DNA of 64,000 nt from assembly GCA_030949405.1 (NCBI GenBank), contig JAUZSN010000002.1, positions 1,302,001 to 1,366,000 on the forward strand. Reading direction: 5' to 3'. Position 1 is the first letter of the stretch; every line of letters begins with the position of its first letter. The translations under genes and the position numbers were made by a program. Positions 1 to 64,000 of this stretch are shown in pieces. Source of the stretch: Methylococcales bacterium (lineage in GTDB: Bacteria > Pseudomonadota > Gammaproteobacteria > Methylococcales > Methylomonadaceae). The notes under the pieces are model-generated. The model was not told where the DNA came from. It made no database searches and saw only the letters and a list, made by a program, of their open reading frames with translations.

Positions 1-176
1 GGAAAGTCCACCCAATTTTCTAATAAAACAGAAAAGGAGCGGCTAAATTTTATTCCAACCCAAATAGCAAGAATCCATGCCAATAATGATAAGACTTCTT
101 TGACTAAACCGCGTAACAATCCTATCAGTGACGAGAGGGTAATGATAGCAATAATGACATAATCTATTTCGTTCAT
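1..176 (-). CDS. cvpA: CvpA family membrane protein, 3' part cut by window edge
   Basis: Only the N-terminal 58 or so residues lie in the window; the gene runs off the left edge. The ATG is at 176-174. The translation begins MNEIDYVIIAIITLSSLIG and continues with a second hydrophobic stretch and the LRGLVKEVLSLLAWILA motif typical of CvpA (colicin V production protein family), an inner-membrane protein of unclear molecular role. It lies 28 bp downstream of dedD on the same strand, the usual dedD-cvpA-purF order. No stop codon is visible, so length and C-terminus cannot be judged. Confidence 0.85.
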   Translation of the reverse strand, partial: MNEIDYVIIAIITLSSLIGLLRGLVKEVLSLLAWILAIWVGIKFSRSFSVLLENWVDF

Positions 177-204
177 CGTAACTAATTGCTGATAAAGTGA
201 AAAT

Positions 205-810
205 TTAAGGCGCTAATATAATAATACTTTTAACGTTATTTAATTGATTTAATTTGGTTTTAATTTCTTTTGCGCGTGGCTTACTTAATTCAGGCCCGAC
301 ACGTAATCGGTAAACCGTTCGTCCTTTTGATAAGGCAGAACTTACGAGGGCTGAAAATCCCTGATTTCTTAATTTATCTCGAAATGAAAACGCATTTTCT
401 TCGCGATTAAAACTAGCCACTTGAATAAACCAACGATCCGCTTGAAGGGTCTCTTCAACAGGAGCGGCTAATACAGGAGCCGCTAATACAGGTATTTCTG
501 ATACAGGGGGTAACTGTATTGGACTCTCATCTATAATAGGGCGTGGTTTTTTAGCCACGGCTAAAACCTGGGGTTTACTTTCTTTGGGGGGTAGACTTTC
601 CTCGGTTACTAAAACATCACTCACCCCTTCGGGTAATAAAGTGGCGGTTAATGAAGGTGAATCAAGCGATTGTTCGGGAATAGTAAGCAATTCGGTTTGT
701 TGACTTTCACTTTTAGAGTCATTAAGAAGCATAGGCAAAAAAATCATGGCTAAAATAGTCACAACAGAGGCCCCTACGACTCTATTTCTTAATTCTTCAT
801 CTATTTCCAT
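205..810 (-). CDS. dedD: SPOR-domain cell-division protein, DedD-like
   Basis: 201 residues. A short cytoplasmic N-terminus (MEIDEELRNRVVGA) is followed by one membrane segment at about residues 12-29, a Pro/Ala-rich periplasmic linker (about 30-122) and a C-terminal SPOR domain (about 125-201) beginning WFIQVASFNREENA. SPOR domains bind denuded septal peptidoglycan, so the family acts at the division site. The ATG is preceded at a suitable distance by AGGG. It sits between folC and cvpA, the normal position for dedD in gammaproteobacteria. The linker repeats VLAAPVLAAPV. Function is by family and neighbourhood; nothing looks broken. Confidence 0.88.
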   Translation of the reverse strand: MEIDEELRNRVVGASVVTILAMIFLPMLLNDSKSESQQTELLTIPEQSLDSPSLTATLLPEGVSDVLVTEESLPPKESKPQVLAVAKKPRPIIDESPIQLPPVSEIPVLAAPVLAAPVEETLQADRWFIQVASFNREENAFSFRDKLRNQGFSALVSSALSKGRTVYRLRVGPELSKPRAKEIKTKLNQLNNVKSIIILAP

Positions 811-821
811 TCTTTATGACC

Positions 822-2093
822 CTACTTGTTTTCAAATTCTGTCAAATAATCGGACACTAAAAAGAAAGAGCCAAAAATTAAAATGAGTTCATCTTTATGC
901 GCATTTTTTTTAGCGGCCGCAAGGGCCTCTTTAAAATGTTGAAACCCAAACGCAACATTTGTAATATTTTTTTGTTTAAATTCTTGGCGTAAAACCGATT
1001 CTTTAACCGCCCTAGGGCTTTTTATCGGGCTAATAAACCAATCAAAAACTCGATTATTCATAATATCAAGAATACTTGTTATATCTTTATCTTTCATAAT
1101 AGCAAAGACAGCGTGTATTTTTTTGTTTTTAAACTCGGTGGTTAAATAATGGGCTAACATTTTAACCGCTTGTGGGTTATGGCCAACATCTAATAAAATA
1201 GGTATATCATCGTCGATTAATTGAAAGCGACCTTTTAAGTGGGTCTTTTTTAACCCCTCAGTGATGGAATTTTCATCAACCGATAAATAAGGTTGCATTT
1301 CGGTAATTGCCATCAACACCGTCGAGGCATTATTAAATTGATGCAAGCCTTTTAGAGCGGGAACGGGTAAGTGTGTATAGTGTTGATTCGCACTTTTCCA
1401 GTCCCAATCATTTGACCTTATTTGAGATTCAAAATCGGTATTAATGCAGCGTAAAGGCGTTTGTTTTTCGGTTGCGGCTGTTATTAATGAGAGCGGGGGC
1501 TGGGCATCGCCAATCACTGCTAACACGTTTTTTCTAAAAATCCCCGCTTTTTCATAGCCAATAGCTTCACGCGTCCCGCCTAACCAGTCGACATGATCAA
1601 GACAAATACTACTAATTAATGTCAAATGGGCCGTTAAAATATTAACCGCATCTAACCGTCCGCCCAAACCGACTTCTAAGAGTTGAATATCTAAATTTTC
1701 GCGCGAAAAAATATCAATAGCAGCTAAGGTTCCAAATTCAAAATAACTGAGTGACCCATTTTCACGTACGGCATCTATCCGTTCAAAAGCCTCACAAATA
1801 GATCCATTATCGACAGGAATACCATCAATTTTAATCCGTTCATTGTAATTTACAATATGAGGGGAAGTATACGTTCCAACTTTATACCCCTGTGCTTTAT
1901 AAATAGCTTCTAAAAAGGCAATACAAGAGCCTTTTCCATTGGTTCCGCCAACGATAATGGTTAACGGCTGCTTATAATTTGGATGTAACCGATTAAAAAC
2001 GCAAGCAGCTCTTTCTAACCCTAAATCAATTAATCGCGGATGAAACTGTTCTTGCCAATTCAACCAGTCTACTAATGAATTAAAACGTGCCAT
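822..2093 (-). CDS. folC: Bifunctional folylpolyglutamate synthase / dihydrofolate synthase
   Basis: 423 residues, normal for FolC. It adds L-glutamate to dihydropteroate and to reduced folates in an ATP-dependent ligase reaction in the cytoplasm. The Mur-ligase-type P-loop GGTNGKGS is at residues 49-56, followed by TYTSPHIVNYNERIKIDG, the folate/ATP loop of the family, and LEVGLGGRLDAVN near residue 140. The C-terminal ligase domain starts around LLDVGHNPQA. The start ATG lies 6 bp after the accD stop, so it is in one operon with accD upstream and dedD 11 bp downstream. Confidence 0.96.
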   Translation of the reverse strand: MARFNSLVDWLNWQEQFHPRLIDLGLERAACVFNRLHPNYKQPLTIIVGGTNGKGSCIAFLEAIYKAQGYKVGTYTSPHIVNYNERIKIDGIPVDNGSICEAFERIDAVRENGSLSYFEFGTLAAIDIFSRENLDIQLLEVGLGGRLDAVNILTAHLTLISSICLDHVDWLGGTREAIGYEKAGIFRKNVLAVIGDAQPPLSLITAATEKQTPLRCINTDFESQIRSNDWDWKSANQHYTHLPVPALKGLHQFNNASTVLMAITEMQPYLSVDENSITEGLKKTHLKGRFQLIDDDIPILLDVGHNPQAVKMLAHYLTTEFKNKKIHAVFAIMKDKDITSILDIMNNRVFDWFISPIKSPRAVKESVLRQEFKQKNITNVAFGFQHFKEALAAAKKNAHKDELILIFGSFFLVSDYLTEFENK

Positions 2094-2099
2094 CTTAGG

Positions 2100-3035
2100 C
2101 TAGTGATTAACGTTTGACGAGTCAACTTCTACTGTTTCATCAGGTGCTATTTTTAAATCCACAGGCTGACTTAAACGGTACATCATTAACATAGAAAGAA
2201 TATTGCTCATTTTATCGCGCATTTCTCGACGATCAACGATCATATCAATGGCCCCGTGTTTTTGTAAAAATTCACTACGCTGGAAACCTTCGGGCAGTTT
2301 TTCTCTGACGGTTTGTTCAATGACGCGAGGGCCTGCAAAACCAATTAAGGCTTTAGGCTCAGCAACATTAATATCCCCTAACATGGCTAAACTAGCCGAA
2401 ACACCGCCCATTGTTGGGTCGGTCATAAAGGAGATATAGGGTAATCCTGCCGTCGATAATTTTGCCAAGGCCGCACTGGTTTTACTCATTTGAAACAGTG
2501 AAAACAACGACTCTTGCATTCGCGCCCCGCCCGAAGCGGTAAACACTAAAAAAGGCGCACCGATTTCAAGGCTTCGATTAACCCCACGTACAAAGCGTTC
2601 GCCAACGACGGATCCCATTGAGCCGCCCATAAAACTAAAATTAAAGGCCGCAACAACAATCGGATGTCCGTGTAATAAGCCTTCCATGACGACGAGGGCA
2701 TCATTTTCTTTTGTTTGCTTTTGTGCTTGAGATAATCGGTCTTTATATTTTTTACTGTCTTTGAATTTTAAAGGGTCTACGGGCTTTAAGCCTTTGCCTA
2801 TTTCTACACGGCCTTCAGGATCTAAAAATAAATCTAAGCGGGTGCGGGCCGCAATGCGCATGTGATGATCGCATTTTGGGCAAACACTCAAGTTTTTTTC
2901 TAACTCGGCGTTATATAAAATCGCACTGCAACTGGGACATTTATTCCATAAACCTTCAGGGACAGCGACCTTTTTATTTGAGGCATCCGTTCTAATGGTT
3001 GCAGGGACTAATTTTTCAAACCAACTCAAGCTCAT
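2100..3035 (-). CDS. accD: Acetyl-CoA carboxylase carboxyltransferase subunit beta
   Basis: 311 residues. AccD pairs with AccA to transfer the carboxyl group from biotin to acetyl-CoA, giving malonyl-CoA for fatty-acid synthesis. An N-terminal four-Cys zinc finger is visible (C33, C36, C52, C55 in CPSC...CPKC). The crotonase-like carboxyltransferase core follows, with [15 protein letters not shown] and [10 protein letters not shown], the latter part of the acetyl-CoA/biotin site. GGAG lies 9 nt before the ATG. It lies between trpA and folC as in many gammaproteobacteria. No defects are seen. Confidence 0.97.
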
Positions 3036-3048
3036 TAATAATGCTCCA

Positions 3049-3848
3049 CTAGCTATCCATTGCCTGACGCATGGATGTTAATAATTCAATAATTTCCTGT
3101 TTCGCTTTATTTGGATTATCCAAATTAGCTGCAATTTTACTAATCAAGGCACTGCCTACGACAACGCCCTCGGCAACGTTTGCAATGGCTTTCGCCGTCT
3201 GCGCCTCTTTAACGCCAAAGCCCACACCGACTGGGAGTGAGGTATTATCTTTAATCATCGCCAATTTATTTTCGACATCCGCTATATCTAAATGCCCTGC
3301 ACCGGTAACGCCTTTAACGGAAACATAGTAAAGATAGCCACTGCCAATGGAATCCATTTTTTTAACGCGCTCTTGGTTACTATTGGGGGCTAATAAAAAG
3401 ATGGTATCAATTTCTTTTTCTTTTAATAAAGCGGCACATTCTTCGGCCTCTTCTGGCGGTAAATCAACGGTTAAAACCCCGTCAATATCGGCGACACTGG
3501 CTTTATCAACAAAGGTTTGATAACCCATAATTTCAATAGGATTTAAATAACCCATTAAAACCAACGGTGTTTTTTGGTCAGTTTGTCTAAATTCAGCCGC
3601 CATAGCGAGTACGTTTCGTAACCCTATATGATGCGTTAAGGCTCGTTCACTGGCTTTTTGAATCACAGGGCCATCGGCCATTGGGTCAGAAAAAGGCACG
3701 CCTAATTCAATAACATCCACCCCCGCTTCAACCATCGCGTGCATTAAAGGCACGGTGAATTCAGGGGTTGGATCACCTGCGGTAATAAACGGGATTAACG
3801 CAGGACGGTTGGCTTGTTTTAAGGCTTCAAAAGTAGTCGCTAAACGGC

Positions 3849-3852
<4 letters not shown>
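3049..3852 (-). CDS. trpA: Tryptophan synthase alpha subunit
   Basis: 267 residues, full length. It cleaves indole-3-glycerol phosphate to indole and glyceraldehyde-3-phosphate and channels indole to TrpB. Catalytic residues are visible: E49 in [12 protein letters not shown] and D60 in SDPMADGP. The phosphate loop [10 protein letters not shown] is near residue 210. Its ATG overlaps the trpB stop (ATGA, 4 bp), implying translational coupling, and accD follows 13 bp downstream. Confidence 0.97.
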
Positions 3853-5050
<1,198 letters not shown>

Positions 5051-5051
<1 letters not shown>

Positions 5052-5677
5052 TACGTTTGATTACCCTGATTAACTTCACGAATAAAAGCGGCCATTTTTG
5101 AACGCGCTTTACAGCCTTTTTTAATTTCAATTCCACTGCTGACATCTAAAGCATAAGGTTTTACGCTTACAATGGCGTGCTGTGCATTTTCGGGGGTGAG
5201 TCCCCCTGCCAAAATTAGGGGCAGATTAGCCTGTTTAGGAATGAGATCCCAATCAAAACGCTCCCCTATTCCGCCTTTTGTTTGTGGATGATACGCGTCT
5301 AATAATAACGCGCTCGCATCCTGATAATCCACGGTTACTTGATTTACATCCGTCGTTTCACGCATGGAAATAGCTTTAATATAAGGTTTATCATATAAAC
5401 GACATTTATCGGGCGTTTCTTGACCATGAAACTGAATACAATCAATAGTCACCTGATTGAGTACTTGATTTATACGCGCCTCGGATTCATCGACAAATAA
5501 AGCAACGACGCTGGTAAACGCAGGTAATGCGGCTACAATTTTAGCGGCCTGTTCAAGCGATACATTTCTAGGGCTGGGCGGATAAAAAACCAATCCAATC
5601 GCATCGACCCCTAAATTTGCGGCATAAACTGCTTCATCCACTGTGGTAAATCCACACATTTTAACGCGAGTACGCAT
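5051..5677 (-). CDS. trpF: Phosphoribosylanthranilate isomerase
   Basis: 208 residues, a single TIM barrel. It converts N-(5-phosphoribosyl)anthranilate to CdRP in tryptophan synthesis. The catalytic Cys is in VKMCGFT (residue 8). The matching Asp and the phosphate-binding loops ([19 protein letters not shown]) are in place. It is the first gene of the trpFBA-accD-folC-dedD-cvpA run; trpC and trpD are not adjacent. The ATG at 5677 has no strong Shine-Dalgarno. The 263-bp gap upstream to the divergent permease gene should hold both promoters; no leader peptide or attenuator was recognised. Confidence 0.95.
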
Positions 5678-5940
5678 GACAACATCACATTCATTTATAG
5701 AATAAAGCAGACTAGGATACCATAAATTTAGACACTGTTAAGACGTATCTATTCCGTGTATGAATAATTTTTTTAAGGGTATTTACGGACGCTAAGTCAT
5801 CATGGGTCGGGGAGGTTCTAAAACCTAACGATCAATAAACCCTTTTAAATGATAACGTATTTAATGAATTAAGCTTATATTTTTCACTCTATTGTTATTA
5901 TAGATTGACCGTTTTTAAATTAAAAACCTAACTACCTACT

Positions 5941-6912
5941 ATGATAAATTATATTATCCGTCGTTTTTTATACGCATTTCCCTTGTTGCTCGGCGTTAAT
6001 ATTTTAACGTTCGTGTTATTTTTTATTGTGAACAGTCCCGATGATGTCGCGCGAATGCAGTTAGGGAAAAAACACGTTACCCAACAAGCGGTTGATAACT
6101 GGAAATTGCAACGAGGTTATGATTTACCGTTGCTGTGGAATGCTAAAGCGGATAATCCTGTTACTGAGACTATTTTTTATCAAAAGTCGGTCGGCTTATT
6201 TAGGTTTGATTTTGGTATTTCAGACAGTGGTCGTAATATTAGTCATGATATAAAGCAACGAATGTGGCCCAGTTTAGCCGTGGCCTTACCTTCGTTAATT
6301 GTTGGGTTATTGATTAATATTTCGGTGGCCTTATTAATGGTGCTTTTTCGTAATAGTTACATTGAATTTAGCAGCCTTGTCTTATGTGTGGTTTTAATGT
6401 CGGTTTCATCCCTTTTTTACATTATTGGTGGGCAGTTTTTCGTCGGTAAATTACTGCGGCTTGTCCCCATTTCAGGCTACGATACGGGGTTTAATGCGAT
6501 TAAATTTTTAATTTTACCCGTTTTAATTGCGGTGGTTTCAGGGGTTGGTTCAGGAGGACGCTGGTATCGAAGCTTATTTTTAGAAGAAGTTGAAAAAGAT
6601 TATGTCCGCACCGCCCGCGCGAAAGGTTTAACCGAACTTCAAGTTTTATTTAAACATGTGTTACGAAATGCGTTAATTCCCATTTTGACAGGGGTTGTGG
6701 TGGTTTTACCGTTATTGTTTATGGGCAGTTTAATCACGGAATCATTTTTCAGTATTCCTGGTTTAGGGAGTTACACTATTGATGCGATTAATCGTCAAGA
6801 TTTTGCCATCGTCCGTTCAATGGTTTTTTTAGGCTCGGTTTTATATATTTTAGGGCTATTGATGACGGATATATCCTATACTTTTGTTGATCCGCGCGTG
6901 AGGCTATCCTAA
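5941..6912 (+). CDS. ABC transporter permease, DppB/OppB type
   Basis: 323 residues. An inner-membrane permease of the peptide/nickel (binding-protein-dependent) importer class. TM1 is at about residues 8-30, a periplasmic loop covers about 35-110, and the remaining helices form the transport domain. The EAA-type loop that docks the ATPase is visible as EKDYVRTARAKGLTELQVLFKHVLRNALIPIL (split here only for reference; about residues 218-249). The stop overlaps the start of the second permease by 1 bp, so the two form a heterodimer pair. No substrate-binding protein or ATPase gene adjoins, so the substrate cannot be named. No clear Shine-Dalgarno precedes the ATG. Confidence 0.85.
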   Translation: MINYIIRRFLYAFPLLLGVNILTFVLFFIVNSPDDVARMQLGKKHVTQQAVDNWKLQRGYDLPLLWNAKADNPVTETIFYQKSVGLFRFDFGISDSGRNISHDIKQRMWPSLAVALPSLIVGLLINISVALLMVLFRNSYIEFSSLVLCVVLMSVSSLFYIIGGQFFVGKLLRLVPISGYDTGFNAIKFLILPVLIAVVSGVGSGGRWYRSLFLEEVEKDYVRTARAKGLTELQVLFKHVLRNALIPILTGVVVVLPLLFMGSLITESFFSIPGLGSYTIDAINRQDFAIVRSMVFLGSVLYILGLLMTDISYTFVDPRVRLS

Positions 6913-8222
6913 TGGTGGTTTTATGGACAGACGCGCTGATTTACTTATTATTGATTATGTTAATCGGCTTAAGCCTGTATTTGTCAGGAAAACCTCAATT
7001 AAAACGCCCGTTACAGAAAATAGCGGCCCATAAAACAGGGATGTTATCACTGGTTTTTTTATTATTTTTTATTGCGATTGGCTTATTGGACTCGATTCAC
7101 TTTAAATCCAATGAAACCAGTGCGAAACCTATTATTAGTCTGTTAGATTATTGGGCAACGCCTTTACGAACACAGGGTGAAAAAACCTATTCCGCCCCGT
7201 TTTCGACGCATCTTTTTAGTAAAGAAATGAGTATTCTTGAGGATGGCTCTAAAGTTTGGCGTTATCCTCGCTTAAAATATGGCGGCAGTCATTTACAAAA
7301 TCCAGAAAAAGAAAAAATAGGCGATATTTTTACTCACGTTATGATGGGCTTCTTAAAAACATTTGTTTTATTAGGCGTTATTGTGTGGTGGGTTAGAAAA
7401 AAAACACGGACGATAAAATTTGTTGGCGGCTTGGTTTTTATTCTAATGTCGATAACCTCAATCTCCATTCATCTTTCAGGCTATTATCATATTTTAGGCA
7501 CCGATAAAGTCGGCGAAGATGTGTTTTATCAAGCGATTAAAAGCATCCGAACAGGCTTGGTGATTGGTTCATTAACCACCTTAATTATGCTGCCTTTAGC
7601 GATTATATTTGGCATCATGGCGGGATTTTTTCGAGGCTGGGTTGATGACCTTATTCAATATGTTTATACCACCTTAAACTCGATCCCCAGTGTGTTATTA
7701 ATTGCCGCCTCCATCTTAATGGTGCAGGTTTACATGGCGAATCATGAGCAAGATTTTACCAGTTTATTGATTCGTGCCGACATGCGTTTATTGTTTTTAT
7801 GTTTGATTTTAGGGGTCACAAGCTGGACAGGGTTGTGTCGATTATTACGCGCTGAAACTTTAAAGTTGCGTGAAATGGATTATGTGCAGGCGGCAGAAGC
7901 GTTAGGGGTTAAGCGAGGAGCGATTTTATACCGTCATATTTTACCGAATGTGATGCACATTGTACTGATTTCTGTCGTTTTAGATTTTAGTGCTTTAGTA
8001 TTGGCCGAAGCCGTTTTATCTTATATTAATATTGGTGTTGACCCAACGACTTACAGTTGGGGAAATATGATTAATGGAGCGCGATTAGAAATGGCTCGTG
8101 AACCGATTGTTTGGTGGTCATTAACCGCCTCGTTTGTGTTTATGTTTAGCTTAGTATTATCCGCGAATTTATTTGCCGATTGCGTCAGAGATGCCTTTGA
8201 TCCTAGGCGCGCAGAATATTAG
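6912..8222 (+). CDS. ABC transporter permease, DppC/OppC type, with long N-terminal region
   Basis: 436 residues, longer than the roughly 300 usual for DppC. The first 190 residues carry three hydrophobic segments (about 8-26, 43-62, 147-180) and an intervening hydrophilic loop. The binding-protein-dependent permease domain follows, with its ATPase-docking loop LREMDYVQAAEALGVKRGA near residue 320. It partners the preceding permease, with which it overlaps by 1 bp (TAATG). The long N-terminal region is seen in a subset of peptide-type permeases. The cognate ATPase and binding protein must be elsewhere. Confidence 0.82.
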   Translation: MVVLWTDALIYLLLIMLIGLSLYLSGKPQLKRPLQKIAAHKTGMLSLVFLLFFIAIGLLDSIHFKSNETSAKPIISLLDYWATPLRTQGEKTYSAPFSTHLFSKEMSILEDGSKVWRYPRLKYGGSHLQNPEKEKIGDIFTHVMMGFLKTFVLLGVIVWWVRKKTRTIKFVGGLVFILMSITSISIHLSGYYHILGTDKVGEDVFYQAIKSIRTGLVIGSLTTLIMLPLAIIFGIMAGFFRGWVDDLIQYVYTTLNSIPSVLLIAASILMVQVYMANHEQDFTSLLIRADMRLLFLCLILGVTSWTGLCRLLRAETLKLREMDYVQAAEALGVKRGAILYRHILPNVMHIVLISVVLDFSALVLAEAVLSYINIGVDPTTYSWGNMINGARLEMAREPIVWWSLTASFVFMFSLVLSANLFADCVRDAFDPRRAEY

Positions 8223-8242
8223 CCGATAAGCGTTGGAAAATT

Positions 8243-8271
8243 ATAGAGACGCAAATGCCTTGCGCCTCTAT
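8243..8271. terminator. Hairpin between convergent permease and ubiD genes
   Basis: Inverted repeat ATAGAG-A-CGCAA / TTGCG-C-CTCTAT with a 5-nt loop, 11 paired bases and one mismatch. It sits in the 57-bp gap between two convergent genes, so it probably ends both transcripts. T-runs are weak on either side, so termination is inferred from position and stem. Confidence 0.6.
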
Positions 8272-8279
8272 TCATGAGA

Positions 8280-9743
8280 TTAAATCCCTAACGTTTTCCA
8301 CATCTCATCAACTTTTTTAACCACATCCTCTGACATTTTAATCGTTCGGCCCCATTCACGAGTGGTTTCCCCTTCCCATTTATTAGTTGCATCAAAGCCT
8401 ACTTTTGAGCCTAAGCCTGAAACAGGCGATGCAAAATCTAAATAATCTATCGGCGTATTTTCTAAAATAGTTAAATCACGCGCAGGATCCATCCGTGTGG
8501 TCATCGCCCAAATAACATCCTGCCAGTTACGCACATCAACATCCTCATCGACAACAATGACAAATTTAGTGTACATAAATTGACGTAAAAATGACCACGT
8601 TCCAAACATAACCCGTTTAGCATGACCTGCGTACTGTTTTTTCATGCTAATAACCGCCATTCGATAGGAACAGCCTTCGGGCGGCAAATAAAAATCAATA
8701 ATTTCTGGAAATTGTTTTTGTAAAATGGGTATAAAAACTTCATTGAGTGCAAGCCCTAAAATAGCAGGTTCGTCAGGGGGTCTGCCAGTATAGGTACTAT
8801 GATAAATGGGGGCTTGACGTTGAGTGATTTTTTCAATGGTAAACACAGGAAAGTCATCAACTTCATTATAATAGCCGGTGTGATCGCCAAAAGGCCCTTC
8901 TGGAGCGGTCTCATTCGGATAAATAAAGCCTTCTAAAACAATTTCGGCACTGGCAGGAACTTGTAAGTCGCTTAATAAACAGTTGGCCACTTCGGTTTTA
9001 CTGCCCCGCAATAAACCTGCAAACGCATATTCGGATAATGAATCAGGAACAGGCGTTACTGCCCCTAAAATAGTTGCAGGATCAGCCCCTAAAGCAACGG
9101 CAACAGGGTAAGGTTTATCAGGGTATTGTTCTTGAAATTCTTTAAAATCTAAAGCCCCACCTCGATGGGTTAGCCAACGCATAATCACTTTATTTTTAGC
9201 AATCACCTGTAAGCGATAAATCCCTAAATTAAGGCGGGCTTTATTCGGACCTCGTGTAATCACTAAAGGCCAGGTAATTAAAGGCGCGGCATCTTCTGGC
9301 CAGCAGGTTTGAATCGGATAATCGGCTAAATCAATCGCATCGCCTTCACGGGTTAATTCTTGACACGGTGGCGATTTAACCACTTTTTGTGCCATGTTTA
9401 AAACGCTTTTATAAACGGGAAGCTTTTCTAACGCATCTTTCATCCCTTTAGGTGGTTCAGGTTCTTTTAAAATCGCTAATAATTCACCAATCTCACGTAA
9501 TGCGCTGACAGATTCTGCACCCATCCCCATAGCCACGCGATGCGGCGTGCCGAATAAATTGGCCAAGACAGGAATATTTGAACCTTTTGGGTTTTCAAAT
9601 AATAAAGCAGGCCCTCCTTGTTTTAAAGTACGATCACATATTTCAGTCATTTCTAAAACGGGGTCAACTTCAACGGTGATGCGTTTTAATTCACCTTGTT
9701 TTTCTAATTGCTTAATAAAGTCGCGTAAATCTTTATATTTCAT
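8280..9743 (-). CDS. ubiD: 4-hydroxy-3-polyprenylbenzoate decarboxylase
   Basis: 487 residues from the ATG at 9743-9741, giving [19 protein letters not shown], the standard UbiD N-terminus. UbiD uses prenylated FMN (made by UbiX) to decarboxylate the ubiquinone precursor. Family motifs are present: [19 protein letters not shown] near the metal/prFMN site, and [11 protein letters not shown] with catalytic glutamates. A GTG at 9809 would add 22 residues, but that stretch falls in a small palindromic repeat and has no match to the family start. No good Shine-Dalgarno precedes either start. It is a single-gene unit convergent with the permeases. Confidence 0.94.
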
Positions 9744-9784
9744 AAGGGAGGTTTTGGGGCTATTAAGAGGGGATACATAGCTGC

Positions 9785-9806
9785 GTAGGATGGGCTTAGC
9801 CCACCC
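9785..9806. repeat. Short palindromic intergenic repeat
   Basis: TGGGCTTAGCCCA (9791-9803) is a perfect 13-bp palindrome with a one-base centre, flanked by GTAGGA and CCCC. It lies upstream of ubiD. Similar GTAGG-TGGGC..GCCCACC units are scattered between genes in many bacteria (general knowledge). Only one copy was noticed in this window. Confidence 0.5.
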
Positions 9807-9854
9807 CACACAATTTAAATTTAAGAACCGTATTAGATTAAACCTGACAAGTTT

Positions 9855-10313
9855 TTAAGCTTTATAGGCGGCAACATCACCAGGATGTCTTAACATTTTA
9901 TTAACTTCATCAAGATGCAGCTCTTCATTCACAATCATATCTCTTGCGTATTCTTCTAATAAAACTGAAACGCCCTCTTCGGCTATTTTCAATAACTTAT
10001 AATAACCTTTTAAGGCGGCTTTTTCATGAATCATACTTTCACGTAAAATATCCCCCATATCATGCTGTTCAGTTTCCAGTAATTTTCCAATTTTTAACGA
10101 TGGATGCCCACCTAAAAGAGTCACTAATTCTCCCGCTTTATGCGCATGAACCAGCCCCTCTTCAGCATTACTTTTCATCCAACTAACAATGGGGATTCTA
10201 TTGTACCCATAAACCATTAATGAATAATGGGTATAACGCACAACACCCGCTAATTCAATTTCCATTATTTTATTCAGTACATCAATCGCTTTTTTAGTTT
10301 CTGCTTCTGTCAT
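9855..10313 (-). CDS. Bacterioferritin-like ferritin-superfamily protein
   Basis: 152 residues, a four-helix ferritin-like protein. Diiron-type residues are visible as E20 in MEIELAGVVRY, the EEGLVHAHKAGE stretch at 51-62, and EEYARDMIVNEELHLDEV near 120-137. Members store iron or detoxify it by ferroxidation. The stretch around 51-58 has no methionine where E. coli Bfr places its haem ligand, so haem binding is doubtful, and it may be a haem-free relative. AGGA lies 7 nt before the ATG. It stands alone between ubiD and the divergent pgpA. Confidence 0.75.
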   Translation of the reverse strand: MTEAETKKAIDVLNKIMEIELAGVVRYTHYSLMVYGYNRIPIVSWMKSNAEEGLVHAHKAGELVTLLGGHPSLKIGKLLETEQHDMGDILRESMIHEKAALKGYYKLLKIAEEGVSVLLEEYARDMIVNEELHLDEVNKMLRHPGDVAAYKA

Positions 10314-10458
10314 CGTAAAATCCTATTAGTTTAAAAAATGTTCATTATAAACAATAATGATCGCCTATTGCACAGCACTTAAAAACCATTTAGATGATTT
10401 TCGTAACAATTTGCTAGAATATGCGACTAAAATTTCCCCTAATGAAGGACTGATCGTA

Positions 10459-10965
10459 ATGACTATTTTTCTTGAAAATTATGGCAAAACCCAATTAACC
10501 CCTAAGCAAATTATCCGTGACCCCATTTTATTTTTAGCCTTTGGCTTTGGTTCAGGATTGGTTAAAAAAGCCCCAGGAACCATGGGAACGGTGGCTGCTA
10601 TTCCTGTTTATTGGGTTATGGCTCAATTTAATATTTGGATTTTTTGCTTGCTGACGCTAATCATTACTCTTGTGGGTATTTGGATTTGCGATGAGGCGGC
10701 AAAAAAATTAGAGGTTCACGATTTTGGTGGAATTGTTTGGGATGAAATTGCAGGCTATTTGATTACGATGGCGTTTACGGTCGCCGTTATCCCGTTTTCA
10801 TGGCCCGCTATTATTGTTGGGTTTCTCTTATTTAGATTTTTTGATATTTTAAAACCTCAACCGATTAAATGGGTGGACAGTAAAGTCGAAGGCGGCCTAG
10901 GTATTATGTTAGATGATGTCATTGCGGGTCTTTTTGCAGGAATTATTTTATTTTTTATTTTTTAA
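10459..10965 (+). CDS. pgpA: Phosphatidylglycerophosphatase A
   Basis: 168 residues from the ATG at 10459, which has AAGGA 9 nt upstream and gives MTIFLENYGKTQLTPKQII. It removes the phosphate of phosphatidylglycerol phosphate in the inner membrane. Family motifs are seen: FGFGSGLVKKAPGTMGT and WDEIAGYLI, which supply acidic and catalytic residues, and the C-terminal LKPQPIKWVD..GGLGIMLDDVIAG. An in-frame ATG at 10357 would add 34 residues without family resemblance, so it was not used. thiL, a frequent upstream neighbour, is absent here. Confidence 0.92.
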   Translation: MTIFLENYGKTQLTPKQIIRDPILFLAFGFGSGLVKKAPGTMGTVAAIPVYWVMAQFNIWIFCLLTLIITLVGIWICDEAAKKLEVHDFGGIVWDEIAGYLITMAFTVAVIPFSWPAIIVGFLLFRFFDILKPQPIKWVDSKVEGGLGIMLDDVIAGLFAGIILFFIF

Positions 10966-11172
10966 CCCGTTAGCTATTTAACCTAGTCTTAAAAATGTCA
11001 TTATTTTTGGCAAAATAGAGCGTTTATTTCTAAGCTTAATTTAAGAGAGCAACGCTCACTAATAAAGCATTAACTTGCATGAGCTTGTTGATTGAGGAAT
11101 TAAGCGATTTATGGTGTAATAGTAGGGTTTTACATTTTTCAAGTCCCTCTTATTTAATAACTATAAAATTAA

Positions 11173-13755
<2,583 letters not shown>

Positions 13756-13763
<8 letters not shown>

Positions 13764-14643
13764 TGAAAAGAAACAATGTAAAACCATGGCTAGTCTTTGC
13801 GAAAAATTAGACAAATGTGAACATTACCAAAAATTTGCACAATACAGAGATCAAATTTTAGCGTTAAGTAATGAGAGTTTAAAGAAAACCATTGCGGTTG
13901 CATTAGCACTCTGTTTTGTTTGTGCGATTCTCGTTTCAATTTCAGCGGTCGCTTTAAAACCGTTACAAGTTGAAAATAAAGCAATGGATATGAAAAAGAA
14001 TATCCTTGATGTTGCTGGTCTTCTGACAGAAAACGCTAATATTCATCAGGCGTTTGCTGAAAAAATTGAAGCTAAATTAGTCAATATGGAAACAGGGGAA
14101 TACGTTGAAGATCTGGACGTAATCACTTATGACCAGCGTAAAGCAGCTAAAAACCCCGCTCAAAATACCCTTATCCCTAAAGATAAAGATCTTGCGAGTA
14201 TTAAAGTCAAAGCCAAAATTGCTAAAGTTTATTTAGTCAAAGAAGGCGATGCGATTAAATCCATTATTCTTCCTGTTCATGGCTATGGCTTATGGTCAAC
14301 GATGTATGGCTTTTTAGCCTTAGATGCCGATGGTCAAACGGTGCAAAGTATTAACTTTTACGATCAAGCAGAAACACCTGGGTTAGGTGGTGAAGTCGTT
14401 AATCCTAACTGGCGTGCTTTATGGTCAGGTAAACAAGTTTATTCTGAATCGGGTGACGTTGCTTTGAAATTAATTAAAGGAGTCGTTGATAATACAAAAG
14501 ACGGTTCTGAATTTCAAGTCGATGGTTTAGCAGGTGCGACTCTGACAAGTACAGGGGTGAGTAATTTAATTAAATACTGGATGAGTAACGAAGGTTTTGC
14601 TACTTATTTAGATAAAATAAGACCTGAGTGCGAGGGAGAATAA
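13756..14643 (+). CDS. nqrC: Na+-translocating NADH:quinone reductase subunit C, with N-terminal extension
   Basis: 295 residues, about 35-40 longer than the well-studied NqrC (about 257). The extra part is N-terminal: about 40 hydrophilic residues with C8, C15 and C21 precede [20 protein letters not shown], where the single membrane helix starts. The periplasmic domain carries the flavinylation motif [12 protein letters not shown], with T262 the expected FMN acceptor. No alternative ATG lies near the helix, so the extension seems to be translated. Operon position is between nqrB and nqrD. Confidence 0.94.
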
Positions 14644-14644
14644 A

Positions 14645-15313
14645 ATGGATAATGAAACAAAAAAAGTATTAACCGACCCCTTAGTCAATAATAACCCGAT
14701 TACGTTACAAGTCTTAGGGATTTGTTCGGCATTAGCCGTGACCTCACAAATGTCAACCTCATTGATTATGGCGGTGGCATTAACAGTGGTAACCGCCTGT
14801 TCAAGTGCGGCGATTAGTTCGATTCGTAATCATATTCCCAGTAGTATTCGGATTATTGTACAAATGACCATTATTGCGTCATTAGTGATTGTGGTCGATC
14901 AACTGTTAAAAGCCTTTGCTTACGATGTGAGTAAACAATTATCGGTTTTTGTCGGCTTGATTATTACTAACTGTATCGTCATGGGACGTGCAGAAGCTTA
15001 TGCGATGAAAAATCCACCGATGGCAAGTTTCATGGATGGCATTGGGAATGGCTTAGGCTACAGTTTAATTTTAATTATCGTCGCTTTTTTCAGAGAATTA
15101 TTAGGCTCTGGAAAATTATTAGGCATTGAAATTTTTCCATTAATCAAAGATGGCGGCTGGTATGAACCTAATGGTTTAATGTTATTACCGCCAAGTGCTT
15201 TCTTTATTATAGGTATTCTTATTTGGGTGGTTCGTCAATGGAAACCTGACCAAGTTGAAGACCAAGATTTTAAGATTTTGGACATTTCACACGGTGAAGG
15301 AGGGCATCACTAA
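14645..15313 (+). CDS. nqrD: Na+-translocating NADH:quinone reductase subunit D
   Basis: 222 residues, six predicted membrane helices, homologous to NqrE. The pair coordinates an intramembrane iron centre through conserved cysteines (here C112 in [14 protein letters not shown] is a candidate). It begins 1 bp after nqrC and overlaps nqrE by one base. The conserved [21 protein letters not shown] motif lies around residues 129-149. No anomalies are seen. Confidence 0.95.
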
Positions 15314-15921
15314 TGGAAGCTTATATTAGTTTATTTATTAAAGCGGTTTTTGTTGAAAACTTAGCCTTAGCTTTTTTCTTAGGAATGTGTACCTTCCTTG
15401 CGGTCTCGAAGAAAATTTCAACCGCAATGGGGTTAGGTATTGCGGTGATGGTAGTACAAATGATTACCGTCCCAGCGAATAACCTGATTTATCATTTGTT
15501 ATTAAAAGAAGATGCACTGGCATGGATGGGGATTACAGGGGTTGATTTAAGCTTCCTAGCCCTATTAAGTTGTATTGGCATGATTGCGGCCTTAGTACAG
15601 ATTTTGGAAATGATTTTAGATAAATTTTTTCCTGCTTTGTATCATGCGTTAGGGGTATTTTTACCCCTTATCACCGTAAACTGCGCGATTTTAGGCGGCA
15701 GTTTATTCATGATTGAACGGGATTATGATTTTGGCGAAAGTATTGTTTACGGGGTAGGCAGTGGCTTTGGTTGGGCATTAGCGATCACAGTGATGGCGGG
15801 TGTACGTGAGAAATTAAAATACAGCGATATTCCAGCAGGTCTACAAGGCTTAGGAATTACTTTCATCAGTGCAGGATTAATGTCATTAGGATTTATGGCA
15901 TTCTCTGGCATTCAACTTTAA
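15313..15921 (+). CDS. nqrE: Na+-translocating NADH:quinone reductase subunit E
   Basis: 202 residues, six membrane helices. Family signatures are [20 protein letters not shown] at residues 15-34, with a conserved Cys, and [13 protein letters not shown] near residue 120. These supply the cysteines for the NqrD/NqrE iron site. It is coupled to nqrD (overlapping TAATG) and is followed 12 bp later by nqrF. Confidence 0.96.
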
Positions 15922-15933
15922 AAAGGTATCATA

Positions 15934-17154
15934 ATGCTTGAAATTTTATTAGGCGTGGTGTTTTTTACGGTGATCGTAATTGCACTGGTCTTTATTATTA
16001 TCGGCGCGAAAAGTAAATTAGTGGCTTCGGGTGACATCGAGATTCTTGTCAATGATGAGAAGACTATTCGTGTTCCCGCAGGTTCTAAATTACTAACTGC
16101 ATTAGCCGATAATGAATTATTTATTCCCTCTGCCTGTGGTGGTGGCGGGACGTGTGGGCAATGTAAAGTTAAAGTTAATTCAGGCGGTGGTGAAATTTTA
16201 CCAACGGAATTATCTCACATAACCAAAAGAGAAGCTGCCGAAGGTGAGCGTCTTTGTTGTCAAGTCACGGTTAAACATGACATGAACATTGAAGTCGAAG
16301 ACAGTGTTTTCGGGGTTAAAAAATGGGAATGTACCGTTAAATCGAATGACAACGTAGCGACATTTATTAAAGAATTAGTCTTAACTTTACCTGACGGTGA
16401 AGCGATTAATTATCGTGCTGGGGGATATATTCAAATTGAATGTCCACCCCATGTCTCGAAATATGCCGATATGGATGTTGCTAAAGAATTCCATGAAGAT
16501 TGGGATAAATTTAACATTTGGCGTTATGTCTCGGATGTAAAAGAAGATACCTTGCGTGCGTATTCAATGGCTTCTTATCCTGAAGAAAAAGAAATCATGT
16601 TGAATGTACGGATTGCCACACCACCTCCTGGTGCGGCTGATTCAGTGCCTCCTGGTATCATGTCATCGTTTATCTTTAATTTAAAAGAAGGTGATAAAGT
16701 GATGGTTTCAGGGCCTTATGGTGAGTTTTATGCCAAAGACACTGATAATGAAATGGTCTTTATTGGTGGTGGAGCAGGAATGGCACCGATGCGTTCCCAT
16801 CTTTTTGACCAAATGAGACGGTTAAAATCAAAACGTAAAATGTCATTTTGGTATGGCGCACGTAGTAAACGTGAAATGTTTTATGTTGAAGATTTTGACA
16901 TGTTAGCCAAAGAGAATGACAATTTTGAATGGCATTGTGCCTTGTCAGACCCAATGGCAGATGACAATTGGGATGGTTACACGGGTTTTATTCACAACGT
17001 GATTTTGGAAGAGTATTTGAAAAATCATCCTGCCCCTGAAGATTGTGAGTTCTACATGTGTGGGCCTCCAATGATGAACAGTGCGGTAATAAAAATGCTG
17101 AAAGATTTAGGCGTTGAAGACGACCATATTATGTTGGACGATTTCGGCGGTTAA
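15934..17154 (+). CDS. nqrF: Na+-translocating NADH:quinone reductase subunit F
   Basis: 406 residues, the NADH-oxidising entry subunit. An N-terminal anchor helix (about 3-24) leads to a plant-type [2Fe-2S] ferredoxin domain with C68, C74, C77 and C109. A ferredoxin-reductase domain follows with the FAD motif RAYSMASYP (about 208-216) and the NADH motif [11 protein letters not shown] (about 276-286). C-terminal [10 protein letters not shown] and the DDFGG end are conserved. It is the last gene of the operon, followed 22 bp later by a strong terminator. Confidence 0.97.
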
Positions 17155-17176
17155 TTTTTTTAGCGAGCGTATCACT

Positions 17177-17215
17177 AAAACGGGAAGTCGAGATTAAACT
17201 TGGCTTCCCGTTTTT
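17177..17215 (+). terminator. Rho-independent terminator of nqrABCDEF
   Basis: Stem AAAACGGGAAG / CTTCCCGTTTT with a 16-nt loop, followed directly by a T-run (17211-17215, then GTTTA). It starts 22 bp after the nqrF stop. Confidence 0.9.
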
Positions 17216-17228
17216 GTTTAGTAATGTT

Positions 17229-17332
17229 GGCTACCAGTTTAAGACGGGACACTTTTAACATCGTAGCTCAATGAAATCTAATGTCTCCGCAGTAGTTGTA
17301 TTTACTGCTGTCCCGCCTTAAGTTGGTATCCC
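17229..17332. mobile_element. MITE-like element with the inverted repeats of the DUF6399-type IS
   Basis: About 104 bp. The left end GGCTACCAGTTTAAGACGGG and the right end CCCGCCTTAAGTTGGTATCC match in inverted orientation the ends of the 1.7-kb IS at 39766-41470. The interior (about 55 bp) has no coding potential and no similarity to the transposase. This is the structure of a non-autonomous deletion derivative. No clear target duplication was found. Confidence 0.7.
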
Positions 17333-17410
17333 TGTTTACTTATAATAGAGCTTCTTTTTTAGTTTTTTAGACTTTTGAAAGGCTTTATTTTAAAGGGTTA
17401 CAGAGGGGAT

Positions 17411-17597
17411 ATGACTACCTTTTTATCGTTTTATGACTACCTTTTTACCGTTTAAACGCTACCTTTTTATAGTATTGAACTATTTTTTATAGTTAAAAAA
17501 TAGTTGAATATTAAACGCTTAATTCCTCTAAGGATTAACGCAATTTTCAAAGATTTTTTGCATGATTTTTTAATAGCTTATCACTACCTTTTTATAG
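17411..17597. repeat. Iteron-like direct repeats
   Basis: Three repeats of ATGACTACCTTTTTATCG type start at 17411, 17433 and 17455, exactly 22 bp apart (the third reads AACGCTACCTTTTTATAG). A fourth (TATCACTACCTTTTTATAG) is at about 17579. The 22-bp phase, two helical turns, is that of plasmid iterons, and the surrounding DNA is very A+T-rich. No Rep-type gene is visible nearby, so an origin remnant is only a possibility. Confidence 0.5.
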
Positions 17598-17706
17598 CCA
17601 TTAAAGTAGCATCATTGTGCAAGACTCGAATTTAGTGGTGGTTAAGTATAATAATGTCGTTGAAGCAGGTTATCAGCTAAGGAAATAAAGAGGTCAGTTA
17701 ATTAAA

Positions 17707-17938
17707 TTACACCCCTGCGGTTTTCTTGCCTTGATTTTCTGTCACTCACCTGACAGCAAGCAGGCGACCACTTACAGAGTGATTGAGCAAGCGTTGCAAG
17801 TTTTTCACCCGCCGCCACTTACCCTGTTTAACTGCCTTCACGATACGCGCTTGAAGTTTACGCACATAACGATTCGCTCGCGTCCAATTGAACGTGTGCC
17901 AATTTGTTACGCGGGAATCCGCGTCAGTAGCAAGTAGT
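17707..17938 (-). pseudogene. Group II intron reverse transcriptase/maturase, N-terminal remnant
   Basis: The minus strand reads WHTFNWTRANRYVRKLQARI, then VKNLQRLLNHSVSGRLLAVR, then an in-frame TGA, then VTENQGKKTAGV and a stop. This is the N-terminal domain of LtrA-type intron reverse transcriptases, whose usual continuation is K-RVTENQGKKTAGVDG. The palm, maturase and endonuclease domains are missing, so this is a short decayed fragment with one internal stop. Assignment rests on recognised family motifs. Confidence 0.75.
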
Positions 17939-17982
17939 CCGTATGAAATACAAGAAATACCGCTTAAAAATTTGATGTGTAG

Positions 17983-18008
17983 CCCGTATGGAACTTGCGT
18001 AATACGGG
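17983..18008. repeat. CCCGTAT/ATACGGG hairpin
   Basis: Perfect 7-bp inverted repeat CCCGTAT (17983-17989) and ATACGGG (18002-18008) with a 12-nt loop, preceded by GTAG. It looks like the scattered GTAGCCCGTAT...ATACGGG intergenic unit seen in several proteobacteria (general knowledge). No gene is associated. Confidence 0.5.
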
Positions 18009-18072
18009 AAACCCCACGTTAACGTTTCATATAAAGCTATAATATTGATGGACACGATGAAAACACCGTGCC

Positions 18073-18442
18073 GAATCAAAGGGGTAATCAAAGGGGTCGA
18101 ATCAAAGGGGTCGAATCAAAGGGGTCGAATCAAAGGGGTCGAATCAAAGGGGTCGAATCAAAGGGGTCGAATCAAAGGGGTCGAATCAAAGGGGTCGAAT
18201 CAAAGGGGTCGAATCAAAGGGGTCGAATCAAAGGGGTCGAATCAAAGGGGTCGAATCAAAGGGGTCGAATCAAAGGGGTCGAATCCGAATCAAAGGGGTC
18301 GAATCCGAATCAAAGGGGTCGAATCCGAATCAAAGGGGTCGAATCCGAATCAAAGGGGTCGCGAATCAAAGGGGTCGGAGTAACTTGGTTTGGTAATCAA
18401 AGGGGTCGGAGAATCAAAGGGGTCGGAGTAACTTGGTTTTAT
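18073..18442. repeat. Array of 14-bp half-REP repeats
   Basis: 22 copies of a core CAAAGGGG occur. Most are in the exact unit GAATCAAAGGGGTC (14 bp, head to tail); four neighbouring copies have a 20-bp form with an extra GAATCC. The last copies read AATCAAAGGGGTCGGAGTAA followed by CTTGGTT, so that AATCAA and TTGGTT can pair (with G-T pairs) around GGGGTCGGAGTAAC. This resembles a REP hairpin whose 5' arm alone has been amplified. The array is open in several frames because the unit lacks stops; it is not considered coding. The intervening DNA to 18749 (apart from the IS end noted separately) holds nothing recognisable. Confidence 0.8.
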
Positions 18443-18682
18443 AACCACATGGTCACTTCAATCAAATACCAAACCGATAAAAAACCTTTGAGGTTTTCAA
18501 AATATCAAAGATCTGCGCCCACTTGTCACTCATTAATTAAAGCTAATCTCAACTTTACAATGTTGATTCATACAATCACGCAAATATAAAATAATCAAAC
18601 TTTCATAAGAAACACCCGTAAAATTAAGCGTCTGGAGCGATTATTGACTTTACTAATTTTGCAAGCTTTGAAACTTTAAAGC

Positions 18683-18706
18683 TGTCTCGCCTTAAGTTGG
18701 TAGCCC
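18683..18706. repeat. Solo inverted-repeat end of the DUF6399-type IS (first copy)
   Basis: TGTCTCGCCTTAAGTTGGTA followed by GCCC matches the right end of the IS at 39766-41470 except for a few bases. No left partner was found nearby. A second copy at 20332-20355 results from the 528-bp duplication. Confidence 0.65.
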
Positions 18707-18749
18707 TTTTCACTGACCTCTTCGTTTATGAGTTATAAACTTATTCAAT

Positions 18750-19867
18750 AGACTTGTTCTTCTAAATAAAATATATTAAAATCAATTGCTTATATATACT
18801 TGATAACACTCACAATCAGTTGATACAGCCTAATAAATAAACTTTAAATTAAATTATTAAAAATAATAAATAAGCTTTATAATAAATTTCTATAAAAAAT
18901 AAAAATCAAAGTATAACATGAAAATAAAAGAAATTTTACCAAGAATTTATGATGATAGACAGTTAAGAGCTTTAACAGGATTAAAAACAGAACATTTTAT
19001 TTTACTATTATCTCTATTTGAAAAGACCCTTATTGAAGATCAAAAAGAAAAACATGAAAATAAAGAAAGAAAATACGGTAGTGGTTTAGATAGCACATTA
19101 AAAACACCCGCAGACAAATTATTATTTATATTAAATTATATGAAGTGTTATTCTACTTTCGATCACTTAGGGTTTTCTTTTAATATGAATAAATCATGCG
19201 CCCATACTCATGTATACAAATTATTTCCAATTTTAATAAAGACGTTAGATATATTTAATGTTTTACCTGCAACAAGTTTTTCAACCCCTGAAGAAATGCA
19301 GCAGGCTTTTGGCGGAATTCAAACATTGATAATAGATGCTACAGAGCGTGCTGTACAACGCCCTAGTGACTATGAAGAACAAAATGAATTTTACAGTGGT
19401 AAAAAAAACAGCATACAATTAAAAATACCACTATAGCTTCTTTAGGTCATTTAATTTTATATATTGGGGTTAGTTTTCCAGGTAAAAATCATGATTATGG
19501 AATGTTTAAAAAGAATTTAATCCAGAATTAAATTGGTTTAGTAATTTTAATATATTTATTGATTTAGGTTATTTGGGGTTTAATAATGAATATAAAACTA
19601 ATTCGGTAAATATTCCTCATAAAAAACCAAATAAATCTAAGCATAATCCAAACCCAACATTAACTGAAAATCAAAAAAAAGAAAACAAAGAGATGAGTCG
19701 TGAAAGAGTCATTGTTGAGCATGTAATCGGTGGAATGAAAAGATATAGATGCCTAGTTGACAAGTTTAGAAATAAAAAAGAAGGTGTAAAAGATTTATTT
19801 TCTTTTTTAGCGGCTATCCTATGGAATTTTAACATGATATATTAACTTCTTCTTAAAGAACAAGTCT
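18750..19867 (+). mobile_element. IS5-like insertion sequence, copy 1 (defective)
   Basis: 1118 bp, ends AGACTTGTTCTTCTAA and (right, inverted) AGACTTGTTCTTTAAG. The target duplication AAT is at 18747-18749 and 19868-19870. It is one base shorter than the intact 1119-bp copies because an A-run near 19508 has five instead of six bases, which breaks the transposase. A 3-bp A-N-T target duplication is recorded for the ISL2 group of the IS5 family (knowledge). It is inserted in the first unit of the 528-bp duplication. Confidence 0.9.
18918..19845 (+). pseudogene. IS5-like transposase, copy 1, frameshifted
   Basis: Starts MKIKEILPRIYDDRQLRALT. The first frame stops after 172 codons just past GGT-A8-CAGC (A-run at 19401-19408), where the intact element is expected to shift -1 to continue SGKKKQHTIKNTTIASLGHL. 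Here a further single-base loss near 19508 disrupts the second half (MFKKEF... cannot be read through), leaving only the last 90 codons open. The DDE signature residues (IIDATER, FIDLGYLGF, RVIVEHVIGGMKRYR) are still encoded in pieces. Probably inactive. Confidence 0.85.
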
Positions 19868-20059
19868 AATAAACAACTTCACATAATCATTAAAAATATA
19901 TAGCTTATTGCGCTTTTTCCCTGTGAGCTCTCTTAAAATACCAAGATTAGAAAAATCCAATACTAATTTATTAGCTGTATTTGTTTGAATGCTAAGTAAT
20001 TTAGCAATAGATTTTATATTAATCACAGGTTGCTTGTATAAATGTGCCATTAATTTCTG
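19868..20059 (-). pseudogene. Duplicated C-terminal fragment of the Fic gene
   Basis: The minus strand encodes MAHLYKQPVINIKSIAKLLS through DYVKLFI, identical to the last 60 or so residues of the Fic protein at 20390-20587, a winged-helix-like region. It is a by-product of the 528-bp tandem duplication and is separated from its own 3' end by IS copy 1. No start or function of its own is expected. Confidence 0.8.
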
Positions 20060-20331
20060 GAATCAAAGGGGTCGGAGTAACTTGGTTTTATAACCACATG
20101 GTCACTTCAATCAAATACCAAACCGATAAAAAACCTTTGAGGTTTTCAAAATATCAAAGATCTGCGCCCACTTGTCACTCATTAATTAAAGCTAATCTCA
20201 ACTTTACAATGTTGATTCATACAATCACGCAAATATAAAATAATCAAACTTTCATAAGAAACACCCGTAAAATTAAGCGTCTGGAGCGATTATTGACTTT
20301 ACTAATTTTGCAAGCTTTGAAACTTTAAAGC

Positions 20332-20355
20332 TGTCTCGCCTTAAGTTGGTAGCCC
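20332..20355. repeat. Solo inverted-repeat end of the DUF6399-type IS (second copy)
   Basis: Identical to 18683-18706 at an offset of 1649 bp, which equals the offset between the two 528-bp units plus the inserted IS. It lies just downstream of the Fic stop codon. Confidence 0.65.
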
Positions 20356-21244
20356 TTTTCACTGACCTCTTCGTTTATGAGTTATAAACTTATTCAATAA
20401 ACAACTTCACATAATCATTAAAAATATATAGCTTATTGCGCTTTTTCCCTGTGAGCTCTCTTAAAATACCAAGATTAGAAAAATCCAATACTAATTTATT
20501 AGCTGTATTTGTTTGAATGCTAAGTAATTTAGCAATAGATTTTATATTAATCACAGGTTGCTTGTATAAATGTGCCATTAATTTCTGAACATTTTCTTGT
20601 CTTTTAACATGAAATGTAGGCAATATTTTTCTTTCTAGCTTTTCTTTAAGTATAAGGATACCTTTAAAAACATTAATAGATTTTTCCGCTGTTTCAGATA
20701 AACCAAACATAAAAAATTTAATCCATTCTGTTAATTGGTTATGGGTTCTAACTGCCATTAAACGATCATAATAATCAACTTTATGTCGTTCAAAAAAATC
20801 TGATAAATAAAGTGCTGGTTTGCTGATTAACTGAGTTTCTACTAAATATAAAACAATTAACAACCGACCTAAACGCCCATTACCATCTAAAAAAGGATGA
20901 ATCGTTTCAAATTGATAGTGAATAATTGCAATTTTAATTAAGTGGGGAACATGAATTTCATCATTGTGAATAAATTGCTCTAAATCTGACATTAAATCAA
21001 CAATATGCTCATGATAAGGGGGAACGAAGGTTGCGTTTTTTAGACTCAAACCAATCCAATTTTGACTTGTTCTATATTCACCAGGAAGTTTAAATTTTCC
21101 TCTTACCCCTTGCATAAGCGTTTTGTGTGTTTCCTTAAATAGTCTATTAGATAAAGGCAAGGTTTCCATTCTAGTCATGGCATAATTAATTGCCTTTATA
21201 TAATTTTGGACTTCCTGCCAATCATTACGATTTTCTGGGTTAAT

Positions 21245-22363
21245 AGACTTGTTCTTTAAGAAGAAGTTAATATATCATGTTAAAATTCCATAGGATAGCC
21301 GCTAAAAAAGAAAATAAATCTTTTACACCTTCTTTTTTATTTCTAAACTTGTCAACTAGACATCTATATCTTTTCATTCCACCGATTACATGCTCAACAA
21401 TGACTCTTTCACGACTCATCTCTTTGTTTTCTTTTTTTTGTTTTTCAGTTAATGTTGGGTTTGGATTATGCTTAGATTTATTTGGTTTTTTATGAGGAAT
21501 ATTTACCGAATTAGTTTTATATTCATTATTAAACCCCAAATAACCTAAATCAATAAATATATTAAAATTACTAAACCAATTTAATTCTGGATTAAATTCT
21601 TTTTTAAACATTCCATAATCATGATTTTTACCTGGAAAACTAACCCCAATATATAAAATTAAATGACCTAAAGAAGCTATAGTGGTATTTTTAATTGTAT
21701 GCTGTTTTTTTTACCACTGTAAAATTCATTTTGTTCTTCATAGTCACTAGGGCGTTGTACAGCACGCTCTGTAGCATCTATTATCAATGTTTGAACTCCG
21801 CCAAAAGCCTGCTGCATTTCTTCAGGGGTTGAAAAACTTGTTGCAGGTAAAACATTAAATATATCTAACGTCTTTATTAAAATTGGAAATAATTTGTATA
21901 CATGAGTATGAGCGCATGATTTATTCATATTAAAAGAAAACCCTAAGTGATCGAAAGTAGAATAACACTTCATATAATTTAATATAAATAATAATTTGTC
22001 TGCGGGTGTTTTTAATGTGCTATCTAAACCACTACCGTATTTTCTTTCTTTATTTTCATGTTTTTCTTTTTGATCTTCAATAAGGGTCTTTTCAAATAGA
22101 GATAATAGTAAAATAAAATGTTCTGTTTTTAATCCTGTTAAAGCTCTTAACTGTCTATCATCATAAATTCTTGGTAAAATTTCTTTTATTTTCATGTTAT
22201 ACTTTGATTTTTATTTTTTATAGAAATTTATTATAAAGCTTATTTATTATTTTTAATAATTTAATTTAAAGTTTATTTATTAGGCTGTATCAACTGATTG
22301 TGAATGTTATCAAGTATATATAAGCAATTGATTTTAATATATTTTATTTAGAAGAACAAGTCT
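21245..22363 (-). mobile_element. IS5-like insertion sequence, copy 2 (intact)
   Basis: 1119 bp, with the same ends as copy 1. The target duplication is AAT on the plus strand (21242-21244 and 22364-22366; ATT in the sense of Fic). All lengths and frames fit a working element. It interrupts the Fic gene after codon 97. Confidence 0.93.
21267..22195 (-). CDS. IS5-like transposase, probably made by -1 frameshifting
   Basis: Frame one (22195-21677, 172 codons) and frame two are joined by a -1 shift on an A8 run (21705-21712 on the plus strand as T8) in GGT-AAA-AAA-AAC. The product would be 309 residues and reads FYSGKKKQHTIKNTTIASL across the shift, as expected for HARBI1/IS5-type DDE transposases. 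The catalytic triad is D140 in IIDATERAV, an Asp in NIFIDLGYLGF, and a Glu in RVIVEHVIGGMK. An N-terminal helix-turn-helix region precedes it. 929 nt plus one re-read base gives exactly 310 codons with stop, which supports the shift. Confidence 0.85.
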
Positions 22364-22723
22364 AATATCTTGCTCTTCAAATAAGGCTTCTTCCATGTTA
22401 GTTTGAGTACCTTCAATTCGACTAGATGTGGTTGCCTCTTTAGTGATGTGCATTCGTATAAAAAAATCTACATCAGGAATCAGTTGAGAAAAAGCATTTA
22501 ACTCTCCTAAGAGCCTATTTGCTTTTTCCATTAGCGTTAAAATTTCAGGATCCGATAGGATCCATTGAGTATTTATTTTTTGAGGTAAGAAGCTTTTATA
22601 TTGATATTGTTGCTCGTAAGCTCCTGAAACAAAATCCTGAATATTAGTTTGCATGGATAAATCTTGAAATTGTAAAGGTATGTTTTAGTGTTCAAAGTAG
22701 ATTAAAAAATACCTTATGTCAAT

Positions 22724-23840
22724 AGACTTGTTCTTTAAGAAGAAGTTAATATATCATGTTAAAATTCCATAGGATAGCCGCTAAAAAAGAAAATAAATCT
22801 TTTACACCTTCTTTTTTATTTCTAAACTTGTCAACTAGGCATCTATATCTTTTCATTCCACCGATTACATGCTCAACAATGACTCTTTCACGACTCATCT
22901 CTTTGTTTTCTTTTTTTTGTTTTTCAGTTAATGTTGGGTTTGGATTATGCTTAGATTTATTTGGTTTTTTATGAGGAATATTTACCGAATTAGTTTTATA
23001 TTCATTATTAAACCCCAAATAACCTAAATCAATAAATATATTAAAATTACTAAACCAATTTAATTCTGGATTAAATTCTTTTTAAACATTCCATAATCAT
23101 GATTTTTACACGGAAAACTAACCCCAATATATAAAATTAAATGACCTAAAGAAGCTATAGTGGTATTTTTAATTGTATGCTGTTTTTTTACCACTGTAAA
23201 ATTCATTTTGTTCTTCATAGTCACTAGGGCGTTGTACAGCACGCTCTGTAGCATCTATTATCAATGTTTGAACTCCGCCAAAAGCCTGCTGCATTTCTTC
23301 AGGGGTTGAAAAACTTGTTGCAGGTAAAACATTAAATATATCTAACGTCTTTATTAAAATTGGAAATAATTTGTATACATGAGTATGAGCGCATGATTTA
23401 TTCATATTAAAAGAAAACCCTAAGTGATCGAAAGTAGAATAGCACTTCATATAATTTAATATAAATAATAATTTGTCTGCGGGTGTTTTTAATGTGCTAT
23501 CTAAACCACTACCGTATTTTCTTTCTTTATTTTCATGTTTTTCTTTTTGATCTTCAATAAGGGTCTTTTCAAATAGAGATAATAGTAAAATAAAATGTTC
23601 TGTTTTTAATCCTGTTAAAGCTCTTAACTGTCTATCATCATAAATTCTTGGTAAAATTTCTTTTATTTTCATGTTATACTTTGATTTTTATTTTTTATAG
23701 AAATTTATTATAAAGCTTATTTATTATTTTTAATAATTTAATTTAAAGTTTATTTATTAGGCTGTATCAACTGATTGTGAGTGTTATCAAGTATATATAA
23801 GCAATTGATTTTAATATATTTTATTTAGAAGAACAAGTCT
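22724..23840 (-). mobile_element. IS5-like insertion sequence, copy 3 (defective)
   Basis: 1117 bp, two bases shorter than intact copies: the A8 slippery run has seven bases and the A6 run near 23085 has five. The target duplication AAT is at 22721-22723 and 23841-23843. It lies immediately upstream of the Fic gene remnant and may have displaced its promoter. Confidence 0.9.
22746..23672 (-). pseudogene. IS5-like transposase, copy 3, frameshifted
   Basis: Frame one runs from 23672 and stops after SGKKTAYN (167 codons) because the A-run is A7, so neither normal reading nor a -1 shift reaches the second half in frame. A second loss in an A-run breaks the frame again near MFKK. A substitution also gives SFPCKNHDYG in place of SFPGKNHDYG. 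Inactive by sequence. Confidence 0.85.
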
Positions 23841-24003
23841 AATAAGTAACCATCAAAATGACATAAGAGATTACTAATGTCATAATGCGTCTACTTGTCG
23901 ATAAATAAAACAGAATTTGGGAATGAAATTTTCTAAATACCCTGCAATTGTGAATGATATTCCACGGGAATACTGACTAAAGCCGCTTCGCCGAATTTTT
24001 TAA

Positions 24004-24124
24004 CAACCAAAGGGGTCGAACAACCAAAGGGGTAACAACCAAAGGGGTAACAACCAAAGGGGTAACAACCAAAGGGGTAACAACCAAAGGGGTCGCAACC
24101 AAAGGGGTCGGAGTAAGTTGGTTG
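24004..24124. repeat. Array of 15-bp half-REP repeats with terminal hairpin
   Basis: Seven copies of CAACCAAAGGGGT occur, mostly in the 15-bp unit CAACCAAAGGGGTAA. The last copy (24096-24124) is followed by its complementary arm: CAACCAA-N15-TTGGTTG, a perfect 7-bp inverted repeat around AGGGGTCGGAGTAAG. This is the same motif as the array at 18073 but with a different arm sequence and compensating changes in the other arm. A 78-codon reading frame across it is treated as chance. The rest of 23844-24321 holds no recognisable gene. Confidence 0.8.
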
Positions 24125-24321
24125 TGTTTCAAGCCAATGCTTTAGCGAATGGGTGTGATTGGAAGTCAACCGTCCAAAGCCCTATTGGTTTTGAGGTGAT
24201 ATTTTTTTTTACGATTATTTAAGGCTTACAAAAAATATCACTTTTAAGATAACGTGTTGTTCTGGTTATTAGAAAATGCACGGTAGCCTGTTCCAAATCA
24301 GGCCACCTATTTAATCCTAAA

Positions 24322-25446
24322 TTAACAACAATCGCTCTCACTACAACAACTACTATTTTGATGCTGACTGCCTTTAGTTTCGGCCACAGACCTTATTTTA
24401 CCTGTCTCACAATTCCACTCAACCCCTTCGCGTTCATCGGCTGGCGCAATACCAATAAAATCATCCCCATAAACCCCACGGGTTAATAAATTAAAGTTAC
24501 GTTCGCAAACCGCCATGCGTTGACCGCGTAAAAAAACATGCCCTTCATCATCATAAACTTCTGAAAAAGCCCCTCGATAAATAACCGCATGACCTTTATC
24601 TATACACGGCTCATCCTGTGGTTTAATTGCCGTAATCGTCACTGAACGAAATTCAATCCCCTCAACCACTTTCCACGGCTCAGACTCCCATTTGTCATAA
24701 GCGACAGCAATAAAGCCCGCATCAATAAAGACTTGTAAAAATTCATGCTCTTGTAAGGCCCCCGAAATACACCCACTCCATAACTGTAAATCTTGTTTTA
24801 AATGTTCAGGAACGACTTCATCGCTGACAATATCAGAAATCGCCACTCTGCCACCTGCTTTAGTCACGCGGAAAATTTCTTGAATTAATTTTTCCTTGTC
24901 TCTATCGTGAACCAAATTTAATACGCAATTAGACACCACTAAATCGACGGAATTATCGGCAATTAAAGGCGATTGTTGACGTTGCTGTTCTTGCCACGCA
25001 CGTAAATGAATTACATCGTCAGAATTTTTAATCGGATTATCATGTAAATAAGTATCTAATGCGGCTAAATCTAAGGCTAAATCTTGAATTTGACCTTTAA
25101 CAAAGTCAACATTTTCTGAGCCTATTTTTTCTGCCATTTCTCCTTTGTATTTATTGGCTAACGCTAACATATCATCGTTCATATCCACGCCAATAATTCG
25201 ACCGTGTTCGCCGACTAATTGAGCCGCCATATAACATATTTTTCCTGAACCTGACCCCAAATCTAAAACAATATCCCCCGCTTTGACATAACGTGAGGGG
25301 TCACCACAACCATAATCTTTTTCTATAATTTCCTGTGGTAATAGTTTTAATAAATTTTTGTCGTAATCAACAGGACAACATAAATCGTCTTGTCTTTCTT
25401 CCGCGCCTTCTGAGTAACGTTCTAATACGCCTGCTTCTATTGTCAT
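24322..25446 (-). CDS. arsM: Arsenite methyltransferase family protein
   Basis: 374 residues. SAM-dependent methyltransferase fold with motif I LDLGSGSGKI (61-70). The cysteines used for As(III) binding in ArsM are present: C47 in DYGCGDP, C174 in VVSNCVLNL and C226 in WSGCISGAL; C23-C24 are additional. Two Cys pairs end the protein (SSCCSESDCC). It would methylate arsenite with SAM in the cytoplasm. It lies 28 bp downstream of arsS, an arrangement associated with arsenosugar synthesis. AAGGAAC precedes the ATG. No arsR or arsenic efflux gene is adjacent. Confidence 0.88.
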   Translation of the reverse strand: MTIEAGVLERYSEGAEERQDDLCCPVDYDKNLLKLLPQEIIEKDYGCGDPSRYVKAGDIVLDLGSGSGKICYMAAQLVGEHGRIIGVDMNDDMLALANKYKGEMAEKIGSENVDFVKGQIQDLALDLAALDTYLHDNPIKNSDDVIHLRAWQEQQRQQSPLIADNSVDLVVSNCVLNLVHDRDKEKLIQEIFRVTKAGGRVAISDIVSDEVVPEHLKQDLQLWSGCISGALQEHEFLQVFIDAGFIAVAYDKWESEPWKVVEGIEFRSVTITAIKPQDEPCIDKGHAVIYRGAFSEVYDDEGHVFLRGQRMAVCERNFNLLTRGVYGDDFIGIAPADEREGVEWNCETGKIRSVAETKGSQHQNSSCCSESDCC

Positions 25447-25474
25447 TTTGAGTTCCTTTGAACTTTATTTTTGT

Positions 25475-26434
25475 TTAATTTGTTAATGAGCCGCCACAAC
25501 TACTGCCTTGCCCCGCAGTACAGCCATAGCAATGTGCCAACGTATTAATGGGGTGGTGTTTTAAGTCTTGTTTTAATTGGCTGAGATGGGTTTTGTTATT
25601 ATTTTCTCCCAAGGGTAAGTCCAGCATTTGATTAAAATCACAATCATAAACAAAACCTTGCCAATCAATGCTTAAGGTATTACGACACATTAACCCCGCT
25701 AAATTCTCCGCCTGATAATTATTTTTTAATAATTGCATATAGCCTTCAAACTCGCCATGACTCATTAAGACACTACCAAAACGCTGAATAGGTAGATTGG
25801 TTAAGGCAAATAAGTGATTGAAGACAATGCCAAACTGGGCGTGTAAATGTTGCTTATATTGTTGTTCTAATTTTTGTTGTGGCGGTGGTAAGCTCGCGCC
25901 TTGAGGATTAAAAACTAAATTTAAGTGTAAATCACTTTCGGGTTGCGCATAGCCCAGCGTGTTTAAGCGTTTTAATGCTTTTATGCTGTAGTTAAAGGTT
26001 CCTTTGCCGCGTTGCTTATCAACATTATCTTCTAAATAACAGGGTAACGAGGCGATGATTTCAACCTTATGACGGGCAAGAAACTCGGCTAAATCTTGAT
26101 AACCATCTTCTTCTAAAATGACCAAATTACAACGGTCGATCACCTTAATACCTTCTGCACTCGCTCGTTCAATTAAATAGCGAAACTCAGGGTTCATTTC
26201 AGGTGCGCCGCCTGTTAAATCAAAGCTATGAATATTATTTTTGAGGGCGAAATCGAAAACTAAATCAATGGTTTCTTTGCTCATCAATTCAGTTCGTTTA
26301 GGACTGGCATTAACGTGACAATGAGTGCAGCTTAAATTACATAAATACCCCAAATTAAGTTGTAAAATCGCTAATGAATCGCGGGAAATATCAGGAAAAT
26401 TATGATTAATTAACAGCGGTTTTGTATCATACAT
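25475..26434 (-). CDS. arsS: ArsS-type radical SAM protein (arsenosugar biosynthesis)
   Basis: 319 residues. The radical-SAM cluster motif CxxxCxxC is at C32, C36 and C39 in NLGYLCNLSCTHCHVNAS. The SAM-binding DLTGGAPEMNP is near residue 77. A Cys-rich C-terminus, CYGCTAGQGSSCGG, fits auxiliary-cluster or substrate-binding cysteines. ArsS is proposed to join a 5'-deoxyadenosyl group to methylated arsenic. Its Shine-Dalgarno AAGGA lies inside the last codons of the upstream DUF3047 gene (stop 2 bp before the ATG), so translation is coupled. Followed by arsM. Confidence 0.88.
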   Translation of the reverse strand: MYDTKPLLINHNFPDISRDSLAILQLNLGYLCNLSCTHCHVNASPKRTELMSKETIDLVFDFALKNNIHSFDLTGGAPEMNPEFRYLIERASAEGIKVIDRCNLVILEEDGYQDLAEFLARHKVEIIASLPCYLEDNVDKQRGKGTFNYSIKALKRLNTLGYAQPESDLHLNLVFNPQGASLPPPQQKLEQQYKQHLHAQFGIVFNHLFALTNLPIQRFGSVLMSHGEFEGYMQLLKNNYQAENLAGLMCRNTLSIDWQGFVYDCDFNQMLDLPLGENNNKTHLSQLKQDLKHHPINTLAHCYGCTAGQGSSCGGSLTN

Positions 26435-26436
26435 CG

Positions 26437-27093
26437 TTAATCCTTAGAAAACCAAATGTCACCGTAGTGGGCGACAACACGTCCATGACCATTATCGGTA
26501 TCGCTCATGATGGCGATAACATCAATCGTGTGAACATCCGCGCCGATTATTTTTTTAAAATCAGTACGAACATTACGTTTTTCATGCACCCAATGATTAA
26601 CCGCATCCTTGTTATCTTTTAAGGCAATCATCATGACCTGTTCATTTGCAAAGGCATTTTTCCAAACTGTATTTTTAGCGGCCTGACTTGCCCACACATA
26701 ATTAATGGCTTTTGCATTCCAAAAGGCAAGCCCTCCTTTGACCAACACATAAATTCGCGCCGCATAGTCGTCGCCTGATTTTTCGTGTTCATTTAAACCC
26801 TGAAGTTTATTTTCAATTCGCCACGACCAATTTAAAACAGGGGTTTCATCTAAATTAATCGTCTGTTCTTTAAATAATCCTGACGCTGAATTATTGCTAT
26901 CGGCTTTAAGAACCGTGATCCCTTCCTTTGTTTGGAGCTGATAACGTGTTTTTCCTTGAAAGCTTTTTTCCTCCCATCCCGATAGATTTCCGTTACTAAA
27001 GTCACCTAATACTTGTTTAGCGTCTTTGGCTAGAGCAGTTTGTATCGAAAAAAGACTTAAAGACAGTAAAAAAATGCTTACCTTATAACCCAT
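26437..27093 (-). CDS. DUF3047 domain protein, exported
   Basis: 218 residues from the ATG at 27093-27091, chosen because GAGG lies 8 nt upstream and the start comes 2 bp after the previous stop. An in-frame ATG 39 nt earlier lies inside the upstream gene. A signal peptide is evident (MGYKVSIFLLSLSLFSIQTALA). The body matches DUF3047: LGDFSNGNLSGWEEKSFQGKT, NWSWRIENKL and AARIYVLVKGG. The biochemical role is unknown. It is located between the FAD oxidoreductase and arsS in a tightly packed operon, so a periplasmic partner role in the same process is inferred. Confidence 0.82.
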   Translation of the reverse strand: MGYKVSIFLLSLSLFSIQTALAKDAKQVLGDFSNGNLSGWEEKSFQGKTRYQLQTKEGITVLKADSNNSASGLFKEQTINLDETPVLNWSWRIENKLQGLNEHEKSGDDYAARIYVLVKGGLAFWNAKAINYVWASQAAKNTVWKNAFANEQVMMIALKDNKDAVNHWVHEKRNVRTDFKKIIGADVHTIDVIAIMSDTDNGHGRVVAHYGDIWFSKD

Positions 27094-27095
27094 AC

Positions 27096-28583
27096 TTAAC
27101 CTCTTTTCCATTGATGGTATTTTTCTACCCATTCTAATAGTTTTTTAGGTTGATGTTGTTTTTTCCAAACCCCTGCGACATATTTATTCGCTTCTGCCAT
27201 CGTTGGATAAATATGAATCGTGACTAAAACTTTATTCAAGCCTAAACCATGTTTCATTGCCAAGACAAACTCAGCGATTAAATCCCCCGAATGTTCCCCT
27301 ACAATCGTAACCCCTAAAATTTTATCTTTATTTGGGACGGTTAACACTTTGACAAAACCATGTGCTTCACTATCGGCAATCGCTCTATCTAATTCATCAA
27401 TACCATAGTGACTGATTTCATAAGCAATACCTTGCTCTTTGGCTTCTTGTTCATTTAACCCGACTCTTGCAACTTCAGGATCTGTAAACGTTGCCCACGG
27501 AATCACCGAATAATCCGTTTTAAATTTTTTAAATCCACCAAATAAAGCATTAACCGCTGCATACCATGCTTGATGCGCCGCAGTATGAGTAAATTGATAG
27601 GGCCCTGCGACATCACCACAGGCATAAATATTGGGGTAATTGGTTTCTTGAAAGGCATTTATCGCAATGGTTTTACGCGGCGATAATTCGATGCCCATTT
27701 CGTCAACACCATAACCTGAAACATTCGCTACTCGTCCAATGGCCAATAAAACATCATCAAAGGGAATACGAATGTCGTTACCCTCATGTTCAGCAATGAG
27801 AATTTTTTCACCTTTTTCGAGTAAAAATTCTTTCGCGGTATGGTTCGTTAAAACGTTAATACCTTCCTTGCGAAATTTAGCTTCAACTATTTCTGAAACA
27901 TCACTGTCTTCACGCGCCATAATTCGTGGCGACCGTTCAACTTGAGTAACTTCAATGCCTAAACGTGCAAAGGATTGCGCTAATTCACAACCAATAGGGC
28001 CACCGCCTAATACGACTAAGCGTTTAGGTTTTTTACGCATATCCCAGACATTATCTGAGGTCATATAACCGACTTTATCTAAGCCTTTAATCGGTGGCAC
28101 AAACGGACGTGCGCCTGCTGCAATCACAATCGAACGCGTGCTAATGGTTTTCACCTCGGTTTCAGTCGTGACTTCAACCTCCCACGGCGAAATAATTTTA
28201 GCCGTTCCTGTCACTATATCAACGCCTAATTCAGTATAACGCTCAATAGAATCATGAGGCTCTACCTTTTTAATGACATTTTGTACTCGTTCCATCACCT
28301 CAGAAAAATCAAAGTCAACGTCGACTTTTTTAATTCCAAATTCTGCCGAGCGGGTGACATGAGATAAAAATTTAGCCGAACGAATTAAGGCTTTTGAAGG
28401 GACACACCCTGTATTTAAACAGTCACCCCCCATTTTATGTTTTTCAATTAAAGTCACTTTGGCTTTAACGGCCGCAGCAATATAAGCCGTGACTAAGCCC
28501 CCTGAACCAGCCCCAATCGCAATAAGATTGGTATCAAATTTTTTAGGCTTATTCCATTTTTTTGTCTGTACTGACTTAGACAT
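27096..28583 (-). CDS. FAD-dependent pyridine nucleotide-disulfide oxidoreductase
   Basis: 495 residues from the ATG at 28583-28581, which overlaps the upstream stop by 8 bp. FAD motif AIGAGSGGL (22-30), redox-active disulfide GGDCLNTGCVPSK with C55 and C60, NAD(P) motif LGGGPIGCELAQ and second FAD motif YACGDVAGPYQFTH. It belongs to the lipoamide dehydrogenase/mercuric reductase superfamily. The C-terminal Cys pair of MerA is absent, and the HPT catalytic His of lipoamide dehydrogenase is replaced (HIYPTMAE), so substrate is unknown. Neighbours are TVP38 upstream and DUF3047/arsS downstream. Confidence 0.88.
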   Translation of the reverse strand: MSKSVQTKKWNKPKKFDTNLIAIGAGSGGLVTAYIAAAVKAKVTLIEKHKMGGDCLNTGCVPSKALIRSAKFLSHVTRSAEFGIKKVDVDFDFSEVMERVQNVIKKVEPHDSIERYTELGVDIVTGTAKIISPWEVEVTTETEVKTISTRSIVIAAGARPFVPPIKGLDKVGYMTSDNVWDMRKKPKRLVVLGGGPIGCELAQSFARLGIEVTQVERSPRIMAREDSDVSEIVEAKFRKEGINVLTNHTAKEFLLEKGEKILIAEHEGNDIRIPFDDVLLAIGRVANVSGYGVDEMGIELSPRKTIAINAFQETNYPNIYACGDVAGPYQFTHTAAHQAWYAAVNALFGGFKKFKTDYSVIPWATFTDPEVARVGLNEQEAKEQGIAYEISHYGIDELDRAIADSEAHGFVKVLTVPNKDKILGVTIVGEHSGDLIAEFVLAMKHGLGLNKVLVTIHIYPTMAEANKYVAGVWKKQHQPKKLLEWVEKYHQWKRG

Positions 28584-29262
28584 TTGACTTTCTCTTTCCA
28601 ATAAAATAAATCGCTTTTTTTGCCATCAAAGGGAATAGCCCCAACAACACAAAAGAGCCTAATAAAATAGGGGATAAAATACCCGCTAAAGAATCCAGTT
28701 TGGCCAATTGAGTGCCTGCATTGACATAAACAATCGTTCCTGCGAGCATTCCTAATTGACTGACCCAATAAAAAGTACGCGTTTTTAAGGTGGTTAACCC
28801 CATCAATAAGTTAATCATAAAAAAGGGGACAATAGGCACTAACCGTAAAGTAAATAAATAAAATGCGCCCTCTTTAGCGATGCCCTCATCAATCGTTTTT
28901 AAACGATCGCCAAACTTATCTTTAACACTGTCTCTAAACAAAAACCGTGCGGCTAAAAAGGCTAAACTTGCACCGATAGTGGACGCAAAGGAAACAATCA
29001 GTGTTCCCATCCATAAGCCAAAAACACCCCCACCTGCAAGGGTTAAAATCGTCGCACCCGGTAAAGAGAGTGAGGTAGTTATAATATAAATTAACATATA
29101 TGCGACAACCATCACCATCGGGTTGGCTTGATTATAAGCTAACATGGCGGCTTGCTTATCTTTTAACGCTGCCAGTGTTAAATACTGCTGCAAATCAAAG
29201 GCAAAAAATATCCCTATTAATCCAGCAATAACGATTAATAAAATGATGCGAGATGTTTTCAT
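28576..29262 (-). CDS. TVP38/TMEM64 family membrane protein
   Basis: 228 residues from the ATG at 29262-29260, which has GGAGG 8 nt upstream; an earlier in-frame ATG lacks a site. Five to six membrane segments. The SNARE-associated/DedA-like core is visible as TTSLSLPGATILTLAGGGVFG and LFTLRLVPIVPFFMINLLMG. Family members include possible lipid scramblases; no substrate is assigned. It is often fused or adjacent to FAD disulfide oxidoreductases, as here (8-bp overlap). Confidence 0.88.
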   Translation of the reverse strand: MKTSRIILLIVIAGLIGIFFAFDLQQYLTLAALKDKQAAMLAYNQANPMVMVVAYMLIYIITTSLSLPGATILTLAGGGVFGLWMGTLIVSFASTIGASLAFLAARFLFRDSVKDKFGDRLKTIDEGIAKEGAFYLFTLRLVPIVPFFMINLLMGLTTLKTRTFYWVSQLGMLAGTIVYVNAGTQLAKLDSLAGILSPILLGSFVLLGLFPLMAKKAIYFIGKRKSNV

Positions 29263-29543
29263 GGTTCTATCCTCCAAGCTTAAATTAAGGGGTATTGCCG
29301 TTTAAATTCCAGTTGTAATCAATATCAGCCTCAATTTCTAACTTGGGCAAATCCGCTCTGTAAGTACGAATAAACGTTTCTATGCCACCCACCGCTTTAA
29401 AGTCTTTTGCAAACCAGTCAAAGATTTTAGAGACATGAATTTGGTTGCCGTCTACAGACAAGCCTTTTTTAGCATTATTTAAGAAAACCTTTGCCTGTTG
29501 ATTTAACCGGTTATCTAATTGTGCCGCCGTATAAGGTTTATTA

Positions 29544-31377
29544 GTATCCACTTTAAATTTCAGGGTAAAACAAATATCAGACCTGCAAACTTTGCGCTTT
29601 TTGAGCGATAAGATTCGCCATAGACGGCATTTTGAATTCACCACTAACTCGGTCATAAACATAATCATAAAAACTCACGGCTAGTTTTTTAGCCGTTTCA
29701 GCAAGACTCATAAAACTGTCTTTGATTTTCGTGCCTTTCTCATTTCGAGTCTGGAAGCTTATGTCTCGCGCACGCGCTTGTCTTCTTGCGCCGAGTTCGG
29801 CTGCATTGTTATGTAATGGTAATTTCGGAAGTTCCAAAACTCGCAATAATTCGGTCTTTTTCGCCAGTGTTTTGGCGATGCGATCATTGAGGTCTTCATA
29901 ATCGCTTGTGGTTGCAAACAATTCATCAAATCGCGTTAACAACCATGCCTTTTTATCGGGGCAGGGATTTTTTTGATAGTTAAGCAACTCCTTATAATAC
30001 TCCCAATAGTCGCCTCGAAAATCGGCTAATGCTTGCTGATGTATTTCCAGAATTGGACGGAGTTTTTGTAGTGGCGAGCATCGTGAACCCAGCATAACCC
30101 CAAATGTTCCGTCAGTAATTTGAATTGCGGCGCATCGTCTGCAAGCAAGGTTTCAATAACAGGAAAATCCGTTTGTTGCTGATAATAGACAATGGCGCAA
30201 GCTTCGGTGACATGCGTTGCCTGTCTTACGCCTAAGCGTATTTAAGATCGCTAAGTGCAACTTAAATTGCGCTTCATTCATCACTGTATTGACAGGTATT
30301 TGAGCATCAACTTTTGCCCGCGCTTTATCAGCTAACTTGAACTCGTCAAGCAAGGATTGAGCTTGTTGATTGTAGATATAATGGCGTGGCGCATAGTCGG
30401 TCAGCACGTCCAGAACCGATAAACGGTCTTTGTTTTTAGTGGTGAAATAAGCGGTAAACAAGTCGTTGCAGACCACCTGACAATAGTGGTTATCACCATT
30501 GACTCGCGCACTGGTATCATCAATCTGTCCATAATCACTGTTGAGAATGCCGCTGCGATAAAGCTCGCTTTTTTCCTGATGCGCCCAGTCATAACCGCCT
30601 GTCCATTGCTGAGAAACATAAGTCGGCGACACCACAATGCCAATATTTTCAAAAAAACCGACCATGGGTTTTTCGGTCACGCCCATCATCTTAAGCATGG
30701 GAATCAAGCTACGAATTCCAATACCAAATTCGCCCTGACCTCGAACGCCTTCAGGCAATTGGGCGCGGTAATACTTATTTTCAGAAGGTGAATAAAAAAT
30801 CTCACGGAGATACTTAATATTATTGGTTTTGATGACAATGTCTTGAATCACCACTTCCGCAAAGCCTTTAGATACTAAGTCGCTAGGCAAGCCAGTTTTG
30901 TCGAGTAGGCATTTTAGCGTTTGGTCGATTTTAACTCGTGGGATCTTGGGTTTACGGCGGCGTTTTTTCTTATCCGAGTCCGTATTTTCAGTGTCGTTAT
31001 TAGTTTCTTTTTGCGCGTCAACTTGTGCTTTTTTACGTTCGTCTTCGGATGAAATATCATCACTCTTATTATTTTTATTGGGTTTGATATCAGGCTTTCC
31101 CTGCTCACCTTTCAAGCGATTAACCTCGTCACGAAGTTGCTGTAATTCAGTTTCTAAAGACAATTTATCACTGGCTAAGCGTTCAATAAGATTGAATATT
31201 TTTTTGACAATATCCTGCGCTTCGCTACTTTCAATTTGAGCGATTTCTTGATAAATGGCGTTAGTTTCAGCCTGTAGGTCGTGGATATTCAAAGTATGTA
31301 AATGTTCGTTCTTTTATGATATGTTGTCAAATCTATTTTAGAAATTTTATCTTTACCCTGAGATTTAAAGTAGATAC
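29544..31377 (-). mobile_element. IS66-like insertion sequence
   Basis: 1834 bp. Ends are GTATCCACTTTAAATTTCAG and GTATCTACTTTAAATCTCAG (inverted). An 8-bp target duplication GTTTATTA (plus strand) is at 29536-29543 and 31378-31385, the size typical of IS66. It holds a single transposase gene, as in the single-ORF subgroup of this family. It is inserted in the DUF547 gene. Confidence 0.92.
29577..31292 (-). pseudogene. IS66-like transposase with two frameshifts
   Basis: An N-terminal coiled-coil region (MNIHDLQAETNAIYQEIAQ to LKGEQGK), a charged linker and a basic stretch KKRRRKPKIPR lead into an IS66-type DDE core with DYGQIDDTSARVNG. The C-terminal part has LPLHNNAAELGARRQARARD, the usual IS66 end. 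One extra base near 30237 (before LGVRQATHVTEA) and one missing A near 30070 (A5 for A6 before LRPILEIHQ) break the frame. Corrected, it would be 571 residues. Confidence 0.85.
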
Positions 31378-32044
31378 GTTTATTATATAAATCGGGACAA
31401 CTCACTGAGGCACAGACGATTGCGAAATGAATTCGCGGTTCACCCATTGGGCGAATGATTTTGTTTTCTATATCATCCAAAGAAACTGTTTTTCCGCCAA
31501 TATTTCCAGCCTCTTTTCCCCAGACAGGGCTGATTAAACTGCCGACATCTTTAATACTCTTTAAGGGGAAATGATCCACGACCATTTTTAAGGCCAATAT
31601 ATTGTAAGTATTGATATAAAAGGCTAATTTTTCCTGCTTTCCTTGTAATTTAGACAGAGGAAAAGCTGATAACTGTTGATAAACGGCCTCCAGTTTCCCA
31701 CTCTTCTTTAATGCAGCATAATCCACCTTAGCTAAAGGAACCCCTTGTTTAGTTCCTTGCTTCACCGTACTGGATAATAAATCAGCATAGGGTTTCCAGT
31801 CGGGTTCAGCGGCAGAAACATGGGTGCTTAAAAGTAAACCTGTCGTTAACGCTAAAAGCGATTGTTTTATAGTCTTCATTATTTTTCCCTAAGTTGTTTG
31901 TTTCCTCAATTAGTCGTAGTAAAAGTCAAAAACTAACAAAAAAATTATAAAAATAAATAAATAGTTTTATATGTAAGGTTTTGTTTAAATTTTAGACTAA
32001 TTTAATAAACACCCTTATTTTCATACACAAACAAAAACTATCCC

Positions 32045-33651
32045 ATGCGTAAACTATTTATTCTCGGCTGTTCAATTAGCGTTGTATTAACCCTTATTTT
32101 AGCCTTAATTTCCCCCGTTATACTATGGGCTTTCATCCTTATTCTGCCGTTTATCGCCCTCGGTATTTACGATATGCGCCAAACACGGCATTCTTTATTA
32201 CGAAATTACCCCGTATTCGGTCGTATGCGAACCCTAATGGAAGAAATTAGACCGATGATTCAACAATATTTTGTTGAATCCGATATTGATGGCAGACCCA
32301 TTAGCCGTGTGTTTCGCTCAGTCGTTTATCAACGCGCAAAATTACAAATGGATACCGTCCCTTATGGCACCAAGTTTGATGTTTATCGGGTCGGCTATGA
32401 ATGGATTGGACATTCTTTAGCTGCAAAAAATCTAAGCGATATTAATGAAGATTTACGCGTGACTATTGGAGGAGCTGATTGCAGCCAACTCTATCACGCT
32501 AGCATTCTTAATATTTCTGCTATGAGCTTTGGGGCATTAAGTAAAAATGCTATTCTCGCCTTAAATGGCGGGGCAAAAATTGGCGGCTTTTATCACAACA
32601 CAGGTGAGGGGGCTTAAGTCCTTATCATTTAGAAAAAGGCGGGGATTTAGTCTGGCAAATTGGCACCGCTTATTTTGGGTGTAGAGATGCAGAGGGTTTA
32701 TTTGATGAAGCCTCATTTGCTGAAAAAGCTCAATACAGCCGTGTAAAAATGATTGAGATTAAACTCTCTCAAGGGGCCAAACCAGGTCATGGCGGTGTAT
32801 TGCCCGCCTGTAAAAATACCCCTGAAATTGCACAAATTAGAGGACTTAAAGAACCTTATATACAAGTAAATTCACCCGCAACCCATAGTGCCTTTAGCAA
32901 CCCCATTGAATTAGTGACGTTCATACAAACGCTAAGCCGTTTATCTAATGGAAAACCTATTGGTTTTAAACTGTGTATTGGTTTAGAAAGTGAATTTATC
33001 GCGCTGTGTAAAGCCATGATAGAAACAGGCATTAAACCTGATTTTATTACGGTGGATGGCGGCGAGGGCGGAACAGGAGCCGCACCGCTTGAATACTCTA
33101 ATTCAATAGGAATGCCTCTTTTTGATGCAATCGCTTTTGTCAGTGATTGTTTAATCGGCTTTGACTTGAAAAAAGACATTAAAATCATCGCATCGGGTAA
33201 AGTGTTTACAGGTTTTCATATTGTAAAGCGTTTAAGTTTAGGCGCGGATTTATGCAACAGTGCGAGAGGCATGATGTTATCGTTAGGCTGTATACAGTCC
33301 ATGCGTTGTAATGCCGACACTTGTCCGACAGGGGTTGCCACTCAAAACCCCTCATTAATAAAAGGCTTGGTCGTTAGCGATAAAGCGCAACGAGTCGCAA
33401 ATTTTCAACGAGAAACCGTTAAAAGTGTGACTGAGATTATGGGAGCAGCTGGGTTATTACAAACAGAAGAATTAAACCGTTCTCATATTTTTCGCCGTGT
33501 CAGTCAAACCACGATTAAACGCTATCAAGACATTTATCCTTCTATGGAAAAAGGATGTTTACTCACTGAAAATAGTCCTGAATTTTATAAAGAAATGTTA
33601 AGTCAGGCAAGTTTACAACTATTTTCTAGCACATGCTGTCAAATTGATTAA
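32045..33651 (+). pseudogene. FMN-binding glutamate synthase family protein, single-base frameshift
   Basis: Codons 1-190 open at MRKLFILGCSISVV with two membrane helices (about 5-43), then FRSVVYQRAK and the start of the FMN/glutamate synthase core NISAMSFGALSKNAI. The frame stops after NTGEGA because a G-run at 32607-32611 has five G where six would continue GEGGLSPYHLEKGG. The second frame carries the rest, including KLSQGAKPGHGGVLP, DGGEGGTGAAP and the CNADTCPTGVATQ Cys motif. The corrected length of 535 residues is the family norm. Either a recent mutation or a sequence error. Substrate is unknown. Confidence 0.85.
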
Positions 33652-33661
33652 GGACTAAAAA

Positions 33662-33859
33662 ATGATTGCCACTAATAGAATTGTAGAATTAATTACTCAC
33701 GTATCTCAAGATTTTATTTTACGGATTGATAGCCTAAATCAATCATTAAAGGATAGGGAAATAAGCCCCAAAGATCATGGTGGGAAAATTGGCTGCAAAA
33801 ATCAAAAAAATAACGAAACTCAATTTTATTTTTCATTGCCTTTAAGAGATCTCCAATGA
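33662..33859 (+). CDS. Small hypothetical protein, possibly a remnant
   Basis: 65 codons beginning 10 bp after the glutamate-synthase-like gene. No family was recognised; the protein is hydrophilic and His/Lys-rich in its second half. Just downstream, another frame (about 33861-33965) reads LQLSLLLLKSSIFLVMLMWT followed by LDKFINP, a membrane helix, and then runs into the IS4-like element at 33960. The two could be pieces of one decayed gene that the IS truncated, but this cannot be shown here. Confidence 0.3.
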   Translation: MIATNRIVELITHVSQDFILRIDSLNQSLKDREISPKDHGGKIGCKNQKNNETQFYFSLPLRDLQ

Positions 33860-33959
33860 TGAATCAAAAAACAAATTACAGCTATCATTACTGCTATTAA
33901 AATCGAGTATTTTTTTAGTTATGTTGATGTGGACGCTGGATAAATTTATAAACCCCAAC

Positions 33960-34956
33960 ACTTCGGACAGTTTTAATGCGAGATAACCCCGAAGCGACAA
34001 AGCTCCTCGTATTGAGAAGAGCATTTTATTAAACTCAGGTCTACCCCAGAGTTTGAAAAAATACGTTTAATCAATAACTCATTGAAAAATCTAGTCTTCC
34101 AGCTACCGATTGAAATTGGTTTTCGTTTAGGACTTAAAAGTCGGTCATGCCATTTGATCAAATTTAGCGCAGTAAAACGTGCCTTAAAATGGCTGTGTAA
34201 AGCAGGTTCAGAACGTGCTTGGCAATCACAAAGTCCTGTAAATTGTTTAGCATCACGAAATAGAAATTCAATCTGAAACCGTGCCTTGTAATAATTATAA
34301 AGTGTCATTGCATCTATCTCTGTATCTGTTGAAAACAACAAGGCATAACGTGTACCTTGTGACGTTGTTTTAACTAAATAAGCGATGCGAATATTACATT
34401 TCAATGAGACAGAATTAACGATTGCTGTATAAATCTTAACACCACCCTGTTTACCTGCTAATTCTAATTTTCTCGTCTCACCCACAATCCACTTACTGTC
34501 ATAACATTTATGGCGACCTTTTTCTTTTTGCTCACCTTCGTAGAGTAAACGTAAATTAGCATCACAACGTAATTTTCCAATTTGATGGTAACCTTTAGCG
34601 ATCACGCCATGGGTAAACTTTTGTTTAGAATCCCAAAACTTAGCTAAACCATAAGTCTTTTCACCACTTTTGTTAACAAAGCTACACTCTAAAGCCGCTA
34701 TTTTTTGTCCCGACGTTGAAAGAATTTCATTATTACCTACCTGATTAAATTTAAGAAAATCTAACTTTTTATTAAACCATCGACGATAGGTTTTTTCTGA
34801 TAACTCATTGTAACGGTGGTTTAGAACCACTAGACATTTTTTCTAAAATCGTTTCTATTAGTTGCATGGAAATCTTCTTTTCAGGAAATTGTTGCTTTAG
34901 AAACTACATTTTCCTATGAATTGAAGATTTCCTCTACTTTTAAAACTGTCCGAAGT
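33960..34956 (-). mobile_element. IS4-like insertion sequence
   Basis: About 997 bp, bounded by inverted repeats ACTTCGGACAGTTTTAA (33960-33976) and TTAAAACTGTCCGAAGT (34940-34956), 17 of 17 bases matching. No target duplication was recognised at the flanks. It contains one transposase gene ending 13 bp from the left end. Confidence 0.85.
33973..34867 (-). pseudogene. IS4-like DDE transposase, frameshifted near its start
   Basis: The probable start at 34867 gives MQLIETILEK. An A6 run near 34840 (A5 needed) then shifts the frame, and the remainder (CLVVLNHRYNELSEKTYRRW onward) stays open to 33973. The IS4 signature Y-x2-R-x3-E-x6-K is seen in YYKARFQIEFLFRDAKQFTG near the C-terminal third. 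Corrected length is 297 residues. A GTG inside the second frame could start a shortened product. Confidence 0.8.
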
Positions 34957-35023
34957 ATTGATTCCTGATACTTGTAAAATTTTAGTATTACCCATTTACG
35001 CCCTTAATATTTAAGAAAACATA

Positions 35024-37123
35024 CTACCAATCATAACTTAAAGTAGCATAAAAATTTCTTCCCGCCCCTGGTAAATGCTCACCTACTGCTGTTCCATCAT
35101 TAAGGGCATTTCTATTTAAGCCACTAAGATGGGTACGATAGGATTCATCAAGTAAATTTTCAATCCCAAATCCTACTTGTAACCCTTGTAATACCGCTAA
35201 TTGAGGGCGATATTGTCCGCGTAAATTCCAAATAAAATAACCGGGGGATTCTACTTCTGTATTAAAATTAGCGGTCTCGTTTTGATCGTCATAACCAATC
35301 AGTTCAACCCCCGCTAACCATTCATTGGTATCATAAAATAAGCCGATTCGACCATTTAAGGGGGCAATACGATAAAGGTTATCCGTACGATCAGCTCGTC
35401 TTCCTCGAACATAACTGACCATCATATCCACTTTCCAATCTTCTAAAAAACGAAAGCCTGCTTCAACATCAAAGCCATAGAGATAAGCATCTATATTAGT
35501 AAATTCTAAGGTGCTGGAATTCATGGCTAAAGCCGCTGTATTTTGTGTAGGCGTTCCTTGAATATAATCTTCGACATAACGATAAAATACGCGGGGTAAA
35601 ATATAACCTTGGTCTGTTTGCCAGTTAAAGCCTAATTCTGCTTGATAGGAAACTTCAGGTTTTAATTCGATATTACCTAAATAATTATACCCATCCGCTA
35701 ATCCTGCGGTTGCATTTAAAGGTAGCCAAAGATAACGTTCTTGATAAGAGGGTGAGCGTGTTTTTCGACCAAACCCCATTTCAATATCTAATTCATCATT
35801 AAAATGATGGGTTAAAACCGCAACAACATCAACATTAAGATCTTCTTTTTCATGTTTTTTAGCATTAAAACTATTCGCTAACTTTGCCCCCGCTTTTCCT
35901 TTAACAAAAGGCCCTGCTGTTCCTCCAATATCATTTGCATCCATCCGAATCCAATTAACCCGTGTCCCAAGTTCCATGCTCCAGTCTTCGGTAAAATCAC
36001 CTTTCCATTCGGCAAAAATACCATAACGGTCGCGCTCAACATCATTAAAATTATTAATACTGAATGCGGAAACATTTGGGTTCAATATTTTAGCATCGTG
36101 TTCAATATTATCCCCATCTACCCCTATTAAAAGGCTTCCATCATACAAGGGAATATCAATCGTTGCTTTATAACCAAACCCTCTAGCGGTATTATTTGAT
36201 TGGCGAGTAGCGGCTTTAGAAACTTTACCTCGCAAGCTATAATTATCCATTCTATGTTGAATATCTTGATAGGAAAATTCGGTGGTGACGGTATATTTGT
36301 CCGCCAATAATCCTTTATAGCTAAAATTAGTAACCCCTCCTCGAGAATAAACAATATCCATCGGTAAAGAGGGCGTGCCTGTTGTATGAGTATCGTTATA
36401 ATTATACGATAAATCAAATTCGTGGTTTTCATCATCAGTACGATAACCATAGCCTAAAGCCCCTGCATTTCTTTCATGGCTGGTATCAATATTCTCACCG
36501 CCATCCCACTCATAATTTCCGCCCTCTTCTCGACTTGCTCCAAAACGGAATTTATGATTTTTACTGGCAATGCTGGTAAATAGACTACTGTAATAGGCAC
36601 TATTAATCGAATTAACCCCATTCGTTGTTTTTCCCATGAATAAAATATCGTCATCATCAGAAAACTCTCCCCGACGAGAACGTTGTACAATATTACCGCC
36701 TAAGGTTTCAATTCCGCTACTGACAGACGCAATCCCTCGTTTTATACTCATGACCTCGGTTAATGAAGTCGGCACATGACTTAAAGGCGCATCCATCGCA
36801 TTAGCACAAGCCGATTTATAGGTTGCACCATCGGTATTAACATTCACACGATCACCAAATAAGCCTCGATATTGAGCAATCCCTGATAAAGGCCCATTAG
36901 AATTAACATTAGCCCCTGGAACACGTTTTAATAAAGCAGCCGCATCATTGACTCCGCCCATATCAGGCCTAATTCCTACAATATCTGGGGTTAGAATATT
37001 TCCTTCAACAATCATGGGCGGCAGTTCTTGTATCGCAGTTGTGGTTGCCTCTTCAGCATAGCTTGAATAGCTTGTGCTTGTTATCAAACAAATGGAAACG
37101 ACTTTTAAGTGCTTTTTATTCAT
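35024..37123 (-). CDS. TonB-dependent outer-membrane receptor
   Basis: 699 residues: signal peptide (1-23, ending SSYAEE), a TonB-box-like segment and plug domain (about 40-160: GGVNDAAALLKRVPGANVNS, VMSIKRGIASVSSGIETLGG), then a long beta-barrel ending in the aromatic YATLSYDW. The plug motif DAPLSHVPTSL is reminiscent of copper-type receptors (OprC/NosA), but the ligand is not proven. AGGGAC precedes the ATG. It is divergent from an FNR-like regulator with two palindromes in the shared 306-bp region, so regulation by that protein is likely. Confidence 0.85.
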   Translation of the reverse strand: MNKKHLKVVSICLITSTSYSSYAEEATTTAIQELPPMIVEGNILTPDIVGIRPDMGGVNDAAALLKRVPGANVNSNGPLSGIAQYRGLFGDRVNVNTDGATYKSACANAMDAPLSHVPTSLTEVMSIKRGIASVSSGIETLGGNIVQRSRRGEFSDDDDILFMGKTTNGVNSINSAYYSSLFTSIASKNHKFRFGASREEGGNYEWDGGENIDTSHERNAGALGYGYRTDDENHEFDLSYNYNDTHTTGTPSLPMDIVYSRGGVTNFSYKGLLADKYTVTTEFSYQDIQHRMDNYSLRGKVSKAATRQSNNTARGFGYKATIDIPLYDGSLLIGVDGDNIEHDAKILNPNVSAFSINNFNDVERDRYGIFAEWKGDFTEDWSMELGTRVNWIRMDANDIGGTAGPFVKGKAGAKLANSFNAKKHEKEDLNVDVVAVLTHHFNDELDIEMGFGRKTRSPSYQERYLWLPLNATAGLADGYNYLGNIELKPEVSYQAELGFNWQTDQGYILPRVFYRYVEDYIQGTPTQNTAALAMNSSTLEFTNIDAYLYGFDVEAGFRFLEDWKVDMMVSYVRGRRADRTDNLYRIAPLNGRIGLFYDTNEWLAGVELIGYDDQNETANFNTEVESPGYFIWNLRGQYRPQLAVLQGLQVGFGIENLLDESYRTHLSGLNRNALNDGTAVGEHLPGAGRNFYATLSYDW

Positions 37124-37146
37124 GAAGTGAGTCCCTTATAATTTAA

Positions 37147-37163
37147 ATTGATAGTGGATCAAT
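37147..37163. promoter_or_regulatory. Inverted repeat ATTGAT-N5-ATCAAT upstream of the TonB receptor
   Basis: ATTGATAGTGGATCAAT has perfect 6-bp arms but a 5-bp centre, one base longer than the FNR consensus. It lies 24 bp upstream of the receptor ATG and about 50 bp (close to five helical turns) from the perfect site at 37197. It may be a second, weaker operator. Confidence 0.45.
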
Positions 37164-37196
37164 CGGTTATACTTTATAGTAGATTTGCAAAAAACT

Positions 37197-37214
37197 AATT
37201 GATAATTATCAATT
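37197..37214. promoter_or_regulatory. Perfect FNR-type operator
   Basis: AATTGATAATTATCAATT is an 18-bp perfect palindrome containing TTGAT-N4-ATCAA (37199-37212), the FNR/ANR consensus. It lies between the divergent TonB receptor (start 37123) and an FNR-like regulator gene (start 37430) whose recognition helix has the FNR-type E-x2-S-R. Fur boxes are also A+T-rich palindromes (GATAAT units), so Fur is an alternative. Confidence 0.7.
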
Positions 37215-37429
37215 TACAAAACTAACGAAAAAATACTTAAAATTAGGGTATGATTATTGCTTACTTACTATTTATTTAAATTTAAGGGGTAAACCTATCC
37301 ATTAATAAGTTATAAGCCCTATTACTTTAGGTTATTTAACCTTTGATTTAATTATTTGGTTTTTAAAAAAAATATTTTATTTTTAATAAAACATTCAATT
37401 AAGTGCAAAACCATAGCGATTATTGATTA

Positions 37430-38131
37430 ATGAAACCTAATAAATATAATAACCAAGCTAATAAAGAAGTAGTCAATCATTGTCAACAATGTCTTATGCG
37501 TCCTATCAGCCTATTTTCAGACTTACAAGAGAGTGATTTTTATTTATTACGGCAACCTATCAATATTATTGAATTAGAAGCTGAAGAAATTTTATATAAA
37601 GAAAAGCAAGTTATTCGTTATCTTTACACGGTTCGTTCTGGTTTACTCAAACAAGTTCGATATTTAGATGATGGGAGTTATCGAATTGTACGCCTATTAC
37701 GACAAGGGGATATTGCTGGAATTGAAGCGTTAAATAATACTTTTTATAAACAACATACCCTCATTTTACAAAAAGCATCGCTTTGTCAGATTCCAATTAA
37801 AAATATTAAAGCCTTAGATCAAAAATCTACTTGTCTTTACAAACCTTTAATGGCTCGTTGGCAAAAAATACAACAAGATGCAGATTTATGGATAACAGAA
37901 TTCAGCGTGGGTCATTCAAAAAAGCGGATGGCTAATTTACTTATTTATCTGGCGGGTGAGAATGATACTGATTTCTTTTTTCTGCCCAGTAGAGAAGATA
38001 TAGGGGCATTATTAGCCATTAGAACTGAAACCGCGAGTCGAATTATTGCAGAATTTAAACGTCAAGGGTGTTTACAAGCTAAGGGGAATTATGCAAAAAT
38101 TAATTTTTCTAAACTTAAACAATTTTATTAA
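37430..38131 (+). CDS. FNR-like Crp/Fnr family regulator with altered cluster ligands
   Basis: 233 residues: N-terminal Cys region, cyclic-nucleotide-type beta-roll (about 30-130), dimer helix, and winged helix with recognition segment TETASRIIAEF (E200, S203, R204), the E-x2-S-R pattern that reads TTGAT half sites in FNR. Of the four FNR cluster cysteines, C18, C21 and C119 (SLCQIPI) have counterparts, but the third (C-x2-C-x5-C) is S27. It is divergent from the TonB receptor and 3 bp upstream of the His-rich secreted protein gene, presumably one operon. Oxygen or metal sensing is possible; the ligand change makes it uncertain. Confidence 0.85.
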   Translation: MKPNKYNNQANKEVVNHCQQCLMRPISLFSDLQESDFYLLRQPINIIELEAEEILYKEKQVIRYLYTVRSGLLKQVRYLDDGSYRIVRLLRQGDIAGIEALNNTFYKQHTLILQKASLCQIPIKNIKALDQKSTCLYKPLMARWQKIQQDADLWITEFSVGHSKKRMANLLIYLAGENDTDFFFLPSREDIGALLAIRTETASRIIAEFKRQGCLQAKGNYAKINFSKLKQFY

Positions 38132-38203
38132 CTTATGAAATTACATTTAATTCTATTTAGCTCGTTTATTATCCTTAATTCTTCTTTCATAGTTGCAAAT
38201 GAA

Positions 38204-38253
38204 CAAAATGAAAAAAATGAAAAAAATGAAAAAAATGAAAAAAATGAAAAAGC
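38204..38253 (+). repeat. 9-bp tandem repeat coding for (NEK)n
   Basis: About five head-to-tail copies of AATGAAAAA inside the secreted His-rich protein gene, encoding NEK triplets. Being a multiple of three, changes in copy number would keep the frame. Confidence 0.75.
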
Positions 38254-38539
38254 AACCGAAGCCAGACTGGATGAAGTCGAAAAATTAGGGAAGCATGTTA
38301 TGCCTTTTGATTTAGAAAAAACGGTACATGTTTTTTCTAAAATAGAAAAAGGAGGATTGCAGCAAGTTATTAGACTTGTTCTTCTAAATAAAATATATTA
38401 AAATAAATTGCTTATATATACTTGATAACATTCACAATCAGTTGATACAGCCTAATAAATAAACTTTAAATTAAATTATTAAAAATAATAAATAAGCTTT
38501 ATAATAAATTTCTATAAAAAATAAAAATCAAAGTATAAC

Positions 38540-39456
38540 ATGAAAATAAAAGAAATTTTACCAAGAATTTATGATGATAGACAGTTAAGAGCTTTAACAG
38601 GATTAAAAACAGAACATTTTATTTTACTATTATCTCTATTTGAAAAGACCCTTATTGAAGATCAAAAAGAAAAACATGAAAATAAAGAAAGAAAATACGG
38701 TAGTGGTTTAGATAGCACATTAAAAACACCCGCAGACAAATTATTATTTATATTAAATTATATGAAGTGCTATTCTACTTTCGATCACTTAGGGTTTTCT
38801 TTTAATATGAATAAATCATGCGCCCATACTCATGTATACAAATTATTTCCAATTTTAATAAAGACGTTAGATATATTTAATGTTTTACCTGCAACAAGTT
38901 TTTCAACCCCTGAAGAAATGCAGCAGGCTTTTGGCGGAGTTCAAACATTGATAATAGATGCTACAGAGCGTGCTGTACAACGCCCTAGTGACTATGAAGA
39001 ACAAAATGAATTTTACAGTGGTAAAAAAAACAGCATACAATTAAAAATACCACTATAGCTTCTTTAGGTCATTTAATTTTATATATTGGGGTTAGTTTTC
39101 CAGGTAAAAATCATGATTATGGAATGTTTAAAAAAGAATTTAATCCAGAATTAAATTGGTTTAGTAATTTTAATATATTTATTGATTTAGGTTATTTGGG
39201 GTTTAATAATGAATATAAAACTAATTCGGTAAATATTCCTCATAAAAAACCAAATAAATCTAAGCATAATCCAAACCCAACATTAACAGAAAATCAAAAA
39301 AAAGAAAACAAAGAGATGAGTCGTGAAAGAGTCATTGTTGAGCATGTAATCGGTGGAATGAAAAGATATAGATGCCTAGTTGACAAGTTTAGAAATAAAA
39401 AAGAAGGTGTAAAAGATTTATTTTCTTTTTTTAGCGGCTATCCTATGGAATTTTAA
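38540..39456 (+). pseudogene. IS5-like transposase, copy 4, C-terminal frameshift
   Basis: The first frame and the A8 shift site are normal, and the second frame opens MFKKEFNPELNWFSNF. An extra T in the T-run near 39431 changes the end from LAAILWNFNMIY to FSGYPMEF, altering the last 12 or so residues. The catalytic residues lie before the change, so loss of activity is probable but not certain. Confidence 0.8.
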
Positions 39457-39765
39457 CATGATATATTAGACTTGTTCTTCTAAATAAAATATATTAAAAT
39501 CAATTGCTTATATATACTTGATAACATTCACAATCAGTTGATACAGCCTAATAAATAAACTTTAAATTAAATTATTAAAAATAATAAATAAGCTTTATAA
39601 TAAATTTCTATAAAAAATAAAAATCAAAGTATAACATGAAAATAAAAGAAATTTTACCAAGAATTTATGATGATAGACAGTTAAGAGCTTTAACAGGATT
39701 AAAAACAGAACATTTTATTTTACTATTATCTCTATTTGAAAAGACCCTTATTGAAGATCAAAAAG

Positions 39766-41470
39766 AGGCTACCAACTTAAGACGGGACAAAATAAAGAAC
39801 TAACTGCGATATTCTTGTATCATAGGTTAATGACTAAAAAAACAGAACAACACAGAAAATACGCGCAGCTAGTCACGCAATTATCGCTGAAATTACAACA
39901 ACAGGCAAGCAAACTGTTCGTAACTTAGCTTCAATTGTTGGTCGCTCAAAAAGCAGTGTGCATCGTCATCGTCAAGCGCAAACAAAGCGAAATCGACATC
40001 CTGAATCATCATTATGGGAAACCGAGGCAGGTAGTTCTTGGCAAAGATTAATGGTGTTTTCCGCCTTGTATGTCTTTGGATTAAAGACAGGCGTAGGTGC
40101 AGAGACTTTATCGCTGTTTTTTAAAATGATACGGATTGACACCCATGTGGGCGTATCACCCGACGCACTGCGGACTCAAATCAATAAAATGGAAGTCTTA
40201 TTGCCGCAGTTTCAGCAAGAATGCGAAAAAAGTGTGAAAAAACAAACACGTAAAGTTGTTGCTGGGCTGGATGAGACTTTTTCGGCAACTTTATGATTTT
40301 AGTTTTAATGGACTTACGTTCTGGCTATCTTTTGTTGGAAGATATTAGCGATGATAAGTGCTACGATACTTGGTATAAAAAGGTTTCGCCACGATTAGAA
40401 TCATTAGGCATTGAGGTTAATCATGCGATTAGTGATCGCGCTAAGGCGTTGATAAAAATGGCAGTGACGGGGTTTAAGTGCGAATCGGGGGCAGATATTT
40501 TTCATGCTCAACAAGATATGAGTCGCTGGTTAGGCGCGAAAATCGGCAGGCGTGCAGCAAGGGCTGAAAAACAGCGGCAAGCAGCGCAAACCGCAGAGTC
40601 TACTGTTTCTAAAACGGCAACGATGCAGAAAATTATTGGACTTAAAACAACACGGATAACGGCTGAAAAAGAGCTTGAAGAAGCCAAAAAAATACAAACA
40701 GATTATCACGAAAACTTACAAGGGATTGCGGATGAAGTTCATCCTTTTTCACTCAATGATAGTCGTAGAAACGATGCGGAACAGGTTGAGAAGTTGCTAG
40801 AGTTAAGAGCGCGAGACTTTGAAAAAATAGCGGAAAAACAAGGGATTAACGATCATAAAGGCGTGATGAAAAAGTTTCGTAATCAAATAAAACCGTTAGC
40901 GGTATCCATCAGTTTTTGGTGGCTTTGGGTACGCGAAACCTTGCAAAATTTGGGGCTTGATGCGGATACCGAATATTGGTTGACCACAACATTATTACCC
41001 GTTGTTTATTGGCATCAGAAAATGGAACAAACTAAAAGCCGCAGGTCAAAGGAAAACTATCGAAAAGCTTGGGAAACCGCGTCTGATAAGCTCAAATCAG
41101 ACCCATTTAGTGCAAAGTTATCAATCAGTGAAATGCAGCGATGGCTAACATTGGCGGAGCATATGGCAAGGCAGTTTCAACGCAGTTCATCTGCGGTGGA
41201 AGGGCGAAATGGCTGTTTATCGCAAATGTATCGCAATGGGCGAGGTTTGAATAAAAAGCGATTAAACGCGTTGACGGTCATTCATAACTACGGAATCAAA
41301 CGTGAGGATGGCACAACCGCCGCCATGCGTTTATTTGATACCGAGTTTCCAGACTTGTTTTCATGGCTACTGAATGAAATGGGCGAGTTACCGCTTCCTA
41401 GAAATAGTCGAAAGCGTGTGTTTTCTAACCCTTTGAAATTGCTGGATGTCCCGTCTTAAATTGGTAGCCC
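39766..41470 (+). mobile_element. DUF6399-type insertion sequence
   Basis: 1705 bp. The left end AGGCTACCAACTTAAGACGG and the inverted right end GGGCTACCAATTTAAGACGG match. The target duplication AAAAAG is at 39760-39765 and 41471-41476; it is present once in the uninterrupted IS copies (GATCAAAAAGAAAAAC). It is the parent type of the MITE-like elements at 17229 and 44735 and of the solo ends at 18683 and 20332. Confidence 0.92.
39830..41459 (+). pseudogene. DUF6399-type transposase with two homopolymer frameshifts
   Basis: ATG at 39830. An A7 run (A8 needed) shifts the frame just after MTKK. The helix-turn-helix region TVRNLASIVGRSKSSVHRHR follows, up to VVAGLDETF. A T5 run near 40277 (T6 needed for DETFFGNFMILVLMDL) shifts again, and the rest is open from 40293 to 41459. 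C-terminal SSAVEGRNGCLSQMYRNGRG is the conserved part of DUF6399 proteins. Corrected length is 543 residues. Either frameshift could instead be programmed, but two in one gene suggests decay or sequence error. Confidence 0.78.
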
Positions 41471-42855
41471 AAAAAGAAAAACATGAAAATAAAGAAAGAA
41501 AATACGGTAGTGGTTTAGATAGCACATTAAAAACACCCGCAGACAAATTATTATTTATATTAAATTATATGAAGTGTTATTCTACTTTCGATCACTTAGG
41601 GTTTTCTTTTAATATGAATAAATCATGCGCTCATACTCATGTATACAAATTATTTCCAATTTTAATAAAGACGTTAGATATATTTAATGTTTTACCTGCA
41701 ACAAGTTTTTCAACCCCTGAAGAAATGCAGCAGGCTTTTGGCGGAGTTCAAACATTGATAATAGATGCTACAGAGCGTGCTGTACAACGCCCTCGTGACT
41801 ATGAAGAACAAAATGAATTTTACAGTGGTAAAAAAAACAGCATACAATTAAAAATACCACTATAGCTTCTTTAGGTCATTTAATTTTATATATTGGGGTT
41901 AGTTTTCCAGGTAAAAATCATGATTATGGAATGTTTAAAAAAGAATTTAATCCAGAATTAAATTGGTTTAGTAATTTTAATATATTTATTGATTTAGGTT
42001 ATTTGGGGTTTAATAATGAATATAAAACTAATTCGGTAAATATTCCTCATAAAAAACCAAATAAATCTAAGCATAATCCAAACCCAACATTAACTGAAAA
42101 ACAAAAAAAAGAAAACAAAGAGATGAGTCGTGAAAGAGTCATTGTTGAGCATGTAATCGGTGGAATGAAAAGATATAGATGTCTAGTTGACAAGTTTAGA
42201 AATAAAAAAGAAGGTGTAAAAGATTTATTTTCTTTTTTAGCGGCTATCCTATGGAATTTTAACATGATATATTAACTTCTTCTTAAAGAACAAGTCTATT
42301 AACTTCTTCTTAAAGAACAAGTCTATTGTTAAAGACCCTTTAGCTAAAGACCAAATTAAGCTGATCCGTGAACATTTAAGTAAAATTTCCAAGAATTTTA
42401 AACAAGGTGATTTTTCTGATCCTAGAAAAATTCATGGTAAAAATATGCCTGGGTTAACAACTTTAGAAGGGGCTAAAAAAGGAGAGCTGTCGATTGATTA
42501 TAAAGAAATTCCAGTGGGTGCAGAAATTTTATATACTTCTGATAATTTAAAACTAGTAGAGGCTATTCATCAATGGTTTGATGCGCAATTAAGCGATCAT
42601 GCTCGTCATGCAACTATGCACCATGATGCCCATCATGACTTAAAAAAAGATAAAGAATTAATTAAGGTTTTACCCAAGGAAATTAAGCAATAGAAATATT
42701 TAGAAAAACTTAACCTTTAAGGTTTGCCAAAAATTAGAGGCATCTTTCATTTCCCAGTTGACACTTTACATAAAAAACTTCAATTGTAGAGAGTGCCTCC
42801 ATAGAACAAAAGCGTTATAGTGTAAACGACAAATATCTCACATAACTCTAGCATC

Positions 42856-43343
42856 ATGATAACAGAAAACCAGATTAACGAATTTTTTCCCCCCTGTAGC
42901 TCCTAAATTTATTCGCCGTCACGATTTAACCCTTGAAGTACGAACAATGCTTATTTTGCAGGCTTATGAAGCACAGGTAAATCACAACTGGGGGGCTATC
43001 TCCGAATTATCTAGGCAATACGACATTTCCAGAACCTTCCTTTATTCCTTGCTCTCTAGGTTTAAAGAGGAAATGGGCAGTCTATTTTTTCCCAGAGAAC
43101 GGCTAGCTTCGCCATCAAAGGAAGCCGCTGAAGCGAATATTCTCGCGCAACGTTTTGAAGGAAAATCCAGTATTGATGCTATCTCTACGCTAATGAAACG
43201 TACCTATCCTCCCCTTTTCTTCTGTGGGGTACATGAGTCAATATTTATCTCGTGTCGGCAAATCGCTCCCCAATACCTTAGTAAACACGTGTGAATCCGA
43301 GCAGTTTCTTGCTTTTGCCGATGATGAGATTTTTGCAAAGTCA
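42856..43343 (+). pseudogene. Remnant of a second transposase related to the DUF6399 group
   Basis: Opens MITENQINEFFPP at 42856. A T/C run shifts the frame, then VAPKFIRRHDLTLEVRTMLI continues through SELSRQYDISRTFLYSLLSR, a helix-turn-helix. A further shift near 43215 precedes SVGYMSQYLSRVGKSLPNTL and FADDEIFAKS. There the similarity ends abruptly and sequence antisense to the P-type ATPase begins. The recombination point is near 43340. Family placement is from remembered motif similarity, so moderate. Confidence 0.6.
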
Positions 43344-44357
43344 GCCGATGGAATAATTTGCACAATTTCTGGAATTTCTTGGGTTAATGTACCTGTTTTA
43401 TCAAAAATAAAAACATCTATTTGATGTAGAAGTTCTAATGCCCGTCCATCTTTCACCAAAATACTTTGATGTGAAAGTACTCGTAAATAATTCAAGACCA
43501 TTAAAGGGGCGGCTAAACGCATCTGATAACCAAAACCTGCATAGCTTAAGGCTAAAGTATGAGACAAACCAATAATAGGCAAACTCAAAGCACTCATCCA
43601 TAAGGTTTTTTCCGCGCCACTTTCAACGATTGCATCGCCTCTTGATTGAATATTGGTTTTAAAATTAACCGTATTTTCTAAGACATCTACAATTTTCCCT
43701 GCAATGGTTTCAGTCCCTTGTTTATTAACCTGAATTTGTAAATAACCTGATAATAAAATGGTGGATGCAAAAACCCCATCAATGGCAATAGTTTCACCTG
43801 CTCGCACAACAATGACATCATTAACTTCTAAGCACTCAAGTGAAACTTCTATTTCAACCGTCTTATCTAATAACCAAACTTTTTTAGGAAAAGAATTAAA
43901 AATATTTTTAAAATCCGTACATACCGTTCGTTCTGTCTGTAAAATTATTTTTTGTATGCTAAAAAATGCCCAGCTACTAAAGGCTGCAACAAAATAATGC
44001 CCTGTGATCAAAATTCCTGTCACACTTAAAAATTCAAATAAAGCCAGAGCAATTTTCTTTTTAGTAAAAAGCGTATGGTGAGTTACTTTAAGAAAATTAA
44101 AATAATTGTAGGTTAATATCGGAATCCCGAGTAAAGCAAAGGGAGCGTAAAAAGTACCCACCCCTATTTAAAGCCAATGCGGTAAACGAAAGCTGTTGAT
44201 AACGTACTAATTTACCTATATTATTGGAGACATCATCCTCTATTGTTTTTAATGCTTGTGTTTGCGGCTTTATTTCTTTTGAAGCGCGTTTATTTTTTAG
44301 CTCTTTCCATGCAGCAAAGGCAAGCCTTGCGATGGCTAATGTTGTTAAAATTGGCAT
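43340..44357 (-). pseudogene. P1B-like P-type ATPase, 3'-truncated and frameshifted
   Basis: The N-terminal piece starts MPILTTLAIARLAFAAWKEL at 44357. An extra base near 44170 shifts the frame, and MGTFYAPFALLGIPILTYNY continues with an actuator region (VRAGETIAIDG) and the phosphorylation motif FDKTGTLTQE, after which the gene is cut at about 43340. The nucleotide-binding domain is missing. Before the DKTGT motif, where heavy-metal ATPases carry CPC, the sequence reads RLAAPLMVLNYLRVL, without cysteines. Metal specificity is unknown; not functional as it stands. Confidence 0.78.
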
Positions 44358-44734
44358 TAATTTCTCTGATTTTATGTCTTAACAGGTGTTAAAAAATGGA
44401 TCGCTCTCTTTTTTATTAATCAATAAAAAACGCAATGGGTTCAAAACTTACGGAACCTACCCTTTTTTTGAAAAACACCCACAGGGTATTTGAATGAACT
44501 TACGATATGTAATTTCTGATTTCGGTTAATTTTCACTTGTTTTTTTCAAAATAAAATTTTTATGCCTTAGTTGTTACTAAAATATGTTTAAACTCATAAT
44601 TTTTTGCACCCCATTCGGGCTGATAACAAAATACACTTGTCTCCATTTCCATTATACGCAAATTCAAGATACTTACAATCCTACAATATTCTCATAAAAA
44701 AGCCCACTAATAATACAAAGAAGCCACCTATTTC

Positions 44735-44807
44735 AGCTACCAACTTAAGGCCAGACAAGTTAAGGTTAAGCTTCGCTCCATAGTGTCCCATCTTAAGTTG
44801 GTAGCCG
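44735..44807. mobile_element. Short MITE-like element with DUF6399-type IS ends
   Basis: About 73 bp: left AGCTACCAACTTAAGGCCAG and right CCCATCTTAAGTTGGTAGCC in inverted orientation, joined by about 26 bp. It matches the ends of the IS at 39766-41470 and the larger MITE at 17229. Confidence 0.68.
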
Positions 44808-44817
44808 TGAATTTAAA

Positions 44818-44855
44818 GGACGACATTCGGAAATTATTAATCTCTTATGCCTTAG
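44818..44855. repeat. Dispersed intergenic repeat, copy 1
   Basis: GGACGACATTCGGAAATTAT followed by TAATCTCTTATGCCTTAG. About 32 of 37 positions match the sequence at 59777-59813. Both copies are intergenic and on the plus strand. Confidence 0.55.
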
Positions 44856-44875
44856 TAAAAATACTCAATCAACGA

Positions 44876-45550
44876 CTAAATCAAACCCCATTCCGCAAAC
44901 GAATAGGGTCGGTTATCGCCAATAATAAAATGATCTAAAACCTCAATATCAAATAAGCCTAACGCTTGCTTGAGTTTTTCAGTAATGTCTTTATCGGCTT
45001 GACTGGGTTCGTTAATTCCAGAGGGGTGGTTATGAACAAAAATAACCGCCGCCGCATTATGTGATAACGCTTTTTTAACCACTTCACGCGGGTAAACACA
45101 GGTACTGTTAAGCGTGCCTCTAAATAATTCTTCTAATTCAATAATCCGATGCTGATTATCTAAAAACAAACAGGCAAAAACCTCATAACTATAACCGCGT
45201 AATTGCGCACTTAAATAAGCCCGTGTGGCATCAGGGCTGGTTAAAACATCGCCGCGATTAATGACTTCAACAAAATGCCGTCGTGCCATTTCTAAAACGG
45301 CTTGCAATTGTGCATATTTTGCATTACCTAAGCCATGACATTGACAAAAACGCTCTCTATCCGCCCCAAATAAAGCTTGTAACGAACCAAATTCTTGGAG
45401 TAAGTCACGCGCTAAATCAACGGCTGTTTTTCCTTGCGTGCCTGTTCGCAAAAAAATGGCCAATAATTCAGCATCGCTTAGTGCATCCGCCCCGCGTTGT
45501 AACAGTTTTTCACGAGGACGCTCTTCTTCTGCCCAGTCTGTTATTGCCAT
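44876..45550 (-). CDS. radC: RadC/YicR family JAB1/MPN-domain protein
   Basis: 224 residues. The N-terminal helix-hairpin-helix region ([20 protein letters not shown]) is followed by the JAMM/MPN metal site: FVHNHPSG (H173, H175) and D186. Named for a historical repair phenotype; the biochemical function is uncertain. It lies divergently from coaBC, the usual arrangement. Intact. Confidence 0.93.
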
Positions 45551-45653
45551 TAAAAATTCTTCCGTTTAACCTTAGAGTTCTTAAATCATAGAAGATTTTT
45601 TTTATCCTTGCCATAATAGAGCCTATTTCCATGATGATTAAAGGGGTCTTATT

Positions 45654-46868
45654 ATTAAACAACATATTCTACTTGCCGTCTGTGGCGGCATTGCCGCTTA
45701 TAAGTCAGCAGAAATAGTTCGTTTGTTAGTTAAAAAAGGCCATGCGGTTAAGGTCATTATGACGGATTCAGCGATGGAATTTATTCGGCCTTTAACCTTT
45801 CAGGCATTATCGGGAAACCCTGTGCAAACGCAATTATTGGATACCGAACAAGATAATGCGATGGGGCATATTAATCTAGCACGTTGGGCCGATAAAATTA
45901 TTATTGCACCCGCAACGGCTAACATAATCGCTAAATTAGCCCACGGTTTAGCCGATGATTTAGTCAGCACTTTATGTCTGGCCGCTGAATGCCCTATTTA
46001 TATTGCGCCTTCGATGAATCAGGCTATGTGGCATAAACCTATTACGCAGACAAATATTAACGCATTACAACAACAAGGAATGCAGCTTATTTTTCCTGAA
46101 CAAGGAGAACAAGCGTGTGGCGAAGTGGGTTGGGGACGACTTGCCGAGCCGTTAATAATTTGTCAGTCTGTCATTGAGGACGATATATCAACGGTTAATA
46201 ACAGTTTGAAAGGCGTTCGTTTATTAATTAGTGCAGGGCCTACCCGCGAACCTTTGGATCCTGTTCGTTATTTGACGAATCGCAGCTCAGGAAAAATGGG
46301 GTATGCACTAGCAGAAGCGGGACTATGGGCGGGCGCATCAGTTAGTTTAGTCAGCGGTGTGGTTAATTTGACCGCGCCTTCTGAGGTTAATTTAACGGTC
46401 GTTGAAACCGCAGACGAGATGTTTCAAGCGGTTATGTCAAAAGCGACCTCACACGATATTTATATTGGTTCGGCGGCGGTTGCCGATTATACGCCTGTTC
46501 AAATGTCCTCTCAAAAAATAAAAAAACAAAAGCAAGAAATGATCCTAAGCTTGCAAAAAACGAAAGATATTTTAGCGGAAGTGGCTTTATTAGCGAAGCG
46601 ACCTTTTGTTGTAGGCTTTGCCGCTGAAACAGATCATCTTGAAACCTATGCGCGTGATAAACTGCAATGCAAAAACTTGGACATGATTGCGGCGAATTGG
46701 GTGGGGCGTGAACAGGGTGGATTTGAAAACAATGAGAATGCGTTACAGGTTTTTTGGCATAATGGTCACAAAAATTTCCCCCTAATAAATAAAAAGCATC
46801 TAGCGAAGCAATTAATCGCTTTGATCGCTGAGATAAGAAATGAAAACAATACAATTAAAAATACTTGA
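45654..46868 (+). CDS. coaBC: Bifunctional phosphopantothenoylcysteine decarboxylase/synthetase, probable AUU start
   Basis: 404 residues if started at ATT 45654. CoaBC makes 4'-phosphopantetheine from 4'-phosphopantothenate and Cys for coenzyme A. The flavin-binding N-terminus [20 protein letters not shown] must be included, yet no ATG, GTG or TTG lies between the in-frame TAA (45636-45638) and that motif; ATT 45651 or 45654 follows AAAGGGG by 4-7 nt. Downstream landmarks are intact: PSMNQAMW (decarboxylase) and [20 protein letters not shown] (synthetase). An out-of-frame ATG at 45631 suggests a frameshift as the alternative. Confidence 0.88.
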
Positions 46869-47295
46869 TAAACGCTTAGGCCATGAAATCCCCTTACCTA
46901 ATTATGCAACAACAGGGTCAGCGGGGTTAGATTTACGCGCCTGTATAGAGACAGCGACCACGTTATTACCTGGCGATACCCTTTTAATTCCAACAGGATT
47001 AGCCATTCATATTAATAACCCCCACTTAGCGGCCATGCTATTACCTCGCTCAGGTTTAGGTCATAAGCACGGTATTGTGCTGGGGAATTTGGTGGGACTC
47101 ATTGATTCCGATTACCAAGGTCAAGTTTTTGTTTCTTGCTGGAATAGAGGAAGCAGTGAATTTGAGATTAATATCGGTGAACGAATCGCACAAATGGTGT
47201 TTGTTCCTGTTGAACAAGTTGAATTTGAACGCGTTGATGAATTTAATCAAAGTTTGCGGGGTGCGGGTGGTTTTGGTCATACCGGTCGTGATTAA
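46840..47295 (+). CDS. dut: dUTP diphosphatase
   Basis: 151 residues. It hydrolyses dUTP to dUMP and pyrophosphate. The five trimeric dUTPase motifs are present: [40 protein letters not shown] and the C-terminal [12 protein letters not shown]. It overlaps the end of coaBC by 29 bp, and algC follows 23 bp downstream, the standard coaBC-dut-algC order. Confidence 0.96.
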
Positions 47296-47318
47296 AACGA
47301 CTGTTAAGGAAAATTAAA

Positions 47319-49847
47319 ATGGCTCGAATTTTTGGAATAGCGGCTGCCTTTACGATTGCTATGATTGTACTGAGTAGTTTAGGTGTTTTTTGGGTCTCCA
47401 CAATAACATCGGAGGCTAAAGAAGAGTCCAAACAAGAATTGACAAATTCTGCGATTAAAGTGCTTGCTTATACGGTTTATTCACAAGTTAAACTGCTTGA
47501 AAAACAGGTTGCGCAATTAGCAACTGACCGCGATGTTATTGCCGCAACTGAAAGTGCCGATCGAGTCCTACTTGAAAATATTGCCTATAAATTTCAAACA
47601 CAATTACCTTACGCGCTCAAAGTTAGAATCTGTTTGCTTGGAATTGATCGAATTGATGAAACCGCAAAACCTTATATGGGGCAAGCAGATTTATTTTTAG
47701 TCCAAAAAACATTTGAAAGTAAACAACTGTCTGCGGTACAAGGGCAAGGTATTAATCGGCATTTTGCAATTACGGCAGCAATAAAAAGAGATAATCAGAT
47801 TATTGGGGTTATTTTAGCAAGTTTAGATGTCAATTTTCTTCGGCGGTTATTTAAAAATTCCCCGATAGAAAATAACTTTGTTATGTTAAAACAACGCGAT
47901 ATGACCGTAGCAAAAATAGGGGATGTTTCGATGAAAAATAAATCGTTTCATGTCTTAAAAATTCCTGATACCCGCTGGCAACTTGATTATTGGCCCTATC
48001 AAACGAATCAAGCAGGTCAAAGCGTCGTTGTTAAGAAAAGTAGCCTTCCTCGTTATGAGTTATTAACCGTGATTATAATCGGGGTTAGTTTACTGACCTG
48101 CCTTATCTATTTTTTTGGTTATTATCAAGTACGAGGATTATTACGGCAAGATCAAAAAAAATTAATTTATGCGATTAAAGATTTAAGAGCGGGGAAAGAT
48201 GTCAGTCATTATTCAATGCACTTAATTGAAATGAAAGTTATTATCGCGACACTGGCAAAATTTAAACGTTCTCATAAAAAACAACTTAAACGTAAAAATC
48301 CTCCCCCTCCAACGATCGCACCGACAAAAGAAAAATTATCGCCACCGCTCCCAAAATCCATAGCGCAGTCTAAAGAAGAACCCAATCCTGAGCCGTTACT
48401 TGAGGCAGAGTCAAAAAAATCATTAAAAACCACTATAAATCCGACTATTCCAGACAAGATAGCCCCCCCATATCTGGAAGAAACTATTTTTAAAGTTTAT
48501 GGTATTCAAGGGATTGCAGGCAAAAATTTATCGAAAACCAAAGTTTATGAAATTGGTTTAGCCATTGGTTCCGAGGTGAAAAATAAAGGACGACGGATGG
48601 TTGTCGTTGCTAAAGATGGTCGGCTTTCAAGTGATGATTTAATTGAGAGTTTGGTTAAAGGACTTATTTCTACAGGCTGTAATGTTTTAGATTTAGGGCA
48701 AATACCTACCCCGTTATTGTATTTTATTACGCATCATGTCGGAGGACGCTCGGGTGTGATGATTACAGGGGGTCACCTTGCCTCTGAATATAACGGTTTA
48801 AAGGTGGTTATTAATGGTGAAATTTTAGCAGGCGAAAAGATTCAGCAGCTTCGACAACGTATTGAAGATGAACGTTATATTACCGGGTCATTAGGCACTG
48901 TGGAAAAAAATGATTCGTACGGTGAAGAGTACATCGGAACCATTTGTGATGATATCGAACTTAAAAGAAATTTAAAGGTAATTGTCGATTGTGGTAATGG
49001 AATTGTGGGTAAAATTATTTCTGAATTACTGGAAAACTTAGGGTGCGATGTAACCTTGCTCTATAATCAGGTAGATGGTCACTTTCCAAATCATCTTCCC
49101 GACCCAACCAACCCTGAAAATTTTAAAGAACTGATTAACAAGGTTAAAAATGATAAAGCCGATGTCGGTTTGTCTTTTGATGGCGATGGAAACCGTTTAG
49201 GGGTTGTTGATAGTCAAGGAAAAATCATCTGGACAGACCGACAAATGATGTTATTTTCTAAACAAATTTTAGGTAAACAAGTAGGCGCTGAAATTATTTA
49301 TGACATCAAATGTTCACAGCATTTAGGGGAATATATTAAAAAACAAGGAGGTCGCCCTATCATGTGGAAAGCAGGCCATTCTTTTTTAAAAGAAAAGATG
49401 CAAGAAAAAAGCGCGGTACTTATAGGGGGGATGTCAGGAAATATAGCGTTTAATGATCGCTGGTTTGGATTTGATGACGCGCTTTATTCAGCCGCTCGAC
49501 TGTTAGAAATATTAGCCGCCGATAAACGTTCATCCCATGAAGTTTTTGCAGAATTACCTGATAGTATTAACACCGCTGAAATATTAATTGAGATTGCAGA
49601 AAATGAAAAATTTCCTTTTATAGCTGAGTTTATAAAAAGAGCCGACTTTCCTGATGCGACACTGATTGATATCGATGGTTTACGGATAGAGTTTGATGAT
49701 GGATGGGCATTAGTACGGGCATCGAATAGCAGCTCGTCAATTATGCTGCGATTTGAAGCCGATAATCAAGAGGCTCTGTTAAAAATACAACAACGAATTA
49801 AGCAATTAATGAGCGAAATTAATCAAGGAATTAAAATTCCTTTTTAG
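47319..49847 (+). CDS. Membrane-anchored AlgC-like phosphohexomutase homologue with degenerate active site
   Basis: 842 residues. TM1 is about 5-28, a periplasmic sensor-like region 30-240, TM2 about 245-267, a Pro/Lys-rich linker 325-385, and an alpha-D-phosphohexomutase fold 388-842. Position after coaBC-dut and overall similarity identify it as AlgC (phosphomannomutase/phosphoglucomutase). Key residues differ: the YDIRG motif is Y394-G-I-Q-G, the phosphoserine loop TGSHNP is TGGHLA (G485 at the Ser), the metal loop DGDGDR is DGDGNR (N625), and GEMSGH is GGMSGN (G704, N708). The frame is intact, so this looks like a pseudoenzyme rather than a pseudogene. AAGGA precedes the ATG. Confidence 0.82.
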   Translation: MARIFGIAAAFTIAMIVLSSLGVFWVSTITSEAKEESKQELTNSAIKVLAYTVYSQVKLLEKQVAQLATDRDVIAATESADRVLLENIAYKFQTQLPYALKVRICLLGIDRIDETAKPYMGQADLFLVQKTFESKQLSAVQGQGINRHFAITAAIKRDNQIIGVILASLDVNFLRRLFKNSPIENNFVMLKQRDMTVAKIGDVSMKNKSFHVLKIPDTRWQLDYWPYQTNQAGQSVVVKKSSLPRYELLTVIIIGVSLLTCLIYFFGYYQVRGLLRQDQKKLIYAIKDLRAGKDVSHYSMHLIEMKVIIATLAKFKRSHKKQLKRKNPPPPTIAPTKEKLSPPLPKSIAQSKEEPNPEPLLEAESKKSLKTTINPTIPDKIAPPYLEETIFKVYGIQGIAGKNLSKTKVYEIGLAIGSEVKNKGRRMVVVAKDGRLSSDDLIESLVKGLISTGCNVLDLGQIPTPLLYFITHHVGGRSGVMITGGHLASEYNGLKVVINGEILAGEKIQQLRQRIEDERYITGSLGTVEKNDSYGEEYIGTICDDIELKRNLKVIVDCGNGIVGKIISELLENLGCDVTLLYNQVDGHFPNHLPDPTNPENFKELINKVKNDKADVGLSFDGDGNRLGVVDSQGKIIWTDRQMMLFSKQILGKQVGAEIIYDIKCSQHLGEYIKKQGGRPIMWKAGHSFLKEKMQEKSAVLIGGMSGNIAFNDRWFGFDDALYSAARLLEILAADKRSSHEVFAELPDSINTAEILIEIAENEKFPFIAEFIKRADFPDATLIDIDGLRIEFDDGWALVRASNSSSSIMLRFEADNQEALLKIQQRIKQLMSEINQGIKIPF

Positions 49848-50048
49848 CGGCTATCTCTTTTAAGGTGAAATTTGATGCGGAATCTACATGGATTTTACGC
49901 TCGTTACAAAGATTCGAGTCAAAAATAGTAACCGAGTACAAAAGCGATAATCATTTGAAGTTAGTCACATTTTTTAGTCATTTACTGACCCTATTACGGT
50001 ATTTTAGCCTAAAAACTATATTTGAAGTGTTAAAGGATAATAAACATT

Positions 50049-50705
50049 ATGATTACCATTTATAACCAAGACCCTGTACGTCAACAGGCACTCTCAAGCT
50101 TTTTAAAGCTATGCCATATTAAAACGTACCCCAGTAAAACTATTTTAATTAAATCAGGTGATATTAACGAAACCCTCTATTACATTATTAAAGGGTCAGT
50201 TTTAGTGGATGCGGAAGATGATGATGGGAAAGAGTTAATTTTAGCCTACCTTAATAAAGGCGATTTTATTGGTGAAATGGGCGTTTTTAATGGGCAAGAT
50301 CCCCGAATGGTGAATGTTAAAACCCGTTGTGAATGTACGGTGGCTGAAATTAGTCATGATCGTATTCGTAATGTGTTGAAAAAAGAATTACCTGAATATG
50401 CAGCAGATATTTTATTTATTATTGGCGAACAAATGGCCGAACGGTTATTTATTACCAGTCGTAATTTTCGTGATCTTGCCTTTATGGATACCAAGGGACG
50501 AATTGCCAGAACCTTATTAGATTTGTGTAAAGAACCTGATGCTATTACGCATCCTGATGGAATGCAGCTTCACATGAGCCGTCAAGAAATTAGTCATATT
50601 GTGGGTTGTTCCCGTGAGGTCGTTGGACGCGTTTTAAAAGAATTAGAAGAAAAAGGTTTGATTACTGCACATGGTAAAACGATTGTTGTTTTTGGAACAC
50701 GTTAA
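50049..50705 (+). CDS. crp: cAMP receptor protein (CRP/Vfr type)
   Basis: 218 residues. The cyclic-nucleotide domain has GDFIGEMGVF and a phosphate-binding-type arginine region (DPRMVNVKTRC). The helix-turn-helix MSRQEISHIVGCSREVVGRV carries the R-E-x3-R residues that read TGTGA half sites. The close match to E. coli CRP in NFRDLAFMD and THPDGMQ supports the name. AAAGGA lies 11 nt before the ATG. The 201-bp gap after algC contains no convincing gene. hemJ follows 27 bp downstream. Confidence 0.93.
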   Translation: MITIYNQDPVRQQALSSFLKLCHIKTYPSKTILIKSGDINETLYYIIKGSVLVDAEDDDGKELILAYLNKGDFIGEMGVFNGQDPRMVNVKTRCECTVAEISHDRIRNVLKKELPEYAADILFIIGEQMAERLFITSRNFRDLAFMDTKGRIARTLLDLCKEPDAITHPDGMQLHMSRQEISHIVGCSREVVGRVLKELEEKGLITAHGKTIVVFGTR

Positions 50706-50732
50706 TGATTTTTCACTAAGGAGGCTTAGCTT

Positions 50733-51155
50733 ATGTGGTTAAAAGCATTTCATTTAATTTTTATGGTCACGTGGTTTGCAGGTTTGTTTTATTTGCCCCG
50801 TTTATTTGTTTATCATGCCATGAGTGAAGATGAAACCAGTAATGAGCGTTTTAAGGTGATGGAAAGAAAACTGTTTTTTGGTATTATGACCCCCGGTCTG
50901 ATCGTGACCTTTATCTTTGGTTTTTGGATGCTGTTTGATTATGCGTGGGCAATGTATTCATCAATGGGGTGGTTACATTTAAAGTTGTTGTTATTGGCCG
51001 CACTGGTTATTTATCATTATTTTTGTTATTTATGGCTCAACGATTTTAAACATGATCGCAATCAACGCAGCCATGTTTTTTATCGCTGGGTTAATGAAAT
51101 CCCTGTCTTATTTTTAATCGGTCTTATTCTTTTAGCCGTAGTTAAGCCATTTTAA
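50733..51155 (+). CDS. hemJ: Protoporphyrinogen IX oxidase HemJ (CopD family)
   Basis: 140 residues with four membrane helices. HemJ oxidises protoporphyrinogen IX to protoporphyrin IX in haem synthesis. Family features are the N-terminal WLKAFHLIFMVTWFAGLFYLPRLF, with a conserved His (residue 7), and RWVNEIPVLFLIGLI at the C-terminus. A strong AGGAGG lies 8 nt upstream of the ATG. It is probably cotranscribed with crp. Confidence 0.9.
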   Translation: MWLKAFHLIFMVTWFAGLFYLPRLFVYHAMSEDETSNERFKVMERKLFFGIMTPGLIVTFIFGFWMLFDYAWAMYSSMGWLHLKLLLLAALVIYHYFCYLWLNDFKHDRNQRSHVFYRWVNEIPVLFLIGLILLAVVKPF

Positions 51156-51210
51156 GGTATTGTAGCCTTTATTTTCTAACCCTTGAAATGAAAAAAAATT
51201 CACCCTTGAA

Positions 51211-53090
51211 ATGAATACAACAACTAAAAATAAATTATGTCTCGTTTTAAGTTTAAGTCTTATTCCTTCCTTTGCTTCAGGTGAAGAAAGTATGACCGAC
51301 CTAATAGATATGGATTTGAGTGACTTAGAAGAGGTTATGGTTTCGGTTGCGACGAAAACAAATAAAAATATTAAAACTGTACCGTCGTCAGTCACCGTTT
51401 TTACCGCCGTTGAAATTCGTTCTATGGGCATAAAATCGGTTCAAGAATTATTGAATTTCGTTCCTGGGTTTCAAAGTACGCGTGAAAGTCGTGTGAACCA
51501 AGGCTCAATGGTTTCTGCGCGGGGGGCATCAACGCCTCAAACATCGTATAATATATTATTTATGTTAGATGGGCATCGGTTAAATGATGTTAGTAGCGGC
51601 GGAGCTATGATCGCTAACCGTTATCTTACTACAGCCAATATCAAACAAATTGAAGTTATTCGAGGGCCAGGTTCTGCTCTTTACGGCACCAATGCTTTTT
51701 CAGGGGTAGTTAATATTATTACTAAAGATCAGCCTGAAAAGAATAAAAACTATCAGTTTTTTTAGCGGGGGGAAATTTAGATAGTCATGAATTCCATGCC
51801 CAAGTTTCAAAACAAGAAAAAGACTGGGGCGTAAGTCTTTTTGGTCAGTATTATGATGATAATGGACAAAATTATGAGACAGTTGATGCCGATGAAATTG
51901 AAAAAGATCAAGAAATTTATGCAAAATTGCGTTGGCGTGATTTTCGATTAAATTTACGCTACTCAGAAGAACAGTTAAACGGGTTTTTTAATACAAAAAA
52001 TCAACAATCCGAAAATATACAACAAGAATCGGCTCATCTTGAATATGATCTGCTTACTTTAAAAGATTTAAACTTAACCTTACGCAGTAGTTTTCAGTAT
52101 ATTCGTCAAACGTCTTATGATATAAATAATCAACAGAGTTCACGTATTGAGGATAATGAATTTAATATCGGTCTTGATGGTCGTTACCAGTTGAATGAAG
52201 ATCATCTTTTGTTAGCCGGCATGGAGTGGCGTTATGCGACAGTAAAGGGAGATATACTTTCAGGTAAACGGGATGTTTTTGGGGTTTATATTCAAGATCA
52301 ATATCGATTTAATCAGCAATTAGAATTAACCCTTGGCTTACGGTATGACCATTATTCTGATGGTAATCAGGCGATTAACCCCCGTTTTTCCCTTGTTTAT
52401 ACCACTGATTTTAATTCAACCTTTAAACTGATGTATGGACAAGCCTTTCGCGCGCCTTCAATTCGACAAATCTCAAGAACACAGGGTTTAGGGGAGGCTG
52501 GGCTTAAATCAGAAGATATTAAAACCTTAGAGTTTGCTTGGCTACATACTTTCTTTAATAATTATCATACGTCATTAACTTATTTTCATAGCTGGAGTGA
52601 AAATAAGATTGATACGATTATTAACAGAAACCGACAACTTAGTGATTTTAAAAGGAAATTTACTAATATCGAAGGGACACTAAAAACCAGTGGAATAGAG
52701 TTTGAATTACAGGCACAAATTACGGATGAATTTTCGTTACGTTCTAGCTATACTTATCTTTTATCCACGGAAACAAACCCACGTCGAGTGGCTAAAAATA
52801 CGTTTTCTTTGATCGCGATGTACGAATATAACGATTTTAATATTAATTTAAACGGTTATTATCATAGCGAAATGGATCAAGAAACCTCGAATAAAATTAC
52901 AGAGCTGGATGATTATTGGCTGTTAAATGCCAATGTTCGTTATCAAATGACGAATTGGTTGGCCATTGTTAGCCAAGGGCATAACTTATTGAATGAGCAG
53001 TATTTTAGTTCAACCAAATTAGCGAATGAACCCAGTGGAATTCCCAACCGTGGGCGAACTTACTCAGTAGGCGTTGATGTTACTTTTTAA
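51211..53090 (+). pseudogene. TonB-dependent receptor, frameshifted
   Basis: The first frame (51211-51765) holds a signal peptide, the segment DLSDLEEVMVSVATKT and a plug domain (SVQELLNFVPGFQST, VIRGPGSALYGTNAFSGVVN). It stops after NYQFF. The beta-barrel continues two bases out of phase from about 51770 (SGGNLDSHEFHAQVSKQ) to 53090, ending SVGVDVTF. A T7 run and a G6 run at 51757-51773 each have one base more than needed; corrected, the protein is 625 residues. It converges on a hybrid kinase and YfiR gene, a known association. A 14-bp direct repeat ACCCTTGAAATGAA precedes the start. Ligand is unknown. Confidence 0.85.
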
Positions 53091-56045
53091 CTAAGACAGT
53101 GTTTTTGTTAAGCTTGTAATGAGTTGTGACGCTTTTTGATAATTAAATCCTTCAAGCTCTTGTTTAATGTCTTCTAACTGTGGGTAGATATTTTTTTTCT
53201 GTTTCGACTGCTCCATTAAACAATGAATAGTTTGAATGGCCGAAAAATCATAGCGTGAAACTTGTGTTCTAACTTCACGTAACTGTAATTTTAAATCTAA
53301 GTTCTCATTTTGTTTAGGCGGCGGTTTTTGAGTGTCTGCACTAGAAATTCGTTCAATTCCATCCATAAAATGTTTTACTTCATCCGCAAGCGTCTGTAAT
53401 TTTGTCGTATCCTCTACGGTTTCTTGTTCATTTAATAGCACCTCAATTTCAGCCGCAATGGTTGATAAGGCTGTTGCTCCTAAGTTAGCCCCAACGCCTT
53501 TGAGTGTATGCGCTTTTATTTTGGCCCCTTTAACATCATCATTTGCCAATTTTTGGGTTATATCATCAAAACTGTATTGGTGTTCTTTAATAAACATTTG
53601 CAACAGTTTAAGATAAAGCGTTCGATTTTGACCGACGCGTTCCATGCCACTTTGAAAGTTTATTCCTTTCATTTGCGGAAAGCCATCCGCATTATTTTTG
53701 AGATTAACCGTAGGTTGAGCAGTTTCAATGATTTCTGTTTTATGTAAATATTTAGCTAAAACTGTATATAAGGCGGTCGGGTCGATGGGTTTGGCGAGAT
53801 GATCGTTCATACCTGCTGAGAAACAACGTTCTTTATCGTCACTCATGGCATGAGCTGTCATCGCTACAATGGGTAACTTGTCCTTCGTTAAATGTTTACG
53901 GATGGCTCTACTTGCTTGATGACCATCCATAATAGGCATCTGTATATCCATTAAAACTAAATCAAATGATTGTTGAGCGGCAATTTCAACCGCTTCTCGA
54001 CCATTATTCGCTATGGTTACATTAACCCCTTTGTTTTCGAGTAACTCACAGGCTACTAATTGGTTGATTTCATTATCCTCAACCAACAACAAACGACTAT
54101 TAATTATTTTTTCAGGATTTAACAGTGAGCGATCACTTTCTAATGATTTAACCTTCAAACAGCTTTTTTGATTAACAGCGATACTAATAGCATCCACTAA
54201 GTTTTCAGCTTGTAACGGTTTATTAATAATATTATCTGAGGTTAAATGATAATCTTGGGCAATAATAGTCTCGTGCTCTGAGGCACTTGCGATAATGGCT
54301 ATTGCAACATGATCCCTAAATGATTTTTGAGAAAAGATAACCTGTTCGCTTGGAGAAATTGAATTCCAATTAATTAAAAATAAATCATAAGCATTGTTAG
54401 TCTCTAACTCATGAATAGCGGATGATAGCGAGTTTACAGGCGTTGTTGAAATATTTAACTCACCCAATAGATTATCAAATATTGTTTGATAGGTCGGGCT
54501 ATTATTAAGTAATAATACCCTAAGGTGTTCAACCGCTACTTTATAATCTGTTAAACGGTTAGGCAGGTATTTAGAGCTTTTATCTAAGGTTACGTTAAAA
54601 AAGAAACGACTTCCCTTGCCAACTTCGCTTTCAACCTGAACTTCCCCGCCCATTAAATTAATAAGCTTTTGGGTAATCGCTAATCCTAACCCCGTCCCCC
54701 CATATTTTCGGGTGGTTGAGGCATCGGCTTGCGAAAAGGAATTAAATAAGCGATCTTGATACTGTGTTTCAATACCGACCCCCGTATCGACCACAGAAAA
54801 AAGTAAGGTTATTTGTTGATTACTTTCTTCCACGATTTCTATCGAAACAATGATTTCCCCTTTTTCAGTAAACTTAATGGCATTACTAACTAGATTAATA
54901 ATGACTTGACCTAAGCGAAAATCATCGCCAATCAAATAATATTCTAATTTTAGGGGCGATTGTAAAATAAGCTCTAACCCTTTTTTATCGGTTTCACCTG
55001 TAAAAATTTTAAGCTTACTCATGAGGTCGCTTAAGCTAAATTCAATTTCATCTAGCTCAAGCTGCCCTGATTCTATTCGAGAAAAGTCGAGGGTATCATT
55101 AATAACATTTAACAACCAAGAGGCTGAGGTATCTACCGTTGTTAAATAATTACGTTGTTTATGGGTTAATTCGGTTTTTAAGGCAAAGCGATTCATATTA
55201 ATAATCGCATTCATCGGGGTGCGAATTTCATGGCTAATATTAGCGACAAATTCACTTTTTGCTTGATTAGCGGCTTCGGCTGTTAATAATGCTTTTTCTA
55301 AGGCTTCGGTCCGTTTTAATACTTTTTCTTCTAACGCTTCTTCATGGGATTGAATTTGCGACAACATTTCATTAAAGTTTTCAGTTAATCGCCCTACCTC
55401 ATCATCACCAAAAACCTCAGCACGCGTTTGATAATTTTTATTCGCGGTAACATTTTTTGCTGTACTGGCTAATTGGAGAATCGGTAAAACTATTTGTTTA
55501 ATAATCCGACCCGTCACGGAAAGCGTGAGTACTAAGCAAACGATGGCGATGAGGGTAATCACAGCCATATCTTTAAGTAATTCCAAGTAAAAATAATCCA
55601 GTTTAAATTGGATGCTAATTTCCCCATTGAGTTCTGACTCAATCTGTTCGAGTAAACTAGGCTTTTTATAGGTAAAAGGATAAGTCAGCGTTTTTTGCTG
55701 CGGCACAAAACTTAAGAAAAAAAAACTTTTTTCTTCAATCTGACCATAAATAGCATAATTCGGCGTATCTTTTATGGAAATAGAGGCGTATTGAATGATG
55801 TTATCTACTTTTAATGCATCAAGGGCTTCGGTTGCGGTTATGGTGTCATCAAAATAAATGGCTTCCTGTGAGTTTGCAACGATAATATCGGCCTGAATTT
55901 TTATTCTATCGGCTAATTTTGATTTATTATGCTGATAATCCATGATGGTTAACGTTATGACCATGATGAATAAAGCGGTGCTAACTGCGATAAAAATAAG
56001 TCGTTTAACTTTCGCTGTGATAGGTAAGTTATAGAAAATTAACAT
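53091..56045 (-). CDS. Hybrid sensor histidine kinase/response regulator with Hpt
   Basis: 984 residues: TM1 about 15-35, periplasmic sensor about 36-158, TM2 159-179, HAMP 180-233, HisKA with H272 ([12 protein letters not shown]), HATPase ([20 protein letters not shown]) to about 487, a degenerate receiver-like domain about 507-625 in which the phospho-Asp position is N559, a receiver about 650-768 with D700 ([10 protein letters not shown]), and an Hpt domain with H846 ([12 protein letters not shown]). This is a phosphorelay within one protein. It follows yfiR by 5 bp on the same strand and converges end to end with the TonB receptor. Confidence 0.93.
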
Positions 56046-56050
56046 AAGCT

Positions 56051-56572
56051 CTAGGGTTTCATTAAACGTAATAATTTAGAACTCATATTAAGTTCTGTTT
56101 TTCGCATGGATTCTAAGTTAACTTGCATTTTTACTTTATCATTTTCAACGTAATAACGAATAATTCCACCATAATTTTCGGTAAAACCGACTTCACTACT
56201 AATGGTTAGAACCGCATGTTTTTCAAGTTCAGATTTATATTTTTCAAACAGAGAAATTTCGGAGGCACTGACGTAAAAAACATCACATTTCAGCAGTTGT
56301 TCAGGTGATAAATTATATTGAATTTTAAGGGGTCTTTTCTTAATTAAGTGGTTTTCGATTTCTTTTAGTTTTTTACTAATTTCCTCAGCTTTGTTAATAC
56401 AGATAGAAAAAGTATCAACAGAAGGTTTTTTTAACCATGTGGTTAATTGGCTAATATGCACTAAATAAATAGCTTTTAATTTTTCTTCTGAGGCTATTTT
56501 AGGTTTTGATGCGTAACTCTGAGCAGAAATGAATCCACTGATGAGCCCACAAAAAATAATAAAAACTTTCAC
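56051..56572 (-). CDS. YfiR family periplasmic protein (DUF4154)
   Basis: 173 residues starting at GTG (56572-56570), with a signal peptide (to about residue 21, YASKP). The body matches YfiR/DUF4154: [34 protein letters not shown] and [20 protein letters not shown]. YfiR proteins are periplasmic regulators that act on a membrane partner. The downstream hybrid kinase, 5 bp away, is the obvious candidate partner, replacing the diguanylate cyclase YfiN found in pseudomonads. Confidence 0.85.
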
Positions 56573-57507
56573 TATTTTACTCTACCAAAGTTATATTTTG
56601 ATTTTTTATTACGTATTTAAGCATGTACATTAGGTAATGTTGAAATATCATGACACAAAAATAAAAATTAGGATGATTTAATTATTGTTTTTATTTTAAA
56701 CTCAATGGGTTGCAAGAGGTTTGAAGCATGTTTAATAGTCTTACAAATAAATACAAAAATATTGCTTTACGGCTTAATTTATTTACGACCTAAATTTAAA
56801 GCGACTGTAAGCATGGCAAAGACTTCGCGTTAAACACGTAAATTCTTCACAACAATATCATAGGTTTTAAATATTACGCTGACTAGTTCTAGAACGAATA
56901 TCCTTAATTTAGGCTGGGGGAGACAATGTATTTATCCAACGCCATCCTTAACCTCATATTAACGAATATTTATTGTGTATTCTGAACGCGCTTGCATTAT
57001 AGCTTTTTTGTTGGCTAACAGCAATTCTCCTTCATGAAAGCCCCCTAAAAATTTATCATAAAAAATATTTTTTCACATAACACTTTGTTATTGCTTACCT
57101 TATAGCAAACAACTCTAACGAATGTTTTTAAGTAAGTAGGGTCACAAGCAATATCTAAGTCTTGTAAATTATGAGTATTATAAAAAGGGAAAATTTTAAT
57201 TAATCTTAAATTTGGAAGGCTATTTAAGCATTTTTAAAAATTAAATTCCTTAAAAACAAGACCTCTATTATTACTATTTTAACGCGGTATACACGATAAA
57301 AAAAATCACTATGAATTAGTTTAAAACAACAATAAATCCTTGTTTTATAGTATAAATAAGCTATTCAGCTTAAGATTAAAGGTCTCTTGGTAACCATTTA
57401 AAATGGCTTTCTTATAAACACCTAACGATAAAAAAATAAGTTTAAGGTTTACTAAACCTTGCTTATATGAAAAAAGTCACTTATAATTATCTGCTTTATT
57501 AAAGTAT
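56573..57507. other. Long gene-free stretch upstream of tRNA-Leu
   Basis: 935 bp of A+T-rich DNA with no reading frame that resembles a gene on either strand, no recognised RNA family and no clear repeat. It must contain the tRNA promoter and the promoter of yfiR. A short non-coding RNA cannot be excluded by eye. Confidence 0.5.
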
Positions 57508-57592
57508 GCGAGCGTGGCGGAATTGGTAGACGCGCTGGTTTTAGGTACCAGTATCTTATGATGTGAGAGTTCAAGTCTCTCCGCTCGCACCA
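57508..57592 (+). tRNA. tRNA-Leu (anticodon UAG)
   Basis: 85 nt including an encoded CCA. The acceptor stem GCGAGCG/CGCTCGC is perfect. The anticodon arm CTGGT-TTTAGGT-ACCAG places TAG at positions 34-36. A long variable arm (class II, as in tRNA-Leu) precedes the T-arm GAGAGTTCAAGTCTCTC. It lies immediately before tig-clpP-clpX. Confidence 0.95.
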
Positions 57593-57679
57593 CTTTACTC
57601 CCCATTGTTATTAGCATAATCACCGTTAATCACCCATTTCATAAGCCCATTTCCTATCTATTTTATTTGAGGTAAACTC

Positions 57680-59002
57680 ATGCAAGTTTCTGTCGAACAG
57701 ACATCAGAATTAAGCCGAACTATGACTGTTAGTATCCCAGAAGAAGTCATTCAAGAGAAAGTGGATGTACGCTTAAAGTCATTGAAAAATGAGGTTCGCA
57801 TTGATGGCTTTCGTCCTGGAAAAGTCCCTAAAGGTCTTATTAAAAAAAGATACAGTTCACGCGTTAGAGGGGAAATTGCAGGAGATATTATTCAATCCAG
57901 TTATTATGAAGCGTTACAACAAGAAAGCTTAACCCCTGTTGATATGCCAACTATTAAGCCTATTGTGCAAGAAACAGGATTGGCTTATACCGCTGAATTT
58001 GAAGTTTATCCCACTATTTCATTAGAGGGTCTGACCGAAATTGAAGCTAAGCGTCCTATTTCGTCAATAAGCGATGCTGATTTTGATGAAATGTTATTGA
58101 AATTAAGAAAGCATAAAGTTGTTTGGGCCATAGTTGAGCGTGCGGCTCAAGATCAAGATCGTGTTACTGTAAATTTTACAGGAACCTGTGAAGATGAAAG
58201 CTTTACCGACGGTACGGTTGAAAACTTTGAAGTGGAAATAGGCAGTAATAGTATGATTCCAGGTTTTGAAGCGGCGTTGTTGTCGTTAGAGACAGGAAAT
58301 CATAAACAGGTTGAACTCACTTTCCCAACAGAATATACCGCTAAACCTGAACTTGCAGGCAAACTGGCTAGTTTTGAAGTCGATGTTGTCAAAATTGAAG
58401 CGCCTCAGTTACCTGAAATTAATGAAGATTTTGTGCAAGAGTATGGGATTGATAGTGGCGATATAGACGCTTTTTATACGGATGTTAAAGCGAATATGGA
58501 AAATGAACTAAAAAAAGCATTAACAGGGGTCTTAAAAACATCTGTTTTAAGCGCGGTGTATACAAATACCGAGATTACGCTTCCTAATGCACTGGTTCAA
58601 CGCGAAATAAAAGAGATTATGGGGCCTTATGTTGAGAATTTAAAAAAACAAAACATAGCCTTAGAGGACTTAAATTTACCGAAGGATGTTTTTGAAGAAG
58701 AAGCTAAACGTCGTATCGGACTCGGATTGATTTTAAGTGAAATTATAGAACAAAATGAATTGGTTGTTAGTAGTGAAAATCTTCGGAAAGAAGTTACTAA
58801 CTTGGCGAAAAGCTATGATTCGCCTGATGAAGTCTTAGCGTGGTATTACGAAGATCAATCGCGTTTAGATGAAGTGAAACAAAGGCTGTTAGAAGAGCAA
58901 ACAGTTCAGTGGTTAACAGGAAAAATCGTTTTGACGGATGAGTTGTATAAATTTAACGATTTAGTTAATAAGTTTCATCAGCAGAGCCAACAACGAGGTT
59001 AA
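57680..59002 (+). CDS. tig: Trigger factor
   Basis: 440 residues. Ribosome-associated chaperone and prolyl isomerase. The N-terminal ribosome-binding signature is visible in [16 protein letters not shown] (residues 44-59). An FKBP-type domain (about 155-240, [17 protein letters not shown]) and a C-terminal helical domain follow. GAGGT lies 7 nt before the ATG. clpP starts 1 bp after its stop. Confidence 0.96.
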
Positions 59003-59003
59003 T

Positions 59004-59648
59004 ATGTATCAAACAACAAGCCCCCATTCAATGATAACCCCCGAAGCTGCGGGTGGTCTGGTCCCCATGGTGATTGAGCAAACGGCGCGAGGGGAGCGTT
59101 CTTATGATATTTATTCAAGACTATTAAAAGAACGTATCATTTTTTTAGTCGGGCAAGTTGAAGATTATATGGCCAACTTAATTGTTGCCCAGCTTTTGTT
59201 TTTAGAATCTGAAGACCCTGATAAAGAAATACATTTGTATATTAATTCACCGGGTGGCTCAGTAACCGCTGGGATGTCAATTTATGATACCATGCAATTT
59301 ATTAAGCCTGATGTAAGTACTTTGTGTATTGGCCAAGCCGCCAGCATGGGGGCTTTATTATTAGCGGGAGGGGCGGCGGAAAAACGTTTTTGTTTGCCTC
59401 ATTCAAGAATGATGATTCATCAACCGTTAGGGGGCTTTCAAGGTCAAGCGTCTGATATTGACATTCATGCTCGAGAAATTTTGTTGATTCGTGAAAAATT
59501 AAATAATATTCTTGCCTTTCATACGGGTCAGGATGTCAAAACCATTGCAAAAGATACGGATAGAGATAATTTTCTAAGTGCTGAAGCCTCTGTAGACTAT
59601 GGGTTAATTGATAAAGTATTATCAAATCGACCTAGTATTAATGTTTAA
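59004..59648 (+). CDS. clpP: ATP-dependent Clp protease proteolytic subunit
   Basis: 214 residues, a serine peptidase forming the 14-mer degradation chamber with ClpX/ClpA. Catalytic triad: S114 in [10 protein letters not shown]139 in [10 protein letters not shown], and D188 in TDRDNF. The N-terminal propeptide region (about 1-15) is of usual length. Its ribosome site overlaps the end of tig. clpX follows after a 250-bp gap with its own probable promoter. Confidence 0.97.
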
Positions 59649-59750
59649 TTTATTTAGACTAATCCTTTAATAACACCCGAAATTTTATTGTAAAGAGTCA
59701 AAGCTGGGTTAACTTATTTTGCAAACGAAACGAAACCAAGCTAACCTAGT

Positions 59751-59777
59751 CTACAAAATTACTTTTTGATTTTGTAG
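59751..59777. terminator. Hairpin between clpP and clpX
   Basis: CTACAAAAT (59751-59759) and ATTTTGTAG (59769-59777) form a perfect 9-bp stem around a T-rich 9-nt loop. No T-run follows, so it may be an RNA-processing or attenuation hairpin rather than a strong terminator. Confidence 0.4.
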
Positions 59778-59813
59778 GCGACTTTCGGACATTATTAATC
59801 GCTTATTCCTTAG
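59777..59813. repeat. Dispersed intergenic repeat, copy 2
   Basis: GGCGACTTTCGGACATTATT followed by AATCGCTTATTCCTTAG; most positions match 44818-44855. It lies between clpP and clpX. Confidence 0.55.
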
Positions 59814-59898
59814 CCGATACGATTTATTTAATTTAATAGATTATGATTTTGTGTTACGGTACTAAAAATGTGTAGCCTAATAGCTTGGAGACTTGTTT

Positions 59899-61167
59899 AT
59901 GAGTAGTGACGATAAACTACTGTATTGCTCTTTTTGTGGTAAAAGTCAAAATGAAGTAAAGAAATTGATTGCAGGCCCCTCGGTTCATGTCTGTGATGAG
60001 TGCGTTGAGCTTTGTAATGATATTATTAAAGATGATGCTGAACAAGAAAAATTAGCGGCATCTGAGGTCGTTCCTGAGGCTTTACCGAAGCCCAAAGAAA
60101 TAAAAGCGACTCTAGATCAATATGTCATTGGTCAAGATGCTGCAAAAAGAAATTTATCCGTTGCTGTTTATAATCATTATAAACGTTTGCGTAGTCAGTC
60201 CAATAAAGATGATGTTGAGCTCGGTAAAAGTAATATTTTATTGATCGGGCCGACAGGGTCAGGAAAAACCTTATTAGCTGAAACGTTGGCGCGACTGTTA
60301 GATGTTCCTTTTACCATTGCCGATGCAACCACCCTTACGGAAGCGGGTTATGTCGGTGAAGATGTTGAAAACATTATTCAGAAGATTCTGCAAAAATGTG
60401 ACTATAACGTTGAAAAAGCAGAAACGGGGATTATCTATATTGACGAAATTGATAAAATCACCCGAAAATCTGAAAACCTCTCCATTACTCGTGATGTTTC
60501 GGGTGAAGGCGTGCAGCAAGCATTATTAAAATTAATTGAAGGAACCATTGCCTCGATTCCTCCTCAAGGAGGACGCAAACATCCTCAGCAAGATTTTTTA
60601 CGGGTTGATACCGCAAATATTTTGTTTATTGTGGGTGGAGCCTTTTCAGGCTTAGATAAAATAATTCAAAATCGTTCCGTAAAAAGTGGGATTGGTTTTG
60701 GTGCTGAGGTTCAATCTAAAAATGAAACTAAAAATGTAGGCGAATTATTTGCTGAAGTTGAAGCGGAAGATTTAATAAAATACGGATTAATTCCCGAGTT
60801 TGTAGGACGTTTACCCGTCGTTGCAACACTTGAAGATCTTGATGAGGCCGCCTTAATTCAAATTTTAACGCAGCCTAAAAATGCCCTGATCAAACAATAT
60901 CAGCATTTATTTTCAATGGAAGGCGCGGAGCTTGAGTTTAGAGAAGACTCTTTAATCGCTATTGCGCGTAAAGCGATGGAAAGAAAAACAGGGGCTCGAG
61001 GATTAAGAACCATTGTTGAAAATGTATTACTTGATAGTATGTATGAATTACCCACAGCTGATGGTATTACAAAAGTTGTGGTTGATGAAGGAGCGGTTTT
61101 AGGTGACAATGAACCTCTATTTGTTTACGAACAAGCCGAACGAAAAATAGCATCGGGTGAAAACTAG
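59899..61167 (+). CDS. clpX: ATP-dependent Clp protease ATPase subunit ClpX
   Basis: 422 residues from the ATG at 59899, which has GGAG 8 nt upstream; a TTG two codons earlier is less likely. Zinc-binding domain with C10, C13, C32 and C35, Walker A GPTGSGKT, Walker [10 protein letters not shown], sensor and GFGAEV region (ClpP-contact type loop), and arginine finger area EFVGRLPV. It unfolds substrates for ClpP. A strong terminator follows. Confidence 0.97.
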
Positions 61168-61188
61168 TTTTTTTACCCCAATGAACGT

Positions 61189-61229
61189 AAAAAACGGGAA
61201 CTTTGGCTAACAAAGTTCCCGTTTTTTTT
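61189..61229 (+). terminator. Rho-independent terminator after clpX
   Basis: AAACGGGAACTTTG / CAAAGTTCCCGTTT with a 5-nt loop (GCTAA), followed by a T-run. It begins about 22 bp after the clpX stop. Confidence 0.92.
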
Positions 61230-61282
61230 GTAACGTCTTTTATATTTAATCGTCATATTGAAATAACAGGTCATTAAACCTT

Positions 61283-62662
61283 ATGGATCAATCAATCAGC
61301 TTCGACCTCAACTTAATTAACCGTTATAACAAAGCAGGCCCTCGTTATACGTCTTACCCAACCGCTTTAGAATTAGATACGCAGTTTGCTGAGAAAGAAT
61401 ACACCCAGCAAATTAAAAATTCCAATGCTAATGGTGGGGGATTATCGTTATATTTTCACTTACCTTTTTGTGATACCGTTTGTTTTTTTTGTGCGTGTAA
61501 CAAAATTATTACTAAAAATCGAAAACATGCAGAGCCCTATCTTAATAATTTACTCAAAGAAATTGAAATGCAAGCCCAGCTTTTTGATTCCAGTCGAAAA
61601 GTCAATCAACTGCACTGGGGTGGAGGCACACCGACTTTTTTAAATTATCAGCAAATGAAACGTTTGATGGAGACAACCCGTCAATTTTTTAATTTGCATG
61701 AGGATGATAGTGGTGAGTATTCGATTGAAGTTGATCCTCGCGAAACCGATGACAATACCATTCAGCAATTACGCGAATTAGGTTTTAATCGAATTAGCTT
61801 AGGCTTACAAGACTTTAACCCGATCGTGCAAAAAGCCGTTAATCGTATTCAAAGTGAAGCCGAAACCTTCGCAGTATTAGAAGCCGCTCGTAAATATGGA
61901 TTTCGTTCAACTAATTTAGATTTGATTTACGGCTTGCCCTTACAAACGGTCAAAAGTTTTTCGGAAACCTTAGAAAAAGTGTTAGCGGTTTCACCTGACC
62001 GTTTTTCTATTTTTAATTATGCCCACATGCCGACAAAATTCAAGACCCAACGGCAAATTAAAGATGAGGAAATTCCCTCAGCAGAAGAAAAGTTAGACAT
62101 CTTACAAATGACGGGGCAACGCCTATTAGATGCAGGCTATGTGTATATCGGAATGGATCATTTTGCAAAACCTGATGATGAACTCGCCATTGCACAGCGA
62201 GAAGGTAAGCTTTACCGTAATTTTCAAGGGTATTCAACCCATTCAGATTGTGACTTGATTGGCATGGGAGTCACGTCCATTGGTTGGGTGGGCGATTCTT
62301 ACTCACAAAATGTAAAAAGCTTAGACGAATACGATCAACTGATTAATCAAGGTAAATTACCCGTCGTTAAAGGCCTGGTCCTTAACGCAGATGATAAATT
62401 GCGTCGAGCCGTGATTACCCAATTAATTTGTCATTTTGATTTGAGTTTTAAGACCATTGAAAACAATTATTCAATTACCTTTAAAGACTATTTTTCGGAT
62501 GAATTATCCCGTTTAGAGGTCATGGAAGTCGATGGTTTAATCACTATTTTTAATGATAAGATTGACGTATTACCCCCAGGACGTTTATTAATTCGTAATA
62601 TTTGTATGATTTTTGATCGTTATTTAACCCAAAAACAACAGCAATTCTCCAAAGTTATTTAA
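61283..62662 (+). CDS. hemN: Oxygen-independent coproporphyrinogen III oxidase
   Basis: 459 residues. A radical SAM enzyme that converts coproporphyrinogen III to protoporphyrinogen IX without oxygen. The cluster motif is C63-x3-C67-x2-C70, plus C72, in FCDTVCFFCACNK. GGGTPTF, VDPRETD and the RYTSYPTA N-terminus are typical of HemN rather than HemW. AGG lies upstream of the ATG. No FNR box was found directly upstream. Paired functionally with hemJ at 50733. Confidence 0.96.
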   Translation: MDQSISFDLNLINRYNKAGPRYTSYPTALELDTQFAEKEYTQQIKNSNANGGGLSLYFHLPFCDTVCFFCACNKIITKNRKHAEPYLNNLLKEIEMQAQLFDSSRKVNQLHWGGGTPTFLNYQQMKRLMETTRQFFNLHEDDSGEYSIEVDPRETDDNTIQQLRELGFNRISLGLQDFNPIVQKAVNRIQSEAETFAVLEAARKYGFRSTNLDLIYGLPLQTVKSFSETLEKVLAVSPDRFSIFNYAHMPTKFKTQRQIKDEEIPSAEEKLDILQMTGQRLLDAGYVYIGMDHFAKPDDELAIAQREGKLYRNFQGYSTHSDCDLIGMGVTSIGWVGDSYSQNVKSLDEYDQLINQGKLPVVKGLVLNADDKLRRAVITQLICHFDLSFKTIENNYSITFKDYFSDELSRLEVMEVDGLITIFNDKIDVLPPGRLLIRNICMIFDRYLTQKQQQFSKVI

Positions 62663-62670
62663 AAAATAAA

Positions 62671-62691
62671 GAGCCGTCACGTTGGCGGCTC
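62671..62691 (+). terminator. Hairpin after hemN
   Basis: GAGCCG / CGGCTC with a 9-nt loop, 8 bp after the hemN stop. The following T-run is poor, so strength is uncertain. Confidence 0.45.
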
Positions 62692-62827
62692 GTTATCCCC
62701 ACCACGTTCAAAAGCCGAATATTCTAAATTATTCATCCGTGTAAACGAATAGACGCGCGTCTAAAATTTGCATCCGTTATAATCTAATTCTATCTTTTTT
62801 AGCCCATCATCTTATTAGGTTCATGCT

Positions 62828-64000
62828 ATGAAACTCAGAGGTTATAAACGCGCCTTTAAATTTGATTTAATGACTTGTTTTATTGGGTTAATTATTTTTA
62901 CAGTCGGCATCGTAGTTTACAGTTATAACGTTAACTCTGAAAATACGTTACGCCTATCTAATTCGTTACTGACAACAACCATTAATCATGCCGTGGGTGA
63001 AACCACCCATCATCTAAAAATTGCAGAAGACGCTACCTCGTTAGGGTCTATTTTATTAGCCAATAAACTGGATTTAGTTAATGACCCGCATTTAGAACAG
63101 CATGTTATTAAGATTTTAAAACAAACCCCTTTTTTATTCATGTACTATATTGCGGATGAAAACGGTCATTTCATTTTAGGATATCGTAATAAGTTTGGTT
63201 CTATTTCAACTAAATTAATTTATAACACCGCTAAGAATCCCCATACCGTATGGAAATACCGAGATGCTGAAGAGGCTATTTTAACAGTCAAGTCTGAAAA
63301 ATACGCTGAATTTGATCCTCGTCTACGAGGGTGGTACCAAGGGGTAAAAGCTGCATCAAAACTACACTGGACTGAAGTTTATAAATTTCATAATAATGAG
63401 CCTGATAATATTTATCAGCAAGTCAGTGATAAACAACAACTCTATGGCATTACCGTTGCTAGCCCTATCATAAACCTTAATAATGAATTTAAAGGGGTTG
63501 TCGGGGCTGATATTAGTTTAAATCGTTTATCTGATTTTTTTTCATCCCTAAAAATAGGTGAAAATGGTAAAGCATTAGTGGTTAATCAAGCCCGAAAGAT
63601 TATTTTGTTTTCTGATTTAACCATGGAAAAATTAACCAGTGGTCAAGAAATGACCATTAATGATATTGAACAAGACTGGGTACGCGAAGGGGCGCAAGAA
63701 TTTTTTAAACGCCTTGAGACTGAAATTACTTATCGTTGGCAAGGTAAAAATTATTTACTAAAAGTTTATGATTTTTCAGCCAAAACGGGACAAGACTGGT
63801 TTTTAATTATTATTATTCCCGAAGATGATTTTTTAGGGCGGGCAAAACAAGCACGCTCCATGAGCTTATTAATTATTTCGTTGATGCTGCTACTTTCGGT
63901 TCTTTTTTGTGTTTGGTTATCGCGTAGTTTATCCAAACCCATTGAAAGTATTACTCAAACAATGGAGCAAGTTAAAAACTTAAATTTTACAGATTTAAAG
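62828..64000 (+). CDS. dCache-domain membrane sensor protein, 3' end outside the window
   Basis: 391 codons open from the ATG at 62828 to the window edge. TM1 is at about residues 16-36. A long periplasmic double-Cache sensor follows (FDPRLRGWYQGVKAA, ASPIINLNNEFKGVVGADIS are typical), then TM2 at about 342-362 and the start of a HAMP domain (SRSLSKPIESITQTMEQV). AGG lies upstream of the start. The output domain (kinase, cyclase, chemoreceptor or GGDEF) is beyond the edge, so the function cannot be named. Confidence 0.85.
   Translation, partial: MKLRGYKRAFKFDLMTCFIGLIIFTVGIVVYSYNVNSENTLRLSNSLLTTTINHAVGETTHHLKIAEDATSLGSILLANKLDLVNDPHLEQHVIKILKQTPFLFMYYIADENGHFILGYRNKFGSISTKLIYNTAKNPHTVWKYRDAEEAILTVKSEKYAEFDPRLRGWYQGVKAASKLHWTEVYKFHNNEPDNIYQQVSDKQQLYGITVASPIINLNNEFKGVVGADISLNRLSDFFSSLKIGENGKALVVNQARKIILFSDLTMEKLTSGQEMTINDIEQDWVREGAQEFFKRLETEITYRWQGKNYLLKVYDFSAKTGQDWFLIIIIPEDDFLGRAKQARSMSLLIISLMLLLSVLFCVWLSRSLSKPIESITQTMEQVKNLNFTDLK

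Follow-up and report, generated by a model that had tools for sequence, protein, structure and literature searches.

By homology, AlgC-type enzymes are assigned the phosphomannomutase/phosphoglucomutase (PMM/PGM) step in the supply of sugars for exopolysaccharide and LPS. Mutase folds can bind sugars with little or no turnover: the S108C variant of AlgC has limited turnover, binds G6P with a KD of 20 uM and shows a global response to phosphosugars (PMC5509744), and PGM5, a conserved non-catalytic member of the alpha-D-phosphohexomutases that is treated as a structural protein, is inactive and binds substrate (PMC7761743). These two precedents make binding without turnover plausible. In Firmicutes, GlmM inhibits CdaA/DacA, a case of a phosphohexomutase fold acting on a membrane enzyme by contact (PMC8573169, PMC6368335), and action of a mutase fold by contact is plausible on this basis. 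A literature search of open-licence papers found neither a bacterial pseudoenzyme of the phosphohexomutase superfamily nor a Cache-AlgC.

The algC locus and its Cache-AlgC product

The window, which is the whole stretch of 64,000 nucleotides that was analysed, contains a single uninterrupted frame of 842 codons at 47319-49847 on the forward strand, encoding a product of 842 aa. The preliminary description had reported an AlgC homologue in the normal algC position with all codons open, and both statements were borne out. The ORF is the positional AlgC orthologue in the gene order radC-coaBC-dut-algC, which is kept in nearly all relatives; the order dut-algC is also that of Pseudomonas. The neighbouring genes and the parts of the product are as follows.

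45723..46868, forward strand: coaBC, conserved 5' neighbour, which served as rate control; start codon unrefined
46840..47295, forward strand: dut, conserved 5' neighbour
47319..48278, forward strand: N-terminal sensor module, residues 1-320 (AF2 model, Foldseek, Pfam)
48279..48476, forward strand: low-confidence linker, residues 321-386 (pLDDT below 50 at 321-341 and 346-386)
48477..49844, forward strand: phosphohexomutase-fold domain, residues 387-842, catalytically degenerate (Pfam, AF2 and TM-score)

On the 3' side of algC, the window and the two closest congeners have a crp-like gene; in the complete Methylomonas LW13 record the gene there is argB-like, as identified from its translation. 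In the degenerate congeners L035 and L036, dut was not found between coaBC and algC, unlike in the window. A promoter scan scored no better than shuffles, and a phage origin of the ORF was rejected as there was no phage match. Elsewhere in the window, two near-identical split transposase-like gene pairs surround a different transposase-like ORF (38540-42275, with the central ORF at 39958-41459). Adjoining insertion elements, a P-type ATPase-like ORF on the reverse strand (43238-44161) is apparently truncated soon after its DKTGT motif.

AF2 modelling on an alignment of 39 relatives gave a mean pLDDT of 84.7, and of about 93 over the mutase domain, with the linker predicted to be disordered. 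All four PGM_PMM domains (I-IV) scored above the Pfam cut-off in residues 387-842, and the mutase part of the model matched P. aeruginosa PMM/PGM (1pcj) in Foldseek with a target-normalised TM-score of 0.96. The four-domain PMM/PGM fold is predicted to be intact despite the catalytic loss described below. The N-terminal module consists of a TM helix, a periplasmic Cache-type domain (about residues 35-235), a second TM helix and a cytosolic coil (245-290 and 303-322). When residues 1-330 were modelled separately (pLDDT 87.7), the best Foldseek match was the KinD Cache sensor (4jgo, E 3.8e-7), followed by Tlp3, DctB and other receptors. Pfam dCache_1 was below its cut-off in the window protein (E 8e-5) and was matched in 22 of the 39 relatives. 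The membrane part is predicted from these models to be a Cache-type sensor module between TM helices, and a fold of this kind helps a sensory or scaffold interpretation. The membrane anchor and periplasmic region described earlier are recovered in these TM helices and the Cache domain. They are no peculiarity of the degenerate copy, since canonical orthologues align over their full length, N-terminal module included. The module and the mutase domain occupy two overlapping or adjacent ORFs in L016, L095 and L096, which may reflect either gene splitting or MAG frameshifts. Five Methyloglobulus-like loci (L058, L061, L063, L064 and L101) have a stand-alone Cache module of about 313-325 aa, placed after dut and before the full Cache-AlgC gene.

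Catalytic residues lost and kept

The best solved relative of the window protein is P. aeruginosa AlgC (PDB 2h4l, E 2e-144, about 47% identity). Alignment of the two revealed the substitutions D18G, R20Q, S108G, N110L, D246N, E325G and H329N, in AlgC numbering. They fall in the following motifs, listed with the retained phosphate-binding loop; all were located by alignment.

48498..48512, forward strand: YGIQG replacing YDIRG (D18G, R20Q; residues 394-398)
48765..48782, forward strand: TGGHLA replacing TGSHNP, with loss of the phosphoserine (S108G, residue 485)
49179..49196, forward strand: DGDGNR replacing the DGDGDR metal loop (D246N, residue 625), common to both degenerate congeners
49425..49442, forward strand: GGMSGN replacing the GEMSGH sugar loop (E325G and H329N, residues 704 and 708), common to both degenerate congeners
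49716..49736, forward strand: phosphate-binding loop RASNSSS, with R800, S802 and N803 retained

The motif letters and the residue numbers given in the preliminary description (394-398, G485, N625, G704 and N708) agree with the translation and the alignment. Its claim of a change at each key site was too broad: the four motif changes stand, but K495, R626, K664, H687, S706 and R800-S802-N803 remain. In AlgC numbering, K118, D242, D244, R247, K285, H308, S327, R421, S423 and N424 are kept. The catalytic phosphoserine, the three-aspartate metal loop and the GEMSGH sugar-binding loop, all hallmarks of AlgC, are absent, and the score against the NCBIfam equivalog PgmG (NF046027) is 433 bits, under the 600-bit cut-off. 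Judged from the known mechanism, the protein should not work as a phosphomannomutase/phosphoglucomutase, because it lacks the phosphoserine, one of the metal aspartates, the Glu that binds the sugar and two catalytic side chains.

The distribution of the losses was assessed over 121 invariant columns, defined by agreement of at least 97% among 82 canonical orthologues. Twenty of these are lost in the window protein, 12 of the 39 in active-site loops and 8 of the 82 elsewhere (Fisher p = 0.007), compared to 0-6 losses in canonical proteins under leave-one-out. The same active-site-loop bias was found in the congeners L006 (p = 0.006) and L007 (p = 0.012); in the other degenerate lineages it fell short of significance.

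An altered enzyme could still be active, with a different or slow phosphotransfer that perhaps uses the metal-loop Asn and another acceptor group. D242, D244, R247, K118, H308 and the phosphate loop are indeed retained in the window protein. P. aeruginosa PMM/PGM did not lose activity completely when the His that is the alternative catalytic acid was mutated (PMC7761743), and in a related family the main reaction is another one, synthesis of Glc-1,6-BP (PMC9426568). We nonetheless regard this explanation as unlikely: Ser108, R20, E325 and H329 are all gone together, the congener L007 is also without D244, and the R20 position varies freely (Q, H or C) among the three degenerate congeners, unlike a position in a new catalytic site.

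Age, selection and recurrence of the loss of catalytic residues

The substitutions D246N, E325G and H329N are common to two congeners from separate assemblies, L006/L035 and L007/L036 (about 59% identity). Each congener has further losses of its own, R20H or R20C, with S108G in one and D244A in the other (L007). The codons for N625 and G704 differ synonymously among the three species while the residue is the same. Of the other members, the third congener (L016) has the canonical residues, L031 is degenerate in part (Y17E, D244N), and L095 of the same clade has S108G. Farther relatives of the window protein have the canonical residues. The preliminary description had allowed that canonical relatives might expose this copy as merely a recent decaying allele, and this does not hold once the losses shared by the congeners are considered. 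The degenerate state is old, because two congeners have the same D246N, E325G and H329N.

To measure constraint, pairwise dN (NG86) was calculated among the three degenerate congeners with coaBC as the rate control. The mutase domain had a dN of 0.12-0.17, coaBC of 0.13-0.17 and the N-terminal module of 0.32-0.44; with the ML fits included, the range for the mutase domain was 0.11-0.17, equal to that of coaBC. These values bear on whether the Cache module alone is under selection, with the dead mutase domain carried along as a passenger or as a folding or anchoring tail. The module is found in canonical and degenerate members alike, and stands alone just 5' of the full gene in the five Methyloglobulus-like loci. 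In the window clade, however, the dN of the mutase domain is far under that of the N-terminal module. Because conservation is higher in the mutase domain, we rejected Cache-only selection as the main reading and give it rather little weight.

The mutase domain is 73-80% identical across the three degenerate species, with synonymous sites saturated. Only dN was used for these congener pairs, because a saturated dS leaves omega unusable; pairwise Goldman-Yang ML fits gave a very low omega at this saturated dS, and omega = 1 was rejected (2dlnL 384-424). Unsaturated degenerate pairs elsewhere had an omega of 0.116 (L173-L174, dS 0.30) and 0.144 (L177-L178, dS 0.36). Degenerate pairs (0.06-0.14) tend to be higher than canonical pairs (0.025-0.078). 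Constraint on the dead domain is a little relaxed but still strong, because its omega lies above that of canonical pairs but far below 1. The comparison of dN/dS across relatives with the same changes, which had been proposed as a check, therefore revealed purifying selection on the dead mutase domain.

We surveyed 251 genomes of the order at a match threshold of E <= 1e-60, and 153 had an AlgC match. The scored set, which covers most matches, comprised 143 distinct orthologues in which ten core catalytic residues could be read. All ten residues were kept in 116 of the 143; at least one was lost in 27 and at least two in 22. On a FastTree tree built without the active-site loops, the degenerate state needs at least 8 changes, 6 of them forced by well supported branches, a number that is uncertain because FastTree joins long branches. 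When only nine degenerate rows were known, a slower tree of 79 rows had required 5 changes. The degenerate groups are the window clade, a Methylomonas subclade of nine, and eight of ten orthologues in a genus of another family (f6 g25), with further degenerate rows at L181/L244, L245, L230 and L040. On this evidence, catalytic residues have been lost repeatedly in Methylococcales Cache-AlgC. A possible further catalytic variant in L090 (Methylomicrobium sp. RS1) and L239, whose metal loop is one DG repeat short (AFDGDR for AFDGDGDR) with the other motifs canonical, was excluded from the 27. Several near-complete genomes (G012, G016, G017, G024 and others) yielded no AlgC orthologue, and G024 has an L004-type PMM (see below); because such genomes exist, AlgC is dispensable in some lineages.

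The survey also bears on slow decay, in which a protein made redundant as a catalyst, and without function, is on its way to being lost. Degeneration is advanced in some members (L166, L171), the omega of degenerate pairs is raised, and many genomes of the order are without an AlgC match at E 1e-60. Against this, nearly all degenerate orthologues have full-length frames, the window-clade losses cluster in catalytic loops rather than being scattered, and the mutase domain has kept its identity across three species while synonymous sites saturated. Decay is largely refuted by the omega tests, with omega well below 1 and large likelihood differences, and we consider it improbable. A sequencing or assembly artefact is refuted, even though some relatives are MAGs, as three independent assemblies agree on these residues, and degenerate states of independent origin are found in genomes that are cultured, closed or near-closed (L079 of Methylomonas lenta, L080; G180, G181, G204 and G130, on 1-2 contigs); its probability is negligible.

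A probable pseudomutase compared with known systems

Four PGM_PMM_I proteins are encoded in the genome of the window: GlmM (L001), PGM (L002), the window protein and L004. L001 and L002 score above the GlmM equivalog and PGM cut-offs, respectively, and the motifs of both are intact. L004 (497 aa) is closest in the PDB to 4hjh, a Brucella phosphohexomutase listed as phosphomannomutase (E 6e-119), and its translation contains FGTSGVRG, TGSHIP, DGDGDR, EANGG and RPSGNAPELR. A homology search of the same genome found no second AlgC copy. The separate active AlgC anticipated earlier is thus absent as a paralogue, and the genome has instead three other proteins with canonical motifs, the PMM-like L004, PGM L002 and GlmM L001. 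Also encoded is a GMP/PMI enzyme from a pathway that depends on mannose-1-P, so mannose-1-P is presumably required; we infer that L004 supplies it.

The L004 family, defined as the L004 type plus longer relatives (open frames of about 570-900 aa), is present in 26 of 27 degenerate compared to 50 of 102 canonical genomes (Fisher 2e-6), which are phylogenetically non-independent. The L004 type alone was found in 15/27 and 37/102, respectively (p = 0.08). Matched independent pairs, 2-3 for the association and 0-1 against, point in the same direction and are too few to be significant. In the window clade of eight, some of which are incomplete MAGs, L004 occurs in 5/5 degenerate and 0/3 canonical members.

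Collectively, these results make it fairly probable that the window protein is a Cache-AlgC chimera that was retained once its catalysis had become redundant, and that it now serves, anchored in the membrane, as a pseudomutase that senses sugar phosphates or acts as a scaffold. It is the vertically inherited AlgC orthologue of this methanotroph, located in the inner membrane, with a periplasmic Cache sensor, a flexible linker and a cytosolic phosphohexomutase fold. An L004-family PMM may have taken over the reaction, while AlgC would have retained a second, non-catalytic job for which purifying selection holds the fold. The likeliest job would be non-catalytic binding of sugar phosphates or partner enzymes at the membrane, by which the protein would serve cell-surface sugar synthesis as a scaffold or sensor; the Cache domain would perhaps add an external signal. 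The sensory or scaffold pseudoenzyme suggested in the preliminary description gains support from the changes common to two congeners, purifying selection, the predicted intact fold and the recurrence in several lineages, and the phenomenon reaches further than that description had covered. The pseudomutase reading is weakened in that the L004 association is tied to ancestry, many genomes carry both L004 and a canonical AlgC, and no L004-family gene was found in the genome of the degenerate L040. Because the linker is predicted to be disordered, tethering is likelier than rigid signal transfer. Residues that bind the sugar phosphate are intact in the window clade and partly lost in the degenerate L034, L079 and L166, so the degenerate lineages may not have one ligand in common.

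A wider proposal is that Methylococcales Cache-AlgC has been converted several times to a receptor or scaffold, in which the dead phosphohexomutase reads sugar-phosphate levels or docks partner enzymes; we put this forward tentatively, as a possibility with the balance somewhat against it. If it were true, the ancestral active Cache-AlgC would already have been signalling besides catalysing. That catalysis was repeatedly lost and the protein retained suggests a second role for Cache-anchored AlgC in active members too, which is testable in culturable Methylomonas strains. In this one order, roughly one in five of the distinct orthologues surveyed is without residues required by the PMM/PGM step; pathway annotations there are therefore probably in error, and a different PMM probably carries out the actual step.

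P. aeruginosa AlgC, the best PDB match, has the same four-domain fold; Ser108, R20, D246, E325 and H329 are replaced in the window protein, and the PDB constructs contain the mutase part only. The closest precedent is vertebrate PGM5/aciculin, a non-catalytic member of the same superfamily. PGM5 retains the serine and the metal site, still binds substrate and has an active paralogue in PGM1, whereas the window protein has lost residues, is an orthologue and is fused to a membrane sensor. In the GlmM-CdaA and GlmM-DacA complexes (7olh, 9g69) a mutase fold contacts a membrane enzyme, but that GlmM is soluble and active. The Cache sensor kinases and chemoreceptors KinD, DctB and Tlp3 share with the window protein the extracytoplasmic Cache fold and the two TM helices that flank it, with a kinase or MCP domain as output where the window protein has a dead mutase fold. 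Phosphohexomutase pseudoenzymes are already known, and a recurrent form fused to a membrane sensor is new.
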